Part shown: piece after piece, positions 1 to 64,000 of the stretch | Layout: each line of letters begins with the position of its first letter | Position numbering within the stretch: the stretch's first letter is position 1 | Source of the DNA: Desulfobulbaceae bacterium | Lineage (GTDB): Bacteria > Desulfobacterota > Desulfobulbia > Desulfobulbales > SURF-16 | NCBI GenBank assembly: GCA_002868945.1 | Contig: PKTX01000080.1 | Span: forward strand, 1 to 64,000 | Direction: 5' to 3' | DNA: 64,000 nucleotides | Notes under the pieces: model-generated | What the model saw: the letters and a program-made list of their open reading frames with translations, nothing else | What the model was told of the DNA's origin: nothing | Databases searched by the model: none | Program-made: the position numbers and the translations under genes

Positions 1-110
1 TATATGCCTGCACCCCAAGGGCACTTCTTTCAGGGCGCGCTTATTTTTCTCGCAGTCCTTGATCTCGAACGAAATGACCTATTTCTGGACAGACACTAAG
101 CTGGGCGAGT
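1..110. repeat. Fragment of dispersed repeat family, mosaic copy
   Basis: Positions 41-96 match, on the opposite strand, the left half of the inner element at 7081-7245, ending in the same CAGACAC terminus. Positions 11-42 also carry the modules found inside the 205-bp elements at 48.3 and 57.3 kb (CACCCCAAGGGCAC and TTTCAGGGCGCGCTT). The fragment therefore joins pieces of two repeat families. The copy runs off the window start. It has no credible coding content, and 97-216 holds nothing else I recognise. Confidence 0.75.
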
Positions 111-216
111 CTGCCGGACTCCGCGCAATGCTCCTCATCCCATGGCAAGCGCACTTCATGGATCTTCCTCCGGGCGCGCTTTTTTCGCACTCCCAGGTAT
201 GCGTGCCTTCAAAACG

Positions 217-240
217 ACCTGTCTCTGGACAGAGACAGGT
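217..240 (-). terminator. Hairpin at the end of the first HDOD gene
   Basis: A perfect 10-bp stem (ACCTGTCTCT / AGAGACAGGT) with loop GGAC overlaps the minus-strand stop codon of the HDOD gene at 240. On the minus strand it is followed only by CGTTTTG, so termination strength is uncertain. The arms resemble the GTGTCTGTCC ends of the repeat family at 7081-7245, so it may instead be a repeat remnant. Confidence 0.45.
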
Positions 241-1112
241 TAGAAAAAATCATCGGCGTCCTGCAGCAGGTGGCTGATGTCCGTGAGGAGACGGGCCAGC
301 AGCTCTTTGTTGAGAGGAAAGCCGCTTTCCCTGATAAAACGCATGGCCTTTGACGTGGAGAATTGTGCCAGCTCCAGTTTTTTTTCACCGGCCAGGCAGG
401 AAAAGCCGGCCATCTTGGTGAGGATGTTGGCCAGGTAGAGGATGGTGGCGCCCTGCCGATACCTTTGATCGAGCCAGGGGGCGTGGTGGTGATAGACCTG
501 ACTGATGATTTGTTCCGGAAAGCTCCACTGCCTGAGCAGTTTGGCGCCGATCTGATAATGGGTGAGGCCCAGGATGGCCTTCTCCGCTTCGTTAAAGGTG
601 GTGTGGTTTTTCTCTATGTATTCGACAACTTTGATAAATTCATCATGAAGATACTGATCCACGACGATCTTGCCGATATCATGGATCAAGGCGGAGATAA
701 AGACGGTGCTGTCGGCGCGGAGTTGAAAGGAGCGGGCCAGGTAGTTTGCCACATGGCTGCAGATCAGCGAGTGTTTCCAGAAGTGGCGGCGATTTTCTTT
801 ATCGCGGCCGCTGCTTGCAAAAAAATGCTGAAGGGTGAGGGCGAGCAGCAGGGTTTTGACCTCGTTGAGGCCCATGATAACAACGGCATGTTTGATTGAA
901 CTCACCGCGCTTGTGGTGCCGGCAAAGGGTGAATTGGCATATTTGAGGACCTGCAGGGCCAGGGCCTGATCCCGCTCGATAAACCTGCTCATCTCGTCAA
1001 TGCTGGTGTCGTCGGCCTCGATGAGGGCCAGGGTCTCCGTGGAAATGTCCGACAAGGTCGGGAGTTGCTCAATGGTGAGGATCAGTGCTTCGAGTTTGAG
1101 TTTAAGCATCAT
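240..1112 (-). CDS. HDOD domain protein
   Basis: A 290-residue protein made almost wholly of one HDOD domain, a divergent HD-superfamily fold. The HD signature is intact (ALIHDIGK, His144-Asp145) and a further His cluster (YHHH) follows near residue 208. HDOD proteins are mostly signalling adaptors in chemotaxis, pilus and c-di-GMP pathways, and phosphodiesterase activity is usually not shown. It is the last gene of an operon read from 5841 downward (ATPase, MinD-like, HDOD, HDOD) and is a clear paralogue of the next HDOD protein, so the pair arose by duplication. It is separated from that gene by 112 bp holding a repeat remnant. Its precise partner cannot be read from sequence. Confidence 0.85.
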   Translation of the reverse strand: MMLKLKLEALILTIEQLPTLSDISTETLALIEADDTSIDEMSRFIERDQALALQVLKYANSPFAGTTSAVSSIKHAVVIMGLNEVKTLLLALTLQHFFASSGRDKENRRHFWKHSLICSHVANYLARSFQLRADSTVFISALIHDIGKIVVDQYLHDEFIKVVEYIEKNHTTFNEAEKAILGLTHYQIGAKLLRQWSFPEQIISQVYHHHAPWLDQRYRQGATILYLANILTKMAGFSCLAGEKKLELAQFSTSKAMRFIRESGFPLNKELLARLLTDISHLLQDADDFF

Positions 1113-1207
1113 GAAATATGGTGTGCGACATCATCCCTGCAGAGTCCGCCTGGCCCCTGTCCCACGGCAGGCTGGGCCTCATTGCCTCCCAGGTCGGCAG
1201 ACTGCTG

Positions 1208-1227
1208 GCCATCTTGAATAATTGCTA
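1208..1227. repeat. Solo end of the 205-bp inverted-repeat element
   Basis: Twenty bases here are identical to the left end of the element copy at 48316-48335, including the terminal repeat core CTTGAATAATT. No second end is present nearby, so this is a remnant or partial insertion. Its last three bases (CTA on plus) are the TAG stop codon of the upstream-lying HDOD gene on the minus strand. Confidence 0.75.
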
Positions 1228-2103
1228 AGAAAAGATGTCGTGATCTCCCTCCAGGGCCAGGGTTTCGTTAATCTGCACCAGGAGTTTTTCAAGGGTGTCG
1301 CGGTCAAGCTCAAAGCCGTTTTTGTTGAGCAGGTCAACAGCCCTTGAGGCGGCGAAGTGTTCGATATTAATGGACTTCTCCTTGGAAAGGCATGGGAAAC
1401 CGGCAAGCTTTGCCAGGATGTTGGCAAGGTAGACAAGCATGGCCCCTTTGGAGAAGTTCTGCTCCTGCCAGGGAGCGTGGTGGTGAAAGACCTGCATGAT
1501 TACCTGGCGCGGAAAGGACCACTGTTGCAGGAGTTTGGCGCCGATCTGGTAGTGAGTGACGCCTAGAATCTCCTTTTCCGCTTTACTGAAGGTGGTCTGA
1601 TGGTTTTCGATGTAGTCGATGACACGGCGAAATTCAGGGTGGAAATATTGATCGGCGACGATTTTGCCCACATCGTGGATCAGGGCGGAGAGAAAGAGGG
1701 TGTCGTCCGCGTCACACTGATAGTGACGGCCCAGCAGCCGGGCGATATGGCCGCAGATAATGGAGTGGTGCCAGATCCTTTTCCTGTAGTATAGTTCGCC
1801 CTCTGCCTGGGCAAAGAACTTCTGCACGGCAAAAACGAGCAGCAAGGCCTTGACCTCGCCCAGTCCGAGAATGACAATGGCATGGTTTACCGAACTCACC
1901 GAGGTGATGGTGCCGCTGAAGGGGGAGTTGGCCACCCTGAGAATCTGGGTGGCCAGGGCCGGATCAGACTCTATAAGACGGGTGATCTTGTCGATGTGTA
2001 CCTCCTCTTCGTTCAGGGCCGCCAGGACCTCGGTGGCCACCTCGGGCAGGGTGGGGATTTTTTCGATGGTGGCGATTATCTCGTCAATATTTCGTTTTTC
2101 CAT
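1225..2103 (-). CDS. HDOD domain protein, paralogue
   Basis: A 292-residue HDOD protein, strongly similar over its whole length to the protein at 240-1112 (shared LPTL, ANSPF, ALIHDVGKIV and THYQIGAKLL blocks). I chose the ATG at 2103 (MEKRNIDEI) because the reading frame upstream of it is the out-of-frame tail of the MinD-like gene. This start overlaps that gene by 20 bp, which suggests translational coupling. The stop codon is supplied by a repeat remnant, so the original C-terminus may have been slightly different. The role is inferred as a signalling adaptor working with the co-transcribed MinD-like and PilB-like ATPases. Confidence 0.85.
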   Translation of the reverse strand: MEKRNIDEIIATIEKIPTLPEVATEVLAALNEEEVHIDKITRLIESDPALATQILRVANSPFSGTITSVSSVNHAIVILGLGEVKALLLVFAVQKFFAQAEGELYYRKRIWHHSIICGHIARLLGRHYQCDADDTLFLSALIHDVGKIVADQYFHPEFRRVIDYIENHQTTFSKAEKEILGVTHYQIGAKLLQQWSFPRQVIMQVFHHHAPWQEQNFSKGAMLVYLANILAKLAGFPCLSKEKSINIEHFAASRAVDLLNKNGFELDRDTLEKLLVQINETLALEGDHDIFS

Positions 2104-3187
2104 GCCTTTTATCCTGTTGGTCGGGGCTCCCATGCGCAGGCGCCTGGCTGGTGGCCAGCAGGGGGCTGAGATCAAGCTTGACAACCGGTTCGGCCGCCTG
2201 GTTCCTGTTTGTCGGTCCGGCCCCTGTCTGCCGTTGCGGCAAACCTTTGTCGGCAAGATTATCCAGGGCCTGCCGGATACCTTTCAGCTCCTGGACTATC
2301 TCCGTTGCCGGCCAGGCGTTGTTGCCGGTCAGGGCCATGCTTTCGGTTTCTTTTACCTCTTTGTGGGGCGCGCTGGGGATGGTGAGGGGGCCGGTCATTG
2401 TCTCCATGGTGGTACGCCAGAAGGAATCCAGGCCATTGCCCTTGATTTCGTCCTTGTTTTCGATAAGGCGACTGGCCAGCATATGAAAACATTTGGCGGT
2501 CTGCGATTGAGGAAATTTGTGTAAAAAGGGCTGCTGCAGACGGATGGCCTCCACCATCTTGCTGTCTTCCAGCACCAGGCCGAGGGCGGCAACCTTCAGC
2601 TGCAGATGCCGGCTCACGGCATTCTTGAAGGTGGCAAAGGTGATGCGGGCATGGCTTGAGTCATGGCAGCGATTGACCACCACCTTGGTCGTACCCTGGT
2701 AGCCATTGGCAGCCAGGACCTTGAGCAGTGCAAAGGCGTCGGTGAGCGAGGTGGGCTCATGGGTGATGACCAGCACCACCTCACCGGCGGCCAGACAGAA
2801 GGAAACCACATTCTTGGAAATACCGGCCGCTGTATCCACCACCAGAAAATCATAGTCGGGCAGGGCGGCAAGGCTGCCGAGCAGTTTTTTCAAGCGGCCG
2901 GGGGAGAGGTTGGCCATCTCCTCGACACCGGAGCTGCCGGGCAGGATGTCCAGGTTCTTGTTTTCGCCGATTATGATGTCGGCCAGGGTCTTGCCCTGCA
3001 CAATGACATCCTTGATATCGTATCGGGGTGAGATGCCCAGCAGGATATTGACATTGGCCGTACCGAAATCCGCATCAAAGAGGCAGGTACGCTTGCCGAG
3101 GGCGGCCAGTTGCAGGGCCAGGTTGAGGCTGATGTTGGTCTTGCCCACCCCTCCCTTGCCGCTGGTTATGGCGAGTGTCCGTGTCAT
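2084..3187 (-). CDS. MinD/FlhG (FleN)-type P-loop ATPase
   Basis: A 367-residue deviant-Walker ATPase of the ParA/MinD family. It has the KGGVGKT box at 11-17, the DAD switch at 38-40 and the Walker B VVDTAAG near 116-122. About 100 extra C-terminal residues look low-complexity and disordered. In other bacteria FlhG/FleN sets flagellar number and placement, and relatives position pili or chemoreceptors. Here it overlaps the PilB-like ATPase by 4 bp (ATGA) and the next HDOD gene by 20 bp, not flagellar genes. I infer a role in placing or regulating a pilus or secretion machine. No typical MinD amphipathic C-terminal helix is evident. Confidence 0.85.
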   Translation of the reverse strand: MTRTLAITSGKGGVGKTNISLNLALQLAALGKRTCLFDADFGTANVNILLGISPRYDIKDVIVQGKTLADIIIGENKNLDILPGSSGVEEMANLSPGRLKKLLGSLAALPDYDFLVVDTAAGISKNVVSFCLAAGEVVLVITHEPTSLTDAFALLKVLAANGYQGTTKVVVNRCHDSSHARITFATFKNAVSRHLQLKVAALGLVLEDSKMVEAIRLQQPFLHKFPQSQTAKCFHMLASRLIENKDEIKGNGLDSFWRTTMETMTGPLTIPSAPHKEVKETESMALTGNNAWPATEIVQELKGIRQALDNLADKGLPQRQTGAGPTNRNQAAEPVVKLDLSPLLATSQAPAHGSPDQQDKRHGKTKY

Positions 3188-5841
3188 GGTGTCTCTTCCC
3201 TTGTCTGTCGGGGCTGGGCCAGGATTTCCACGGGGCCGCCCTCTTCTTTCTTCAGGGTAAAGAGCACCTGATTAACGCCGTGTGTGGCGCAGAGCTGGTC
3301 ATGCTGATCGCAAATGAAGCGCTGGAAGTGGTCCTGGTCGACCAGGGGCTTGCTGTCCGCCGCCAGCAGGGCATTGAAGTGACGGTGCATGGCCATAACA
3401 ATAGCGCTTTCCCGGCCGGGATCCCTGACCGGAAAGCTGAGATTGATCTCATCGTTTCCAGAGGTGGTCAAACGTTCGTGGCGGCGGTGATTTTCCAGCA
3501 TGGTAAAGGGCAGCACCCGGCTGAGCTCAGTGAGTGTGGTGGAGTTCATCTTCAGCAGACCGTCATGAACCATGGTTTTCATCTCCTGCAGAGAGGCGAT
3601 CTCCTTCATCTCGTCAAGCTGGGCCCCCTTGATAAAGGCATGGGGGTTGTTCATGGTGAAGATCTCCGACAGCACGGTGCGGCCCTTGAAACCGGTGTGG
3701 TCGCAAAAGCGGCAGCCGGTGCCGTGAAAGAACCGGAGGTGGGCCGGATACTTGTTGAAGATCAGCGACCATTCCTTGGGCTCCGGTTGATACTCGGTGA
3801 GACAGGAGGGACAGATTTTGCGGACCAGACGCTGGGCCAGGACACAGGAGAGGTTGGCGGCAATGCGCGAGCGGTCAATGCCCAGATCCAGGAGACGGAA
3901 GAGGGCGCAGATGGAGTCATTGGCGTAGAGGGAAGAGAGAACCAGGTGGCCGGTCTGGGCGGCATCAAAGGCCAGAGCGGCGGTCTGTTGGTCGCGCAAC
4001 TCGCCCACCATGATGACATCCGGGTCGAGGCGGAGAAAGGAGCGCAACAGCCGGGCGAAATCAAGACCAAGCTTGTTGTTGACCTGGGACTGGATAATGC
4101 CCGGGAAATTGTACTCAATGGGGTCCTCGGCCGTGAGGATCTTCAGAGAGGGATTGTAGATCTCCTTCAGGGCGCCGTAAAGGGTGGATGACTTGCCGCT
4201 GCCGTTGGGTCCGGCAACCAGCACTATGCTGCTGTCGTTGTTGAGCCGCCTGGTAAAGGGCTCCAGGACATGTTGTCTGTGGCCGTTCTGGCGCAGGCTG
4301 AGTTTGGCCTTGCGCGGATCAAGGATGTGGATGGTGATGCTCTCGCCGCCCACAGAGGGGCAGGAGGCCACCCGAAATTCGAGCTGATTCTTCTGACGGC
4401 TCTTTTCATCAAGATAACTGATGCGGAAGGCGCCGTCCTGGGGCAGACGCTTCTCATTGCTGTCAAGGTTGGCCATCACCTTGAGCCGGGCAATCAGCGC
4501 CCCGGCATTTTCGTGGAGAGGACCGTGCAGCCATTGGGGCGCATGGCTCTTGATAATGCCGTCGATGCGATAGCGTAGGGCGAGTCCCGTACCTTCCGGT
4601 TCCAGGTGGATGTCGCTGGCGTTTTGGTCCAGGCCATGGCGGATAATAGCGTGGACAGCCTCTTCAATGTCGGCGCTGGCGTGGATATGGGGTGCCTCCG
4701 CGCTGGTCTCCTCTTCCAGATCCTCATCAACATCGATATGCAGGAATTCCGGGTCGGCCTGCTGAAAAAATTGTTGCTTCTTCTGTAGTTCCAAGAGGGT
4801 TTTGCGAATCTCCAGGCAAGGCGCTTCACTGTAAAGCTCTTCAAAGAGTTGGCGGAACCGCTCTTCCGGGACCAGGATGCACTGAATCTGTAACTCCTTA
4901 TAGGGCGACAAAAGTTCGCGGGCGCTCTGGATGGCATCAGGGTGCATAAGGGCCAGTTTCAGGTTGCGATTGCGGAGGGAGAGGGGCAGCAGCAGGTGTT
5001 CTTCGGCATGTCGGGCGCTGATCAGGCGCGGCAGGGCTTGGCGGGCCGCGTCATCATAGCTGAACTCCTCCAGCCGTTCAAAGGGGATATTGGCCTGCAG
5101 GGAAAGGGCCTCCTGGCATTGCTCCGGGGTGATAACCTGCTGCTCAATGAGGATTTCCCCCAGCAGCTTATTATTTAACTTCTGGGCCCCCAGGGCGGTG
5201 TTGACGGTTTCTTCGTCGGTGTATTGCAGATGGATGAGGATCTCGCCGAACTTTACCTGTTTGCCGTGTTTGGCCAGCAGGTGATAGAGGTCCAGGGGGG
5301 TAACCAGTCCCAGGGAGCAACAGATTTCACCAAAGGGGCGCGGCCCCTTGCTCACCTTATGGCAATAATCAACATCGGCGGCCGAAACAATGCCCATGGT
5401 TATGGCCTGGTTGGCGACAAGCTGCGGGTCAAGTTGCTTGTGGAGAAGGAAGTCGAGCTGCTGTTCGGAGAGGAGGTTCTGGGCCACCAGGGCCTCGGGC
5501 AGCGTCTGGTAGGCGTTCTTTTTCAAGAGGCAGAGTTCCAGCTGTCTGCGGGTGAGGAGGTCGTGGCGGCTGGCCGTATCGGCAATGGCCTTTTCGATAT
5601 CGGGCAGGGCCAGAAGGCGATTTCTTTTTTTGGTGGACAAGCGGCCGCTGTCGGTGAGAATGCGGAGGAAGGGCAGGCCGCTGTAGTTTTTTTCCGCCTC
5701 CTGGATCTCCAGCACCTGCTTACAATCCAGGGGGGTGATGAGGTTTTCCTGGACCAGGATCTCGCCGATGCGTGTTTCGTCCGGCTGAGGGCGACAGGCA
5801 TGGGTCTGATGAAGATGCAAGGGGTGAGTGAGCACGGTCAT
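3184..5841 (-). CDS. PilB/GspE/MshE-type assembly ATPase with repeated MshEN-like motifs
   Basis: An 885-residue traffic ATPase from the ATG at 5841; a TTG seven codons upstream is possible. The N-terminal third holds 24-residue motifs of the MshEN type (x-L/I/F-G-E-x-L-x8-T-x-L/Q-x6-L-x-x-Q). The clearest are near residues 24-47, 169-192, 197-220 and 226-249, with a weaker one at 113-136, and the last three are spaced 28-29 residues apart. The ATPase core follows: Walker A GPNGSGKS (544-551), Walker B with the GELRD box (606-617), and a zinc site C677/C680/C710/C713. About 100 C-terminal residues lie beyond the usual end of the family and are unrecognised. Cytoplasmic motor for a type IV pilus or type II secretion system. 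MshEN domains of MshE bind c-di-GMP (known); binding here is inferred. Confidence 0.9.
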   Translation of the reverse strand: MTVLTHPLHLHQTHACRPQPDETRIGEILVQENLITPLDCKQVLEIQEAEKNYSGLPFLRILTDSGRLSTKKRNRLLALPDIEKAIADTASRHDLLTRRQLELCLLKKNAYQTLPEALVAQNLLSEQQLDFLLHKQLDPQLVANQAITMGIVSAADVDYCHKVSKGPRPFGEICCSLGLVTPLDLYHLLAKHGKQVKFGEILIHLQYTDEETVNTALGAQKLNNKLLGEILIEQQVITPEQCQEALSLQANIPFERLEEFSYDDAARQALPRLISARHAEEHLLLPLSLRNRNLKLALMHPDAIQSARELLSPYKELQIQCILVPEERFRQLFEELYSEAPCLEIRKTLLELQKKQQFFQQADPEFLHIDVDEDLEEETSAEAPHIHASADIEEAVHAIIRHGLDQNASDIHLEPEGTGLALRYRIDGIIKSHAPQWLHGPLHENAGALIARLKVMANLDSNEKRLPQDGAFRISYLDEKSRQKNQLEFRVASCPSVGGESITIHILDPRKAKLSLRQNGHRQHVLEPFTRRLNNDSSIVLVAGPNGSGKSSTLYGALKEIYNPSLKILTAEDPIEYNFPGIIQSQVNNKLGLDFARLLRSFLRLDPDVIMVGELRDQQTAALAFDAAQTGHLVLSSLYANDSICALFRLLDLGIDRSRIAANLSCVLAQRLVRKICPSCLTEYQPEPKEWSLIFNKYPAHLRFFHGTGCRFCDHTGFKGRTVLSEIFTMNNPHAFIKGAQLDEMKEIASLQEMKTMVHDGLLKMNSTTLTELSRVLPFTMLENHRRHERLTTSGNDEINLSFPVRDPGRESAIVMAMHRHFNALLAADSKPLVDQDHFQRFICDQHDQLCATHGVNQVLFTLKKEEGGPVEILAQPRQTREETP

Positions 5842-6181
5842 TCCCTGGGGTGGCAGTTGCAAGAGGCTGTTATGAACACCTCTCTGTAATAAACGTTTTT
5901 TTTAGCAGGTGCATCTTTGATCTTACGAATTTAAAAAAAGAATATCAATATGTGCGGCAGGCTGTTTGCTATTGTCGGCAAAGAGTGCATAATTGGTGGG
6001 GAGTCGCGCGTCTCGTTCCTGCCGGCCATGTGGGAAGACAAGCCTCTTGTTGATTGCCGGCTCGGGCGGCTTCCTGTAAAATCTTTGGCGGATCCAGACA
6101 TCAGACAAGATGCGCTCCCCGGCACCTGGGATCCGCGCCGGAGAGAGGCTGATGCCCTGCGACCTGCGGGAGGAAGAGGAA
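5842..6181. other. Intergenic region between divergent genes
   Basis: This 340-bp stretch separates the minus-strand ATPase operon from the plus-strand nitroreductase and must hold both promoters. Its first 110 bases are AT-rich with A and T runs. I see no convincing promoter pair, RNA motif or additional gene; short frames here lack a ribosome site. Confidence 0.4.
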
Positions 6182-7003
6182 ATGAGTTTTATTGAAATCG
6201 ATGAGAGTCGCTGCCAAAAGGATGGCTTGTGCGCCCAGGTCTGCCCCTTTCGTCTGTTAGCAGTGGAGGTGGGCAGGAGCTTTCCGCAGGCCGTGCCGGG
6301 CGCTGGCCAGCGTTGTATCAGGTGTGGTCATTGTCAGGCGGTCTGCCCACATGGGGCCCTCACCCTGGTGGGGCAGGAGGCGGGCCCGGTCTTCAGGCCG
6401 GAGAAGCTGCCGGATGTTGAGCAGCTTACCCAGCTTGTCCGCGGCCGCCGTTCCATCCGTGTTTACCGGAAGAAACCGGTCGAGCGTCGGCTTGTCCAGC
6501 GTTGTATCGACCTGGCCCATTATGCGCCCACGGCCCGTAACAGCCAGCAGATCGGCTGGCTGGTTATTGATGACAAGGAGGAGCTGCACCGTCTCACCAA
6601 CCATGCCTTTGACTGGATGCGCCACCTGTTGGCCACGGACGACCCCAGGGCAGAGCATTACGGTGTTGCCGGGCTGATCAGGGGGTGGGAAAAGGGCCGT
6701 GACGGTATCCTGCGCCAGGCGCCGGGCCTGGTGGTGACCTTTGCTCCGGCCGGCTACGGCCTGGGTACGATGGACAGCACCATCCATCTGACCACCTTTG
6801 AGCTTATTGCCTTTTCTCAGGGGCTCGGCACCTGCTGGGCCGGTTTTTTTCAGCTGGCCGCCGCAGACTGGTCGCCCCTGCGCCAGGCCCTGGCCCTGCC
6901 TGACGGTCAGGAGCTCACCGCTGCCATGATGGTTGGTTATCCACGTCTCAGGTATCAGCGCCTGCCGGAACGTCGGGCCGCCAGGGTTGTCTGGCGCGGT
7001 TAG
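6182..7003 (+). CDS. Ferredoxin-nitroreductase fusion protein
   Basis: A 273-residue flavin enzyme with an N-terminal iron-sulfur domain. Cysteines C11-x5-C17-x3-C21-P and C45-x2-C48-x2-C51-x3-C55-P give one degenerate and one canonical 4Fe-4S motif, the first lacking one of the usual four cysteines. From about residue 80 the nitroreductase fold follows (RRSIRVYRKKPV, HYAPTARNSQQ for FMN binding, GTCWAGFF). The ATG at 6182 follows GGGAGGAAGAGG, a good ribosome site, so I prefer it to the ATG 24 codons upstream. Such fusions are common in strict anaerobes and probably pass electrons from ferredoxin to the flavin; the substrate is unknown. The TAG stop codon is the first triplet of the inverted repeat at 7001. 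Confidence 0.9.
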   Translation: MSFIEIDESRCQKDGLCAQVCPFRLLAVEVGRSFPQAVPGAGQRCIRCGHCQAVCPHGALTLVGQEAGPVFRPEKLPDVEQLTQLVRGRRSIRVYRKKPVERRLVQRCIDLAHYAPTARNSQQIGWLVIDDKEELHRLTNHAFDWMRHLLATDDPRAEHYGVAGLIRGWEKGRDGILRQAPGLVVTFAPAGYGLGTMDSTIHLTTFELIAFSQGLGTCWAGFFQLAAADWSPLRQALALPDGQELTAAMMVGYPRLRYQRLPERRAARVVWRG

Positions 7004-7337
7004 GAGCCTGTCGGACTTAGACATAAATCTACTGCAAATTCGAAAAATCGATCCATATTCCCATGGCTTTTCGCTAAATAGTGTCTGTCCAGAAATAGGT
7101 CATTTCGTTCGAGATCAAGGACTGCGAGAAAAATAAGCGCAGGCATATATGCGATATTCCGAGCATTATTTTTTGAGCATGACGCCGAGATCAGGCCGGT
7201 AAGCGAGTTTACGAGACTCCGAGAGGGCCATTTCTGGACAGACACTAAATAGCTCTGCTATTCGCCTCAAATCCATGTAAATCTGGCCTTGATTTTTCGA
7301 ATTTTCGCTACGATTCTCTAAGTCCGACAGGCTCCTA
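7001..7337. mobile_element. Outer MITE-like inverted-repeat element, 337 bp
   Basis: The ends are perfect 20-bp inverted repeats (7001-7020 and 7318-7337; TAGGAGCCTGTCGGACTTAG). Imperfect complementarity continues inward to about 50 bp, including AATTCGAAAAATC. It encodes no transposase. Its interior has been interrupted by the element at 7081-7245. A short, uninterrupted relative with the same ends is the hairpin at 57593-57693. It lies between the nitroreductase and the 3' end of the diguanylate cyclase gene. Confidence 0.85.
7081..7245. mobile_element. Inner MITE-like element inserted in the outer one
   Basis: A 165-bp element with perfect 16-bp terminal inverted repeats (GTGTCTGTCCAGAAAT at 7081-7096, complement at 7230-7245). 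It is flanked by the direct repeat TAAATA (7075-7080 and 7246-7251), which looks like a 6-bp target-site duplication; it extends to CTAAATAG if the terminal bases are counted. The interior carries the GAGATCAAGGACTGCGAG and GGTAAGCGAG/GAGACTCCGA modules also found at 41-96, 20510-20575 and in the 205-bp elements. It has no coding potential, so transposition would need an enzyme supplied from elsewhere. Confidence 0.85.
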
Positions 7338-7395
7338 GCCGGAGGTGCGGCCATAAAATCGGCAGGGGGTGGTTGCCTGTGCCGGCACAGGGTGG

Positions 7396-9333
7396 TTAGT
7401 AGAGTTTTTCCTGCCACATCTCCGGCAGGAATTTACAGACCCGGTTGCGGCCCTCCTCCTTGGCCTGATAGAGGGCGACATCAGCATACTTGATGCACTC
7501 CCAGAAGGCTTCCGAGTCGGTGGGGAAGACGCTGTAGCCCACACTGATGGTCTTTTGCAGGGTTTTGCCGCCCGGCAGCGGGATTTCGGTGGCTTCCATG
7601 GAGGAACGGATTTTCTCGGCAATATGGGCGGTATCCTCCGGCGTCTTGACATCCAGGAGCAGCACCAGGAATTCCTCGCCGCCATAGCGGATGACCAGGT
7701 CGGAGGCGCGTACGCAGGAGGTCAGGATTTCGGCGGTTCTGATGATCACCGTGTCCCCTGACTCATGGCCGTAGGTGTCATTGACCTCTTTGAAAAAGTC
7801 CATGTCGCACATCAGGATGCCGATATTGGCCTGGCGCCGCTTGCTGTTGGCGATGAGGGTCTCCATGTAAGACTCAAGGAAGCGGCGGTTGTAAAGATCG
7901 GTCATGGGGTCCTTCATGGTGGTCTCCCGCAGTGCCGCGGCGAAACGCTTGGCCTCGATGACCGGTGTTGCCTCCCTGATATAGCGCCAGACATGCTCCA
8001 CCTGCTCCTCAAAACGGCGTTGCACCTCCTTGGGGCTTTCTTTGGGCAGCAGAAATTGCATGATGCCCACCACACGGCCGCCGGCAATCATGGGGATGCA
8101 GTAATGCTCATGGCTCTGCCGGTGGGGAAAATGTTTACAGATGTCGGCATATTGCAGGGAGGAGATATAGTGGCCAGTGCGTTTGGCCCGGCACAGATTG
8201 CAATCATCCATGACCTGCTGACTGCAGATGAGCTCGTGGTCACAGGCGTGGGCCACGGACATGTTTTTCTTGGCGTCGTTGATCTCGTAACTGAAGAAGC
8301 AGTCCAGGTCGAAACGTTGCGAAATCATGGCGGCCAGACGGATATGGACGTCGGTGGGGGTCTGTTCTTCCTCAATAACCGCCTTGAAGGAGTTGAGGCT
8401 GTGGACATTGTCCACCAGGTTGTTGAGCTGTCGGGCCAGCTGGCCCACCTCGTCCTGGGTCCTGGCGTCAATGCGCATGGAGAGGTCGCCGCCGCCCTTG
8501 GCAATCTCGGTGATCTTCACCAGGATATGCTTCAGGGGCCTGACTATGATTAGGATGTAAATGGCGGTGCCGATAAGGAGAGTAAAGACCGTGACCAGGC
8601 AGATGGCCAGAAAGTGGCGGGAGCCCCGTTCAATAATATCCTCGGTTGCCTGGACCTGGTCGGAAAATTCCCGGTTGACCAGCAGGGAGAGCTCGGTGAA
8701 ATCGGTATAGACAACATCCATGGTGGCAAGCAGATCCGTGGTGGCCTGATCAAACTCCTCTTCCGTATGGTCGCGGCGCAGTAGATCGACAAAGTGGTTA
8801 TAGGAGTCGGAGAAGAGTTGCAGATCCTCGCTGATCTCTTCTATCTTGGTATACTGCGCCGAATCTTGGGGGGCAGGTGTCACGCTGAAGGAATCCAGGG
8901 TGAGATCGGAAATATGGGTGATGTCCTGGATGGAGCCGCCGATCTTCAGGGTGTTGACCATGTGGCGGAATTTGTTGATCCGGGTGAAATTATCCTGGAT
9001 ATGGGAGGTGTAGTTGGCGCCACCTCCGGTATGTTCATTGTCATGCAGGTCCAGGGTGTGGATCAGGGAGATCTTGAAACCGTTGAGGCCGCGCAGGCTG
9101 AGCTGGCACACCTTGTATTGCGGCATATTAATACCGCGGATCGACTCCACCTTTTGCTTGATGAGATGCAGGGCAATGGTCTCATGGATATAAATAACTG
9201 AAAAACCAAGAAGCGAGACAACGAGCATGCCGATGAGCTTGCCGGTAATGGGCGTGTCGAGACATATCCGAATAAAGGAGGCGATCAGGGAGTGGATAAA
9301 GCCGGGCCCTGATTTTTTTTTGTGGTCGGTCAT
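7396..9333 (-). CDS. Membrane diguanylate cyclase with HAMP, Cys-rich GAF-like and GGDEF domains
   Basis: A 645-residue protein. The N-terminal membrane helix (about 32-50), a mainly helical periplasmic sensor region (about 51-240) and a second helix (about 241-265) are followed by a HAMP linker (to about 315), a GAF-like domain (about 325-460) and a C-terminal GGDEF domain. The active-site signature is GGEEF at 551-555, and an inhibitory I-site RxxD (R542-D545) lies five residues before it, so it should make c-di-GMP with product inhibition. The GAF-like part is rich in cysteines (364, 370, 378, 381, 399, 412), which could bind metal or sense redox; this is inference. It stands alone on the minus strand downstream of htpG, behind a terminator. 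Confidence 0.92.
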   Translation of the reverse strand: MTDHKKKSGPGFIHSLIASFIRICLDTPITGKLIGMLVVSLLGFSVIYIHETIALHLIKQKVESIRGINMPQYKVCQLSLRGLNGFKISLIHTLDLHDNEHTGGGANYTSHIQDNFTRINKFRHMVNTLKIGGSIQDITHISDLTLDSFSVTPAPQDSAQYTKIEEISEDLQLFSDSYNHFVDLLRRDHTEEEFDQATTDLLATMDVVYTDFTELSLLVNREFSDQVQATEDIIERGSRHFLAICLVTVFTLLIGTAIYILIIVRPLKHILVKITEIAKGGGDLSMRIDARTQDEVGQLARQLNNLVDNVHSLNSFKAVIEEEQTPTDVHIRLAAMISQRFDLDCFFSYEINDAKKNMSVAHACDHELICSQQVMDDCNLCRAKRTGHYISSLQYADICKHFPHRQSHEHYCIPMIAGGRVVGIMQFLLPKESPKEVQRRFEEQVEHVWRYIREATPVIEAKRFAAALRETTMKDPMTDLYNRRFLESYMETLIANSKRRQANIGILMCDMDFFKEVNDTYGHESGDTVIIRTAEILTSCVRASDLVIRYGGEEFLVLLLDVKTPEDTAHIAEKIRSSMEATEIPLPGGKTLQKTISVGYSVFPTDSEAFWECIKYADVALYQAKEEGRNRVCKFLPEMWQEKLY

Positions 9334-9505
9334 CGGTTTCAGCAGGAATATGGGGAGGCGAGGTTGTCTGGCAGAGTGCGGCTATTGTGTCACAGCTCTT
9401 TAAGGCGTGTCAAATCTTCTTTGGCCGAACTGTGGCAAAAAATGCCGGGCAAAGCGTTTCGGGGCCTCCTGTGCACACGGCATCGGGGCTGCGACAAGAC
9501 ATAGA

Positions 9506-9545
9506 AAAACCCGAGCCTCAGAAGAGAGCTCGGGTTTTCGGGAAA
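9506..9545 (-). terminator. Terminator of htpG
   Basis: An 11-bp stem, AAAACCCGAGC (9506-9516) with GCTCGGGTTTT (9528-9538), and an 11-base loop. On the minus strand it follows htpG by about 45 bp and ends in a run of five T. The A-rich and T-rich arms would let it work on both strands. Confidence 0.85.
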
Positions 9546-9585
9546 AACAGCAGGGCCGGCGGCCGGCGCCTTTAACAACAGGCGA

Positions 9586-11451
9586 TTATTGCAGGGCGCG
9601 CTCCAGGATCTTGTAGTTGCGTTCCACCATGGAGCGGGGTTCAATAAGCAGACCTGCCTGAATCATGGCATTGTCATAGATCTGCTCGACAATGCTTCGG
9701 GCAAACTCCTCATCCTTGGTGCGCATGTCGGCCAAACCCTTGATCAGGCCGTGCTGGGTGTTGATCTCCATGTTCTTGGAGCTGATCTGGTGCTCCTGAT
9801 TGGTGGCCTTGAGGATTCTTTCCATGGAGCTGGTGAAGACGCCGTCCGGGTTGACGATGATGGCAGGGCTGTCCACCAGACGCTTGGAGGCAACGACATC
9901 CTTGACCTTATCGCCCAGGATTTCCTTCATCCACTTGAGCAGGGAGTCGGCCACGGCAGCTTCCAGTTCCGGTTCCTTGTCGGCCTCCTCGGCTTTGTCG
10001 GTCTCGCTGGCCTCCGGCAGGTCGATGTCGGCCCGGTCGGCGGAAACAAGCTTTTTGGAGTCAAACTCACCCAGGTGACTGAAGACAAAGTCATCAATGG
10101 GCTCCATGGTGTAGATCACTTCAATATCATTCTTGCGGAAGGCCTCCAGGTAGGGGCCGCCCTCAATGGCCTGGCGGCTCGGGCCGTTGACATAGTAGAT
10201 CTCCTTCTGGTCCTCCGCCATGCGTTGGACATATTCGGCCAGGGAAATTTTTTGGCCCGGCTCCGATTTGGACGATTCAAAACGAAGCAGCTTGGCAATG
10301 GCGTCACGATGCAGGAAGTCGCTGGTGGCACCCTCCTTGAGGAAAATGCCGAAGGTGTCCCAGATCTTCTCATAGGTCTCCGGTTCCTTGTCCGCCAACT
10401 CGGCAAGGTGTTTGAGGAAACGGCTGGTGATTATCTTGTTGAGTTTCGCCACCAGGGCATTGTCCTGCAGGGCCTGCCGGGAGATGTTGAGGGGCAGGTC
10501 TTCGCTGTCCACGACGCCTTTGACGAAACGCAGCCATTCCGGCAGGATATTTGCGCTGTTTTGTTCAATGAGAATCTTCTGGCAGTAGAGGCTGACGCCC
10601 GGATCCATTCTGCCGAAGCCCAGGGTCTCGAAGTTCTCGGTGGGCACAAAGAGCAGGGCCTTGATGGCCAGCGGTGCATCGGCTGAAAAATGGAGTTTGG
10701 CCAGGGGCTCATCCATGGCATTGGAGATGAATTTATAGAATTCATTATACTCCTCGTCCTTGATGTCGCTCTTGGACTTGGCCCAGAGGGCCTGGACAGT
10801 ATTGACCTTTTCGCCGCCGACCTTGATGGGGAAGGGCACAAAGTTGGAATATTGTTTAATGATCCTCTTGATCTCATATTCAGAGGCGTAGTCGTGGCTG
10901 TCGTCGTTCAGCTCGATAATAATCTTGGTGCCGCGATGCAGACCGGGACAGGGGCTCAGGGTGTAGCTGCCGCTGCCCTCTGAGGCCCACTCGTAACCCT
11001 CGGCATCGGGCCGGTAGGAACGGGACTGGACACGCACCTTCTTGGCCACCATGAAGGCGGCATAAAAGCCGACGCCGAACTGGCCGATGAGGTTGACATC
11101 CTTTTTAACGGCCTCGGCCAGCTCACTGAAAAAATTCTTGGAGCCGGAGTGGGCAATGGTACCCAGGTTTTGTTCGAGCTCCTCCCTGGTCATGCCGATG
11201 CCGGAATCAGTGATGGTCAGGGTCTGCTCCTTGTCGTCAAAGCTGATGGCGATTTCCAGGGGGGCGTCCTTGTCAAACACATCGCCTTCCAGGAGCTGCT
11301 GGTGCCGAAATTTCTCCAGGGCGTCTGCGGCGTTTGATACCAGTTCACGAAGAAAGATGTCACGCTCGGTATAAAGTGAGTGAATAACGATATCGAGCAG
11401 CTGTTTGACTTCCGCCTGAAATTCTCTGGTTTCACTTTTTGTATCTGTCAT
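9586..11451 (-). CDS. htpG: Molecular chaperone HtpG (Hsp90)
   Basis: A 621-residue cytosolic Hsp90, the usual length for the bacterial family. It has the GHKL ATPase N-domain (ELVSNAADA at about 37-45, DSGIGM, GQFGVGFYAAF), the middle domain (ISRQALQDN region) and the C-terminal dimerisation domain. ATP-dependent protein folding and client remodelling. It is a single-gene unit: its own terminator lies at 9506-9545 and a sigma-70-like promoter at 11517-11544 reads toward it, back to back with the promoter of the response regulator. No sigma-32 or CIRCE-type heat-shock element was recognised. Confidence 0.97.
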   Translation of the reverse strand: MTDTKSETREFQAEVKQLLDIVIHSLYTERDIFLRELVSNAADALEKFRHQQLLEGDVFDKDAPLEIAISFDDKEQTLTITDSGIGMTREELEQNLGTIAHSGSKNFFSELAEAVKKDVNLIGQFGVGFYAAFMVAKKVRVQSRSYRPDAEGYEWASEGSGSYTLSPCPGLHRGTKIIIELNDDSHDYASEYEIKRIIKQYSNFVPFPIKVGGEKVNTVQALWAKSKSDIKDEEYNEFYKFISNAMDEPLAKLHFSADAPLAIKALLFVPTENFETLGFGRMDPGVSLYCQKILIEQNSANILPEWLRFVKGVVDSEDLPLNISRQALQDNALVAKLNKIITSRFLKHLAELADKEPETYEKIWDTFGIFLKEGATSDFLHRDAIAKLLRFESSKSEPGQKISLAEYVQRMAEDQKEIYYVNGPSRQAIEGGPYLEAFRKNDIEVIYTMEPIDDFVFSHLGEFDSKKLVSADRADIDLPEASETDKAEEADKEPELEAAVADSLLKWMKEILGDKVKDVVASKRLVDSPAIIVNPDGVFTSSMERILKATNQEHQISSKNMEINTQHGLIKGLADMRTKDEEFARSIVEQIYDNAMIQAGLLIEPRSMVERNYKILERALQ

Positions 11452-11516
11452 GAATGCTACCTTGTAAAAGTCATTTTTATTGAAAATAAGAGGGGTTATA
11501 CGACAAAACGAGAAAG

Positions 11517-11544
11517 AAATTAAGCATCATTGCCCAGCTGTCAA
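11517..11544 (-). promoter_or_regulatory. Predicted sigma-70 promoter of htpG
   Basis: On the minus strand TTGACA (plus 11539-11544) and TAATTT (plus 11517-11522) are separated by 16 bp, about 65 bp upstream of the htpG ATG. It is a good match to the vegetative consensus. Confidence 0.6.
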
Positions 11545-11567
11545 GCAGGAAATTATCAGTGACCTTG

Positions 11568-11596
11568 TTGACTTTTAAAAAGATTAAGCAGATAAT
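11568..11596 (+). promoter_or_regulatory. Predicted sigma-70 promoter of the response regulator gene
   Basis: TTGACT (11568-11573) and GATAAT (11591-11596) are separated by exactly 17 bp, about 55 bp before the ATG at 11650. It lies back to back with the htpG promoter, so the two may share control. Confidence 0.65.
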
Positions 11597-11649
11597 TTGC
11601 GCTGTTGCCCCTTCCCTGAGCTCTGTACCTGTGAGGAACGTTTACGCCA

Positions 11650-12045
11650 ATGTCCAAATCCACCGCCCGGAAGCGCATTCTTGTCATGGATTACGAAGCA
11701 ACCATCCGTACTCTGCTGGAAGAATCGTTGCAGTTTATGGGGTTTGCTGTTTGTTCCACGGTATGCGGTGAGGAGGCGGTGGCCGCCTATGAACGGGCAG
11801 CCGAAAACAATGAGGCCTTTGACGCCGTGATCATGGACCTCACCGTCCAGGGCGGCATGGGTGGTGAAGAGGCGGCAGCCCTGATCAGCCAGCGCTATCC
11901 GGATGCGGTTATCATTGCGGCAAGCGGTGACTCCGGGGCGCCAGCCATGGAGCATGGCGAGGAGTTCGGCTTCAAGGGTCATATTTCCAAGCCCTTTAAT
12001 CTGCAGGAGCTTTCCTCTTACATCCATTCCCTTCTTCCAGAATAG
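11650..12045 (+). CDS. Single-domain response regulator (CheY-like receiver)
   Basis: A 131-residue protein consisting only of a receiver domain. The phosphoacceptor is Asp63 (IMDLTV), the conserved hydroxyl residue is Ser92 and the Lys is Lys114 (SKPF). The acidic pair that binds Mg is VMDYE (residues 12-16), in which the second Asp of the usual DDE is Tyr15. The closest-looking relatives are receiver domains at the C-terminus of PAS-type hybrid kinases (motifs GGMGG and GFKGHISKPF), so this may be a detached hybrid-kinase receiver. No kinase gene is adjacent. It has its own promoter and is followed by a thiC leader. Confidence 0.88.
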   Translation: MSKSTARKRILVMDYEATIRTLLEESLQFMGFAVCSTVCGEEAVAAYERAAENNEAFDAVIMDLTVQGGMGGEEAAALISQRYPDAVIIAASGDSGAPAMEHGEEFGFKGHISKPFNLQELSSYIHSLLPE

Positions 12046-12150
12046 TTTCCACAACTGCCGCTCTTCCCTTTTCAGCGGGCTGCTCGCCAGGAGCTTTGCC
12101 GGAAAAGGGGCTGCCTTTCGCTCTTCTCTTTGTCATGCCGGGCTTTTGCA

Positions 12151-12180
12151 TTGACAGTTGGATATAGCCACTGGTATGTT
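12151..12180 (+). promoter_or_regulatory. Predicted promoter of the thiC-like gene
   Basis: TTGACA (12151-12156), an 18-bp spacer and TATGTT (12175-12180) place a start near 12187, leaving a leader of about 108 nt. The -35 box is perfect and the -10 box moderate. Confidence 0.5.
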
Positions 12181-12206
12181 TTTGCGTTTTAAACTCAGAA
12201 GAGTAG

Positions 12207-12263
12207 AGCCGCCGGCCACCGAAGCCCTGGTGCGGGGGCGATCGTGGCCTCAAGGCTTTTTTT
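12207..12263 (+). terminator. Intrinsic terminator or attenuator in the thiC leader
   Basis: AGCC...GGCCAC (12207-12219) pairs with GTGGCC...GGCT (12244-12257) and is followed by a run of seven T. It lies about 30 bp before the thiC ATG. It may end transcription from the response regulator gene. If the promoter at 12151 is real, it would also act as an attenuator inside the thiC leader. No TPP riboswitch core precedes it. Confidence 0.6.
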
Positions 12264-12294
12264 GTTTTGTATTTTGTCCATATGGAGAACATAG

Positions 12295-13602
12295 ATGAGT
12301 ATTCGTGAAGATGCGCTGAACGGCACCCTTACTCCTGTCTTCGAGGCGTGTGCCAGACATGAAGGGGTCACACCCGAGGTCCTCATGGCCGGGGTCGCCG
12401 AAGGCACCATTGCCATTCCCAAAAACAATAACCATGACTTTGACAGGGTAATGGCGGTGGGCAAGGGACTCTCCACCAAGGTAAACGCCAATATAGGCGC
12501 CTCCCGTGACATGCCGGAGGCCAAGCAGGAGCTGGAAAAACTCTGTGTCTGCCTGCGGGCCGGGGCTGACACGGTCATGGATCTCAGTATGGGTGAAAAC
12601 ATCAACGAGGTGCGGCGCGGCATCCTCAAGGAATGTCCCATACCCCTGGGCACCGTGCCGGTCTATCAGACCGTGGCCGATGTGGTTGAGAAGAAGAAAA
12701 AGGCCATCGGCGAGGTGACGGTTGACGAAATGTTGGCCACCATTGAGGAGCAGGCCCGCGATGGTGTTGATTTCATGACCATTCATTGCGGCCTGACCCG
12801 TGACGCCCTGGCCAAGGTCAAGGGCCATGAGCGTTTAATGGGCGTGGTGAGCCGCGGCGGCTCTTTTACAATTGAGTGGATGAGCTATAATAAGAAGGAA
12901 AATCCCTTTTTTGAACATTACGACGAGATTCTGGCCATCCTCAAGGAGCATGAGGTTACCATCAGCCTTGGTGACGGGCTGCGGCCCGGCTGCCTGGTGG
13001 ATGCCACCGACCGTGGCCAGGTCCAGGAGCTCATTCACCTGGGAGAGCTCACCCAGCGGGCCTGGGAGGCCGGTGTCCAGGTGATTGTTGAGGGGCCGGG
13101 TCACATGCCCATGGACCAGATTCAGGCCAATATGCTGCTGCAGAAAAGGCTCTGTCACGGCGCGCCCTTTTATGTGCTGGGACCGCTGGTCACGGACATT
13201 GCCCCCGGATATGATCACATCACCGGTGCCATTGGCGGTGCCATTGCCGCGGCCGCCGGCGCCGATTATCTCTGCTATGTGACGCCGGCCGAACATCTTA
13301 AGCTGCCCAGTGCCGAGGATGTCCGTGAAGGGGTGATTGCCTCGCGGATTGCCGCCCACGCCGCTGATATCGTCAAGGGTGTGCCCGGTGCCCTGGAGCG
13401 TGATATTGCCATGGCCACCTGCCGAAACAAGTTGGACTGGAAGGGCCAGATCGAGCTTTCCCTTGATCCCGACAAGGCCCGTCACTATCGTGAACTGGGC
13501 AACACCTATAAGGGTGACGCCTGCGCCATGTGTGGTGATTATTGCGCCATCAAGGTCTATAAGAAGGCCACCAGGCCGGGTCGCTGTCCCACCGAGAAGT
13601 AA
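12295..13602 (+). CDS. thiC: ThiC-family radical SAM enzyme (phosphomethylpyrimidine synthase or BzaF paralogue)
   Basis: A 435-residue protein, the length of the short ThiC form. ThiC converts aminoimidazole ribotide to the thiamine pyrimidine using a C-terminal 4Fe-4S cluster and SAM. It has the conserved blocks NANIGAS, EGPGHMP, LGPLVTDIAPGYDHI and CYVTPAEHL. The cluster motif near residues 413-420 reads CAMCGDYC, that is C-x2-C-x3-C rather than the C-x2-C-x4-C I know from long ThiC. In Desulfobacterota a paralogue, BzaF, makes 5-hydroxybenzimidazole for anaerobic cobamides; the two cannot be told apart here with certainty. No thiamine or cobamide genes are adjacent and no TPP riboswitch was found. 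It is followed after 72 bp by a small membrane protein gene. Confidence 0.85.
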   Translation: MSIREDALNGTLTPVFEACARHEGVTPEVLMAGVAEGTIAIPKNNNHDFDRVMAVGKGLSTKVNANIGASRDMPEAKQELEKLCVCLRAGADTVMDLSMGENINEVRRGILKECPIPLGTVPVYQTVADVVEKKKKAIGEVTVDEMLATIEEQARDGVDFMTIHCGLTRDALAKVKGHERLMGVVSRGGSFTIEWMSYNKKENPFFEHYDEILAILKEHEVTISLGDGLRPGCLVDATDRGQVQELIHLGELTQRAWEAGVQVIVEGPGHMPMDQIQANMLLQKRLCHGAPFYVLGPLVTDIAPGYDHITGAIGGAIAAAAGADYLCYVTPAEHLKLPSAEDVREGVIASRIAAHAADIVKGVPGALERDIAMATCRNKLDWKGQIELSLDPDKARHYRELGNTYKGDACAMCGDYCAIKVYKKATRPGRCPTEK

Positions 13603-13674
13603 GCAGGTGCGGCCGGTTCCGGATGGCTGTTGGCAGAGATTCTCTGCATGGCCTGCTGCCAAGGAGGATGATAT

Positions 13675-14007
13675 ATGGCTGATATGTGGAACGCGCTGGT
13701 GGAGTTCTGGGTGGGGACCAATATCCCTGAGCAGCTGCATAATGTAGATGTCCGGGGCGCCTTTACCAATCCCTGGCTGGTGGTGCCCCTTATTGCCCTG
13801 TTGTGCTGGTGGATTTATAAGCAGCGCATCAACAATATCGTCTACCTGGGCCTGGCCACCGGTGTCTGGATATTTACCGGTTCACCCTATGCCCAGGGGC
13901 TTATTGTTGACGGCAACCTGCAGCTCGGCAAGGTGTTGCCGGTGGCAGGGGTCGGCCTTGTTGTGGTCTGTGTCGTTATCTATCTGATCTTCATTCGCAG
14001 CGACTGA
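13675..14007 (+). CDS. Small membrane protein of unknown function
   Basis: A 110-residue protein with a good ribosome site (AAGGAGGATGATAT before the ATG). It has three likely membrane segments: about residues 34-47 (VVPLIALLCWWIY), 54-68 and 86-107. There is no signal peptide and no recognised domain. The frame is clean and lies between the thiC-like gene and the glycosylase gene on the same strand, 8 bp before the latter, so it is probably co-transcribed. Function not recognised. Confidence 0.7.
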   Translation: MADMWNALVEFWVGTNIPEQLHNVDVRGAFTNPWLVVPLIALLCWWIYKQRINNIVYLGLATGVWIFTGSPYAQGLIVDGNLQLGKVLPVAGVGLVVVCVVIYLIFIRSD

Positions 14008-14015
14008 GCCAGGCC

Positions 14016-14681
14016 GTGCATCGTCTCCAGGATCTCTATGAGCGCCTCCTGGCCCATTTCGGGCCGCAGCACTGGTGGCCCGGTGACGGCATGGTGGAAA
14101 TCGTCGTGGGGGCGGTGCTGACCCAGAACACCAACTGGCGCAACGTCGAAAAGGCCATCGCTAATCTCAAAAACGATGCGCTCCTCAGCCTGACGGCCCT
14201 TGCCGGCCTGCCCCATGCGGAGCTGGCCGAGAGAATTCGTCCCTCCGGCTACTATAATCTCAAGGCCCAGCGTCTCAAAAACCTTGTCCACTTTCTCGTC
14301 GATCAAGTAGCCGAATATGGCAGCCTGACCTCTTTTTTTGCACAGGATCTCAGCGTCTTACGCCTGCAGCTGCTTTCGGTCAAAGGCATCGGCCCGGAAA
14401 CAGCGGATTCCATCCTTCTCTATGCCGCGGAAAAACAGATCTTTGTGGTTGATGCCTACAGCTATCGCTTTCTGAGCCGGCATGGTCTGGTGGCCTCGGA
14501 GAGCAGCTACGAGGAGATGCAGGAGCTCTTTATGGATGCCCTGCCGGCGGATGCAGCCCTCTACAATGAGTATCATGCCCTGCTGGTCTGTCTTGGCAAG
14601 GAGTTCTGTCGGAAAAGAAATCCCCGCTGCCGGGAGTGTCCTCTCCAGGACGACTTGCCGACGGACTGCTGGTCGGAGTAA
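14016..14681 (+). CDS. Endonuclease III-family DNA glycosylase, MagIII-like, with 4Fe-4S cluster
   Basis: A 221-residue HhH-GPD protein starting at GTG. It contains the WWPGDG and GAVLTQNTNW motifs of the MagIII/COG2231 branch, the helix-hairpin-helix (SVKGIGPETADSI) with Glu where EndoIII has its catalytic Lys, and the conserved catalytic Asp (VVDAYS). The iron-sulfur loop is C-x6-C-x2-C-x8-C at the end. Missing the lyase Lys points to a monofunctional base excision glycosylase, possibly for 3-methyladenine as in Helicobacter MagIII. It is the last gene of the plus-strand block, converging on the M24 peptidase gene. Confidence 0.85.
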   Translation: MHRLQDLYERLLAHFGPQHWWPGDGMVEIVVGAVLTQNTNWRNVEKAIANLKNDALLSLTALAGLPHAELAERIRPSGYYNLKAQRLKNLVHFLVDQVAEYGSLTSFFAQDLSVLRLQLLSVKGIGPETADSILLYAAEKQIFVVDAYSYRFLSRHGLVASESSYEEMQELFMDALPADAALYNEYHALLVCLGKEFCRKRNPRCRECPLQDDLPTDCWSE

Positions 14682-14791
14682 GAGCTGCCGGCAAAGGGGC
14701 TCCGGCAAGAGGATGCTGCCGTGCCCGGCAGGTGTCGCACTTAACGCGGACCTTCAATGCGCAGCCCCCAAGAACACCTTCCCATTGCCTT

Positions 14792-15889
14792 TCAGATATC
14801 GATAAAGGTGGTGTCACGGTTGAGCAGGCGGCAGCCATCCTCTTCCACCACCACCATGTTTTCCAGTCGGACGCCGCCCCATCCTTCAATATAGATACCC
14901 GGTTCCACGGTAACCACCATGCCGGGTTTTAGTTTCTTCTTGTAGCGGGGGCTGAGGCCCGGAGCCTCATGGACGGCAAGACCGACACCATGGCCCAGGC
15001 CATGGCCGAAATTGTCACCGTAACCGGCATCCCTGATGATGCTGCGGGCCGCCTCATCCACCTCCTTGCCGGTCACACCGGCCCGGACGGCGGCCATGCC
15101 GGCCTGTTGGGCCTGACGCACCAGCCGGATAATCTCTTTGGTTTTGTGGTCAGGTTCACCCAGGACAACGGTGCGGGTCATGTCTGAACAGTAACCGGCC
15201 AGGATAAGTCCCATGTCGATGACCAGGGGTTCGCCCGCCTGAATAGGACGGAGGCCGGGCACGGCATGGGGCTGGGCACTGTTGGGGCCGGCCGCGACAA
15301 TGGTGTCAAAGCTGGGGCGTTCCGCCCCTTTGCGGCGCATGCTGTTTTCAATGAGTAGCGCCACCTCGATTTCGCTCAGGCCGGGTCGCAGTTGCGCAAA
15401 GACCTCCTGGAAGACCTCTTCATTGAGCAGTACGGCCTGCTCGATCTTGGTCTGTTCCGCCTCATCCTTGCAGATGCGCATCTTTTCCACCAGGTCGGTA
15501 AGGGCAACGAGTTCCATGTCTATGTGCTTGGCCATTTTGGCAAGCTTGTCAGCCGTGGCATGCAGGGTATAGTGGCTTTCAAAGCCGCAGCGCCTGATCT
15601 GCTGGTCTTGGCAGAGTTTTTTCAGGCACGGGATAAGGCCCTTGCGGTGGATGATAACCTCAAAGGTCGGCGCCTCGGCGCGGGCTGCCAGCGCGAAGCG
15701 GCTGTCGGTGATGAGCTGCGGTGTGCCGCGGCGCGGGATGAGAAGGACCCCGGCCGTCTCCTCAATGCCGTGGTCCAGGGCGCTAAAACCGCTCAGGTAG
15801 CGCCGGTTATGGGGCTGGCTGATGAGGACGGCATCAAGGTTGCGGCGCCGGAGACGATTCTTGAGGGCCGTAAGCAGGGATGGTTTCAT
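14792..15889 (-). CDS. M24 family aminopeptidase, Xaa-Pro type
   Basis: A 365-residue protein with an N-terminal creatinase-like domain (about 1-130) and a C-terminal pita-bread metallopeptidase domain. Metal ligands are visible: Asp in VIDMGLI, Asp in CSDMTRT, His in GHGLGHGVGL, Glu in TVEPGIYI and Glu near the end in VRLENM. Cytosolic removal of N-terminal residues before proline is the likely role. It overlaps the small gene upstream by 4 bp (ATGA) and is the last gene of the operon from 20489. Confidence 0.93.
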   Translation of the reverse strand: MKPSLLTALKNRLRRRNLDAVLISQPHNRRYLSGFSALDHGIEETAGVLLIPRRGTPQLITDSRFALAARAEAPTFEVIIHRKGLIPCLKKLCQDQQIRRCGFESHYTLHATADKLAKMAKHIDMELVALTDLVEKMRICKDEAEQTKIEQAVLLNEEVFQEVFAQLRPGLSEIEVALLIENSMRRKGAERPSFDTIVAAGPNSAQPHAVPGLRPIQAGEPLVIDMGLILAGYCSDMTRTVVLGEPDHKTKEIIRLVRQAQQAGMAAVRAGVTGKEVDEAARSIIRDAGYGDNFGHGLGHGVGLAVHEAPGLSPRYKKKLKPGMVVTVEPGIYIEGWGGVRLENMVVVEEDGCRLLNRDTTFIDI

Positions 15890-16113
15890 GGTTGCAGATC
15901 AATAAAGAAGGAAACAGACTCTGAGGCCAGCAGGCGTTGCAGGTCTTGCAAGTAAGTGACCGCATGGTGGTCTTGGGGCAGACTGAGGTGGTAAGAGCGC
16001 GACTCCCTGTTGCGGCTGACCGGCGCCCAGTCGGCGGCCAGGCGGGTCAGCCTGGTCTCGATGCGAGGCCAGGCCGGCGAGGATCCCCCGGCACGTAGGG
16101 TTAACAGGGCCAT
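15886..16113 (-). CDS. Small protein of unknown function, coupled to the M24 peptidase gene
   Basis: A 75-residue frame from the ATG at 16113, whose first base overlaps the stop of the previous gene (TAATG) and whose TGA overlaps the start of the peptidase gene (ATGA). This two-sided coupling is the main reason to call it real. The sequence is basic in its first half and ends in LLASESVSFFIDLQP. No domain, signal peptide or membrane segment is seen. Function not recognised. Confidence 0.65.
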   Translation of the reverse strand: MALLTLRAGGSSPAWPRIETRLTRLAADWAPVSRNRESRSYHLSLPQDHHAVTYLQDLQRLLASESVSFFIDLQP

Positions 16114-16697
16114 TAGGCGCTGATGAGCTGTTCTATGTAGGCCTTGTGCTGGTCCAGAGCGTTGCCGTACTGTTCGTTGAGCTGGTCCATGACCTTTTGC
16201 CACTCCTCGGCAAATTTGGGATGCTGAGAGGGTTCCAGGTTGACCGGCATGCCGGTTTGCGGGCCCATGGATTGTTCCAGCATGCCCATCTGTTGGGCAA
16301 ACTGCTCTTCAAGCTGGCCGTGTAATTGTTTCTTGTGCTGCAGGTATTGGCCCAGGATTTTTTTCATTTCCGCGATAACCGCCTGTAGCTGCGGATCTTC
16401 GCCCAGTTCCAGCAGGCCCTGCAGCGCCTTTTCCATGGCAGCCTGGTCCATTTCTTCCCTGGGCAGGGTGATGTTGCGCAGCAGGACGGTGAGGGCGCCC
16501 TGCAAAAGCTGCTGTTGTTCCGGTGGGTGCTTGGCCTGCAATGCGGCAAAATCCGTCGCCTCGTCGCGCAGATAGCGGGCAGCCAAGCGCATACCTTCCT
16601 GCATTTTTTCTTCGTCGACCAGGCTGTCGCCGGCCTCGGCCTCAAGACGGGCGGCCCGCTCAAGCACCATTTCCATTGTCGAACGTATTTCTGCCAT
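16113..16697 (-). CDS. Gln/Glu-rich helical protein of unknown function
   Basis: A 194-residue protein from the ATG at 16697 (MAEIRSTMEM); the longer upstream frame is the tail of the aldolase gene in another frame. It is predicted almost wholly helical, rich in Gln, Glu, Leu and Met, with likely coiled-coil stretches (HPPEQQQLL, QLHGQLEEQFAQQ), and is cytosolic. It starts 7 bp after the aldolase/dehydrogenase stop codon and is coupled to the 75-residue gene below, so all four genes are one transcript. Function not recognised. Confidence 0.8.
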   Translation of the reverse strand: MAEIRSTMEMVLERAARLEAEAGDSLVDEEKMQEGMRLAARYLRDEATDFAALQAKHPPEQQQLLQGALTVLLRNITLPREEMDQAAMEKALQGLLELGEDPQLQAVIAEMKKILGQYLQHKKQLHGQLEEQFAQQMGMLEQSMGPQTGMPVNLEPSQHPKFAEEWQKVMDQLNEQYGNALDQHKAYIEQLISA

Positions 16698-16704
16698 GAT
16701 TATC

Positions 16705-18798
16705 TTACCTGGGAAAGGCGGCCATGATGCCGCCGTCAATGGGGAGGGTTGCACCGGTGGTGGGGGTCTGATTGCTGGCAAAAAAGACCACACCGTTGCC
16801 GACATGTTCGGCCAGCACCTCTGTCTTTAAGAGGTTGCGTTGGTGATAATACTCCTTAAGGCCCTGGGGATCAAGGTTGCGTGATTTCATGCGATCCGGT
16901 CCCACCACATCCCAGAGCCCGGAAGAGACCTGGCCTGCATTAAAGATGGCATCGGCATTAATCATATTAACCCGCACGCCAAGCTCGGCCAGTTCCAGAG
17001 CGGCAATCTTGCCGATCTGGTGGGCGCCTGCCTTGGAGGCGGAATAGGCCCCGAACGAGGCGCCGGGTGCAAAGACATTCTTGGAGCTGTTGATGATGAT
17101 GTTGCCGCCGGTGGCCTGGCGCCGAAAAAGAGGAATGGCGGCCTTGATTACCTCAAAGACGCCGCCCAGGTTGACGTCCAGCACCTTGTGGAAAATGGTT
17201 GAGTCAAGCTCCTCCAGCCTGGCAACATGAGCAATACCGGCATTGGGCACCAGGATGTCGAGGCCACCCGCCTCCAGGATGATCTTGGCATAGGCCTGGC
17301 GGACGGAATCGGCATCGGCCACATCCATGGTCACGGCCCGGACCATGGTGGCAGAACCCTCCCCCTTCAGGATGTCCCGCACCTTTTGCAGCCGTTCCGC
17401 ATCAATGTCAGCGAGAAAGACTCGGGCGCCGGCTGCCAGCAGTTTCCGGCAGATGCCGACGGCAATGGCGCCGCCACCACCGGTGACCAGGGCGATTTTC
17501 CCCTCCAGCGGCAGGGGCTTTTTCTTGCCGAGCTTGGCCTGCTCCAGGCCCCAGTACTCCATGTCGAAAATAGAGGATGGGTCGAGCTGCCGGTAGCAGC
17601 CGACACTGGCCGCGGCACTCTTGGCTGCCAGGGTGTGTTCGGCGATATCGGCGGCGATGATGGTATCCTTGATGTTTTTGCCGACGCTGATAATGCCCAA
17701 GCCTTTCACCAGTATCAGCCGCGGCATGGGGTCAAGCCGGCGGCGCTCCACCTTTTTGGCCGCTACCTGCTCGCTGAAATAGGCCTCATAGGCCGCGACA
17801 TAGGAGGATATCTCCGTTTTGATATGGTCGGCCATCTCCTCCTCGCTGATCATATCCGTGAAATCAAGGAAGAGGGGATAATTCTTGGTGCGGATGACAT
17901 GGTCCGGGGTCAGGACACCGCCGCCATAGAGGCGGTGGCTGTCGGGCTGATTGACGGCTGTGATGATCTCCGGGGTGCTGCGGATATGAAGATGAAAGAG
18001 ACGCTGAAAGCCGTCCGCCTCGGTGCAGCTCAAGGCGCCGCGCAGCAGGGGTAGGATGATGTCGGTGTCCGGGCACTCTGCACTATCGGGCGGCGGCAGC
18101 GGCCTTTCCTTGATCTTGGCGGCAATAAACTCCTCGGCCCGGCTCACATAGCTGATCATCCGCTCATAGGCGGTGCGGGCATCATCGGCAAAGGTGAAGA
18201 TGCCGTGGTTGCGCAGGATCAGACATTCCATGTCCGGTTGTCTCTCGTAGAGGTCAATCACCGCCTTGGCCAGCGGAAAACCGGGCATGATAAAGGGCAG
18301 GATGCCCACCTTGTCGCCCAGCGCCATTTTAAGTAGCGCCTCGGCATTGGCCTGATTGGTCAGGGTGACAATGGCGTCGGCATGGGTATGGTCAATGAAG
18401 GTATGCGGCAAAAAGGCATGCACCAGGGTCTCAATGGAGGGATTGGGGGCCGAGGCATCGAGCAGGTTGGTGCGAAACTGGTTGACCATCTCTTCGTCGC
18501 TGAGTTCCGCCAGGGAGCGCAGTCGGCGGAGCGGCGCGAGTTCGAGACCGGGCAGGCCGGCGGGCTCCATATCGGCAAGGTCCCAGCCGCTGCCCTTGAC
18601 AAAGATGACCCGCACCTCATCGCCGACAATATTGGTCATGCTGGCCTTGGCCGAGGTGTTGCCGCCGCCGTGCAGGACGAGATCCTCCTCCTGGCCGATG
18701 AGTCGGGATGTGTAGACGCGCAAGCCCATTTCCGGCGGGAAATCACCATAACGTTCAATGAATTTTTGGGCCTCTTCCGGGTTGTATCGATTTTTCAT
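16705..18798 (-). CDS. Bifunctional class II aldolase / short-chain dehydrogenase
   Basis: A 697-residue fusion. The N-terminal half (about 1-430) is a class II (RhaD/FucA-like) aldolase with metal-binding HTHADA (about residue 137) and a second His at RNHGIF. The C-terminal half (about 435-697) is a short-chain dehydrogenase with the GGGGAIAVG Rossmann loop, the NAG motif and a Y-x3-K pair (YSASKAG). The family resembles rhamnulose-1-phosphate aldolase/lactaldehyde dehydrogenase fusions. The true substrate is unknown, and there are no sugar transport or kinase genes nearby. It lies 24 bp after the antiporter gene. Confidence 0.9.
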   Translation of the reverse strand: MKNRYNPEEAQKFIERYGDFPPEMGLRVYTSRLIGQEEDLVLHGGGNTSAKASMTNIVGDEVRVIFVKGSGWDLADMEPAGLPGLELAPLRRLRSLAELSDEEMVNQFRTNLLDASAPNPSIETLVHAFLPHTFIDHTHADAIVTLTNQANAEALLKMALGDKVGILPFIMPGFPLAKAVIDLYERQPDMECLILRNHGIFTFADDARTAYERMISYVSRAEEFIAAKIKERPLPPPDSAECPDTDIILPLLRGALSCTEADGFQRLFHLHIRSTPEIITAVNQPDSHRLYGGGVLTPDHVIRTKNYPLFLDFTDMISEEEMADHIKTEISSYVAAYEAYFSEQVAAKKVERRRLDPMPRLILVKGLGIISVGKNIKDTIIAADIAEHTLAAKSAAASVGCYRQLDPSSIFDMEYWGLEQAKLGKKKPLPLEGKIALVTGGGGAIAVGICRKLLAAGARVFLADIDAERLQKVRDILKGEGSATMVRAVTMDVADADSVRQAYAKIILEAGGLDILVPNAGIAHVARLEELDSTIFHKVLDVNLGGVFEVIKAAIPLFRRQATGGNIIINSSKNVFAPGASFGAYSASKAGAHQIGKIAALELAELGVRVNMINADAIFNAGQVSSGLWDVVGPDRMKSRNLDPQGLKEYYHQRNLLKTEVLAEHVGNGVVFFASNQTPTTGATLPIDGGIMAAFPR

Positions 18799-18822
18799 AT
18801 CTGTTGCCTTGCAAGAAGAGTT

Positions 18823-19764
18823 TCAGGTCAGGCCATACATATATATGCCGTATGCCAGTATAAGGACAAGCCCGGCCGGGCGGGATACCTGTTGTCTGCT
18901 GATAAGAAAGAGTAATAATGCCACAGAAAAGCCGATCATGACAGGGATATCGCGCCAGAGCAGCTCAACGGGAATGGCAAAGGGGTACAAGAGGGCGGTG
19001 CCGCCCAGGACCATCAGCAGGTTAAAGAGGTTGGAGCCGATGATGTTGCCCACCAAAAGGTCTGTTTCGTTCCGGCGGATGGCGGATATGCAGGAGGCCA
19101 GTTCCGGCAGGGAGGTGCCCACCGCCGCCATGGTCAGGCCGATGATGAGCTCGGTAACACCGAAGAAGAGGGCGATATCCACGGCGCCCTGGATGAAGAA
19201 ATCAGAGCCTTGCGAAAGGGCGAGCAGGCCGCCGCCGCACAACAGGGCGATGAGGAGGAACGAGGCCGGTTTTTTTTCCTCTATGATGTCAACCTTGCCG
19301 GCCGGATGTCGATAGACAAAAACGGTGTACCAGACGAGCAGGGCCATGAAAAAAAGGCCGGTGAGACGGCTGAAGTAACCGTACCAGGTAATGCCGGCAA
19401 AGATGGCGCTGGCCGCAAGCACGGCCCACAACTCCAGGCGCAGACGACTGTAGCGCACGGCCAGGGGCCGCAGCAGGGCGGAGATGGCCAGGACGAGGCC
19501 GATGTTGGCGATATTGGAGCCGGTGACATTGCCCAGCATGATGTCGGGATGGCCCTTGCCGCTGGCCGCCATGCTGACAAAAAACTCGGGCATGGAGGTG
19601 CCGAAGGCCACCACGGTAAGACCGATGAGCAGCGGTCTCATGCCCAGTCTGGCGGCCAGTTTGATCGCGCCGGTAACCAGCATCTCCCCCCCGGCAATCA
19701 GCAGGCTGAGACCGCCGAAAACAGCAAGAAAGGCGATGGCAATAGAGGGGTAGGTCACTTCCAT
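18823..19764 (-). CDS. Calcium/sodium antiporter, CaxA/YrbG family
   Basis: A 313-residue inner-membrane protein with about ten membrane segments. It has the two inverted alpha-repeats of the CaCA superfamily: GTSMPEFFVS followed by NVTGSNIANIGLV in the first half, and GTSLPELASC followed by NIIGSNLFNLLMV in the second. Cation exchange across the cytoplasmic membrane. It lies 14 bp downstream of the 236-residue unknown gene and 24 bp upstream of the aldolase gene, within one operon. Confidence 0.93.
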   Translation of the reverse strand: MEVTYPSIAIAFLAVFGGLSLLIAGGEMLVTGAIKLAARLGMRPLLIGLTVVAFGTSMPEFFVSMAASGKGHPDIMLGNVTGSNIANIGLVLAISALLRPLAVRYSRLRLELWAVLAASAIFAGITWYGYFSRLTGLFFMALLVWYTVFVYRHPAGKVDIIEEKKPASFLLIALLCGGGLLALSQGSDFFIQGAVDIALFFGVTELIIGLTMAAVGTSLPELASCISAIRRNETDLLVGNIIGSNLFNLLMVLGGTALLYPFAIPVELLWRDIPVMIGFSVALLLFLISRQQVSRPAGLVLILAYGIYMYGLT

Positions 19765-19778
19765 GGCAAGGCCGCAGG

Positions 19779-20489
19779 CTACTTGAGAAAGTCTTCAGGG
19801 TGATAGGCAAGGGCCTGGGCGGCCAGCCTTTTGAGTTCCTTCTTGATCTGTGAGGCAGGCACCAGCGGCGGCATCAAGGTAAGGACCTTTTCCAGGGGCG
19901 GCGGTGGTGTAATGCGCATTTTCTGTTCCATGGATTCGTTGAAGCCGCTGCTTATTTGGCCTTGCAGACCGCCGCCCACCTCGGGGCCGGCGTCCATGTT
20001 CCGTAAAAAGCCCATGATGGAGCTGATATCATTCTTCCGGTAAAAAAGCTCAATCTCTTCAGCCAGAACGCCTCGGCTGTCGGCCAGTTGGGCATAGTGC
20101 TGCCGGAACTCATCGACATGCTCAACCAGGTCCTCATAACAGGCGAGCAGCAGTTTGGTGAAACGGCCGCTCCAGGTCAGGCCCCATACCTTGACGCCCT
20201 GAAAGAGACGGGCCTTGATGGTGGGTGATTCCCTGACATACATGTCAAAGAAGAAATCGTGCTCCAGGCCGGAGAGGTAGAGAAAGTCCCAGATCAGATC
20301 AGGGTCGTGGAGAAGGATATAGATGCGGGTCAGATCAATGGCCACCCGTTGCTCAATATGCATGAAGGCGGCAATGTTGTCGTTCAGGGCCTTGGTGTCC
20401 TCTTCAATGAGGCGCCGAAAGCTGAAATAACGCTCGGCAAGCTCCCTCTTGATCTCCAGGTTCAGAAAATCGGTGATGTCACTGTCCAT
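19779..20489 (-). CDS. Conserved-looking protein of unknown function
   Basis: A 236-residue soluble protein, the first gene of the minus-strand operon ending at 14792. It looks mainly helical and is rich in aromatic and acidic residues (DPDLIWDFLYLSG, EHDFFFDMYVRE), with a proline-rich linker (PPPPLEK) before the C-terminal 45 residues. There is no signal peptide, membrane segment or known motif. Clean start, codon use like its neighbours and close spacing support a real gene. Function not recognised. Confidence 0.8.
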   Translation of the reverse strand: MDSDITDFLNLEIKRELAERYFSFRRLIEEDTKALNDNIAAFMHIEQRVAIDLTRIYILLHDPDLIWDFLYLSGLEHDFFFDMYVRESPTIKARLFQGVKVWGLTWSGRFTKLLLACYEDLVEHVDEFRQHYAQLADSRGVLAEEIELFYRKNDISSIMGFLRNMDAGPEVGGGLQGQISSGFNESMEQKMRITPPPPLEKVLTLMPPLVPASQIKKELKRLAAQALAYHPEDFLK

Positions 20490-20509
20490 GCGAGAGATCC
20501 TCTTGAAAA

Positions 20510-20575
20510 GTGTCTGAGTCGAAATAGGTCATTTCGGAGTCTCGCCGGCTCGCCCACCTGTTCGAGATCACGGCG
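20510..20575. repeat. Partial copy of the inner-element repeat family
   Basis: It begins GTGTCTG, continues with GAAATAGGTCATTTCG as at 7092-7107, then GGAGTCTCGCCGGCTCGCC and CTGTTCGAGATCAC, matching modules in the 7.1-kb and 205-bp elements in complement. The TCC of the usual GTGTCTGTCC end is altered and no right end is found. Confidence 0.65.
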
Positions 20576-20986
20576 CCTGGAAAGGTATCTGCTTGATTTT
20601 TCAGGCATCTTTTTTGGTGTGACGCAGAGGCTGACCGGCTCTGCGAGCCTGCCAGCCTTTAACAGCCTGTTGAAAAACAGGCTGTTAACAGGCCGGCGGC
20701 GCAGCGGCCATCTGTTGTGCAACATAAGGGGGAACTGGTCATCAAGGCAGCAACCCTGCTGCACGATTACCTTGGCTACTATAAACAGGGGGCTGAAGGC
20801 GGGGCAATCTTTTTTCGTTTACCCCTGTAATTCCAGGGCCGTTGCCCACAGGGACCGGTTTGCGCCCCTAACGTATTGTTCTTGTCTTGTCATTGGCGGC
20901 CGGCGCGATGAAACGTGCTTCCCCCGCCTGGTTTTTTATGCTATCTTGCCGTGACAGTTTCGTCCCCTTAAGGAGTTCTCGCCATT
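20576..20986. other. Intergenic region upstream of dnaG
   Basis: About 410 bp upstream of dnaG. It holds the strong hairpin at 20659-20688 and no plausible gene. A promoter for dnaG should lie here; TATGCT near 20937 is a possible -10 box, but I see no matching -35 box. Confidence 0.4.
20659..20688. repeat. Perfect 13-bp hairpin with GAAA loop
   Basis: TTAACAGCCTGTT (20659-20671) pairs with AACAGGCTGTTAA (20676-20688) around a GAAA tetraloop, the GNRA type. There is no T-run. The flank repeats ACAGG again at 20689-20692. It resembles REP-type palindromes and sits between two divergent transcription units. Confidence 0.7.
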
Positions 20987-22744
20987 ATGACCATGTTCCA
21001 GGACAATGCTGCTCAGCTTGTAAAGGATGCCGCTGATATTGTCGAGGTAATTAACGAGCATGTCCCCTTGCAGAAGAGGTCGGGGCGCTATGTCGGCCTC
21101 TGTCCCTTTCACTCCGAGAAAACGCCTTCCTTTTCAGTGAATCAGGAGCGCGGTTTTTTTCACTGTTTCGGCTGCAAGGAAAGCGGCGATGTCATTTCCT
21201 TTGTCATGAAGTACCACTCCCTGCCCTTTCTTGACGCATTAAAGGAGTTGGCCGACAGGTATGGTATTGCCATTGACGATCGTGAATTGACCCCGGCCGA
21301 AAAGGCCCGGGCCCGGAAGCGCAAGACCCTCTTTGCCGTTAATGAGCTGGCCGCCTCCCTCTATCATGATTTCCTGCGCCATGATCCGGCGGCCGAACCG
21401 GCCCGCCGTTATCTGGAGAGCCGCCGCATCACCGCCACTGTTATCAAGGACTTCCGTCTTGGCTACGCGCCGGACAGCTGGGATTTTCTGGGCAAGCATC
21501 TGGCCACCCATAAGATCGAGCCGGCCACGGCGGTTGAGGCCGGTCTTCTTGTCGCCAAAGAGCGGGGCGGTTATTATGACCGTTTCCGCAAGCGGGTGCT
21601 CTGCCCCATCTTTTCCATGGCCGGGGAGGTCGCCGGTTTCGGTGGCAGGATCCTCGGAGAGGGGCAGCCCAAATATCTCAACACCCCTGAAACACCGGTC
21701 TTTGACAAGGGTAAAACCCTTTTTGGCCTCTATCAGACCAAAAAGGCGGTTCAGGCCGGCAGGCGTTGCCTGTTGGTGGAGGGGAATTTTGATCTGCTCA
21801 GCATGGTGGCGGCCGGCATCACCAATGTGGCGGCGCCCCTGGGCACCGCCCTCACCCTGCACCATGTGCGGTTGCTGAAAAAATATGTGCCTGAGGCGGT
21901 CCTGCTCTTTGACGGCGATCAAGCCGGCATGAAGGCGGCCATGCGGAGTGTGCCTCTCTTTCTTACCGAGCAGCTGGACGGCAAGGTGGCGATTCTCCCG
22001 GAGGGCCATGATCCGGACACCTATCTGGCGGCGCATGGCCAGGTGGCCCTGGAGGATCTCGTTGCCAAGGCATATAGTCTACCCGATTTTCTCTTCGGCA
22101 GATTTGTCGAGATGTATGGCCTGGGCATGGAGGGCAAGGCCAAGATCATTGGCGAGCTGCAGCCGCTGATCAAGGCAATCGGCAATAATCATCTGCAGCG
22201 GTCGATCTTTATTGCCCACTTCAGTGAAAAGCTGGGGCTGGATGCCAGGGAGGTGGCCGGCCATTTTCAGGAGGGTGCCACTGTTGCCGGGCCCAAAAAG
22301 AGGCGCCGGATCGGCGGTAGCGGCCCGGTGAGTGACGGTCAGCGTCGCTTCCTGGAGTTTATGGTGATCTATCCCCAATATTTCCAGGACTTTGTCGATG
22401 CCGGCATAGAGGAGTTTCTGGCCGACAGCGAAGCGCTGCACATTGTTGAGATCATGAAGGAGATACCGACTGAGCACTTTCAGCCGGAGATGTTGCTGGC
22501 GCGTCTGGACGGCACCCTGAAGGATATTATTGCGGAAATGCTTGTTGCCGTGCCGGCCTGTTTGCCGGAGCAGTCCGCCCAGACCGCCCGGGAAATGCTT
22601 GACTGGCTGGTCAGGCATAGCCTGCATAAAAAAAAGGAGCAGTTGGTCCTGCAGATTCGCCGGGTCCAGCATGAAAACAATCCGGTCCTCTTGATGGAAC
22701 TCATTGAAAAGAAAAAAGAATTGGACGAAGCATTGATAAATTAA
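20987..22744 (+). CDS. dnaG: DNA primase DnaG
   Basis: A 585-residue primase that makes RNA primers at replication forks. It has an N-terminal CHC2 zinc-binding domain (C39, H42, C60, C63), then the catalytic core with TOPRIM motifs (VEGNFD near 268-273 and LFDGDQAG near 310), and a C-terminal helicase-binding domain (about 450-585). A good Shine-Dalgarno (AAGGAG) precedes the ATG at 20987. It is followed by rpoD, the classical macromolecular synthesis operon order, here without rpsU, which lies at 49.6 kb. Confidence 0.97.
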   Translation: MTMFQDNAAQLVKDAADIVEVINEHVPLQKRSGRYVGLCPFHSEKTPSFSVNQERGFFHCFGCKESGDVISFVMKYHSLPFLDALKELADRYGIAIDDRELTPAEKARARKRKTLFAVNELAASLYHDFLRHDPAAEPARRYLESRRITATVIKDFRLGYAPDSWDFLGKHLATHKIEPATAVEAGLLVAKERGGYYDRFRKRVLCPIFSMAGEVAGFGGRILGEGQPKYLNTPETPVFDKGKTLFGLYQTKKAVQAGRRCLLVEGNFDLLSMVAAGITNVAAPLGTALTLHHVRLLKKYVPEAVLLFDGDQAGMKAAMRSVPLFLTEQLDGKVAILPEGHDPDTYLAAHGQVALEDLVAKAYSLPDFLFGRFVEMYGLGMEGKAKIIGELQPLIKAIGNNHLQRSIFIAHFSEKLGLDAREVAGHFQEGATVAGPKKRRRIGGSGPVSDGQRRFLEFMVIYPQYFQDFVDAGIEEFLADSEALHIVEIMKEIPTEHFQPEMLLARLDGTLKDIIAEMLVAVPACLPEQSAQTAREMLDWLVRHSLHKKKEQLVLQIRRVQHENNPVLLMELIEKKKELDEALIN

Positions 22745-22766
22745 TATTCTGATGGCTATAAATTTG

Positions 22767-22791
22767 AAAATCCCTTGAGGCAAGGGGTTTT
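22767..22791 (+). terminator. Hairpin between dnaG and rpoD
   Basis: AAAATCCCTTG and CAAGGGGTTTT form an 11-bp stem (one G-T pair) with the loop AGG, 22 bp after the dnaG stop codon. The T tail has only four bases, so this is more likely partial attenuation or mRNA processing between dnaG and rpoD, as known in the Escherichia coli operon, than a full stop. Confidence 0.5.
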
Positions 22792-22819
22792 GCTAATGAT
22801 CATGCGTTGTTGAAGAGAG

Positions 22820-24436
22820 GTGTTGCAGGTTAGCGGCCAGGCCGTGCCGGCGCGGCACAAACCTGTGCCGGTGGCAAATTGCGGAAACAGGGGTCAGGGA
22901 AAGCAAGGGGAAAATTCAACGACAAAGGCGCAGCAACAGGCCTTGTCTCATGGGAGACCGAATTTGGCTGTGGTTTTTGATGATAATGATAACGTGATGG
23001 CGGATGTTGACGGGGACCTGGAAGAGACCGGCGGAAGACTCAGCCGCAAACAGAATATGTTAGTGGGCGAGGATGAGCTGGGTGCCGGCCTTGATCCGGT
23101 CAAGGCCTATCTGCGGGAAATGGGGGCGGTGCCCCTGCTCAGCCCTGCCGATGAAACGGCCATTGCCAAGCGCATAGAAAAGGGTGATCGCCAGGTGCAA
23201 CGCGCCCTCTTCTCGCTGCCCATGACCATTAGGAAATTTCAGTTCTTCAGACAGATGCTGGAAGACGGCAAGGCCATTACCGACATTCTGCGCGGCCTTG
23301 ACGACACTGATGAAGAGGCCCTGCTCAACGCTAAAGAGCATTTTCTTTGGAAGGTCAGCGAGGCTGAAAGGCTGGATCGGGAGCGGGCCGCACTGCGGAA
23401 TGATATCCTGGCACCGGATGCTGATGCAAAGAAAATAGTGCGTACCCTGGTACGTATTGATCGCATCACTCTTTCCATTGTCGATCTCTTCAAAAAGGAT
23501 CGCCTCCATAATAAATTTGTCGATGAGCTGCTCGCCTCCTTCAAGAAGATGACCATGCAGTTTGACCGGGTTCTCAGCAAACTGGAACAGGAGCCGGACA
23601 ACAGCAAATACGAGATCATGGCTCGCAATCTTGAGGAGATGAACGGCATTGATCGGGAAACCCTGGGGAAGGTGGTGATTCTTGTTGCCAAGGGCCGTGA
23701 TGTGTCGCGGCTGGCCAAGCAGGAGTTGACCAGATCCAACCTCCGCCTGGTGGTCAGTGTTGCCAAGAAGTATGCCAATCGCGGACTGCAACTCCTTGAT
23801 TTGATTCAGGAGGGTAATATCGGCCTGATGAAGGCCGTGGAGAAATTCGAGTATCGGCGCGGCTATAAGTTCAGTACCTATGCCACCTGGTGGATACGGC
23901 AGGCCATTAATCGCGCCATTGCCGATCAGGGCCGCACCATCCGTATCCCGGTTCACATGATTGATACCATTAACCGTCTCCTCAAGGGCTCCAAGGAGTT
24001 TGTCCGGGAGATCGGTCGGGAACCCACCCCTGAGGAGATGGCCGACAAGCTGGAGGTGGATCTGGAAAAGGTGCGAAATATCCTGCGGATCTCCAAGGAG
24101 CCCATCTCCCTCGATACGCCCATCGGCAGCGGTGAAGACAGCTATCTGACCGACTTCATCGAGGATGCCGATGCGGTGTCACCCCACGATGCCACCATTA
24201 AGGATAACCTGCGCCAGAACCTCAATAAGGTACTCAGTACCCTGACACCACGCGAGGAGCGGGTGTTGCGCATGCGTTTCGGTATTGACAACGAGGTTGA
24301 CCTGACCCTGGAAGAAGTTGGCAAGAATTTCTCGGTGACCCGTGAACGCATCAGGCAGATTGAGGCAAAGGCCCTGAAAAAGCTCAAGCATCCCAACCGC
24401 AAAAAGCAGCTTGAAAGTTTTGTCATGGATGATTGA
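22820..24436 (+). CDS. rpoD: RNA polymerase primary sigma factor RpoD
   Basis: A 538-residue sigma-70 from the GTG at 22820; the start is uncertain and an ATG at about 22997 ([10 protein letters not shown]) is possible. Region 1.2 is at [11 protein letters not shown], then about 180 residues of non-conserved region, region 2 ([19 protein letters not shown], core binding and the -10 reading helix [14 protein letters not shown]), region 3 and the region 4.2 helix-turn-helix ([17 protein letters not shown]). The stretch before region 1.2 is short, and no region 1.1 is obvious from either start. It directs housekeeping transcription and is probably co-transcribed with dnaG. Confidence 0.95.
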
Positions 24437-24831
24437 CCGGCAAGACAAGCTGCCTTTGCCCCCCACTTCGGAGTTGCCGCACCGCGCCTCTGGCGCCGAT
24501 CGGTTATCATGGCCTGAGGAGGCGCAGGGTACGTGCGGTTTTGCCGGGAGCGCCCAGCCCCTTCACCTGCGGTCTGCCGTGGGCCCTGCTGTGTGGGGTG
24601 TCGCATCGTTTTGTCCGTGACAATGAGCGTCTTACCTCGCCGGGCTTGTTGATGGCCCGTAATTTCGGCTTGTTGTTGATTTCATATTGATTCAGCGGTT
24701 ATGGGCGCGAGGAAGAAGGCGGCCGACCTCGCAGAAGAATCAAAAAAAGGCTGATTGAGACCCTTTTGCGCCTCCCCCTTCAGCGAAGTTGACTTTTAAC
24801 GAGTCCAGCAAACTTGAGTTAGTGAGCGTCC
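24437..24831. other. Intergenic region between rpoD and dprA
   Basis: A 395-bp stretch with no convincing gene, tRNA or strong hairpin. TTGATT with TTATGG 17 bp downstream (near 24680-24703) is a weak promoter candidate for dprA. The GC-rich first 200 bp contain only short frames without ribosome sites. Confidence 0.4.
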
Positions 24832-25944
24832 ATGGCTGATCTTCATGACTGGCTCAGTCTCTATCTGACACCCGGGTTGGGCAATGTCCGGTTGGCCAGG
24901 TTGCTTGCCGCCTTTGGCAGTCCGGCGGCGGTCTTGCACGCCTCGTCCAGCCAAATCTCTTCGGTGCCGGGCATCGGCAAAAAAGTGGCCGCCAGGCTGG
25001 ACGTCGCAGCCCTGCGCCGCCTGGCCGACCAGGAGATGGAGAGGGCCGCGGCTCACCAGGTCAGCCTTCTGACCATCGAGGATCGCCGTTATCCCGAATT
25101 GCTCCGCCATATTTATGATCCGCCCATCATCCTCTATGTCAAGGGTGAGGTGGAGCTGCTCTCCTCACCCTGTATCGCCATGGTGGGTTCCCGGGCCGCC
25201 ACGATCTACGGTACCCGGGTGGCGGCTCATCTGGCCCGCGGCCTTGCCGCCGGCGGCCTGACCGTGGTGAGCGGCGCTGCCCTGGGTATTGATGCGGCCG
25301 CCCATGCCGGCGCCCTGCAGGGCGGCAAAACCATCGGGGTTCTGGGCTGCGGTCTTGACGTGGTCTATCCTCGCCGCCATCAGCAGCTCTATGGTGAGAT
25401 CAGCCGGGCCGGGGCGCTGATCTCTGAATTTCCCTTTGGTTCGCCGCCCGAGGCCTTTCGTTTTCCGGCCCGCAACCGGATTATCAGCGGTTTGTCACGG
25501 GGTGTTGTCGTGGTGGAGGCGGCCAGCAGGTCCGGTTCGCTGATTACGGCGCGTCTGGCGCTTGAGCAGGGCCGTGAAGTCTTTGCCATTCCCGGGCGTA
25601 TTGATTCGGTGAAGAGTAGGGGGGCGCACCGTCTCCTGCAGGAGGGCGCCACCTTGGTACATGCGGTGGAGGATATTTTTCAGGAGCTGGGAATAACGGC
25701 TGGACAGGCCCACGCTGCTGAGTTGCCCCGGCAAAAAAGATCAGGAACTGCCTTGACGCATGAGGAGGAAAAGCTGTATGGATGGCTAGACGTCTATCCG
25801 CAAACCATCGACTCCCTGATCCAGAACTCCCGGATGGCGCCGGATAAGGTAGCGGAACTCCTTCTGCTTCTTGAGCTTAAGGGGCTTGTCGAACCACTGC
25901 CCGGCAACCAATATCAGAAAGTTATCCCTGCTGACAGCATTTAA
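24832..25944 (+). CDS. dprA: DNA processing protein DprA (Smf)
   Basis: A 370-residue protein that loads RecA onto incoming single-stranded DNA during transformation. It has an N-terminal helix-hairpin-helix part (VPGIGKKVAARL), the Rossmann-like DprA core (MVGSRAATIYG, VVSGAALGIDAAAH, GVLGCGLDVVYP, FPARNRIISGLS, REVFAIPGR) and a C-terminal winged-helix-like domain (about 300-365). It is followed by a likely terminator and then topA. The dprA-topA order is common in bacteria. Confidence 0.95.
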   Translation: MADLHDWLSLYLTPGLGNVRLARLLAAFGSPAAVLHASSSQISSVPGIGKKVAARLDVAALRRLADQEMERAAAHQVSLLTIEDRRYPELLRHIYDPPIILYVKGEVELLSSPCIAMVGSRAATIYGTRVAAHLARGLAAGGLTVVSGAALGIDAAAHAGALQGGKTIGVLGCGLDVVYPRRHQQLYGEISRAGALISEFPFGSPPEAFRFPARNRIISGLSRGVVVVEAASRSGSLITARLALEQGREVFAIPGRIDSVKSRGAHRLLQEGATLVHAVEDIFQELGITAGQAHAAELPRQKRSGTALTHEEEKLYGWLDVYPQTIDSLIQNSRMAPDKVAELLLLLELKGLVEPLPGNQYQKVIPADSI

Positions 25945-26037
25945 CGGCTTGTATTATATGTTCTTAACTTTCCGACCTGGTTTATGTCTCGAATTTTCAT
26001 CGCTGAAGTGGCTCGGGAGAGAGGCGTCAGGGAAATC

Positions 26038-26065
26038 AAAAAAAACGCTGAGCGAGAGCTTTTTT
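26038..26065 (+). terminator. Possible terminator after dprA
   Basis: An A-run plus GCT (to 26049) pairs with AGC plus six T (26057-26065) around a seven-base loop, with one bulged C. Outer arms GAGGCGT and ACGCCTC (near 26020 and 26080) could extend it. The stem is weak in GC. Confidence 0.45.
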
Positions 26066-26169
26066 ACTCCTCACTTCTAACGCCTCACTCTTCATCGGCA
26101 AAAAAGGCGCTGCTGTCCCAAGATTATTACGCCATTACGGTGTGATAGAACAAATCGAAAAGTTGAGAT

Positions 26170-28470
26170 ATGTCTAAATCACTAATTATTGTTGAGTCTC
26201 CCGCCAAGGCACGTACCCTGCAACGTTATCTTGGTAAAGCCTTTGACGTGAAGGCCTCGGTGGGCCATATCCGTGATTTGCCGGTAAAAAGCCTGGGTGT
26301 GGATGTTGAGCATGACTTTCAGCCCAAGTATGAAACCATCCGCGGCAAAAGCAAGGTAATCAGCGACTTGAAGAGCGCCGCCAAAAACGTGGATGACGTC
26401 TACCTGGCCCCTGACCCCGACCGTGAGGGAGAGGCCATTGCCTGGCATATTGCCCACGCCCTGAAAAATATCAAAAAACCGATACATCGAGTTCTTTTCC
26501 ATGAGCTGACCAAAAAGGCCATCCTGAAAGCCATAGAAGGGGCCACGGAAATTGATCAGCACAAGTTTGAGGCCCAGCAGGCCCGCCGTATTCTTGACCG
26601 GCTCGTGGGCTATCAGATCTCTCCCCTGCTCTGGGACAAGGTGCGCCGCGGCTTAAGCGCCGGCCGGGTCCAGTCGGTGGCGGTGCGCATGGTCTGCGAG
26701 CGTGAGGAGGCCATTAAGGCCTTTACCCCGGTGGAGTACTGGTCTGTGATGGCCCGGCTGCAAAAGGAGGGGCCACCCCTTTTTACCGCCCAGCTTGACC
26801 GTATCGGCAAAAAAAAGGTGGATAAAGAGAGCGGCCGCATCAAGGATGAACAGCAGGCCACGGCCATTGTCGATGAGTTGCAGGGGGCGGATTTTGTCGT
26901 CAGCAAGGTTACCCGCAAGGAAAAAAGGCGTTTCCCCAGCCCGCCCTTTATCACCAGCTCCATGCAGATGGATGCCAACCGCAAACTGCGCTTTTCCGCC
27001 AAGAAAACCATGACCCTGGCCCAGCGTCTCTATGAGGGGATCGAGCTGGGCAGCGAGGGCCCCACCGGTCTGATCACCTACATGCGTACCGATTCAACCA
27101 GGATTAATGACGAGGCCCTGGGCCAGGTACGCGATCATATCGGTCGTGAGTTCGGTGCCGATTTCCTGCCCGGCAAGGCCAATATCTATAAGACGAGTAA
27201 ATCGGCCCAAGATGCCCATGAGGCGATCCGGCCCACCGATGTTTCCTTGACGCCGGAAAGGGTGGCGCCCTTTCTTGAAAAGGATATGCTCAAGCTCTAT
27301 ACCTTGATATGGAAGCGTTTTGTTGCCAGCCAGATGACCCCGGCCGTCTATGACCAGACCGCCATCTTCATCGACGCCAAAAAATATCAATTCAAGACCA
27401 CCGGCTCTATCATGCGTTTTCTCGGCTTTTTGTCCCTCTATGCCGAGTCCGTGGAAGAGGATGGCAACAATACCGTCACCTATGGCGGCGAAGATGTCAT
27501 CCTGCCCCCGGTCAATGAGGGGGATGTCCTGCAGATGCAGGGGCTGGAACGCAAACAGCACTTTACCCAGCCGCCGCCGCGCTATACAGAGGCCACCCTG
27601 GTCAAGGCCCTGGAGGATAACGGCGTTGGCCGACCCTCAACATATGCCGCTATTCTTTCCACCATCCAGGACAAGGAGTATGTTGTCCTGGAGGCCAGAA
27701 AGTTTGCCCCCACCGAGTTGGGAGTCTTGGTCAATGATCTGCTGGTCAAGCATTTTCCGGCTATCATGGATGTTGAGTTCACCGCCTCCATGGAGGCGGA
27801 GCTCGACAAGGTGGAGGGCGGCACCGTGGCCTGGTTGAAGATCCTGCGTGATTTTTATGCTCCCTTTCAGCAGACCCTGGAGCTGGCCAAAAAGGAGATG
27901 AAGTCCGTCAAGCGTAGTGCCACGCCTACGGATATCAAGTGTGAGCAGTGTGGCGGTACCATGATGATCAAGTGGGGCCGCATGGGTGAGTTTCTGGCCT
28001 GCGAGAATTATCCCGATTGTAAAAGCACCACCGATTTCAAGCGCGACGCGGACGGCAAGGTTATTCCCAAACAGAAACAGGAGCCTGAGGAAAGCGGCGA
28101 GGTCTGTGACAAGTGCGGCAGCCCCATGGTCTACAAACATGGCCGTTTCGGCCGTTTTCTGGCCTGTTCCGCCTACCCCAAGTGCAAGAATATCAAGTCG
28201 GAGAGCACCGGCGTCAAGTGCCCGGAGGAGGGCTGTCCGGGTGAGATCATCAAGAAGGTCTCCAAGCGCGGCAAGGTCTTCTATAGCTGCGATCAATATC
28301 CCAAATGCACCTTTGCCCTGTGGGACAAACCAGTGGCGCAGGTCTGCCCGGAATGCGGTTCTTCCTATCTGCTGGAGAAAAAGACCAAGAAGGATGGCCA
28401 TCACCTGCGCTGTCCTGATAAGAAATGCGGCTATCGCAAGGATCTTGACGAGGAGGATGGCGCCGAGTAA
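26170..28470 (+). CDS. topA: DNA topoisomerase I
   Basis: A 766-residue type IA topoisomerase that relaxes negative supercoils. It has the TOPRIM domain at the N-terminus (IIVESPAKA, DPDREGEAIAWH), the active-site Tyr in TGLITYMRTDSTR (about residue 304), and four C-terminal zinc ribbons from about residue 595, with Cys pairs in CEQC, CDKC, CPEEGC and CPEC. The four-ribbon tail is complete. It ends before a strong bidirectional terminator shared with the converging pyrC. Confidence 0.97.
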   Translation: MSKSLIIVESPAKARTLQRYLGKAFDVKASVGHIRDLPVKSLGVDVEHDFQPKYETIRGKSKVISDLKSAAKNVDDVYLAPDPDREGEAIAWHIAHALKNIKKPIHRVLFHELTKKAILKAIEGATEIDQHKFEAQQARRILDRLVGYQISPLLWDKVRRGLSAGRVQSVAVRMVCEREEAIKAFTPVEYWSVMARLQKEGPPLFTAQLDRIGKKKVDKESGRIKDEQQATAIVDELQGADFVVSKVTRKEKRRFPSPPFITSSMQMDANRKLRFSAKKTMTLAQRLYEGIELGSEGPTGLITYMRTDSTRINDEALGQVRDHIGREFGADFLPGKANIYKTSKSAQDAHEAIRPTDVSLTPERVAPFLEKDMLKLYTLIWKRFVASQMTPAVYDQTAIFIDAKKYQFKTTGSIMRFLGFLSLYAESVEEDGNNTVTYGGEDVILPPVNEGDVLQMQGLERKQHFTQPPPRYTEATLVKALEDNGVGRPSTYAAILSTIQDKEYVVLEARKFAPTELGVLVNDLLVKHFPAIMDVEFTASMEAELDKVEGGTVAWLKILRDFYAPFQQTLELAKKEMKSVKRSATPTDIKCEQCGGTMMIKWGRMGEFLACENYPDCKSTTDFKRDADGKVIPKQKQEPEESGEVCDKCGSPMVYKHGRFGRFLACSAYPKCKNIKSESTGVKCPEEGCPGEIIKKVSKRGKVFYSCDQYPKCTFALWDKPVAQVCPECGSSYLLEKKTKKDGHHLRCPDKKCGYRKDLDEEDGAE

Positions 28471-28496
28471 ATGCGCCAGAGAGTTTGTTGTAGGAC

Positions 28497-28537
28497 AAGG
28501 CCTGCCCGGCGCTCTGCGTGCGGCAGGCCTTTTTTTT
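28497..28537. terminator. Terminator between topA and pyrC
   Basis: AAGGCCTGCC (28497-28506) pairs with GGCAGGCCTT (28522-28531), followed by a run of eight T on the plus strand. It is a clear terminator for topA and could also stop the converging pyrC transcript. Confidence 0.9.
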
Positions 28538-29831
28538 AGAGAGAGCTGAAGCGTATCCTGCCATCGAGGATGGTGAGAACAGCCTTGCCCTGTAAGGACC
28601 AGCCTAGAAAGGGTGAATTTTTGCTCTTTGACACCACATTCTCTTTTGTATAGGTGAAGGTGAGGTCCGGATCAATGAGGGTGATATCGGCACAGGCGCC
28701 CGGCCGTAAGGTGCCGCCTGCCACGCCGAGGATGCGACTCGGCATGACGGACATCAGCTCAATCATTCTGGTCGGCGTGATGATTTCGTCGCGGACCAGG
28801 GACAGAGCCAGGGGCACGGCGGTTTCCAGACCGATGATGCCGTTTGCGGCCAGATCAAACTCAACCTCTTTTTCCAGCCGGGAATGGGGGGCATGATCCG
28901 TGGCAATGGCGTCTATGGTGCCGTCCTGAAGGCCCTCCTGGATGGCCTGACGATCGTCGAAGCTGCGCAGGGGCGGGTTCATCTTGGCTGAGGTGTCGTA
29001 ATCGGCAATCGCCTCTTCCGTGAGGGTGAAATAGTGAGGAGCGGTTTCCGCTGTAACCAGGCAGCCTTTCAGCTTGGCCCGGCGGATGAGGTCCACGGAT
29101 TCGCGGGTGGAGATATGGGCGATATGGATGGGGCGTCTGACATACTCGGCCAGGGCCAGATCGCGATAGATCATGATCTCCTCGGCCACCCGCGGCACGC
29201 CGCGCAGGCCGAGTCGGGTGGAAAAGGAGCCTTCGTTCATCACGCCGCCCCGGCTGAGACTCATCTCTTCAGAATGGGCAATGAGCAGCAGGTCGTAATT
29301 GGCACTATACTCAAGGGCACGGCGCATGAGCTGCGAGTTTTCCACGGGCCGGCCATCGTCTGAAAGGGCCACGGCTCCGGCCTTTTTGAGCTCGCCAAAG
29401 GCGGCCAGAGTGGAACCGTCGCTTTCCTTGCTGATGGCGCCCACCGGGTAGACCTTGGCAAAGCCGGCCTCCTTGGCCTTGGCCAGAATCAGTGCGGTGA
29501 CGGATTCATTGTCATTAACCGGTGAGGTGTTGGGCATGCAGGCCACGCCGGTAAATCCACCCGCCGCCGCGGCCTTGGTGCCGCTTGCCACGGTCTCCTT
29601 GTGCTCCTCGCCCGGCTCCCGCAGATGGACATGCATATCCACAAGTCCGGGAACGATCCATTTGCCGGTGGCATCAATGACCCGGCAGTCGGCCGGCTGG
29701 GCCGGCAGTTGTTGGTCAGCCAGGGCAACGGCCTTGATCATGCCGTCTGCAACCAAGAGGCTGCCTGGGGCATCGATGTTGGCGGCCGGGTCAATAATAC
29801 GTCCGTTCTGCAGCAGGATTGTCTGGGCCAT
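28536..29831 (-). CDS. pyrC: Dihydroorotase, class I
   Basis: A 431-residue zinc amidohydrolase of pyrimidine synthesis that interconverts carbamoyl-aspartate and dihydroorotate. Metal ligands are visible: HVHLREPG (about 67-74), His in LIAHSEE, His in HIAHISTRES and Asp in AIATDHAPH. Its ATG overlaps the pyrB stop codon by one base (TAATG), so pyrB and pyrC are translationally coupled. Its 3' end reaches into the terminator shared with topA. Confidence 0.97.
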   Translation of the reverse strand: MAQTILLQNGRIIDPAANIDAPGSLLVADGMIKAVALADQQLPAQPADCRVIDATGKWIVPGLVDMHVHLREPGEEHKETVASGTKAAAAGGFTGVACMPNTSPVNDNESVTALILAKAKEAGFAKVYPVGAISKESDGSTLAAFGELKKAGAVALSDDGRPVENSQLMRRALEYSANYDLLLIAHSEEMSLSRGGVMNEGSFSTRLGLRGVPRVAEEIMIYRDLALAEYVRRPIHIAHISTRESVDLIRRAKLKGCLVTAETAPHYFTLTEEAIADYDTSAKMNPPLRSFDDRQAIQEGLQDGTIDAIATDHAPHSRLEKEVEFDLAANGIIGLETAVPLALSLVRDEIITPTRMIELMSVMPSRILGVAGGTLRPGACADITLIDPDLTFTYTKENVVSKSKNSPFLGWSLQGKAVLTILDGRIRFSSL

Positions 29832-30775
29832 TATCCTTCTCCTCCTCCCATGATGGCATAGAGTAGGGCCATGCGGATGGCAACTCCGTTGGTTACCTGA
29901 TCGAGAATCACCGAGCGTGGCCCGTCCGCCAGGTCCGGGTCCAGTTCAACGCCATGATTAATGGGGCCGGGGTGCATGATAATGGCATCTGGTTTGGCCA
30001 GGGAGAGGACCCGCTGGTTGACACCGAAAAAACTCGCATACTCACGCAGGGATGGAATGAGAGGGTCTTGTTGGCGTTCCAGCTGGATACGCAGGGCCAT
30101 GATTACATCAGCATCCTCGACAGCCTCGGCAACGGAGGAGCAGACCCTGGCGCCCAGTTGGTCTATGCCGACGGGCAGCAGAGTGGCCGGGCCGCTTACC
30201 GTAACCGAGGCCCCCATCTTGGTGAAGCCGATAATGTTGGAATGGGCCACCCGGCTGTGGGTAATGTCGCCGATAATGGCGATTTTAAGACCGTCAAGTC
30301 TGCCCTTGTGTTCAAGGACGGTCATCATGTCGAGCAGGGCTTGGCTGGGATGTTCATGGGTGCCGTCACCGGCATTGATGATCGAGGCCCGGGTGTGTCT
30401 GGCCAGCAGACCCGGCGAGCCGGAGTGGGAGTGACGAATGATAATGATATCAGGTTGCATTGCCGCCAAGTTGCGGGCCGTGTCAATGAGGGTTTCCCCC
30501 TTTTTCAGGCTGCTGGTGGAAGCGGCGATATTGAAGGTGTCCGCACTCATCCTTTTGGCGGCTACTTCAAAGGAGAGGCGGGTGCGGGTGCTCGGTTCGA
30601 AAAAGAGGTTGATGACCGTCCTGCCGCGCAGGGCAGGCACCTTTTTGATTTGGCGGGTGGAGATTTCCTTGAAGGATGCCGCTGAACGAAGCAGGAAGTT
30701 GATATCCTCGGGGCTCAGATGGTCGAGGCCGAGGATGTGTTTATGACTGAATTTATGATCAACTTCCAGTTGCAT
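29831..30775 (-). CDS. pyrB: Aspartate carbamoyltransferase catalytic subunit
   Basis: A 314-residue enzyme that condenses carbamoyl phosphate with aspartate. It has the carbamoyl phosphate-binding FEPSTRTR motif (about residue 55), the HPSQALLDM motif and the C-terminal [10 protein letters not shown] block. I prefer the ATG at 30775 (MQLEVDHKF) to a TTG nine codons upstream. It is coupled to pyrC. No pyrI regulatory-subunit gene is beside it, and the upstream region shows no obvious attenuator. Confidence 0.96.
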
Positions 30776-30939
30776 GGCGAACTTTCGGGCGCTGCCTGTC
30801 AAGGTTAATAAAATGGTCTCTAATCAGACCGGCACCTGTGGCAGGCAAGCTGTGCGCGCGGGGCGGCCCGCCATATGCCTGAAGAACGGGTGCAGGGATA
30901 CCGACAGTAACTATAACAAAAAACGAAAAGACAAGACAA

Positions 30940-31572
30940 TCAATCAATTGTGTTGCCGAGGCGTTCCCAGCGGATGGATTGGAAACGTTTCAGCGACAAG
31001 GGCGAATGTTGAATGTCCCATGACCAGTAAATAATAAAGGCCTTACCTCTGATTTCGTTCTCGTCGACAAAGCCCCAGAAGCGACTGTCGTGGCTGTTGT
31101 CTCTGTTGTCACCCATGACGAAAACAGACAGGGGCGGCACGGTGATGGGGCCCAAGTTATCACGTGGGGATTTTTCGGCGCCCATGATGCTGTTGTCCAG
31201 ATAAATGGCCTGTTCGACCTCAAAGAGCTCATTGTTGACATAGACCTTCTTGTCTTTTATCTCAATGCGGTCACCGGCAACACCAACCACCCTTTTAATA
31301 TAGTCCACATCATGCTTAACCGGATACTTGAAAACAATAATGTCGCCGCGTTCCGGTTCGGAAAAGGAGACAAGGATGTTGCCGGTAAAGGGGTTTTTCA
31401 GGGCGTAGGAAAATTTGGAGACCAGGATGTGGTCGCCGATCTGCAGAGTAGGCAGCATGGAGCCGGATGGTATTTTGAAGGCCTGAACAATAAAGGTGCG
31501 AATGAAAAGGGCCAGTATCAGAGCAATAAGAATGGCTTCGGTATATTCTCTGATAACAGATTTTTGTTTCAT
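30940..31572 (-). CDS. lepB: Signal peptidase I
   Basis: A 210-residue inner-membrane serine protease that removes signal peptides of exported proteins. One N-terminal membrane helix (about 12-30) precedes the catalytic Ser in SGSM (about residue 38) and the catalytic Lys in YIKRVVG (about residue 86). The GDNRDNSHDSR box follows near residue 150. I chose the ATG at 31572 (MKQKSVIREY) because the extra 72 residues upstream do not resemble the family. It lies 164 bp upstream of pyrB and may be a separate unit. Confidence 0.95.
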   Translation of the reverse strand: MKQKSVIREYTEAILIALILALFIRTFIVQAFKIPSGSMLPTLQIGDHILVSKFSYALKNPFTGNILVSFSEPERGDIIVFKYPVKHDVDYIKRVVGVAGDRIEIKDKKVYVNNELFEVEQAIYLDNSIMGAEKSPRDNLGPITVPPLSVFVMGDNRDNSHDSRFWGFVDENEIRGKAFIIYWSWDIQHSPLSLKRFQSIRWERLGNTID

Positions 31573-31787
31573 CTTGGACCGGGGAGGCTGAGGGGAGAGG
31601 GTAGGGAAATGAAATTGCCAAGGTTTTACTCTAAAAGAAGAGAGAAAACAAGGGGAAGCAATATAGCTGAATGTCGGGGGCGCCGCCGCCGGAAATATTT
31701 TCCGGAAAATTTGTTTTTTGGGGTGGAACTGTACTAAATTAAAGAAAATATGGGGGTAATCACGCCTGGTGCAATATGTGGTAGGCA

Positions 31788-31820
31788 ATATTGTCGTTGC
31801 GCACTATATGCCGACAATAT
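31788..31820. repeat. Inverted repeat ATATTGTCG / CGACAATAT
   Basis: A perfect 9-bp inverted repeat with a 15-bp spacer. ATATTGTC recurs as a direct copy near 31940. It could be a regulator-binding site for the divergent lepB and pilM units; no regulator is known, and chance in AT-rich DNA is possible. Confidence 0.4.
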
Positions 31821-32032
31821 CTCAGGCAGAAGTGGAGAAAGCCGCAAAAATAATATTATATTAAATAGTTGCACTCTTTTTACTTTTTAACAAACAAGGG
31901 TACCACCTGTTGGGCTGCAAGTGTCTTGATTCTACCAGATATTGTCTGATAAGCTTTCAATGTGCTTGAGATATATAGTGGAACATCTCAATATTTCGAG
32001 GAATTTTAAGTTTTTAAAGGTCCCCGGTATTC

Positions 32033-32062
32033 TTGACATTAAAAAAGAAGTATGTGTAATTG
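32033..32062 (+). promoter_or_regulatory. Candidate promoter of the pil operon
   Basis: TTGACA (32033-32038), an 18-bp spacer and TAATTG (32057-32062), about 110 bp before the pilM ATG. The -35 box is perfect and the -10 box weak. Confidence 0.4.
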
Positions 32063-32170
32063 AAGATTAGTAGGTATTTTCTTTTGAGGATATATCAGGG
32101 CGCTTTTTCCCAGTAGAGAGGCCCAATGACCAGTTGGCGGTCTTATACGAATTACAGGATCTGATTACAA

Positions 32171-33226
32171 ATGCTTCCTTTTCTCTCAAAGCAAAAATTA
32201 GCCGTGGGCCTGGATATCGGTTCTCACTCCGTCAAGGTATGCGAGTTTGCCGAGGCCGGTAAAAAGACAAAACTGATTTCTCTGGGTACGGCGCAGCTGC
32301 CGGTGGGTGCTGTTGAGGACGGGGAGCTGAGAGATCCGGAAACGGTGGCGGAGATTATAAAAAAACTCATTGATAATCTCGGCATCAAAAGCAAAAAGGT
32401 GGCTATTTCCATATCCGGCTATTCGGTGATCATGAAGAAGATCAATCTGGCCGTGATGACCGAAGAGGAGTTGCAGCACCATATCCAAGCCGAGGCGGAA
32501 CAGTATATTCCCTTTGATATTGATGAGGTGTATATCGACTTTCAGGACCTGCACACCAATGAGGATGATGAAGGCCGGACGGATGTCATGCTGGTGGCAG
32601 CCAAAAAAGAGGTGGTCAACCGTTACATCGAGATGCTGGAAGGTATCGGTCTGAAGGTAGTTGTTGTCGATGTGGACGCCTTTGCCCTGGAAAACGCCTA
32701 TGAACTCTGCATGGGCCAGGATGATAATGTCATCCTGGTGGACATCGGTTCATCCAAGATGAATATTAATATCATCTCAGGCGGAGCCTCGGTTTTTGCC
32801 AGGGATGTCTTCCTCGGCAGCCGCCAGCTCACAGAGCAGATCCAGAACAATCTTGAGATTAGTTTTGAAGAGGCCGAAGATCTGAAAATCTGCGCCCAGG
32901 ATGCCGGGGGTCAGCTGCCGCAGTTGGAGGAGACCTTCAGCGGCGCCTGTACCCAGTGGGTCTTAGAGATCAAGAAGGCCCTTGATTTTTATAATTCCAA
33001 CTATCCCGAGCAGCCCATTGACAAGATGGTTATAAGCGGTGGCGGCGCCCATATTAATGGCCTGGATCACTATTTTGCCAATGAATCAAGTTTGCCGGTC
33101 GAGCTCTTCAACCCCTTTGTCTCCACCATGGTTGACGCCCAGAAGATTGACCAGGAATATCTCTCTTTTGTTGCCCCGGAAATGGCCATTTCCTCAGGTC
33201 TGGCCTCCCGCAAGGTCCCGTTTTAG
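32171..33226 (+). CDS. pilM: Type IV pilus assembly protein PilM
   Basis: A 351-residue cytoplasmic actin/FtsA-like protein that binds the PilN N-terminus and links the pilus ATPase to the inner-membrane alignment complex. It has the ATP-binding phosphate loop LDIGSHSVKV (about 14-23), the SHS2-like insert, a second phosphate motif ILVDIGSSKMN (about 193) and the GGGAHINGL adenosine motif near 292. It is the first of six pilus genes in order, starting after the long AT-rich region. Confidence 0.95.
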   Translation: MLPFLSKQKLAVGLDIGSHSVKVCEFAEAGKKTKLISLGTAQLPVGAVEDGELRDPETVAEIIKKLIDNLGIKSKKVAISISGYSVIMKKINLAVMTEEELQHHIQAEAEQYIPFDIDEVYIDFQDLHTNEDDEGRTDVMLVAAKKEVVNRYIEMLEGIGLKVVVVDVDAFALENAYELCMGQDDNVILVDIGSSKMNINIISGGASVFARDVFLGSRQLTEQIQNNLEISFEEAEDLKICAQDAGGQLPQLEETFSGACTQWVLEIKKALDFYNSNYPEQPIDKMVISGGGAHINGLDHYFANESSLPVELFNPFVSTMVDAQKIDQEYLSFVAPEMAISSGLASRKVPF

Positions 33227-33300
33227 GGGAGTTGGATGTTGAGATTGGCTACAGATACCCTCCCCTGCGCAGGATTAATTTTTACTGATAGAAAAGTCCT

Positions 33301-33894
33301 ATGATTCTGATAAACCTTTTGCCGGTAAGGCATCTTAAAAAGAGAGCAAAGGCGAGAAGCGAAGCAGTGGTCTTTGCCTCGGTATTTGTCCTTCTCTGTG
33401 TGCTACTTGGCGGCTGGGCGCTCAAGCTTAATATGGACGTCAAGCAGATGCAGGCAGAAGTGGCCAGATTGGATAAAAAGAAGAAGTCGTACGATGCTAC
33501 CTTAAGGGAGATCAAGCAGATAGAGACACAGAAGGCGCAACTCTTTGAAAAAATAGATGCCATTAAGCAGCTGAAGGCAAAATCACAGGTTTCGGTGCAT
33601 GTTCTTGATGAAGTGGCCAAGGCAACACCTCCCAACGGTGTCTGGTTGACAACCATGGACCAGCGGGGCGCGAGGCTCTCTTTGGCGGGAACAGCCCTGG
33701 ATAACAATACCATTGCCGATTATATGACAAAGCTCGCCAGTTCACCCTACATAGCTCATGTTGTTTTGGGCGACTCTTCACAAAGGGTCGTGGCCAACAG
33801 AAGCCTGAAAACCTTTAAGCTGAATATGGCTGTTCAGCCCCCTTCAAAAGGTGAAAATTCTCAAGGGAATGAGAACGGCAGGGGGGCAAAATGA
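33301..33894 (+). CDS. pilN: Type IV pilus assembly protein PilN
   Basis: A 197-residue inner-membrane protein. The cytoplasmic N-terminus carries the PilM-binding INLLP motif (residues 4-8), followed by one membrane helix (about 24-44), a coiled coil (about 45-95) and a small ferredoxin-like periplasmic domain. It pairs with PilO, whose gene overlaps it by 4 bp (ATGA), and with PilM, 74 bp upstream. Confidence 0.93.
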   Translation: MILINLLPVRHLKKRAKARSEAVVFASVFVLLCVLLGGWALKLNMDVKQMQAEVARLDKKKKSYDATLREIKQIETQKAQLFEKIDAIKQLKAKSQVSVHVLDEVAKATPPNGVWLTTMDQRGARLSLAGTALDNNTIADYMTKLASSPYIAHVVLGDSSQRVVANRSLKTFKLNMAVQPPSKGENSQGNENGRGAK

Positions 33895-34529
33895 ACGCGA
33901 AGAATATTCTTGAGAAAATAGATAAATTTTTGGACGACAAGGTTGTCGGGCTGGATAAAAATATCAAACTGGCGGTGGTGGCGGCCTTTGTCGTCGTGCC
34001 CTTGGTTGCCTTTTATTTTCTTTCCTATGCACCGCAGCAGAAGCAAATGAAACAGCTGGAGGCCAAAAAGATTTCACTGCTGCAGACCATCAGAAAGGTT
34101 GAGGCCATTGCCGCTGAGATTGACAAGCATCGGGCGGAAATGGCCGAGGCGCAGCTCATGTTTCAAATGGCCTCCAATCTTTTGCCTGAGCAGCAGGAGA
34201 TACCGGCATTGCTCACCGGCATCTCCGATCTCGGCAGTAATGCCGGACTGGAGATCTTAACTTTCAAGCCGGGCAAGGAGAACGTCCAGACCTTCTATGC
34301 CGAGATTCCCCTCTCTATCAGTGTGCAGGGCTCATATCATAATATCGGCGTCTTTCTTGACAGGGTCAGCAAGATGCCGCGTATTGTCTCTGTCTCCAGC
34401 CTCAGCCTGCAAAGTCCCAAGGAAGAGCAAGGAGAGATGATTTTGAAAAGTGATGTACAGCTGGAAACCTATCGTTTTGTGGAAGAAGAGCAACAGCCGC
34501 CGCAGAAATCGACAAAGAGAAGGAGATGA
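33891..34529 (+). CDS. pilO: Type IV pilus assembly protein PilO
   Basis: A 212-residue inner-membrane protein with a short cytoplasmic start, one membrane helix (about 25-45), a coiled coil (about 50-85) and a periplasmic domain that dimerises with PilN. Together they connect the motor to the outer-membrane secretin through PilP. It is translationally coupled to pilN and lies 28 bp before pilP. Confidence 0.92.
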   Translation: MNAKNILEKIDKFLDDKVVGLDKNIKLAVVAAFVVVPLVAFYFLSYAPQQKQMKQLEAKKISLLQTIRKVEAIAAEIDKHRAEMAEAQLMFQMASNLLPEQQEIPALLTGISDLGSNAGLEILTFKPGKENVQTFYAEIPLSISVQGSYHNIGVFLDRVSKMPRIVSVSSLSLQSPKEEQGEMILKSDVQLETYRFVEEEQQPPQKSTKRRR

Positions 34530-34557
34530 CGACCTTTGACGAGGGAGCCTCTTTTAC

Positions 34558-35232
34558 ATGAAAAACAACAAAATTATGCACTTTTCCATCAAGAAAAATA
34601 AGTCTCAGCAGCTTGGCAGCCCGCTGCAAAGGGTTATCGGCGCAGATGAGCCGAATGTTGAGGCCGCATCTGCAAGGACCGCGATTTTTCAGCGGGCGGT
34701 TAAGGCTGGCGCCATAAGCGTGCTGGCGGTTATTTGCTTTTGCTCTCCTGCTGTTGCCCAAAAAACGGATGAGACCGACGACGAGCAACTTCCGCCCGGT
34801 GCGGCCATATCTGAAGAGGCCTATACAGAAAACGTCAAGGAGCTCATGCATTTCCTGGAAGGGCGGACCTCCGATTTTGTCTATCAACGCGACGGCAGAT
34901 CCGATCCTTTCATGCCTTTTATCAAAGACAGGACCGTGAAAGAGGAAGATGTTGAGATCGATGATTACGGCGTGCTCACCGGCATGCGGAAATTCGAGCC
35001 CGGCCAGTTGACGGTTGTGGCCATCGTTCAGAAAAAAGAGGGTCCTATTGCCATGGTCCAGGATTCAACCGGTAAGGGATATCTTCTTTCGCCAGGGGAA
35101 AAACTTGGCAGAAACGGGGTAATAGAGGAAATAACAGGAAATATGATTCTTGTGAAACAGCAGTATAAAATGACCTCAGGGGCTGTTCGCCATCGTATGG
35201 TGAAGATGCTCTTGAAGCGTGAGGGAGAATAG
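34558..35232 (+). CDS. pilP: Type IV pilus assembly protein PilP
   Basis: A 224-residue periplasmic protein. A rather long basic N-terminus (about 1-45) leads to a hydrophobic stretch (AISVLAVICFCSPAVA, about 55-70) that could be a signal peptide or anchor. There is a Cys within it but no clean lipobox. The C-terminal HR-like beta domain follows the typical RSDPFMPF motif and contains TVVAIVQKKEGPIAMVQD. It bridges PilN/PilO and the secretin. Confidence 0.9.
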   Translation: MKNNKIMHFSIKKNKSQQLGSPLQRVIGADEPNVEAASARTAIFQRAVKAGAISVLAVICFCSPAVAQKTDETDDEQLPPGAAISEEAYTENVKELMHFLEGRTSDFVYQRDGRSDPFMPFIKDRTVKEEDVEIDDYGVLTGMRKFEPGQLTVVAIVQKKEGPIAMVQDSTGKGYLLSPGEKLGRNGVIEEITGNMILVKQQYKMTSGAVRHRMVKMLLKREGE

Positions 35233-35236
35233 GAGT

Positions 35237-37114
35237 ATGACCCCTAATATCCAAATGAAAAAAAGTCTTTGCCTGGTCGGTGCGTTCCTGTTGATCACCT
35301 TTCTTTCAGCACATTCACTCTCTGCCAGTATTGGTGAGTATCAGGTTTCCGATATATCCTGGGGAGAAGAACAGGGAAGCTTTGCCGTCCGCATATCAGG
35401 AAGCTCTGAGCCGACATACACCATGTATGAACTTGTTGGCCCGCAGCGCATAGTTCTTGATATCGCCGGAGGTGCAATCGCCCCTGATATCAACCTGCCG
35501 CTGCAGATTTTAAATGGGCCGGTCAGGCTTATTAAGGGCGAGGTCGTCAGGGATCAAGAGCCCCGGGTCGTCCGCCTTGAGATTCTGCTGGACGAGAAGT
35601 TTGTCTATTCCCTTGAGCAAGAGGCCTCCGACATTGTTCTGCATTTTGCCGCCGCCGACACGGCTGTCGCCCCTGTGGCCGGTGCTGTCGACAACCGGGT
35701 GAAGGTTACCGATATTCAAGTTGAAGCAACCTCCCCGGAAAAGGCCACGGTGTTGATTTACGGCTCCGGGCCCATTGGCACCTATGAGTTGGCGGAGGAG
35801 CTGAAGAGTGAGACGCATTCTGCCCGATTGCTTATTGATTTGCCGGAAGTAGAGATGGAGGATCGCGTTATTCCGGTTGCCCTTGATTCGCCAGTGGCCC
35901 TTGTCCAGACAAAAGAGGGCGGTAAGGGCGGCCGAATCATCCTTGATTCGGCGAAGAGCGACCTTTTTGACTACGATGTGCAGAGCAGCGGCAACTATTT
36001 GGAGCTTACCCTTGTCGCCAGGGAGCTGGATGATGGCCAGGATGAGCAGATCGTCGCCATGCTCACCGGCGCCACGCCCGAGGGCAGTGGCGATATTGCC
36101 GTTGACGCGGCCTTTATTGCCCAGGCAAGTATGCAGAACGAGTTTGCCGATATGGCGTTTGCCCCAGGCCAGAACAGTTCAGGGGGCGATGCCGGCATGA
36201 TGAGTTCCAATCTCAATTTTACCGGCTATGACGAACAAAAAATCTCCGTTGATTTTTACAAGATTGATTTGCATAACGTTTTTCGCCTTATCGGTGAAAT
36301 AAGCAATCGCAATATTGTTGTGGATGAGGCGGTCTCCGGCTCGTTGACCCTCTCCATGAATAATGTGCCCTGGGATTTTCTTTTGGATGTGATTTTGAAT
36401 TTGAAAAATCTGGCCAAAGAGGATCGTTTTAACACCATTGTTATTTCGCCGAAGAGTGCCGGTTTCTCCTGGCCTGAGCAGGCTCAAGCGGAACTGGATG
36501 TCACGGAAGAGCCCATTACCGTGACCAAACGTCTGCAGACGGGCCGGGAGCGGGTGGGGGCCAAGCGATTGATCCGTGAAGCATCTGCCCTGCAGGCTGA
36601 AGGTAAAGACAGAGAGGCCCTTGCCCTTTACGAGGACGCTTTTCAACAGTGGCCGGAAAACGGCGATCTCGCCAAACGTATTGCCACCATGGCCATGGCC
36701 AAGTTGGGCCAAAACGCCAAGGCGGCCCATTATGCCAAGATTGCCGTACAGAAGAATCCCCAGGATTACAGGGCCGCCCTTATCGCGGCAATGAGCCTGG
36801 CCAACATGGAGAAGATCCAGGAGGCCAGGGAATACTTTGATCTGGCGGTAAGCGGCGATAAACCGGCCAAACATGCCCTGGCAAGCTATGCCGCATTTAG
36901 TGAACAGAACGGCAGCTATGATGCGGCCCTGACCATGCTGGATCAATACGCCACTATCTATGGCAGCTCTCTGGAAACCATGGTGAGTCGGGCCCGCATT
37001 TACGATCAGATGGGTGACTCCCTGCGGGCTGATGAAGAATATAAGGCAATCCTGCTGTCCGGGTTTACATTGCCCGAAGATCTGAAAGCATACATAACCA
37101 ATCGGGTTCAATAA
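35237..37114 (+). CDS. PilQ-like AMIN and secretin-N domain protein with TPR repeats, lacking the secretin barrel
   Basis: A 625-residue exported protein, probably starting at the ATG at 35237; ATG 35255 fits the signal peptide equally well and a GTG at 35219 is possible. After the signal peptide come two AMIN-like beta domains (about 30-125 and 150-270), which bind peptidoglycan in PilQ. An STN/secretin-N-like segment follows (KIDLHNVFRLIGEISNRN, about 345-410), then TPR repeats in the last 180 residues. The outer-membrane secretin barrel is missing and is encoded by the next gene. This combines PilQ N-domains with an MshN/PilF-like TPR tail. Confidence 0.85.
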   Translation: MTPNIQMKKSLCLVGAFLLITFLSAHSLSASIGEYQVSDISWGEEQGSFAVRISGSSEPTYTMYELVGPQRIVLDIAGGAIAPDINLPLQILNGPVRLIKGEVVRDQEPRVVRLEILLDEKFVYSLEQEASDIVLHFAAADTAVAPVAGAVDNRVKVTDIQVEATSPEKATVLIYGSGPIGTYELAEELKSETHSARLLIDLPEVEMEDRVIPVALDSPVALVQTKEGGKGGRIILDSAKSDLFDYDVQSSGNYLELTLVARELDDGQDEQIVAMLTGATPEGSGDIAVDAAFIAQASMQNEFADMAFAPGQNSSGGDAGMMSSNLNFTGYDEQKISVDFYKIDLHNVFRLIGEISNRNIVVDEAVSGSLTLSMNNVPWDFLLDVILNLKNLAKEDRFNTIVISPKSAGFSWPEQAQAELDVTEEPITVTKRLQTGRERVGAKRLIREASALQAEGKDREALALYEDAFQQWPENGDLAKRIATMAMAKLGQNAKAAHYAKIAVQKNPQDYRAALIAAMSLANMEKIQEAREYFDLAVSGDKPAKHALASYAAFSEQNGSYDAALTMLDQYATIYGSSLETMVSRARIYDQMGDSLRADEEYKAILLSGFTLPEDLKAYITNRVQ

Positions 37115-37153
37115 ATGGGCTTCGACAGGCTAAGTTCAAATCGAGTGAAGGCT

Positions 37154-38854
37154 ATGACAAGAAAAATTACGAGAATGGTATTTCTGCAGGCAGCTGCTCT
37201 GCTGTGCGTGCTGGCGCTGGCCTCCTGTTCCTCCTCCTACGATAATCGCAAGGAGGGGCAGAGCTTTTTAGATCAACACACCGCCGGAGCCGTGTCTGCC
37301 GACACCAAAGTTATGGAGGAGGTGACGCAAGACCCCACCGAACTGCCGGAGCGTTTCCAGAACCCCACCTTTCTCTTGTCTGAAACAGGGAGCTTTGCCG
37401 ATCAGGAAGAGTTTTCCGTGCCGGTGGGGGCGGATATATCCTCCAGTAGAGGTCCGGTAGCCCTTCGTGATATCCTCAAAAGGCTGGCCGTCCTGAAGCG
37501 TATGAATGTCAGTTGGGCCGAGGATGTCGATCAGATGGCCCTGGTGGATGTTGATATTCGGGCAGAAGATGACTTCTATGATGCCATTGATAATATCCTG
37601 CGGCAGCTCGACTATTTTTACGAAATTCAGGGTAATTCAATTGTTGTAAAGTATCGGGACAGTAAGACCTTCCACATTGCCATGCCCTTTTTAAATCCCA
37701 CCTTTAACATCGGCGTGGGTGGTGATGTCCTCGGTTCGCAGGATGTCAAGCATAAGATGAAGGGCCGTATAGAAATCGAGAGCACCTCGGCGGCCGACAG
37801 CTTTGATGTCTGGGCCAATATTCAAAAGAATCTTGATGAGATACTGAAAATCTATTCCGAGACTGAAATTGCCGATACCGTTGATACGGCGTCACTTGCC
37901 GAAAGCAGCCTGGAGGGCGACAAAACGAAGGAAAAAGGCGCCGACACCGTTCAGAAGACCAGGATAAGAAATAAGGGTGCCCATGGCTATTACGTCATTG
38001 ATAAGCCGGTTGGCCTTATCACCGTTACCGCGCCTCGCACCTTGCTGGGCAAGATTGAAAACTATTTTGACAATCTCAAGCAGGTCCTTTATCGCCAGGT
38101 CTCCATTGAGGCCAAGATCGTTGAGGTAACCTTGACCGGTGACAACAGAACTGGCATCGACTGGTCCAACCTGCTTGGTGGTACCATTGATGCGGCAATC
38201 AATGCCAATGTCGATTTCCAGCAGCTTAACCCCTGGTATTTCAATCCCTTTACCAATCCCTCGGATCATACCCTGCAGGCCTACCCCTTTACCCTGAACA
38301 CAAAAAACTTTGCCTTGATTATTGATGCCATGAGGGATCAGGGCCATGTGGAGGTGTTGGCCAATCCCAAGATCAGCGTCATGAACGGTCAGCCGGCCCT
38401 CATCAGTGTCGGCAAGGATTACAAATATATCGAATCCGTTGATTCCTCGGTCAATGATGGCGTGGTCACCTTGTCTGCCGAGACCAGCTCCGTGGTGTCG
38501 GGACTCGGCATGGCCGTGGTTGCCACTGTCCTCAATAACAACGAGGTTATTCTCAACCTGACACCGGTTACCTCGGAACTCATGGAGGAGATCGAGTATG
38601 AGGAGATCGGCAGTTACGGTGGCAAGGTGGGACTGCCCAAGGTTGCCATCCGGGAGATGAGTTCCACCGTGCGGGTCAGAAGCGGCGAGATGCTGGTGGT
38701 GGGTGGTCTTATTGACTCCAATAATGAGTTTTCCGAGAGCAAGGTAAGCGGCTTCGGGGATGTGCCCGGTATATCAAAACTCTTCAATCGTTCAGGCAAT
38801 CAGCTTACCAAGAAGGAGATGGTTATCCTGTTGCGGCCTGTTATCATTAACTGA
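37154..38854 (+). CDS. Secretin lipoprotein, MshL/PilQ family
   Basis: A 566-residue outer-membrane secretin. The lipoprotein signal ends in LASC (Cys25). N-domains follow (VALRDILKRLA, about 100-175), and the secretin domain begins near residue 300 (VLANPKISVMNGQPA; GLGMAVVATVLNNNEVILNLTP) and ends with VRSGEMLVVGGLI and KKEMVILLRPVII. The order of N-domains resembles MshL of MSHA pili more than PilQ. The ATG at 37154 is chosen for its signal sequence; an ATG at 37115 just after the previous stop is possible. It is the last gene of the pil operon, before a strong terminator. Confidence 0.92.
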   Translation: MTRKITRMVFLQAAALLCVLALASCSSSYDNRKEGQSFLDQHTAGAVSADTKVMEEVTQDPTELPERFQNPTFLLSETGSFADQEEFSVPVGADISSSRGPVALRDILKRLAVLKRMNVSWAEDVDQMALVDVDIRAEDDFYDAIDNILRQLDYFYEIQGNSIVVKYRDSKTFHIAMPFLNPTFNIGVGGDVLGSQDVKHKMKGRIEIESTSAADSFDVWANIQKNLDEILKIYSETEIADTVDTASLAESSLEGDKTKEKGADTVQKTRIRNKGAHGYYVIDKPVGLITVTAPRTLLGKIENYFDNLKQVLYRQVSIEAKIVEVTLTGDNRTGIDWSNLLGGTIDAAINANVDFQQLNPWYFNPFTNPSDHTLQAYPFTLNTKNFALIIDAMRDQGHVEVLANPKISVMNGQPALISVGKDYKYIESVDSSVNDGVVTLSAETSSVVSGLGMAVVATVLNNNEVILNLTPVTSELMEEIEYEEIGSYGGKVGLPKVAIREMSSTVRVRSGEMLVVGGLIDSNNEFSESKVSGFGDVPGISKLFNRSGNQLTKKEMVILLRPVIIN

Positions 38855-38870
38855 TCGTACTTCAGGTCCT

Positions 38871-38918
38871 CCACAAAAAAACCCGAACCAGCTTGTGCTG
38901 GTTCGGGTTTTTTTGTGG
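38871..38918. terminator. Bidirectional terminator between the pil operon and secB
   Basis: A perfect 22-bp stem (38871-38892 with 38897-38918) and TTGT loop. A7 on one side and T7 on the other give a terminator in both directions, for the secretin gene on plus and for secB on minus. Confidence 0.95.
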
Positions 38919-39046
38919 AATTATCGGACGAGAGGGGGCGAGCCGCACGGCAAGGAGAGAAGCAGCGTGGCGCATACCTGCAGGGTGCTTTTTGCAGGTC
39001 CTCTGTGTCACGCCAGATGCAGTGGCGCGCACCGCATTGATGTTGG

Positions 39047-39526
39047 TTAGTTATTTTTTTGTGTCTCCTTTTCCTTCTTGGCATTTTCAAAGAGGGCCAT
39101 GAAATTCATCGGTTCAATGAGAAAGGGGATAAAGCCGCCGTCAATGGAGACCTGGCTGATAATCTGGCGGGTAAAGGGCAGGAGCATGGTGGGACAATCC
39201 ACGCCCAGCACCATCTGGATGTGCTCTTCAGGGATGTTTTTGAGCAGAAAGACACCGGCATGCTCAATTTCAACAAGAAAGAGGGTCTGCCCCTCTTTTT
39301 CATCATTGGTGACCGTGGCGGTGATGTTGAGGCTCACCTCCCAGTGGTCATTCTCCAGCTTCTTGTTCTTGACAGAGAGATTGACACTGACCTTGGGCTC
39401 CGGCTGCTTGCCGAGAAAGATCTGCGGGGCATTGGGGTTCTCAAAGGAGAGGTCTTTGATATACATCTTCTGGAGCCGGAAAACCGGGGCATTTTCGGCC
39501 CCCTGGGCGTTTTTTTGTTCAGTCAT
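39047..39526 (-). CDS. secB: Protein-export chaperone SecB
   Basis: A 159-residue protein of the usual SecB length. It has the FRLQKMYIKDLSFENPNAP start, the DHWEVSLNITATV strand and the GVDCPTMLLPFTRQIIS block. SecB is a tetramer that keeps preproteins unfolded and hands them to SecA. It stands alone, about 130 bp from uvrA upstream and opposite the pil terminator. Confidence 0.95.
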   Translation of the reverse strand: MTEQKNAQGAENAPVFRLQKMYIKDLSFENPNAPQIFLGKQPEPKVSVNLSVKNKKLENDHWEVSLNITATVTNDEKEGQTLFLVEIEHAGVFLLKNIPEEHIQMVLGVDCPTMLLPFTRQIISQVSIDGGFIPFLIEPMNFMALFENAKKEKETQKNN

Positions 39527-39655
39527 GGGGTATTCCTGTAATAGGGGATTAAAAAAATCGGTACAAAGTTTGGTAAGTACACAATAGCAGACACTATAGC
39601 CAGAAAGGCGCGTGCTTTCAAAGGGAAATTGCCTCTCTTTTTGTCGGAAGGCCTG

Positions 39656-42490
39656 TTACTCCGTGGCCAGTATTCGTTTCAGGTAGATGCCGGTGAAGGA
39701 GTCTTTATTGGCGGCAATTTCTTCAGGAGAACCCTGGCCGATAATCAGGCCGCCGCCCTCGCCGCCTTCCGGGCCCATGTCGATAATATGGTCGGCGGTC
39801 TTGATCACATCCAGGTTGTGTTCAATAATAACCACGGTGTTGCCGCTGTCGACCAGGCGACTCAAGACCCGCAGCAGGTGCTGGATGTCGGCCGGATGCA
39901 GGCCGGTGGTGGGTTCATCAAGGATATAAAGGGTGCTGCCGGTGGAACGTTTGCGCAGTTCACGCGCCAGCTTGATGCGCTGGGCCTCGCCGCCGGAGAG
40001 CGTCACCGATGACTGGCCCAGGGATATGTAGGGCAGGCCGACATCGGCGACGGTGGCCAGCCTGTTTTTGATGGTCGGGACATTCTGAAAAAATTGCAGG
40101 GCCTCCTCCACGGTCATGGCCAGAATCTCGGCAATATTTTTATCCTTGTATCTGATCTCCAGGGTCTCCCGGTTATAGCGCTTACCCTTGCAGCTGTCAC
40201 AGGTGACATAGATATCGGGCAGAAAATGCATTGCTATCTTGATGACCCCCTCTCCTTCACACGCCTCGCAACGGCCGCCCTTGAGGTTAAAGCTGAAACG
40301 CCCCGGTTTATAGCCGCGGGCCCGTGCCTCGGGCAGTCGGCTGAACAGTTCCCGGATGGGGGTGAGGATGCCGGTATAGGTGGCCGGATTGGAGCGCGGC
40401 GTGCGGCCGATGGGGCTCTGGTCTATGTCGATGACCTTGTCAAGGTGGTGGGCACCGGTGATGGCCCCATAGGTAGAGGCGCTGCCGCTCTTGTGCTGGA
40501 GGTGGCCGGCAACCCCCTTGAAAAGCGCTTCAACAACCAGGGAGCTTTTGCCGGAACCGGAGACGCCGGTGACACAGGTCATCAGGCCCAGGGGAAATCT
40601 GGCCGTGATGTGGTGCAGGTTGTTGGCACAGGCCCCCTTGATCGTCAGCCAGCCCTTGCGCTTGCTTGGTCGTCGGCGTTTGGCGGGAATGGCGATCTGC
40701 AGGCGGCCGGAGAGATAGCCGCCGGTGATCGAAACAGGGTCTGCCACCAGACCGGCAACCGTACCGCTGTAGACCACCTGGCCGCCATGCACACCGGCGC
40801 CCGGGCCGATATCAAGGATATGGTCTGCTGCCAGGATGGTATCCGTGTCATGCTCCACAACGATAACGGTGTTGCCCAGGTCGCGTAATGAGGTGAGGGT
40901 GCTGATCAGGCGGTCGTTGTCGCGCTGGTGTAGGCCGATACTCGGCTCATCGAGAATATAAAGAACGCCCACCAACCGGGAGCCTATTTGCGAGGCCAGG
41001 CGGATACGCTGGGCCTCGCCGCCGGACAGGGTGCCGGCCGTGCGGGCCAGGGTGAGATAGCCCAGCCCCACATCGCGCAGGAAGCCAAGGCGCTCCATGA
41101 TTTCCTTGATGATGCGCTCTGAAATGATGCGTTCCTGGCTGCTGAAATCAAGGGTCGTCAAGGCCGCATGGAGACGATCAATGGACATGGAGGTCAGATC
41201 GGCAATAGTCCAGCGGCCAACCTTAACGGCCAGGGCCTCGGGTTGCAGGCGGGCGCCACGACATGCCGGGCAGGGCTGCTCATTCATGTATTGCCCCAAC
41301 TCTTCCCGCATGGCCGCCGAGGCGGTTTCGTGAAAGCGCCGGGCCAGATTGGGGATCAGTCCCTCAAAGGGTGTTTCCGAGGTCATGGTGCGTCTGTGGC
41401 GCACGTAATGGAAAAAGATGGGTTCATGGTTGGTGCCGTGTAAAATGACGTCCTGGGCCGTTTTCGGCAGTTTTTTAAAGGGGGTGTCCAGGTCGAAGCC
41501 GTAGTGCTCGGCCAGGGCGGCCAGGAGCTGGCTTGAGTAGCTCTGGCTGCGGCGTCGGCCCCAGGGGGCCAGGGCACCCTGGTTGATGGTCAGGCTTGGG
41601 TCGGGGACCACCAGGTCCGGATCAAAGAAGTGTTTAATGCCCAGACCGCCGCACTCCAGGCAGGCTCCTTTGGGATTATTAAAGGAGAAGAGCTGGGGGG
41701 AAAGATCCTGGAGGCTGGTGCCGCACTGGATACAGGCGGCCCGTTCACTGAGCAGCCTTTCCTCGCCACTGGCGGGCAGCTGCACCAGCAGAAAACCATG
41801 GGCCAGATGCACGGCGGTGTTCACCGAATCGGCCAGACGCCGGCGGGATGACTCTTTGATAACCAGACGATCCACCACCACCTCGATGGTATGGCGCTTG
41901 GTCTTGGCGAGGCGGATAGGCGCATCCAGGGAAAGGATCTCGCCGTCCACCCGGACGCGGACATAACCTTCCTTGCGCAGGCGCTCAAAAAGATCGATAT
42001 ACTCGCCCTTGCGGTTGTCAATGAGCGGCGCCAGGATAATGACCTTGCTGCCCTCGCCCAGGGCCATCAGGCTGTTGACCATATCCTCAAGGGACTGGGG
42101 TTCGATGCGTTCGCCGCACTGGGGGCAGTGCTGGTGGCCGACCCGGGCAAAGAGGAGGCGGAAGTGATCGTAAATCTCGGTGATGGTGCCCACGGTGGAG
42201 CGTGGATTCTTGCTGGTGGTGCGCTGCTCAATGGAGACGGCCGGGCTGAGACCCTCCAGGGAGTCCACCTCAGGCTTGTCCATCTGTCCCAGGAACTGGC
42301 GGGCATAGGTGGAAAGCGACTCCACATAGCGGCGCTGGCCCTCGGCATAGAGCGTGTCAAAGGCCAGGGATGATTTACCGGAACCGCTCAGGCCGGTGAA
42401 GACCACGAGCTTGTTACGCGGCAGGTCAACGTCGATGTTTTTCAGGTTATGCATCCGGGCGCCCCGGATGCGAATGGTATCAGGCTCCAT
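39656..42490 (-). CDS. uvrA: Excinuclease ABC subunit A
   Basis: A 944-residue nucleotide excision repair protein that finds damage together with UvrB. It has two ABC ATPase modules: the first Walker [10 protein letters not shown] (about 32-40), the second GVSGSGKSS (about 637), and two LSGGEAQRI signatures. Three Cys-rich zinc sites are present: CPQCGE (about 120), CIQC...CLEC (about 255-280), and CEACEG...CDSCKG (about 735-770). Length and order are complete. No clear LexA/SOS box was seen upstream (42491-42745). Confidence 0.97.
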
Positions 42491-42745
42491 AATCTCGCTG
42501 TGAAGGGTGAAAGAGCAGTGGACGGTAAAGGTTCACGGGCGATTTCTACCCTGTCTATTTAGGAATGGGAAGCATTTTAATTCAACTTTCTGGCTTGCAA
42601 TAACTATTCGACAATAAACGTATTCAAAGCCGTTTCAGACGTGTGGTTCACTGAGACTTCAGAAGTCAGGAAAGAGAAAAAAGCCGAAAAAACAGTGCTG
42701 TTGCCGAGCCATTGCAAGGAGTAGGAGAGCCTTCTTGCGAGTCCA

Positions 42746-44074
42746 TCAATGTCTTTTTTTACGAAGTCGGGCTGCAAAGAAACCGTCCAGTCCTTGGCTG
42801 GGCAGGCTGCGGAAAAATCCTTTGTCGGTGACAAGCTGCGCCGCCGGAGCAACCAGGGACGGCGCCTCCACCGTGAAGTCGGCCTGGCGGGCCAGAAAGG
42901 CCGAAATAACATCCTCGTTTTCAACAGAGGCCAGTGAGCAGGTGACATAAACCAGCACACCGTTTTCGGCCACCAGGGGCGCTGCGGTCTCAAGAAGGGC
43001 GAGCTGCTTGGCGGCCAGACGGTGCAATTCCGCAGCGCTGCGGTTCCAGCGGATATCCGGTTGCCGGCGGATGATGCCCAGACCTGAGCAGGGGGCGTCA
43101 AGCAGAATGCCGTCATAACGGCGTTGGCAGGCGGCGGCGAACTCCTGCAGGGTGGTGCGCTGCAGGTCAATCGATCGACAGCGGCAGCGCTGCAGATTTT
43201 CCTGCAATAAGGTGGTGCGCTGCTTATGGGGCTCCACTGCTGTCAAGGTGGCCTCTGCCGGCAGGACCTGGTCAAGAAGCAGGGTTTTACCGCCCAGGCC
43301 GGCACAGCCGTCGAGATAGGCGCCTGCCGGCAGATCGGCAAAGAGGGAGGCAATAAGCTGGGCCGCCTCATCCTGGACATGAAAGCAGCCCTCCGCATAA
43401 CCGGGCAGGTCGGCAATGGGGCCGGACCATTTGTCAAGGAGGATCGCCTGCTCGCCATAGCGGCCGGGCCGGGCCGCAAGGCCCATCTGCCGGAGGCGGC
43501 TCAGGTAGTGGTCCCGGCTGCCGCAGTGGGCGTGGAGGCAAAGGCTCAGGGGTGGCAGGCTGTTGTTGGCAAGGCAGATGGCCCGGGTCTCGGTAGCGCC
43601 GAACTGCTGCTGCCAGAGGCTGATCAGCCAGGCAGGATGGTTGCAGCGCTCTTCCTCCGGCAAGGCGGCCAGCAGCTCCTCTGTGCCGGACTGATCGCGG
43701 TGGGCGCTGCGCAGCACGCCGTTGACAAAGCCCTTCAGCCATTTGGGTTGACGGCCTAGGCCCTTGACCGTCTCATTCACTGCGGCCGAGGCCGGCACAC
43801 GGTCCATGAAGAGCAGCTGAAAAAGGCCGATCCGCAGGGCCTGTAAGACAATGGCCTTGAGTTTGGCCACACCTTTTTTTGAAAAGTGGCTGATCAGGGC
43901 GTCCAGTTCCCGGCGATGGCGCAAGACGCCATAGACCATGGCCATGGCCAGCTGCCTGTCGCGTTCGTCAGGCAGGGGATGCCGGTCAAGCAGCATGGCG
44001 AGGATTTGATCCACCGGTTCCCCGGTGCGTTCCTGTTCAAGCAGGCAGTGGATGGCAAGGCTGCGGCTGGTCAT
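42746..44074 (-). CDS. rsmB: 16S rRNA (cytosine-C5-967) methyltransferase RsmB
   Basis: A 442-residue RNA methyltransferase. The N-terminal NusB-like RNA-binding domain (about 1-140) is followed by a SAM-dependent domain with the motif I region GCAGLGGKTL (about 256-265), the DAPCSGLG box and the catalytic YVTCS Cys (about 393). The target C967 in the 16S rRNA is known for the family. It overlaps the pgeF stop codon by 4 bp (ATGA). The 255 bp downstream, to uvrA, hold no gene. Confidence 0.95.
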   Translation of the reverse strand: MTSRSLAIHCLLEQERTGEPVDQILAMLLDRHPLPDERDRQLAMAMVYGVLRHRRELDALISHFSKKGVAKLKAIVLQALRIGLFQLLFMDRVPASAAVNETVKGLGRQPKWLKGFVNGVLRSAHRDQSGTEELLAALPEEERCNHPAWLISLWQQQFGATETRAICLANNSLPPLSLCLHAHCGSRDHYLSRLRQMGLAARPGRYGEQAILLDKWSGPIADLPGYAEGCFHVQDEAAQLIASLFADLPAGAYLDGCAGLGGKTLLLDQVLPAEATLTAVEPHKQRTTLLQENLQRCRCRSIDLQRTTLQEFAAACQRRYDGILLDAPCSGLGIIRRQPDIRWNRSAAELHRLAAKQLALLETAAPLVAENGVLVYVTCSLASVENEDVISAFLARQADFTVEAPSLVAPAAQLVTDKGFFRSLPSQGLDGFFAARLRKKRH

Positions 44075-44811
44075 GGTCGTATCCCGATGATGGAGCAGAA
44101 GCGGCCGGTTTGCCGGTCGCGGCGATAGGAAAACCAGCTGTCGTTGCAGCGGGTGCAGATGGTCGCCGGTTCAATATTTTCGGGCAACAGCCCGGCCTCC
44201 TGCAGCTGGCCGGCACTGATGGCCGGGAAATCAAAGTAGTCGGGGCGCACCTGAAAACCATGCAGGGCGGGGGGCAGTTCGGTGTTGTAGTTTCGAAACT
44301 CGGCGCAACAGGGGCCAAGGGCCGGACTGATGGCTGCCTTCAGGTCGGCAGGATGGCAGGCAAAGGTCTCGACCATGCGGCTGATGGTGGTGGCAATGAT
44401 GTTGAGCGCACTGCCGCGCCAGCCGCAATGGATATTGGCAACCACCTGTCTCACCGGGTCATGAAGCATGATTGCCTGGCAGTCGGCCTGCTGGATGAGC
44501 AGTCCAAGGCCGGGCTGATCAGTAATCAGGGCATCATAGCCGACAAGTTCCTGGTCGCAGGCAACATCCGCCACCACCGCCACCTCTTTGGCGTGCACCT
44601 GCCTGCTTGAGATGAGTATCTCGCAATCCAGCCATTCCTTGATCAGAAGCCGGTTGGCTCGGACGTTGGCCGGTTCGTCGCCCACACCGAAGCTGACGTT
44701 GAGGGAAGCAAAGGGCGGCGGGCTGCTGCCGCCATGACGATGAAAGCAGCCGTGGAAGAGGGAGCTCTCCCGACGAAACAGGGCAAATGTATGGGCGGCA
44801 GAGAGGGACAT
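44071..44811 (-). CDS. pgeF: Peptidoglycan editing factor PgeF (YfiH/laccase-domain family)
   Basis: A 246-residue protein of the copper-oxidoreductase-like YfiH family. The family in Escherichia coli edits misincorporated serine from peptidoglycan precursors. Zinc ligands are visible: His in RQVHAKEV, Cys in QADCQAI and His in NIHCGWRGS. The ATG at 44811 lies just after the stop codon of the M50 peptidase gene; a TTG six codons earlier would overlap it. It is followed by rsmB with a 4-bp overlap. Confidence 0.92.
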   Translation of the reverse strand: MSLSAAHTFALFRRESSLFHGCFHRHGGSSPPPFASLNVSFGVGDEPANVRANRLLIKEWLDCEILISSRQVHAKEVAVVADVACDQELVGYDALITDQPGLGLLIQQADCQAIMLHDPVRQVVANIHCGWRGSALNIIATTISRMVETFACHPADLKAAISPALGPCCAEFRNYNTELPPALHGFQVRPDYFDFPAISAGQLQEAGLLPENIEPATICTRCNDSWFSYRRDRQTGRFCSIIGIRP

Positions 44812-44818
44812 GGCGCTG

Positions 44819-45439
44819 CTAACCGGCAATGAGACGGAAGAGGGTGCCCTGGATGGCCATGATAAATTTGCCGAGCAGGCCGGTGAAGGCGAGGATCATG
44901 ATGAGAATAAAACCCATGCCCTCCAGGCGGCCCAGGGCCTGGGCCTGACGGGGCGGCAGCAGTCCCATGAGGACCTTGCTGCCATCCAGGGGCGGGATGG
45001 GAATCATGTTGAAGATGGCCAGAATGGAGTTGATCCAGACGCTGACCATAAACATGGAAAAGAGGGGTTGCACCAGAAAGGCGGGCAGTGCCCGGGAGAG
45101 ACCGGCAATAACAAAAAGGGCGACAATACTGAGGAGCATGGTGGCCAGATTGGACATGGGGCCGGCCAGGGAGACCAGGATCATGTCGCGGCGGGGATTG
45201 CGAAAATTGCGGGGGTCCACCGGCACCGGCTTGGCCCAGCCGAAGTGAATGAGGAAGATGGCCAGGGTGCCCAGGGGATCGAGGTGGCGCAGTGGATTCA
45301 TGGTAAGACGGCCCTGGTATCTGGCGGTCTGATCGCCGCAGAGGGAGGCGACATAGCCGTGCGAGAACTCATGGATAGTCAGGGCAAAGAGAAAAACAGG
45401 AATCTGAATGATCAGCTCCTGGAAATTTATATCAAACAT
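44819..45439 (-). CDS. Site-2 protease-like membrane metallopeptidase (M50)
   Basis: A 206-residue integral membrane protein. The metal-binding HEFSH (HExxH, about residues 24-28) lies in the first membrane helix and the second motif NMIPIPPLDGSK follows near residue 144, both required for the active site. It has about five to six membrane segments and no PDZ domain, so it belongs to the short YwhC-like S2P branch. I chose the ATG at 45439; the longer upstream frame is not conserved-looking. The substrate is unknown. It sits between the CCA-transferase fusion and pgeF. Confidence 0.92.
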   Translation of the reverse strand: MFDINFQELIIQIPVFLFALTIHEFSHGYVASLCGDQTARYQGRLTMNPLRHLDPLGTLAIFLIHFGWAKPVPVDPRNFRNPRRDMILVSLAGPMSNLATMLLSIVALFVIAGLSRALPAFLVQPLFSMFMVSVWINSILAIFNMIPIPPLDGSKVLMGLLPPRQAQALGRLEGMGFILIMILAFTGLLGKFIMAIQGTLFRLIAG

Positions 45440-45645
45440 GTTTTTGGTACCAGGGGATATATGAAAAATGCGGGAACTCTTTGCGCAGCACGCCATCGTG
45501 CCGTGATCTGTTCGGCTCACCTGGCCGACCTACGCCTGGCCGCACTCTGCGGCACTGTGCAAAGAGGGATGGTTTGGGTGTTTTTAGTGATTTCCAGGCA
45601 TTGACGTGGATAGAGTTACAAAATGAGGAGGTCGAGGCGGACAAT

Positions 45646-48285
45646 TTACCTGGTCTTGCCATCCAGGGGAAACTCTTTTTTCAGCAGGGCGATTTCCTCG
45701 GCCCTGTTTGAGCAGATGCCGTCCAGGGTGGCCATCAGCAATCTGCGCAGAATCTTATGAAAGAGCGGGCCTGGCTTGTAGCCCAAGGCAATCAGGTCGT
45801 TGCCCTGCAGCTCGTTTCGGACATGGCGCAGCTGGGTGATATAAGAAGAGATGGCCATCTGGCTCTTTTTGTTCCGACAACAGGCCATGGCAAAGAGAAT
45901 ACCCTCGTGGCGCAGGTCTTCGAGGGCCATGTAGATACGGCTGGCCGGCAGATCCGGGTTTTTGTCAAGCAGGCGCACCACCCTGTCCGCTGCCACGCGC
46001 TGGCTAATGATGATGCGGCTGAAACGTTCCGGGATCTCCAGGCGCCGGCAGAGCTCGTCCACCTCCTTGGTCTTCAGACGGACGGTAAGGGCGAGGAAAT
46101 AGACGATCCACAGGGCGATAGTGGTGTCAAGGTAGAGCAGCTTGTACCAGGAAACGGCATGTCTGGTCTCGCGCAGGATCTTTTTGACCCGGGGGGTGAT
46201 TTTCAGGCGGGGGTGGAGAAAGGGCAGCAGCTTGAAGGAATGGAGGCGCCGGATGGCGGGCAGGGGGTCTTTTTCCGAGAGGATAAGGCGTAATTCCTGG
46301 AAGAAGCGTTGCCCCATGGCCGCCTCAAAGAGACCGAGACGTACCGAGTTTTTGATCTGTTTTTCCGTATGTTTGCCGAGCTTGAAGCCGCCCATCCGCT
46401 GTTCAAAACGGATGGCCCGGAAGATACGGGTGGGATCCTCGACAAAACTGAGGTTGTGGAGGATGCGGATCATCCGGTCCTTGAGATCGTTCTGGGAGTT
46501 GAAAAAATCAACCAGGATGCCGAACCGGTCCGGGTTCAGGTGGATGGCCATGGCATTGATAGTGAAATCACGGCGATAGAGGTCCAGCTTGATGGAGCTG
46601 GACTCGACCTTGGGCATGGCCGCCGGTCTTTCGTAATATTCAAGGCGGGCCGTGGCCACATCGATTTTCATGCCGTCGGGCAAGAGCACCACGGCCGTAT
46701 TGAACTTCTCGTGGGTGCGCAGTGTCGCGTCCAGCTGGCGGGCCAGTTTTTTGGCAAAGTCGATGCCGTCACCCTCAATGACGATATCAAGATCAAAATT
46801 TTCAATGCCGAGCATGAGATCGCGGACAAAGCCGCCCACGGCATAGGCCCTGGCCCCGCAGCCTGAGGCGACTTCGCCGATGATTTGCAGGAGCTGCACC
46901 ATTTCCCGGTTGAGGGTATGGCGCAGCTGGTTGGTCATGTTGCGGTTGCGTTCCACCGAGGGCTGGTTCTGGCTGTTTTTCAGGTCGGCCATAAAGGCGG
47001 GATCACCGGCCAGCATGGTGAAGAGATCGGTGCGGGTGATAATGCCCACCAGCTCCCGATTCTTCACCACAGGGATGGTGCGCTGCCGGTTGGTGATGAT
47101 CAGTCGCTGGATGTCAAGCAGGGTGGCATCCGGGTCCACCATCTCAAATTCCGTGGTCATATAGCTTGCCACCGGCTCGTCGCCGAGGTCGTGGTAAATG
47201 GCCTTGGCCGCCTCTCGTCGGCTGAGCAGTCCGATGATCTCGCCATGGTCCACCACGGGTAACACGGTGATATTGTAGCGGATCAAGGTCTGGTTGGCCT
47301 CGATTATGGAGAGGGTGGGCTCCACGGAAATAACCGGGGCACTCATCAGCTCACCGGCCAGGGAGTGGGGCCGTACCGTACGGTGCAGCACATCAAGCAG
47401 CTGTTCCTCCACCTGGACCAGGGAGCGGTCCTTGAGGCTGGCCGAGGCGGCCGAGGCATGGCCGCCGCCGCCGAACTCCATGGTGATGGTGCCGACATTG
47501 ACCTCCGGCAGACGGCTGCGGCCGATGATATAGATGCGATCATCCATGGCGGCCAGGGCAAAGAGGACATCCAGGTTCTCCATGGTCATGAAGCGCCGCA
47601 CCAACAGGGCAAACTCGTCGCAATACTCCGGCAGGATGATGCGGGCCACGGTGATGTTGATGGTGTTGATGGTATAGGTGGTGGCTGATTTTATCAGCCT
47701 GTGCAGGAGACTGATTTCGTCGCTGGTGAGCTCCTGACTGATATAGTGGCTCACCTGGTCAATGTCGGCGCCCTGTTCCAGCAGCCAGGCCATGGCCCTG
47801 AGGTCGGCGGGCGTGGTGGTGGCGAAGGTGAAGTTGCCGGTATCCTCATAAACGGCCATGGCCAGGATGGTGGCCTCCTGCTCTGTCACGGCGATATGCC
47901 GCTCCTGAAAGAGTTCGACAAAGAGGGTGGCCGTGGAGCCGTGCGGCCGCACCTCCTCCGTGCTGCCGCGCAGATTGTCGGGCGTGTCCGGGTGATGGTC
48001 GTAGAGATGGATCTCCAGGCCGGGTTTGTCGAGGCAGCCTTTAAAAGGGCCGATGCGTCCGGCCTGACGATTGTCCACCACAATGAGGCGGTCAACCGCC
48101 TCAAGGTCCAGGGAACGCAGCCGGGTAAACTCAAAGGTGAGGCCTGATTCGTTGAGAAAACGACGCAGGTTACGTTCCTGGGAGCCGGGGAAGACCAACT
48201 TGGCGTCAGGATAGAATTTACGGGCCGCCAGCATGGAGGCCATGCAGTCAAAGTCGGCGTTGAGGTGGGAGGTGATGACATCCAT
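45646..48285 (-). CDS. DHH-CBS-tRNA nucleotidyltransferase/poly(A) polymerase fusion
   Basis: An 879-residue three-part protein. Residues about 1-310 form a DHH/DHHA1 phosphoesterase domain (TSHLNADFD, DHHPDTP, FGGGGHASAAS). Two CBS domains follow (about 315-435). From about 460 comes a class II nucleotidyltransferase with GGFVRDLMLG and DLDIV, the RRDFTIN motif and the RNA-binding helical domain. The fusion is known from Geobacter-type genomes, where such proteins add A or CCA ends to tRNA or tail RNA. The DHH part may degrade RNA or nucleotides. The gene leads the operon toward pgeF and rsmB. Confidence 0.93.
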   Translation of the reverse strand: MDVITSHLNADFDCMASMLAARKFYPDAKLVFPGSQERNLRRFLNESGLTFEFTRLRSLDLEAVDRLIVVDNRQAGRIGPFKGCLDKPGLEIHLYDHHPDTPDNLRGSTEEVRPHGSTATLFVELFQERHIAVTEQEATILAMAVYEDTGNFTFATTTPADLRAMAWLLEQGADIDQVSHYISQELTSDEISLLHRLIKSATTYTINTINITVARIILPEYCDEFALLVRRFMTMENLDVLFALAAMDDRIYIIGRSRLPEVNVGTITMEFGGGGHASAASASLKDRSLVQVEEQLLDVLHRTVRPHSLAGELMSAPVISVEPTLSIIEANQTLIRYNITVLPVVDHGEIIGLLSRREAAKAIYHDLGDEPVASYMTTEFEMVDPDATLLDIQRLIITNRQRTIPVVKNRELVGIITRTDLFTMLAGDPAFMADLKNSQNQPSVERNRNMTNQLRHTLNREMVQLLQIIGEVASGCGARAYAVGGFVRDLMLGIENFDLDIVIEGDGIDFAKKLARQLDATLRTHEKFNTAVVLLPDGMKIDVATARLEYYERPAAMPKVESSSIKLDLYRRDFTINAMAIHLNPDRFGILVDFFNSQNDLKDRMIRILHNLSFVEDPTRIFRAIRFEQRMGGFKLGKHTEKQIKNSVRLGLFEAAMGQRFFQELRLILSEKDPLPAIRRLHSFKLLPFLHPRLKITPRVKKILRETRHAVSWYKLLYLDTTIALWIVYFLALTVRLKTKEVDELCRRLEIPERFSRIIISQRVAADRVVRLLDKNPDLPASRIYMALEDLRHEGILFAMACCRNKKSQMAISSYITQLRHVRNELQGNDLIALGYKPGPLFHKILRRLLMATLDGICSNRAEEIALLKKEFPLDGKTR

Positions 48286-48320
48286 AGGGGTATGAAGAGG
48301 GGGAATTCACTAACAGCCAT

Positions 48321-48525
48321 CTTGAATAATTGCTATTTTGCCCGATTTTTTCGTCGCTACGAAAATAAAAATCCTCACATATGCTCGATATGCTGCACCC
48401 CAAGGGCACCCGGAGTGTCGCAGGCTCCCTTACCTCTTTCAGGGCGCGCTTTTTATTTTCTATGCTTCGTGAACTCGAACAGGTAAGCGAGCGGAGCGAG
48501 ACTCCGAAATATCTAATTATTCAAG
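48321..48525. mobile_element. 205-bp MITE-like element, copy A
   Basis: Its ends are CTTGAATAATT and its complement (48321-48331 and 48515-48525). The interior is nearly the same as the copy at 57346-57550 in opposite orientation, including CACCCCAAGGGCACCC, GTGTCGCAGGCTCCC and GCGAGCGGAGCGAG. It carries no transposase. A short open frame (start near 48381) is shared with the other copy, but lacks a ribosome site. It fills the gap between the DHH-CBS fusion gene and the recombinase gene. Confidence 0.85.
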
Positions 48526-48570
48526 AGGCCCTAACAATACCATATTTCCGCAGGCCGACCCCTAAAGTTT

Positions 48571-49587
48571 TCAGCCGCGCGGATGAAACTTCTGGTGGAT
48601 GGCCTTGAGGCGGTCGCTGTCCACATGGGTGTAGATCTGGGTGGTGGCGATGTCGGCATGGCCCAGCATCATCTGCACGGCCCGTAGATCTGCGTCATGG
48701 GCCAGGAGATGGCTGGCAAAGGAGTGGCGCAGCATGTGGGGAGATATTTTCTTGTTGATGCCGGCGGCAGCCGCCCTTTCGCGGATGATTTGCCAGAAAC
48801 GGGCCCTGGTCATGCCGGTGCCGCGGCTGGTGATAAAGACAAGAGGACTCCTCTTCTTTTTAAGGAGCAGCGGCCGTTCTTTTTTGAGGTAGCTGCCGAG
48901 GATCTCCTTGGCCTGCTTGCCAAAGGGCACCAGACGTTCCTTGTCGCCCTTACCGATGACGCGGACAAAACCGGACTGCATATTAACGGCGGCCAGGGGC
49001 AGGGAGATGAGCTCGGAAACTCGCAGGCCGGTGGCGTAGAGCAGGTGAAGCATGGCCTGGTTGCGTTGAGCCAGCGGGGAGGTAGAGGAAGAGTGTAAGA
49101 GTTGATCCACCTCGCTGGTGGAGAGCACCTTGGGCAGTGAACGGCCCAGTTTCGGGGTGTCGAGATAGGCGGTGGGGTCAGCGGCAAGTAGCCCTTCGCT
49201 GACCAGAAAACGAAAGAAGGCGCGGAAGCAGGAGAGCTTGCGACTTAAGGAACGACTGGTGAGTCGCTGATTGTGGAGTTCCTCGAAATAGGCGCGGAGC
49301 TGGCGAGGGGTGATATCACTGAGCTGCAGCCCTTTGCGACACGAAAAGACAAAAAGACCCTGAAGGTCGTTGTTATAGGCCGTCAGGGTATTTTGTGCCA
49401 GGCGCCGTTCGGCAGCCAGGTAATGTAGAAAGAGGTCGCAGCTGCCGGTCATTGCCGCCGGCAGCTGCCGTGCTTTTTTACGGTTGCCCGGGCCTGCGGC
49501 ACGGGGCGATTTCTTCCGAGTCCTGTCAGCTGTCATCACGGCACGTGGAAAGAGCAGGCCTTTGCGGCCGCCCCGCTCCCGAGCCAT
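48571..49587 (-). CDS. Tyrosine recombinase XerC/XerD family
   Basis: A 338-residue site-specific recombinase. The N-terminal SAM-like DNA-binding domain (about 48-135) precedes the catalytic domain with Arg in YATGLRVSEL (about 193), His-x-x-Arg in HMLRHSF (about 283-289), a further His in MLGHADIATTQIY and the Tyr nucleophile there. The family resolves chromosome dimers at dif. The first 45 residues are basic and not part of the fold; an ATG at 49452 would give the usual length of about 293. No dif-like site was recognised nearby, so the Xer assignment is by similarity only. Confidence 0.9.
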   Translation of the reverse strand: MARERGGRKGLLFPRAVMTADRTRKKSPRAAGPGNRKKARQLPAAMTGSCDLFLHYLAAERRLAQNTLTAYNNDLQGLFVFSCRKGLQLSDITPRQLRAYFEELHNQRLTSRSLSRKLSCFRAFFRFLVSEGLLAADPTAYLDTPKLGRSLPKVLSTSEVDQLLHSSSTSPLAQRNQAMLHLLYATGLRVSELISLPLAAVNMQSGFVRVIGKGDKERLVPFGKQAKEILGSYLKKERPLLLKKKRSPLVFITSRGTGMTRARFWQIIRERAAAAGINKKISPHMLRHSFASHLLAHDADLRAVQMMLGHADIATTQIYTHVDSDRLKAIHQKFHPRG

Positions 49588-49614
49588 TCCCGGAAAAAAG
49601 CAGGGGACTACTCT

Positions 49615-49809
49615 TTAGTCGCGTAGGGTGCGGTACATCACCTTGCGGAGTTTGCGCTTGGCCTCGGCCTGCTTGCGGCGCCGCTTTACGCTTGGTTTCT
49701 CATAATGCTCACGGCGTTTAAGTTCTTTTTTCATGCCGTCAAGCTGCAGTTTTTTCTTCAGTTGGCGAATGGCGTATTCGATGTCGCCACGTACTTCAAC
49801 TTCAATCAT
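49615..49809 (-). CDS. rpsU: 30S ribosomal protein S21
   Basis: A 64-residue basic protein. The ATG at 49809 (MIEVEVRG) has a ribosome site GGAG seven bases upstream. It has the S21 pattern IEYAIRQLKKKL, HYEKPSVKRRRKQAEAKRK. S21 helps the 30S subunit start translation. Its gene is away from dnaG and rpoD, its partners in the Escherichia coli operon. A strong promoter and a leader with a terminator-like hairpin lie upstream. Confidence 0.95.
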   Translation of the reverse strand: MIEVEVRGDIEYAIRQLKKKLQLDGMKKELKRREHYEKPSVKRRRKQAEAKRKLRKVMYRTLRD

Positions 49810-49840
49810 GATAACTCCGTGTATGAATGATTGCATCCGC

Positions 49841-49863
49841 AAAAAAAGAGGACGCTTCGTCTC
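49841..49863 (-). promoter_or_regulatory. Terminator-like hairpin in the rpsU leader
   Basis: On the minus strand GAGACGAAGCGTCCTC can form a small stem (GACG/CGTC core) followed by seven T, about 30 nt before the rpsU start codon and 55 nt after the promoter. This could be an attenuator by which S21 or translation controls the gene. The stem is short. Confidence 0.35.
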
Positions 49864-49916
49864 TATCGTAAATCCGGCCGGAAGAAACCTTGCCGGTAAG
49901 TAAAAACAAACAGCCC

Positions 49917-49945
49917 TTATAAAGGATTAGCGCCGCCTTTGTCAA
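49917..49945 (-). promoter_or_regulatory. Predicted sigma-70 promoter of rpsU
   Basis: On the minus strand TTGACA (plus 49940-49945), a 17-bp spacer and TTATAA (plus 49917-49922; TATAAG with an 18-bp spacer). It is one of the best promoter matches in the window, with a leader of about 100 nt. Confidence 0.65.
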
Positions 49946-50041
49946 TGGCTTTTCAGTATGTCAGCCACAAAATTGTCGGTGGGCCGGGGTGTGCGGCGAA
50001 AAAGGCGCCCCGGCAGCCTGGCGGGCGTAACCGACCGACTC

Positions 50042-51412
50042 CTAGAATATTTTGCCGGGGTTGAGAATGTTGAGGGGATCAAAGAGGTTCTTGAGCTGAC
50101 GCTGGAGGGCCAGGCTGGTCTCTGAGAGCTCCAGATCCAGAAAGGGCGCCTTGGTGAGACCGACGCCATGCTCGCCGGACAGGGTACCGTGCAGGGCAAT
50201 AACCTCTCGGAAGAGCTCCTTCTTGGCCCGGTTGGCCCGCTCCACCTCGCCGCCATCCTCTCGGTCCAGCATGATGTTGACATGGATGTTGCCATCACCG
50301 GCATGGCCGAAGGTAAAGATGGGCAGTCCGTAGCGGCGGCTGAGCTCTTCGGTGCAGGCCACCAGCTGCGGGATCTTGCTGCGCGGCACCACCACATCCT
50401 CGCTGATCTTGTCGGGTCGCAGATTAAAGGCCGCCGGTGACACGGCTCGGCGGGCCTGCCACAGATCAGTCACCTGCTCGGCATTTTCCGCCTGGAAACG
50501 GGCCAGGATCTCCGGGTGCTGGTCGAGAAAATCATCGAGCCTGCTTGCCTGCAGGGCCACGGATTGGGGATCGCCGTCCACCTCCACCAGCAGCATGGCC
50601 CTGGTGGTCTCCGGTAGGCGACAGGGCAACTGGTCGGCCACCAGGGAGAGGGCGGTGTGGTCCAGATACTCCAGGGTGGAGGGGGTGTGCTCTCTGAGCA
50701 TATGGGCCACCAGGCCGGCGGCCCGGCTCATGTCGTCAAAGAGGAGAAGAAAGGTGCGGCGGGCAGTGGGCAGGCCGGTGAGGCGCAGGATGATCTTGGT
50801 GATGATGCCCAGGGTGCCTTCGGAACCGATAAAGAGGCGGGTGAGATCATAGCCCACCACGCCTTTACGGGTCTGGGTGCCGGTGGTCAGGATGCGGCCG
50901 TCGGCCAGCACCACCTCCAGGCCCAGGACATAGTCGCGCGTCACCCCGTATTTTACGGCGCTGGGGCCGCCGGCGCATTCCGCCACATTGCCGCCCAGGG
51001 TGCAGAATTTGAGACTGGCCGGATCCGGGGGATAGTAGAGGCCCAGGGGGGCGAGGGTCTCGCGCAGGTTGCCGGTGATTACCCCTGGTTCAACAATGGC
51101 CAGCTGGTTGTCTTGGTCGATCTCCAGGATACGGTTCATGCCGGCTAGGGCCAGGACCAGGCCGCCGGCCACCGGCAGGGAGCCGCCTGTCATGCCGCTG
51201 CCGGCGCCGCGCGGCACCACCGGCAGGCCGTGCCTGGTGGCCAGGGCCATGATGCGGCTGATCTGTTCGGTGGAGGTGGGAAAGGCCACGGCCTCGGGCA
51301 GATATTCCTGAGCCGTGCCGTCATAGGAGTAGCACTGCAGCTCCTCGGCAGCGACCTCCAGGCGATCGGGGCCGACGATCTTTGTAAGGGCTTCAATTAT
51401 ATGGCTATCCAT
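50042..51412 (-). CDS. FAD-linked oxidase, GlcD/D-lactate dehydrogenase family
   Basis: A 456-residue flavoprotein of the VAO/PCMH type. The FAD-binding part has PRGAGSGMTGG (about 72-82) and GGNVAECAGGPSAVKYG. The C-terminal cap domain has the family histidines in FGHAGDGNIHVN and GTLSGEHGVGL. It oxidises a 2-hydroxy acid such as D-lactate or glycolate; the substrate cannot be read. Usually a Cys-rich GlcF-type partner is adjacent, but none is seen here. The ATG at 51412 is preferred over a TTG two codons earlier. Confidence 0.92.
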   Translation of the reverse strand: MDSHIIEALTKIVGPDRLEVAAEELQCYSYDGTAQEYLPEAVAFPTSTEQISRIMALATRHGLPVVPRGAGSGMTGGSLPVAGGLVLALAGMNRILEIDQDNQLAIVEPGVITGNLRETLAPLGLYYPPDPASLKFCTLGGNVAECAGGPSAVKYGVTRDYVLGLEVVLADGRILTTGTQTRKGVVGYDLTRLFIGSEGTLGIITKIILRLTGLPTARRTFLLLFDDMSRAAGLVAHMLREHTPSTLEYLDHTALSLVADQLPCRLPETTRAMLLVEVDGDPQSVALQASRLDDFLDQHPEILARFQAENAEQVTDLWQARRAVSPAAFNLRPDKISEDVVVPRSKIPQLVACTEELSRRYGLPIFTFGHAGDGNIHVNIMLDREDGGEVERANRAKKELFREVIALHGTLSGEHGVGLTKAPFLDLELSETSLALQRQLKNLFDPLNILNPGKIF

Positions 51413-51554
51413 TGACAAGGGTGGTTTAATCCTGCTAGTTGTGGATCTGCTGCCGGTCCGCAGCCTCGCCGGCCGACATCAAGAGTTTAGTCCACCTTTC
51501 CGTACGGGGAAAGGTATTTATTGGGGGAGCCTATTCTACAAGAGGGAGAGCATC

Positions 51555-52487
51555 ATGTCAGCAAGGATACGCCTGGCCCTTATTGCCGGCGGTAAATCAG
51601 GGGAGCGCCAGGTCTCCCTGACCGGAGCCAAGGGAGTGCTTGCCGCCCTGGACAGCAGCAAGTATGAGGTGCGCCAGTATGATCCGGCCACTGATCTGGC
51701 CCGTTTGGCCGCGGATGCCGACCAGCTCGATGTGGCCTTCATCCTTCTGCACGGCCTGCTGGGGGAGGACGGCACCATGCAGGGCACCCTTGATCTGCTT
51801 GGTATTCCTTACCAGGGGGCCGGTGTTTTGGGCAGTGCCCTGGCCATGGACAAGAATCTGGCCAAAAAGCTCTATCAGGATGCCGGCCTCAAGGTGGCAC
51901 CTTGGCAGATGGCCGATCGTGCCGACATAGATGATCCTGCCGCCTTGGCGGCCAGGGTCACCATGCCGGTGGTGATAAAGCCGGTACGGCAAGGCTCCAG
52001 CCTGGGCATGTCCATTGCCCACAACGAGGAGGAGCTGGCCGCCGGTCTGGCCCAGGCCTTTCAGTATGATGAGGAAGTCATGGTGGAGGAGTTTATCCGC
52101 GGCCGCGAGATCACCTGCGGTGTGCTGGGCAACAGGGAGCTCACCGCCCTGCCCCTGGTGGAGATCATCCCCGGCGAGGAATATCCCTTCTTTGACTATC
52201 AGGCCAAGTATGAGCCCGGCGCCAGTCGGGAAGTGTGCCCGGCCGAGCTTGATGCCGAGACTACCAAGCGGGCCCAGGAGTATGGCCTTGTTGCCCATCG
52301 CGCCTTGAAGCTCAAGGGCTATAGCCGTACCGATATGATCCTGTCTGAAGATGGTGATATCTATGTCATTGAGACCAATACCATCCCCGGCATGACGCCT
52401 ACCAGCCTCATGCCGCAGGCAGCCAAGGCCCATGGCCTCGACTTTCCCCGGTTTATTGATCGCCTCATTGAGCTGGCCATGGAGTAG
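51555..52487 (+). CDS. ddl: D-alanine--D-alanine ligase
   Basis: A 310-residue ATP-grasp enzyme that makes D-Ala-D-Ala for peptidoglycan. It has the GGKSGERQVS start, LHGLLGEDGTMQG (about 60), the ATP-grasp loop VIKPVRQGSSLGM (about 143), the YDEEVMVEEFIRGREIT block and the metal-binding end VIETNTIPGMTPTSLMP. The ATG at 51555 has a GAGGGAGAG ribosome site. The longer upstream frame is not part of the fold. It is a single gene on the plus strand between two minus-strand units. Confidence 0.96.
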   Translation: MSARIRLALIAGGKSGERQVSLTGAKGVLAALDSSKYEVRQYDPATDLARLAADADQLDVAFILLHGLLGEDGTMQGTLDLLGIPYQGAGVLGSALAMDKNLAKKLYQDAGLKVAPWQMADRADIDDPAALAARVTMPVVIKPVRQGSSLGMSIAHNEEELAAGLAQAFQYDEEVMVEEFIRGREITCGVLGNRELTALPLVEIIPGEEYPFFDYQAKYEPGASREVCPAELDAETTKRAQEYGLVAHRALKLKGYSRTDMILSEDGDIYVIETNTIPGMTPTSLMPQAAKAHGLDFPRFIDRLIELAME

Positions 52488-52593
52488 GCTGCGCCACCGG
52501 CTGCCGGCGGCATCAACCTTGCAACGGCTCCCTGACGCCTGGCTCTGCCGGTCCTTCTGCCCTCAACACCCCCTTAAACAAGCGAGCGAGCTC

Positions 52594-52702
52594 CGCCTGC
52601 GCAAGGAAGAATGAGACGATAAATGCGCTTGCCTCAGTCGAATTTTGACGCTGCATCAGCAGAATAGCGCACAAAGAGAGACCTTTGGGCGCAGGCGTTT
52701 TT
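52594..52702. repeat. Inverted repeat between ddl and serS
   Basis: CGCCTGCGC (52594-52602) and GCGCAGGCG (52689-52697), the latter followed by five T. The arms are 86 bp apart, so this is at best a weak or long-loop terminator for the converging ddl and serS genes. The 225-bp gap has no gene. Confidence 0.35.
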
Positions 52703-52712
52703 CAATGGGTTC

Positions 52713-54080
<1,368 letters not shown>

Positions 54081-54109
54081 GACATTCTGTAGCTTCTTTA
54101 TTTATAAAA

Positions 54110-55285
54110 TCACCACTCTGTCAAGTGAATCGTCACAAGTTCCCCCTTTTTGAGGCAGCGGCGATGGGCCGGCACCAGGATAATGCAGGTGGCTGCCTCA
54201 TGGCGATGGGCCGGCCGGGCCAGGCAGCGACCGTTCTCCAGGGTCAGGATGCCGCCTTTAAGGTTGAGCAGCCCTTTTTGTTTAATGGCCAGCTCTTCGG
54301 TGAGTTCGGCCCGCAGGCTTTTGGGGGCCGGTTTTCGGCGGCCCTGCAAGGCGCGCAGGGCCGGGCGCACCAGCTCGTGAAAGAGGAGGCGCACGGCAGG
54401 CGGCGGGCCGGGCAGGCCAAAGAAGAGGACCCTGTCCCTGGTACCGAACAGGGTGGCCTTACCGGGCCGCACCTTGATTTGTCGGTAATGGATCGCCACA
54501 CCGATTTTCTCCAGGGCCTGGGCCACCAGGTCATACTTGCCCGGCCCCATACCGCCGGTGGTGATCACCAAGTCGGCCTGGCCGGCCATCCGGTCGAGAT
54601 GGCGGCTGATGGCTCTGGAGTCGTCCTTGACCGTGGCGGCAGCGCCGACTCGGGCGCCGCTCTCGGCAATGAGGCCGGCCAGCAGAAAGCGATTGCCGGA
54701 GATAATCTGGCCGGGCAGCGGGGCGCTGTCCACCAGCTCACTGCCGGTGCAGAGAATGGCGGCCCGGGGCCGTTTGTGGACGCTGATCGATTCGGCCCCG
54801 GCTGTGGCGGCCAGGTGCATATGGCCGGGGCTGACCACCTCGCCGGCCCTGATAATAGCCTGGCCCTTTCTGACGTCCGTGCCAATGCTGCGGATATGGC
54901 AACGACCGGCTGCGCGCATGCCGCTGATACGGCCGCGCTCCTCTTGACACTCCTCAAAAGGAATGACCAGATTGCAGCTTTCCGGCACCTTGCCGCCGGT
55001 CATGATACGGATGGCGGTGTTGGGTTCTACCCGGTGCTCCTGGACCGAACCTGCGGCAATCTCCGAGACAATGGGCAGGTGGTGGTTGGTGTGGCAATCC
55101 TCCTGGCGCAGGGCAAAGCCGTCCATGGCCGATTGCCGGAAATGGGGGATGGGCAGGGGGGCGGTGAGGGGGCGGGCGCAGACCCGGCCGCAGGCCTCAA
55201 GCAGGGTGATGTCCTCGGCCGCCAGGGGGCTGGTGTGGCTGATAATCAGTTTGCGGGCCTGATCAAGGTTAAGCTGACTGGTCAT
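54110..55285 (-). CDS. moeA: Molybdopterin molybdenumtransferase
   Basis: A 391-residue protein that inserts molybdate into molybdopterin-AMP. It has the RQSAMDGFA motif (about 49-57), MTGGKVPE (about 92), TTGGMGPGKYD (about 247) and the C-terminal beta-barrel domain IV. The loop usually reading GLPGNP reads GLPGPP here. Together with mobA and mobB it serves Mo/W-bis-MGD cofactors of enzymes such as formate dehydrogenase or polysulfide reductase, typical of sulfur-cycle anaerobes; this link is inference. Confidence 0.93.
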   Translation of the reverse strand: MTSQLNLDQARKLIISHTSPLAAEDITLLEACGRVCARPLTAPLPIPHFRQSAMDGFALRQEDCHTNHHLPIVSEIAAGSVQEHRVEPNTAIRIMTGGKVPESCNLVIPFEECQEERGRISGMRAAGRCHIRSIGTDVRKGQAIIRAGEVVSPGHMHLAATAGAESISVHKRPRAAILCTGSELVDSAPLPGQIISGNRFLLAGLIAESGARVGAAATVKDDSRAISRHLDRMAGQADLVITTGGMGPGKYDLVAQALEKIGVAIHYRQIKVRPGKATLFGTRDRVLFFGLPGPPPAVRLLFHELVRPALRALQGRRKPAPKSLRAELTEELAIKQKGLLNLKGGILTLENGRCLARPAHRHEAATCIILVPAHRRCLKKGELVTIHLTEW

Positions 55286-55367
55286 GGTTATCTAGCATAC
55301 CATTTTTGGTGGAGAGGAAAAGAGGGCGCATAAGGAGAGCCCTTTTGTCGCTCTCCGCCGTGCCATT

Positions 55368-55976
55368 TCATAACGACGCGTCGAAGTGGTCCAGGCGGCT
55401 TACTGCCTCCAGGTCGCGGTGACGATTGATGTTGAGAAAACTGAGGAGTTGCGGGTCGTGGCAACGCAGCTCCTCTTCGCTGATTTTGCGGCTGCGGATC
55501 TGGTCAAAGAGGGTGTGCAGCTTGTGGTTGCCGCTTAGCAGGTTTGCCTCCACCGCAGGAAGGCAGCGTTTGTGGTAAAGGGCACAGAGGGGCTCCAGAC
55601 CGCCTTTCAAGGCCGGCACCACGGCATCCCACTCTTCATCGGCCCGGCAGAGCAGGCGCACCAAAGGCTCCTGGACCAGGGGCATGTCACAACCCACCAC
55701 AAAGAGCCGGGGAGCGGCCACCTTTGTCAAGGCGGCATGGATACCGGCCAAGGGGCCGGCACCGGGAAAGATGTCGGCGCTCATTGGCCAATTCAGGAAA
55801 TCATAGTCGGCCGGGCTGTTGGTGACCAGCAGGGTCTCGGCAAAGAGGTCGGCCAGCAGACGGGCGGCATGGCTGATCAGCGGTCGGCCCCGGAAAAGGG
55901 CCAGGGCCTTGTTGCTGCCAAAGCGGCTGCTCCTGCCGCCGGCCAGCAGGATACCTGCCGTGTCAGCGATCTTCAT
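55368..55976 (-). CDS. mobA: Molybdenum cofactor guanylyltransferase
   Basis: A 202-residue nucleotidyltransferase that adds GMP to molybdopterin. It has the signature LAGGRSSRFGSNKA (about 11-24), a GDP/Mg site VGCDMPLV (about 94-101) and the PLAGI motif. Its start overlaps the mobB end by 14 bp, so they are probably coupled. A gap of 82 bp separates it from moeA downstream. Confidence 0.94.
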   Translation of the reverse strand: MKIADTAGILLAGGRSSRFGSNKALALFRGRPLISHAARLLADLFAETLLVTNSPADYDFLNWPMSADIFPGAGPLAGIHAALTKVAAPRLFVVGCDMPLVQEPLVRLLCRADEEWDAVVPALKGGLEPLCALYHKRCLPAVEANLLSGNHKLHTLFDQIRSRKISEEELRCHDPQLLSFLNINRHRDLEAVSRLDHFDASL

Positions 55977-56616
55977 GGCAAATGGTCAGCTTGATTTCGG
56001 CCGGGTCTGCTTCGGGCCGCAGGTCGGCCAGGGTGGCAAGCACCACATCCGCTAGGCGGCGGGCCTCGGCGGCGTTGAGTTGGATGGGGCGGCCCGTGCA
56101 GTGCAGCGTCATGCGCAGCCGCCTCTCTTTGATATACGTGGCAATGAGGTAGTCGGCCAGTGGTGCGATGTCGTCGAGGCCGAAACAGGGCAGGTCGGTA
56201 TCGATATCGGCATCGCTGACAAAGGCGGCCCAGGTCCTGTTGCGGCCGGCCAGGGGTTCGCCGCCGATGGCACGGCGGAAGACCTCCACCTTGGGATACC
56301 CCTCCCACTTATAGCCCTCGGTGCAGACCAGATCCATGTCGCTGAAGTGACGGGCCACCAGCTCCGGAATAGGGGTGTCATACTCCACATCCCGGGTCAT
56401 GCCGATGCCGGTGGGCGCCGACAGGATAACGGTGTGGGCCCCGGCCTTTTTCAGACGCCAGGTGTCCTTGCCCTGCCGGTCAAACTCGAAGTTGTGGACG
56501 TGGTGCTTGATGACCCCGACCCGCAGGCCGCGACCGGCCAGCTCAGCCAGCAGCTTTTCCAGCAGGGTGGTCTTGCCGTGGTTGGGTCGGGCGATAAAGG
56601 AGATGACGGGCGGCAT
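55963..56616 (-). CDS. mobB: Molybdopterin-guanine dinucleotide biosynthesis protein MobB
   Basis: A 217-residue GTP-binding protein that assists MobA. It has the P-loop ARPNHGKTT (about 8-16), GVIKHHVHNFEFD (about 35) and ICTEGYK-like VCTEGYKWE. Beyond residue 165 it has an extra domain of about 50 residues not found in the shortest MobB proteins. The ATG at 56616 is chosen because the upstream frame is translated purine repeat. It is first in the mobB-mobA pair. Confidence 0.9.
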   Translation of the reverse strand: MPPVISFIARPNHGKTTLLEKLLAELAGRGLRVGVIKHHVHNFEFDRQGKDTWRLKKAGAHTVILSAPTGIGMTRDVEYDTPIPELVARHFSDMDLVCTEGYKWEGYPKVEVFRRAIGGEPLAGRNRTWAAFVSDADIDTDLPCFGLDDIAPLADYLIATYIKERRLRMTLHCTGRPIQLNAAEARRLADVVLATLADLRPEADPAEIKLTICHEDR

Positions 56617-56643
56617 TTTATGTGAAGGTAAAGGGATAGAGGA

Positions 56644-56770
56644 GGTAAAGGAGTTAGAGAAGGTAGAGGAGGTAAAGGAGGTAGGGGAGGGAGAGGTGTC
56701 GAGGAGTTGGAAACGGTGAAGGAGGTAAGGCTGCAGAGGCACCAATCTTTATTTCTCTAACTCCTTTACC
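56644..56770. repeat. Inverted repeat with purine-rich AGGTAAAGG tandem units
   Basis: Plus-strand 56622-56730 is a run of imperfect units of the type GGAGGTAAAGGAGTTAGAGA. An 18-bp arm (56644-56661) has its exact complement at 56753-56770, so the region can form a large hairpin. It lies between the HIT gene and mobB on the transcribed strand. It may be a terminator-like or slippage-made structure. Confidence 0.7.
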
Positions 56771-56805
56771 TTCTCTACCTTCTTCCCTCTTCCCTTGCCC
56801 GGAAA

Positions 56806-57147
56806 TCATCCCGGCGGCCAGGTCAGGTCGCGGCCGCCCAGGATGTGCATATGGATATGGAAGACAACCTGGCCGGCATCGGCGCCATTGTTGTAGACCA
56901 GCCGAAAGCCGTCGCCGATTCCCTCCCGGCGGGCGACCTCGGCGCCTACGCGCATCATCTTGCCGATCAATTTTTCGTCCTCGGCCGCCACGGCAGCCGG
57001 ACCGCTGATATGCTTTTTGGGAATAACCAGAAAATGGACGGGGGCCTGGGGGTTGATGTCGCGAAAGGCAAAGACATCATCATCCTCATAGAGGGTGTCT
57101 GAGGGGATATCGCCATTAATAATCTTACAGAATAAGCAGTCATCCAT
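56806..57147 (-). CDS. HIT family nucleotide hydrolase or transferase
   Basis: A 113-residue Hint-type protein. The N-terminal DCLFCKI has a Cys pair that usually binds zinc, and the catalytic HIHMHILGG (His-x-His-x-His, about 97-101) is intact. It probably hydrolyses purine phosphoramidates such as AMP-lysine. The ATG at 57147 follows a GAGG ribosome site 8 bp upstream; the upstream frame is not part of the family. It lies upstream of mobB. Confidence 0.95.
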   Translation of the reverse strand: MDDCLFCKIINGDIPSDTLYEDDDVFAFRDINPQAPVHFLVIPKKHISGPAAVAAEDEKLIGKMMRVGAEVARREGIGDGFRLVYNNGADAGQVVFHIHMHILGGRDLTWPPG

Positions 57148-57335
57148 GAAAGAAACCTCGGCAGGAGTGGGACGGGATCGATAGGGGCGGCGTCCGCCCC
57201 ACAAGAGGGCGGGCCTGACAGTCGTGCAAAAATGTACCGAAGGGTGGCGAGAATGTCAATTTTATTGCTGGTTGATAGAGATGCCGGCAATGGCGACAGG
57301 GCTTTGATGCGGGCGACGACTGGCTGAAAAAAGAG

Positions 57336-57560
57336 TTAAGGGTATCTTGAATAATTAGATATTTCGGAGTCTCGCTCCGCTCGCTTACCTGTTCGAGTTC
57401 AAGAAGCATGGAAAGTAAAAAGCGCGCCCTGAAAGAGGTAAGGGAGCCTGCGACACTCCGGGTGCCCTTGGGGTGCAGCATATTAATGATAAGTGAGCAT
57501 TTTTATTTTCGTAGTGCCGAAGAAATCGGCCAAAATGGCAATTATTCAAGATACCCTTAA
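57336..57560. mobile_element. 205-bp MITE-like element, copy B, with extended ends
   Basis: It is the same element as at 48321-48525, in the opposite orientation. The terminal core is CTTGAATAATT (57346-57356) with its complement (57540-57550). Here the inverted repeat extends outward to 21 bp (TTAAGGGTAT at 57336-57345 and ATACCCTTAA at 57551-57560). No coding capacity. It lies in the 797-bp region between the HIT gene and motA. Confidence 0.85.
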
Positions 57561-57592
57561 GCCAAAGCGGCCGGAAGACCGATATGATTTCC

Positions 57593-57693
57593 AGGAGCCT
57601 GGCGGACTGAGAGAATCAGTCGCGCAAATTCGAGAAATCTGGACCGATTTCTCGAATTTGCGGCAGGTTTATGTCTACGTCCGACAGGCTCCT
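57593..57693. repeat. 101-bp hairpin element, short relative of the outer element at 7001-7337
   Basis: The ends AGGAGCCT and AGGCTCCT are those of the 7001-7337 element. An inner 16-bp stem (57624-57639 with 57646-57661, GCAAATTCGAGAAATC) encloses TGGACC. Right-hand sequence (TTTATGTCTACGTCCGACAGG) matches the other copy. It may show the uninterrupted or shortened form of that element. It lies 32 bp from copy B of the 205-bp element. Confidence 0.8.
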
Positions 57694-57842
57694 CGTGTCG
57701 TGTCAACTCTGAACTGTCGCATCTCGCTTGCCCTTTTTCATGCCTGCCGCATTACTGCTTCAGTCACAGAGCGCTGCTCTGATCCTGCAGCCACGCCTTG
57801 CAGGCATAAAAAAATGCGGCACCATATTGCAACATTTCATCC

Positions 57843-57874
57843 TTGACACAATATTAGCGAGAACCTGCTATAAT
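57843..57874 (+). promoter_or_regulatory. Predicted extended -10 promoter of motA
   Basis: TGCTATAAT (57866-57874) is a perfect TATAAT with the extended TG motif, and TTGACA lies at 57843-57848. The spacing is 20 bp, longer than optimal, so the extended -10 element would have to compensate. The transcript would start near 57881, about 64 nt before motA. Confidence 0.55.
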
Positions 57875-57944
57875 ACAAGAAGGGCAGGAAGCATTCTCAT
57901 GCGGGGCAAACTGCTGTAACCTTTTGTTGAGCCGGGGCTGATCC

Positions 57945-58784
57945 ATGCAGGACAAATTCATTGTAGATCGGGCAACAATCGTCGGACTGGTCGGCGCCTT
58001 TGCCATTGTGGCACTGGCCCTGCTGGCCGGTGACTCTGATTTGGCTATTTTCTTTAATCCGGCCTCTTTTCTCATCGTGGTGGGCGGCTCAATTTTTGTG
58101 GTGCTCATCAGGTTTAACCTTCTGCAGTTCGGCAATGCCTTCCGTGTCGCCTTTCAGGCCTTTTTCTTCAAACCCGAATCACCGGAAGAGTTGATTCGTC
58201 TGGCCCTTACCCTGCAACGCAAGGCCCGTCGGGACGGTATTTTTGCCCTGGGCCGTCATCCCATTGACAATGAGTTTTTCAGCAAGGGTGCCCAGTACCT
58301 GATGGATGGTCTTAATGTCCAGCTGGTGAAAAACACCATGCTCAAAGAGCTTTACCAGGCCGATGCCCGCCATGAAACGGGCCGCCGTATTTTCCAGGCC
58401 CTCAGCGAGGTGGCACCGGCCATGGGCATGATCGGTACCCTGATCGGCCTGGTGCGGATGCTGGCCCATCTTGACGATCCCGGCGCAGTGGGACCGGCCA
58501 TGGCCGTGGCCCTGATTACCACCCTCTATGGCGCCATGCTGGGCTATATGGTGGCTCGGCCCATTGCCGCCAAGCTGGCCCTGCGTAATGCCGAGGAGCG
58601 TATGAACAAGATGCTGATCATTGATGCCCTGATCGGCATTGAGCAAGGTATTCATCCCTACATCCTGGAGGAGATGCTTCTCGCCTATCTGCCCGGTTCC
58701 CAGCGGCCTGGCGAGGCCTTGTCGCGTTCGGTGCCGCGGCCGGTGGAGGCCAAGGCTGAACCGGCGGAGAGCGAGGTCGGCTGA
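57945..58784 (+). CDS. motA: Flagellar motor stator protein MotA
   Basis: A 279-residue inner-membrane protein with four membrane helices (about 8-25, 35-52, 150-170 and 180-200). The cytoplasmic loop has FQALSEVAPAMGMIGTLIGLV, typical of MotA, with the conserved Pro residues at the proton channel. With MotB it forms the ion-driven stator. The start is the ATG at 57945. motB starts 2 bp after the stop codon. No other flagellar genes lie in the window. Confidence 0.93.
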   Translation: MQDKFIVDRATIVGLVGAFAIVALALLAGDSDLAIFFNPASFLIVVGGSIFVVLIRFNLLQFGNAFRVAFQAFFFKPESPEELIRLALTLQRKARRDGIFALGRHPIDNEFFSKGAQYLMDGLNVQLVKNTMLKELYQADARHETGRRIFQALSEVAPAMGMIGTLIGLVRMLAHLDDPGAVGPAMAVALITTLYGAMLGYMVARPIAAKLALRNAEERMNKMLIIDALIGIEQGIHPYILEEMLLAYLPGSQRPGEALSRSVPRPVEAKAEPAESEVG

Positions 58785-58785
58785 G

Positions 58786-59778
58786 GTGAAAGAAGAGAGT
58801 ACCACCGGCAAGCAGGTGCAGGATGAGATTCCTGCAGATAGTTCCCCCGACGATATGGCGCAGGGCGGGGCGGCAGCCGTCCCCGAGGAGCACTCGCAGG
58901 ATAGGGCGGCCGAAGAGGCGAGCCCCGGCAAGGTGGCGGCCGCGGATCTTTTTGTTTCAGGCTCCCCGGAGTATGCCGAGCTCAACCGTCTTCCAGATGA
59001 AGAAGGTGCCACGGCGCCCTGGCTCCTGACCTTTGCCGACTTGATGAGTCTGCTGCTCTGCTTTTTTATCCTCCTCTTTGCCATGGCCGAGCTGGATGTG
59101 AAGAAGTTTTCCCAGGTGGCCCAGGCCCTGGCCGGGGCCCTGGGCGGCGGCAAGGTGATTTATATCCAGGAGTCGGGCGCCCTTGCCGACCGGGCCGAGA
59201 GTATGGCCTTTATCAACAGGTCGGAGAGCCGCATGGCAACAGAGTATTATGCGGCCCAGCTGCGGCAAGAGCTGGCTGATGAGATCAGAGAGGGCAAGCT
59301 GAGGGTGGTGGATGAGGGACAGATCATTACCATTCATATCCTCCAGCACGGTTCCTTTGCGGCGGGCAGCGCCAGCCTGGACCCGGCCTTCCTGCCCACG
59401 GCCGGCAAGATCCGCGACGCCCTGGTGGATATCCCCGGCCGTCTCACCGTGGCCGGCCACACCGACAGCACTCCCATTGTCAACGGCCGCTTTATCTCCA
59501 ACTGGGAGCTCTCCGGTGCCCGGGCCTTTTCGGTGATCCATGAATTGCTCAAGGGGGAGGTGCTGGCGCCGGAGCGTTTTGTCCTTACCGGCCATGCCGA
59601 TACCCGGCCGCGGACCGCCAACGGCAGCACAGCGGAGCGTCATAGAAATCGGCGGGTGGAGATAATCATTGATCAGCGCAGCCATGCCGGTGAGGAGCAG
59701 GCCTCCTATGAGTTTCTGCGCCGGAATCTGTCGTCTGAGCTCATGCGCGGCAATGTCGAGGTGCAGAGTAGCCGCTGA
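58786..59778 (+). CDS. motB: Flagellar motor stator protein MotB
   Basis: A 330-residue protein beginning at GTG (VKEESTTGK). An unusually long acidic cytoplasmic N-terminus (about 75 residues) precedes the single membrane helix, which carries the channel Asp (TFADLMSLL, Asp85). The plug region and the C-terminal OmpA-like peptidoglycan-binding domain follow (TVAGHTDSTPI, about 223; RHRNRRVEII near 288). An internal ATG at about residue 24 would shorten the N-terminus. Forms the stator with MotA; the genes are 1 bp apart. Confidence 0.92.
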   Translation: MKEESTTGKQVQDEIPADSSPDDMAQGGAAAVPEEHSQDRAAEEASPGKVAAADLFVSGSPEYAELNRLPDEEGATAPWLLTFADLMSLLLCFFILLFAMAELDVKKFSQVAQALAGALGGGKVIYIQESGALADRAESMAFINRSESRMATEYYAAQLRQELADEIREGKLRVVDEGQIITIHILQHGSFAAGSASLDPAFLPTAGKIRDALVDIPGRLTVAGHTDSTPIVNGRFISNWELSGARAFSVIHELLKGEVLAPERFVLTGHADTRPRTANGSTAERHRNRRVEIIIDQRSHAGEEQASYEFLRRNLSSELMRGNVEVQSSR

Positions 59779-59923
59779 CAGGGATTTCTCTGTGGAAGCC
59801 GTGGTCGCGTCGGTCCCCCTCCCACTTCTTGCCATACTCCGAAAAAAACAAGAGCAGAGGCGCCTTTCTTGACAGAAACAGGGTGATATGGTTGGTTTGC
59901 CAACCAACAGGGAGGATGGTGCC

Positions 59924-61240
59924 GTGTCTGAATATTACGATATCTTTATTAAGGATTGCCAGGTGTTGGAGGAGGATGGCCGTGGTTTCCGGTTGGTGCC
60001 GGCGGCCATTGCCATCCACAATGGCCGCCTGGCCGCCCTGGGCCGCGGCTTGTCTGAAAGCGATTTTCCGGCGGCAGAGGTCATTGCCGGGGCCGGGCTC
60101 ATTGCCATGCCCGGCCTGATTAACTGCCATGTGCATGGCGCCATGACCCTGTTTCGCGGTCTGGCCGACGATCTGCCGCTCATGACCTGGCTTGAGCAGC
60201 ACATCTTTCCGGCTGAGGCCCGTTTTGTCTCTGAGGAGATGGTCTACTGGTGTACCAAATTGGCGGCGGCCGAGATGCTGCTTTCCGGCACCACCACGGC
60301 GGCGGACGCCTATTTCCATATGGCGGGCGCCACCCGGGCCTATGCCGAGAGCGGCATGCGGGCCATTCTGGGCCAGGGTGTGGTGGATTTTCCGGCGCCG
60401 GGCGTGCCTGACCCAGGCAAGAATATCGAAGTCGCGGCCCGATTTGTTGACGATTTCCCCGCCTCATCCCTGCTGCAGCCCGCACTCTTTGCCCACTCCC
60501 CCTATACCTGTAGTGCCGAGACCCTGGTGGCGGCCCGGCGGCTGGCCCGGGACAGGGAGGTACCCTTTTTCATCCACCTGGCCGAGACTCAAGGAGAGCA
60601 GGCCCTGATAGGCACCGGCGCCATGAGCCCCGCTGCCTATCTCGATTCTCTGGCCATCCTGGATGACGGGGTGGTTGCCATCCATGGCGTCTGGCTGACA
60701 GAGGCGGATCTTGATCTCCTGGCCCGGCGCGGTTGTCGATTGGTGACCTGCCCGGAGTCAAACATGAAGCTTGCCGTCGGCGTGGCGCCGGTGGCGGCCA
60801 TGCTGGCCCGCAGCATCCCGGTGGGCCTGGGCACGGACGGCTGCGCCTCCAATAACGATCTTGACCTCTTCGGCGAAATGGGCAGCTGCGCCAAGCTGGC
60901 CAAGGTCCATACCCTGCGGCCCGAGGTGCTGCCGGCCCATGAGGTGCTGGCCATGGCCACCTCCAGGGGCGCCGCCTGTCTGGGCCTTGCCGAGGTGGGC
61001 AGGCTGACACAGGGCATGAAAGCGGACCTTGTTCTGGTCAACAGCCGGAGTCCGCGCCTCACCCCCCTGTATGGTCCTGATCTGCTGGTCTATGGCGCCC
61101 GGGGCAGTGATGTTGACACGGTGATTGTCGATGGCCGCCTGCTGGTCAGGCATGGAGAGCTTTTAAGCATGGATGTAGCGGAAATAATGACAGAGGTACG
61201 TCGACTGGCGACCTCGGTCGGCGGCAGTCATGACGCATAA
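59924..61240 (+). CDS. Amidohydrolase, SAH/MTA deaminase (MtaD/TrzA) family
   Basis: A 438-residue metal hydrolase. It has the metal HxH motif (NCHVHGAM, about 66), a His in FIHLAETQGE (about 210), a further His in AIHGVWL and the Asp in LGTDGCASNNDLDLF (about 304). The family deaminates S-adenosylhomocysteine, methylthioadenosine or related purines; members with these motifs usually belong to that group, but the exact substrate is inferred. The GTG at 59924 is preferred because GGGAGG lies 8 bp upstream; an ATG at 59888 is possible. Confidence 0.9.
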   Translation: MSEYYDIFIKDCQVLEEDGRGFRLVPAAIAIHNGRLAALGRGLSESDFPAAEVIAGAGLIAMPGLINCHVHGAMTLFRGLADDLPLMTWLEQHIFPAEARFVSEEMVYWCTKLAAAEMLLSGTTTAADAYFHMAGATRAYAESGMRAILGQGVVDFPAPGVPDPGKNIEVAARFVDDFPASSLLQPALFAHSPYTCSAETLVAARRLARDREVPFFIHLAETQGEQALIGTGAMSPAAYLDSLAILDDGVVAIHGVWLTEADLDLLARRGCRLVTCPESNMKLAVGVAPVAAMLARSIPVGLGTDGCASNNDLDLFGEMGSCAKLAKVHTLRPEVLPAHEVLAMATSRGAACLGLAEVGRLTQGMKADLVLVNSRSPRLTPLYGPDLLVYGARGSDVDTVIVDGRLLVRHGELLSMDVAEIMTEVRRLATSVGGSHDA

Positions 61241-61922
61241 CAGGCCGGTGCCGCGCTGGCATATTCATCGCCGTCTCTACGACTGGATGCTGCACTGGGC
61301 CAACACCCCCTACGGCGTGCCGGCCCTGGTCCTGCTCGCCTTTGCCGAGAGCAGCTTTTTCCCCATTCCGCCTGATGTCCTGCTCGTTGCCCTGGTGCTC
61401 GGCGCGCCGCAGCGCTGGCGCATGTTGGCCCTGCTCTGCACGGTCGGTTCAGTGGTGGGCGGTGTGGCCGGTTACGGTATCGGTCTTTTTGCCTGGGAGA
61501 CGGCGGGCCGCTGGATTGTCGAAAATATTGCCCATGTCCAGCTCGTGCCGGTGGCGGGCCGACTCGATATTGCCCTGCCTGCCTATCTCACCGAGACCCT
61601 GGGTGAATCCCTGGGCGGCAGCTATCTCTTTCAGGTCTATGATCGTTGGAACGCCTGGATTGTCTTTATCTTCGGCCTGACGCCGCTGCCCTATAAGCTT
61701 ACCACCATCACCGCCGGTGTGGCGCAGGTCAATCTGCCCATCTTCATGGCCGCCTCGCTGGCGGCGCGGGCGGCCCGCTTCTTTGTGGTGGCCTGGATTC
61801 TCCATAAGTGGGGGGCACCGGCCAAGGGCTTTATCGACCGCTACTTCAATCTGCTCTGCATCGTCTTTACCGTCCTGCTCATCGGCGGTTTTGCCCTGGC
61901 CGCGCTTGTGGCCGGACAGTAG
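61230..61922 (+). CDS. YqaA/DedA-like membrane protein with SNARE-associated (VTT) fold
   Basis: A 230-residue inner-membrane protein with about five membrane segments. It has the PxxPxD-like FFPIPPDVLLVALVLG motif (about 46-61) and a central ESLGGSYLFQVYDRWNAW region with TPLPYKLTTITAG, typical of the YqaA branch. DedA relatives move lipid carriers or act on proton balance; the role of YqaA is unknown. Its start overlaps the deaminase end by 11 bp, so it is co-transcribed with it. Confidence 0.88.
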   Translation: MTHNRPVPRWHIHRRLYDWMLHWANTPYGVPALVLLAFAESSFFPIPPDVLLVALVLGAPQRWRMLALLCTVGSVVGGVAGYGIGLFAWETAGRWIVENIAHVQLVPVAGRLDIALPAYLTETLGESLGGSYLFQVYDRWNAWIVFIFGLTPLPYKLTTITAGVAQVNLPIFMAASLAARAARFFVVAWILHKWGAPAKGFIDRYFNLLCIVFTVLLIGGFALAALVAGQ

Positions 61923-62049
61923 GGCAAATAGTCCCGCGCACCAGCCACCGCCATTTTCAGGGGTAATCTTCTCGACTTGCCTTGTCGGCGTGTTGGATGG
62001 CTGGAAATTTCGTCAGGCATGCAAGCTTATAAGATGCAAGGGGGCTGCC

Positions 62050-62076
62050 GTCATTGCGAGCGAAGCGAAGCAATCC
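62050..62076. repeat. REP-like palindromic repeat
   Basis: GTCATTGCGAGCGAAGCGA followed by AGCAATCC. The CATTGC...GCAATC ends and the GCGAGCGAAGCG centre make a partial palindrome. From general knowledge this unit is dispersed in many copies in genomes of Geobacter and other deltaproteobacterial lineages. Confidence 0.75.
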
Positions 62077-62270
62077 AGAGGTGTTGACGCCACGCTGCCC
62101 GCCATACTGTCTGGGCTGCCGCGTTCCTCCGGGCCTCGCAGTGAGGTGGGAAGGTTCAAGGGGCAAAGGGGGATTTTAGGGGGGCGTTGTGCCTGGCGAA
62201 ACGTCAATGGAATGAAATGAATACCGGCCCGGCAGTTGCCGCAGTGCCGCCAGTCGCCTAGACTCCCTCC

Positions 62271-62305
62271 TTGAACCTTGAACCTTGAACCTTGAACCTT
62301 GAACC
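62271..62305. repeat. Tandem 7-bp repeat TTGAACC, five copies
   Basis: Five exact head-to-tail copies of TTGAACC just downstream (minus strand) of pcm. The complement GGTTCAA occurs at 62153-62159. It is too short and regular for CRISPR and has no spacers. It may vary in copy number. Confidence 0.85.
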
Positions 62306-62316
62306 TTCGTGGCGAC

Positions 62317-62958
62317 TCAGCCCTGCCAGCCGTGTTGGCCGATGAGGCTGACAAAGCGCACCTTTTCGAGAACTTCGTGGGTCAAGTTGCCATCCGCCTT
62401 TTTGATGATCACCAGCTGCTGGCTGTGCTGATCGCCCATGGGGATCACCATGCGGCCGGGATCGGCCAGCTGATCAAGGAGTGGTTGGGGGATGTCGGGG
62501 CCGGCAGCCGTGACGATGATGGCGTCATAGGGGCCATATTGCGGCCAGCCCAGGGTGCCGTCATCCGTGGTGCAGACGGCATTGAACACCTGGAGCTGGT
62601 CCAGGGTCTGCCTGGCCCGGATGTGGAGCTCTTTGAGGCGTTCAACGGAAAAGACCCGGTCGGCAAGTTTGGCCAGCACCGCGGTCTTGTAGCCGCAGCC
62701 GGTGCCGATCTCCAGCACGGTTTCATCACCGGTGAGCTCCAGGGCCTGGGTCATGAGGGCGACGATATAGGGTTGGGAGATGGTCTGGCCCAGGCCGATG
62801 GGCATGGAGAAATCACCATAGGCCTGACTGCGCAGGGCATCCTGGACAAAGAGGTGGCGCGGCGTCGCAGCCATGGCGTCAAGAACGCGCTGGTCGGTGA
62901 TGCCGCGCGGCAGAAGCTGTTCGTGGACCATCCGCTTTCGGGCGGACTCATAGTTCAT
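62317..62958 (-). CDS. pcm: Protein-L-isoaspartate O-methyltransferase
   Basis: A 213-residue SAM-dependent enzyme that repairs isoaspartyl residues in aged proteins. It has the SAM loop VLEIGTGCGYKTAVLA (about 80-95), the substrate-side QTISQPYIVALM (about 58) and post-motif GPYDAIIVTAAG (about 147). Complete. It starts 9 bp after the stop codon of the small lipoprotein gene and is therefore probably co-transcribed with it. Confidence 0.95.
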   Translation of the reverse strand: MNYESARKRMVHEQLLPRGITDQRVLDAMAATPRHLFVQDALRSQAYGDFSMPIGLGQTISQPYIVALMTQALELTGDETVLEIGTGCGYKTAVLAKLADRVFSVERLKELHIRARQTLDQLQVFNAVCTTDDGTLGWPQYGPYDAIIVTAAGPDIPQPLLDQLADPGRMVIPMGDQHSQQLVIIKKADGNLTHEVLEKVRFVSLIGQHGWQG

Positions 62959-62967
62959 GATCGATCT

Positions 62968-63360
62968 TTATGGGCTGACAAGGTCTTTATTCATGGAGAG
63001 CGAGGATTGTTGGAACTCCTCCTCGGTGGCGGCCCGATACTGGCAGTTGGTGACTACATCGCCGGTAAAGGTGATGTAGACCAGGTCGTAGGAGGTGGTG
63101 CCGAGGAACCACTTGAGGACAGGGGTCTTTTTGAGCAGGCTTTTATGTTCCTCAATATAGATCCAGGTTTCGCCGGTGTCGGTCTGCTCTTTGATATCTG
63201 GTGCCCCCATGTAGCTCAGGACATCCGCATGGCTGGTGCCCGGGGTAACCAGACAGGCCTCGGAGCTGAGATAACGGATAGGTTCCTTGCTGCAACCGCT
63301 GAGGCCGCTTATCATGAGCAGGGCAACGCAACAGAGAAGTGAGGTGAGGATATGTTTCAT
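62968..63360 (-). CDS. Small lipoprotein, possible SmpA/BamE-like fold
   Basis: A 130-residue lipoprotein. The signal peptide ends in LSGC (Cys23). The mature part begins with low-complexity sequence and then PGTSHADVLSYMGAPD, a pattern of SmpA/OmlA/BamE-like outer-membrane lipoproteins (G-T/M-x3-V-x3-G-P). I chose the ATG at 63360 for the signal peptide; the 66 residues before it in frame do not look exported. It is upstream of pcm in one unit. The exact role is unknown. Confidence 0.8.
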   Translation of the reverse strand: MKHILTSLLCCVALLMISGLSGCSKEPIRYLSSEACLVTPGTSHADVLSYMGAPDIKEQTDTGETWIYIEEHKSLLKKTPVLKWFLGTTSYDLVYITFTGDVVTNCQYRAATEEEFQQSSLSMNKDLVSP

Positions 63361-63741
63361 GGCAAGGTCTAATGGTTTGAAATTGTTTGAGAACATCTCA
63401 GGCGTCACGGCCGGCAAATATATTTTTTGCAACGTGGGTAGAGTAGTCGGAAGAGTCGAAATTTGCAAGCCAACAAAAGGCGTGGCCGCCAAAGACCGCC
63501 ACATCGCTTCTGCAGACCCTTTTAAAAAAATGCGGAAATCCTTGACCTGGGGCGACAAATTGTAATAGGTTGGGGTGTGATGTGTGGTAACTAGCTAGAA
63601 ATTCATAATAATTTGAGGATTGTTGGCCGGGTGGGGTGCACTACATGTTGTGGGTGTGCTTTTTTTGAAAAAGGTGATGGCCACGGCTGTCACCCCGGCG
63701 GAACAGGCGTTTCAGCCGTGTGGAGGAAAGGTAAAAGAATC
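63361..63741. other. Intergenic region between divergent genes
   Basis: A 381-bp stretch separating the minus-strand lipoprotein gene from the plus-strand zinc-ribbon gene. The last 20 bases include AAAGG about 10 bp before the ATG at 63742. TTGACC near 63542 with TAATAG about 15 bp later is a weak promoter candidate. No gene or strong hairpin is seen. Confidence 0.4.
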
Positions 63742-64000
63742 ATGCGTTGCCCAAAATGTAGTTATATCTCATTTGACAAAGTGACTTCCTGTGTGAAGTG
63801 TTCCGCCGATGTTGCGGAGCTTGCCCACGACCTCAACGGTACGGCATTTAAACCCCTGGGCACTTTCTACCTGGGGTCACTCCTGCCTGATTTCGCCCCA
63901 TCCTCTCAGAGGGACGAGGTGGCGGAGGATCTGGCTTTTGCCGAACCCCCCGAGGAGGATCTTGATATCAGCATGGATGCTGTCGGCGATTTTGGCGAGG
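63742..64000 (+). CDS. Zinc-ribbon protein, partial (cut by window end)
   Basis: An open frame of at least 86 codons starting at ATG with no stop before the end of the window. Two Cys pairs at the N-terminus (CPKC at 3-6 and CVKC at 17-20) form a zinc ribbon. This is followed by an acidic, likely disordered stretch (VAEDLAFAEPPEEDLDI). Similar N-termini occur on membrane or scaffold proteins of unknown role in this group of bacteria; the rest of the protein is needed to say more. Confidence 0.75.
   Translation, partial: MRCPKCSYISFDKVTSCVKCSADVAELAHDLNGTAFKPLGTFYLGSLLPDFAPSSQRDEVAEDLAFAEPPEEDLDISMDAVGDFGE

Follow-up and report, generated by a model that had tools for sequence, protein, structure and literature searches.

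A mobile 24-nt hairpin inside a nest of two miniature elements in a Desulfobulbaceae genome

Results

One short inverted-repeat element inside another

What is the structure at positions 7001-7337 made of, in which order did its parts arrive, and what moved them? The window analysed here is a stretch of 64,000 nucleotides (C64:1-64000) from a genome of 3.71 Mb in 83 contigs, and copies of its elements elsewhere in that genome were sampled through searches and fetched stretches. The original prediction had placed an inner element with 16-bp ends and TAAATA flanks at 7081-7245 within an outer element with 20-bp ends at 7001-7337, and every one of these positions proved exact. The outer MITE-like element (7001-7337; 166 bp without the inner one) is bounded by perfect 20-bp inverted repeats at 7001-7020 (plus strand) and 7318-7337 (minus strand). 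The inner MITE (165 bp, 7081-7245, ends GTGTCTGTCCAGAAAT/ATTTCTGGACAGACAC) has perfect 16-bp inverted repeats at 7081-7096 and 7230-7245, and the two TAAATA copies of its 6-bp target duplication occupy 7075-7080 and 7246-7251, both on the plus strand. Block shuffling of the window, done 10 times, produced no perfect inverted repeat of 16 bp within 350 bp. Two more perfect inverted repeats of at least 16 bp lie in the window, at 38870-38919 and 56643-56771. Upstream of the outer element is ORF 6110-7003, a nitroreductase/ferredoxin-domain gene according to Pfam. Its stop codon, the TAG at 7001-7003, consists of the first bases of the outer element, and the insertion may therefore have redefined the C-terminal end of the protein.

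To read the order of events, we searched the genome with an outer element from which the inner one and one of the two TAAATA copies had been taken out. More than 12 near-full-length uninterrupted copies were recovered, as the original prediction had anticipated when it proposed looking for them. These copies read TTTTCGTTAAATAGCTCTGC across the insertion site, and the empty site TTTTCGTTAAATAGCTCTG is present in L031 and other outer copies. An empty site thus exists, with one TAAATA in place before the inner element came, and the proposed order (outer first, inner later) is borne out within the same genome. The outer element is multi-copy and non-coding with terminal inverted repeats, the features of a MITE. 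Many of its copies are flanked by CTAG on both sides, which may be a 4-bp target duplication, but the orthologous positions of the L039 site speak against this, as they have CCTG and no CTAG. At L032 (G000:C69:54562-54727) the nesting order is the reverse of that in the window, an outer element lying within the end of an inner-family element that is degenerate (ATTTCTGG...ACAC).

A second nest of the same kind was found at C62:2982-3296, where a 192-bp inner copy sits in an outer element. It is possible, although we hold it with some doubt, that the two nests record one event, the composite having moved as a whole and a module having been gained or lost later: in both, the inner element occupies the identical TAAATA within the outer one and points the same way. 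The inner copies differ, however (165 bp versus 192 bp), the outer copy of the window shows private changes (CGATCC, TTCGCTAAATA) not shared by the C62 copy, and, because TAAATA fits the target consensus of the inner family, this site may be a hot spot that was used twice.

The inner family is an abundant MITE with modular inserts

Both families were correctly foreseen to be multi-copy and non-coding, the inner element giving 49 BLAST matches in its own genome. The 15-nt inner end TGTCTGTCCAGAAAT, with at most one mismatch, is found there at 169 places, whereas the reversed pattern gives 0. Relatives of the inner family were detected in 34 of 58 related genomes and 24 of 34 genera. The three relatives that had been pointed out within the window are real. 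The one at 41-96 belongs to a partial inner MITE copy (37-96, minus strand) cut by the start of contig C64 and adjoined by module C (see below), that at 20510-20575 (plus strand) resembles the inner MITE end in degenerate form and contains, at 20535-20558, a micro-element that is likewise degenerate, and that at 57593-57693 is a short outer-element relative of about 101 bp.

A comparison of target duplications in at least ten copies had been suggested, and 57 distinct inner copies with both flanks were available. The 6-bp direct repeat is perfect in 35 of them and has at most one mismatch in 50 (15 with exactly one); a single copy reaches 7 bp, and there is effectively no other length. The consensus of the duplicated sequence is TANYTA. 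An 8-bp duplication (CTAAATAG) was our first guess and was dropped, 6 bp alone being constant across the 57 copies. In the congener G001, the site orthologous to that of the own-genome copy L025 is empty, with a single-copy CACTA. Insertion of the inner family thus targets TANYTA and duplicates a constant 6 bp, and, on the strength of these duplications together with its short length, lack of coding capacity, and terminal inverted repeats, we conclude that the inner element is an ordinary but abundant MITE.

The duplication is accordingly diagnostic of the inner family, as had been expected, but in the DNA examined the ends led to no parent transposase. No full-length insertion sequence with inner ends (GTGYCTGTCCAGAAAT) was found in the loci examined, and no transposase-coding parent was present at any of 8 solo inner ends. 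There was no convincing pair of inner ends 0.6-3.5 kb apart in approximately 1.4 Mb of fetched DNA, and none of the genome's 3 DDE_Tnp_1 loci, in a genome-wide search with this single Pfam family, had matching ends.

The inner copies measure 37, 141, 165, 168, 178, 192, 219, 243, 267, or 318 bp, and the differences correspond to short inserts at fixed positions, so it is modular inserts that spread the family over 37-318 bp. Three of the four insert kinds consist of CGGAGTCTC, a short variable stretch, and CGCTTACC. One of them is a 24-nt micro-element, present in the 165-bp copies and absent from the 141-bp copies. In the window's inner MITE it occupies 7198-7221 on the minus strand and reads CGGAGTCTC-GTAAAC-TCGCTTACC, with the stem GT/AC. 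This third layer, which follows a different mechanism, was missed by the earlier reader of the locus and is the more interesting part of it. Module C (GCGCCCTGAAAGAAGTGCCCTTGGGGTGC) is 27-29 nt long, can fold through GCGCCC/GGGTGC, and was seen at L165, L183, L396, and L014. It is present in some inner MITE copies and absent from others, occurs in other contexts in other genomes, and may be a second micro-element family.

The micro-element is a mobile unit of its own

The micro-element has the form C-GGAGTCTC-variable stem-loop-TCGCTTACC and is 23-28 nt long, with CGGAGTCTC and CGCTTACC (complement GGTAAGCG) as its invariant ends. The pattern GGAGTCTCN{4,12}GCTTACC has 241 copies in the own genome and 0 in the reversed control. 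Inside the window, it is also carried by MITEs of a third family, which have GGGTATCTTGAATAATT ends. The copy at 57336-57560 has two micro-elements, one at 57365-57389 (plus strand; stem GC/GC, GCTCCGC) and a variant (GGAGTGTCGCAGGCTCCCTTACC) at 57437-57460 (minus strand) within module C, and a second copy at 48312-48530 has them at 48411-48434 (plus) and 48482-48506 (minus); in each copy, one of the two sits in a module C insert.

Flanks of micro-elements from eight related genomes were joined and then used to search for empty sites. About a dozen exact filled/empty sites were obtained from several genomes, and in their alignments the insert is exactly CGGAGTCTC...GCTTACC, 23-27 nt in length, with unchanged flanks and no target duplication. 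The pairs include CATTT^TGGCC, GCGCT^TGCGC, and GATAT^TCCGA in G023, CTTTT^TGTCC and ATTTT^TGTTC in G056, TGCTT^TGTCG in G027, CCCCT^TGAGG in G045, GGATT^TGCGC in G042/G051, a further pair at AGAT^TGCTT, and, within the own genome, CATTT^TGAGC and GATAT^TCCGA. Among 85 non-redundant contexts, position +1 is T in 78 and position +2 is G in 64; the A-site of the window's inner element departs from this T^T rule. The host sequences are mutually unrelated REP-like repeats and MITEs. A 27-nt micro-element also lies in frame in a long ORF of G042 (L395, G042:C87; the position of L176), the counterpart of which in the congener G051 is without it; the ORF gave no Pfam match. Tandem micro-elements occur at L134, L018, L070, and L079, and a copy is found inside module C. 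We conclude that the micro-element is a mobile unit of its own, that it inserts exactly, mostly at T^T and usually with G following, with no target bases duplicated or deleted, and that it enters many unrelated repeats, occasionally genes, and also itself or its neighborhood.

For the repeats, the empty sites are those of paralogous copies, comparisons at a single orthologous locus are few (L176, L172), and the filled/empty pairs could in principle also be explained by precise excision. A quite different account would make the 24-nt unit immobile, a built-in piece of MITE structure that comes and goes by slippage or by recombination between MITE copies. The own-genome micro-elements that we inspected do occupy just a few fixed positions within MITE-like repeats, and modules A and B always occupy the same positions in the inner MITE. 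Nevertheless, micro-elements with different stems are placed exactly in unrelated repeats and in one gene elsewhere, their flanks match the empty site to the base, which strongly disfavors a structural segment, and the stems covary (next section), so we consider an immobile unit very improbable. Since every own-genome copy inspected rides in a MITE-like repeat, independent insertions in this genome are few, and we infer that the high copy number there arose mostly by hitch-hiking in amplified MITEs after a limited number of insertions.

The stem is maintained by compensatory change within one order

Of the 58 relatives, 37 carried micro-elements, spread over 26 of the 34 genera sampled, with a maximum of 301 copies (G004). 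In a sample of the phylum they were found in 11 of 297 genomes, mostly as one chance-like match each. The named genomes among the matches listed are overwhelmingly MAGs of Desulfobulbaceae or Desulfobulbus; Desulfogranum japonicum DSM 18378, which is cultured, is also among them. The micro-element is essentially confined to one order, and these names suggest that it is the Desulfobulbales and that the window comes from it. G125, from another family of the phylum outside that order, has 49 micro-elements, mostly of stem type GCAAGC; a horizontal arrival is possible for these.

Among 104 distinct micro-element middles, Watson-Crick pairing joins the first and last bases in 76 of 102 cases and the bases next to them in 76 of 96, compared with 45 ± 3.6 and 52 ± 3.7 (maxima 58 and 64) when the 3' halves were dealt anew 2000 times, a procedure that ignores relatedness. 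In one length class of 37 variants, 89.2% of the pair cells were paired versus 63.5 ± 4.0 after shuffling, and the covariation score was 0.669, a value reached in 0 of 500 shuffles (0.243 ± 0.048); with slid stem partners the score was at most 0.084. The stems include GC/GC, CC/GG, AC/GT, GT/AC, AT/AT, and GGT/ACC, and the same stem types recur across different genera. This inner stem is 2-3 bp only. For a predicted outer stem on one strand (GAGU/GCUU), no compensatory change was seen among 41 variant copies. The micro-element matched no model in Rfam. The literature searched held no description of these sequences or of MITEs of the Desulfobulbales group, and the literature matches to the sequences look like unrelated chance.

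Candidate enzymes for the micro-element

Y1 (HUH) transposase systems typically make no target duplication and have a fixed flanking dinucleotide. Micro-element insertions share both properties, some of them are at palindrome centers (CCCCT^TGAGGGG, GCGCT^TGCGC), and Y1_Tnp was matched in 54 of the 58 relatives. A Y1 transposase such as those of IS200/IS605 or the RAYTs might thus move the micro-element in trans as a single-stranded DNA hairpin. Several observations make this unlikely: copy number and Y1 gene number correlate only weakly (rho 0.25, p 0.06), G036 has 3 micro-elements and no Y1 match, whereas G007 and G031 carry 8-11 Y1 genes and zero micro-elements, the stem of 2-3 bp is short for known TnpA recognition, and the GTAG/CGTC tag is absent.

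A route by way of RNA and reverse transcriptase, which has been proposed for the small dispersed repeats (SDRs) of Nostoc, would fit a stem that is conserved in structure rather than in sequence, the predicted outer stem of the GGAG strand with its G-U wobble pairs, and insertion without target duplication. We regard this route as improbable, given that the predicted outer stem shows no covariation and that an RVT_1 match was missing from G004 (301 copies) and G012 (223), the two highest counts among the relatives, as well as from G005 (40) and G013 (35), the assemblies being incomplete. In L302, from a Desulfobulbaceae MAG, a 726-aa ORF beginning at about 633 lies some 80 bases from a micro-element. 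This ORF looks like a reverse transcriptase-Cas1 fusion, and its position next to the micro-element is probably a coincidence. Neither Y1 nor RVT_1 shows a convincing relation to copy number, and the searches found no mobilizing enzyme for any of the three layers, outer, inner, or micro-element.

Discussion

Very probably, non-autonomous mobile elements are nested at this locus on three levels, the innermost of them being the mobile 24-nt micro-element. The outer MITE would first have been present at a site with a single TAAATA; the inner MITE would then have entered it, duplicating those 6 bp, and the micro-element within the inner MITE would form the third level. The micro-element itself is likely non-autonomous, moved by an enzyme supplied in trans that would read the two invariant ends and a hairpin recognized by its shape and not its sequence. 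Because compensatory change keeps the stem and no target duplication is made, the intermediate may be single-stranded, either a DNA hairpin or RNA, a suggestion that we make more cautiously. We further propose, tentatively and with the balance somewhat against it, that hairpins of 23-28 nt are inserted throughout this lineage by a dedicated enzyme, at T^T and without duplication; they would then be among the smallest independently mobile DNA and the first outside cyanobacteria.

To our knowledge, independently moving elements of 21-27 nt have been described in one cyanobacterial group only, without an explanation of their movement. With hundreds of copies in a lineage unrelated to that group, the micro-element would allow the question of what moves such tiny elements to be tested independently; its empty sites are exact, its stems are compensatory, and some of its hosts, Desulfogranum japonicum among them, are cultured. 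The micro-element would also account for much of the size diversity of MITEs in these genomes, and in the G042 ORF it shows in-frame insertion into a protein gene.

Among known systems, the inner element resembles NEMIS, ERIC, RUP, and Nezha in being short, non-coding, and present in many copies, with inverted repeats and a duplication of fixed length; it differs from them in the range from 37 to 318 bp that modular inserts give it, and the search for its parent transposase was empty. The micro-element has counterparts of several kinds. Rickettsia palindromic elements (RPEs; mentioned in PMC3733652) are palindromic repeats that can insert in frame within genes, as the micro-element does at L176. 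They are much longer, about 100-150 bp. REP/REPIN sequences are palindromic repeats of 20-40 bp in high copy number, probably moved in trans, and some of their families insert within longer palindromes (PMC3116915, PMC3733652). A GTAG or CGTC tag by the stem defines REPs (PMC3733652), whereas the micro-element has neither tag and no clear link to Y1 gene number. The GC clusters of yeast mitochondria are tiny palindromic mobile elements (e.g. 42 nt) that merge, shuffle, and diversify; like the micro-element they are small, mobile, and without coding capacity, but they are eukaryotic and organellar, the palindrome is longer, and a putative target-site duplication has been reported (PMC4478555).

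The closest likeness is to the SDRs, which are cited as ref. 43 in PMC3116915. The micro-element shares their traits as a dispersed repeat of 21-28 nt in high copy number, with a secondary structure backed by compensatory changes, and with copies within MITEs, in tandem with or adjacent to one another, and at filled versus empty sites. SDR families of Nostoc punctiforme and its relatives were reportedly described by Elhai et al. in Genome Research in 2008. The Nostoc SDRs are 21-27 nt long and occur in many copies, some families keeping their secondary structure by compensatory change; they are found inside minitransposons and inside themselves, belong to one lineage, and are mobile without a known enzyme. 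The micro-element, in contrast, is found in a different phylum, has a different consensus, and is likened to them through descriptions of SDRs. It forms a single family in which the ends are invariant and the stem varies freely, and its target is mostly T^T(G), with no duplication and with many exact filled/empty pairs. Judged by this analogy, it would work like the Nostoc SDRs and represent, in a different phylum, a new family of mobile elements of extremely small size. The nest of an inner element in an outer one is itself ordinary; the order-wide family of mobile 24-nt hairpins is new.
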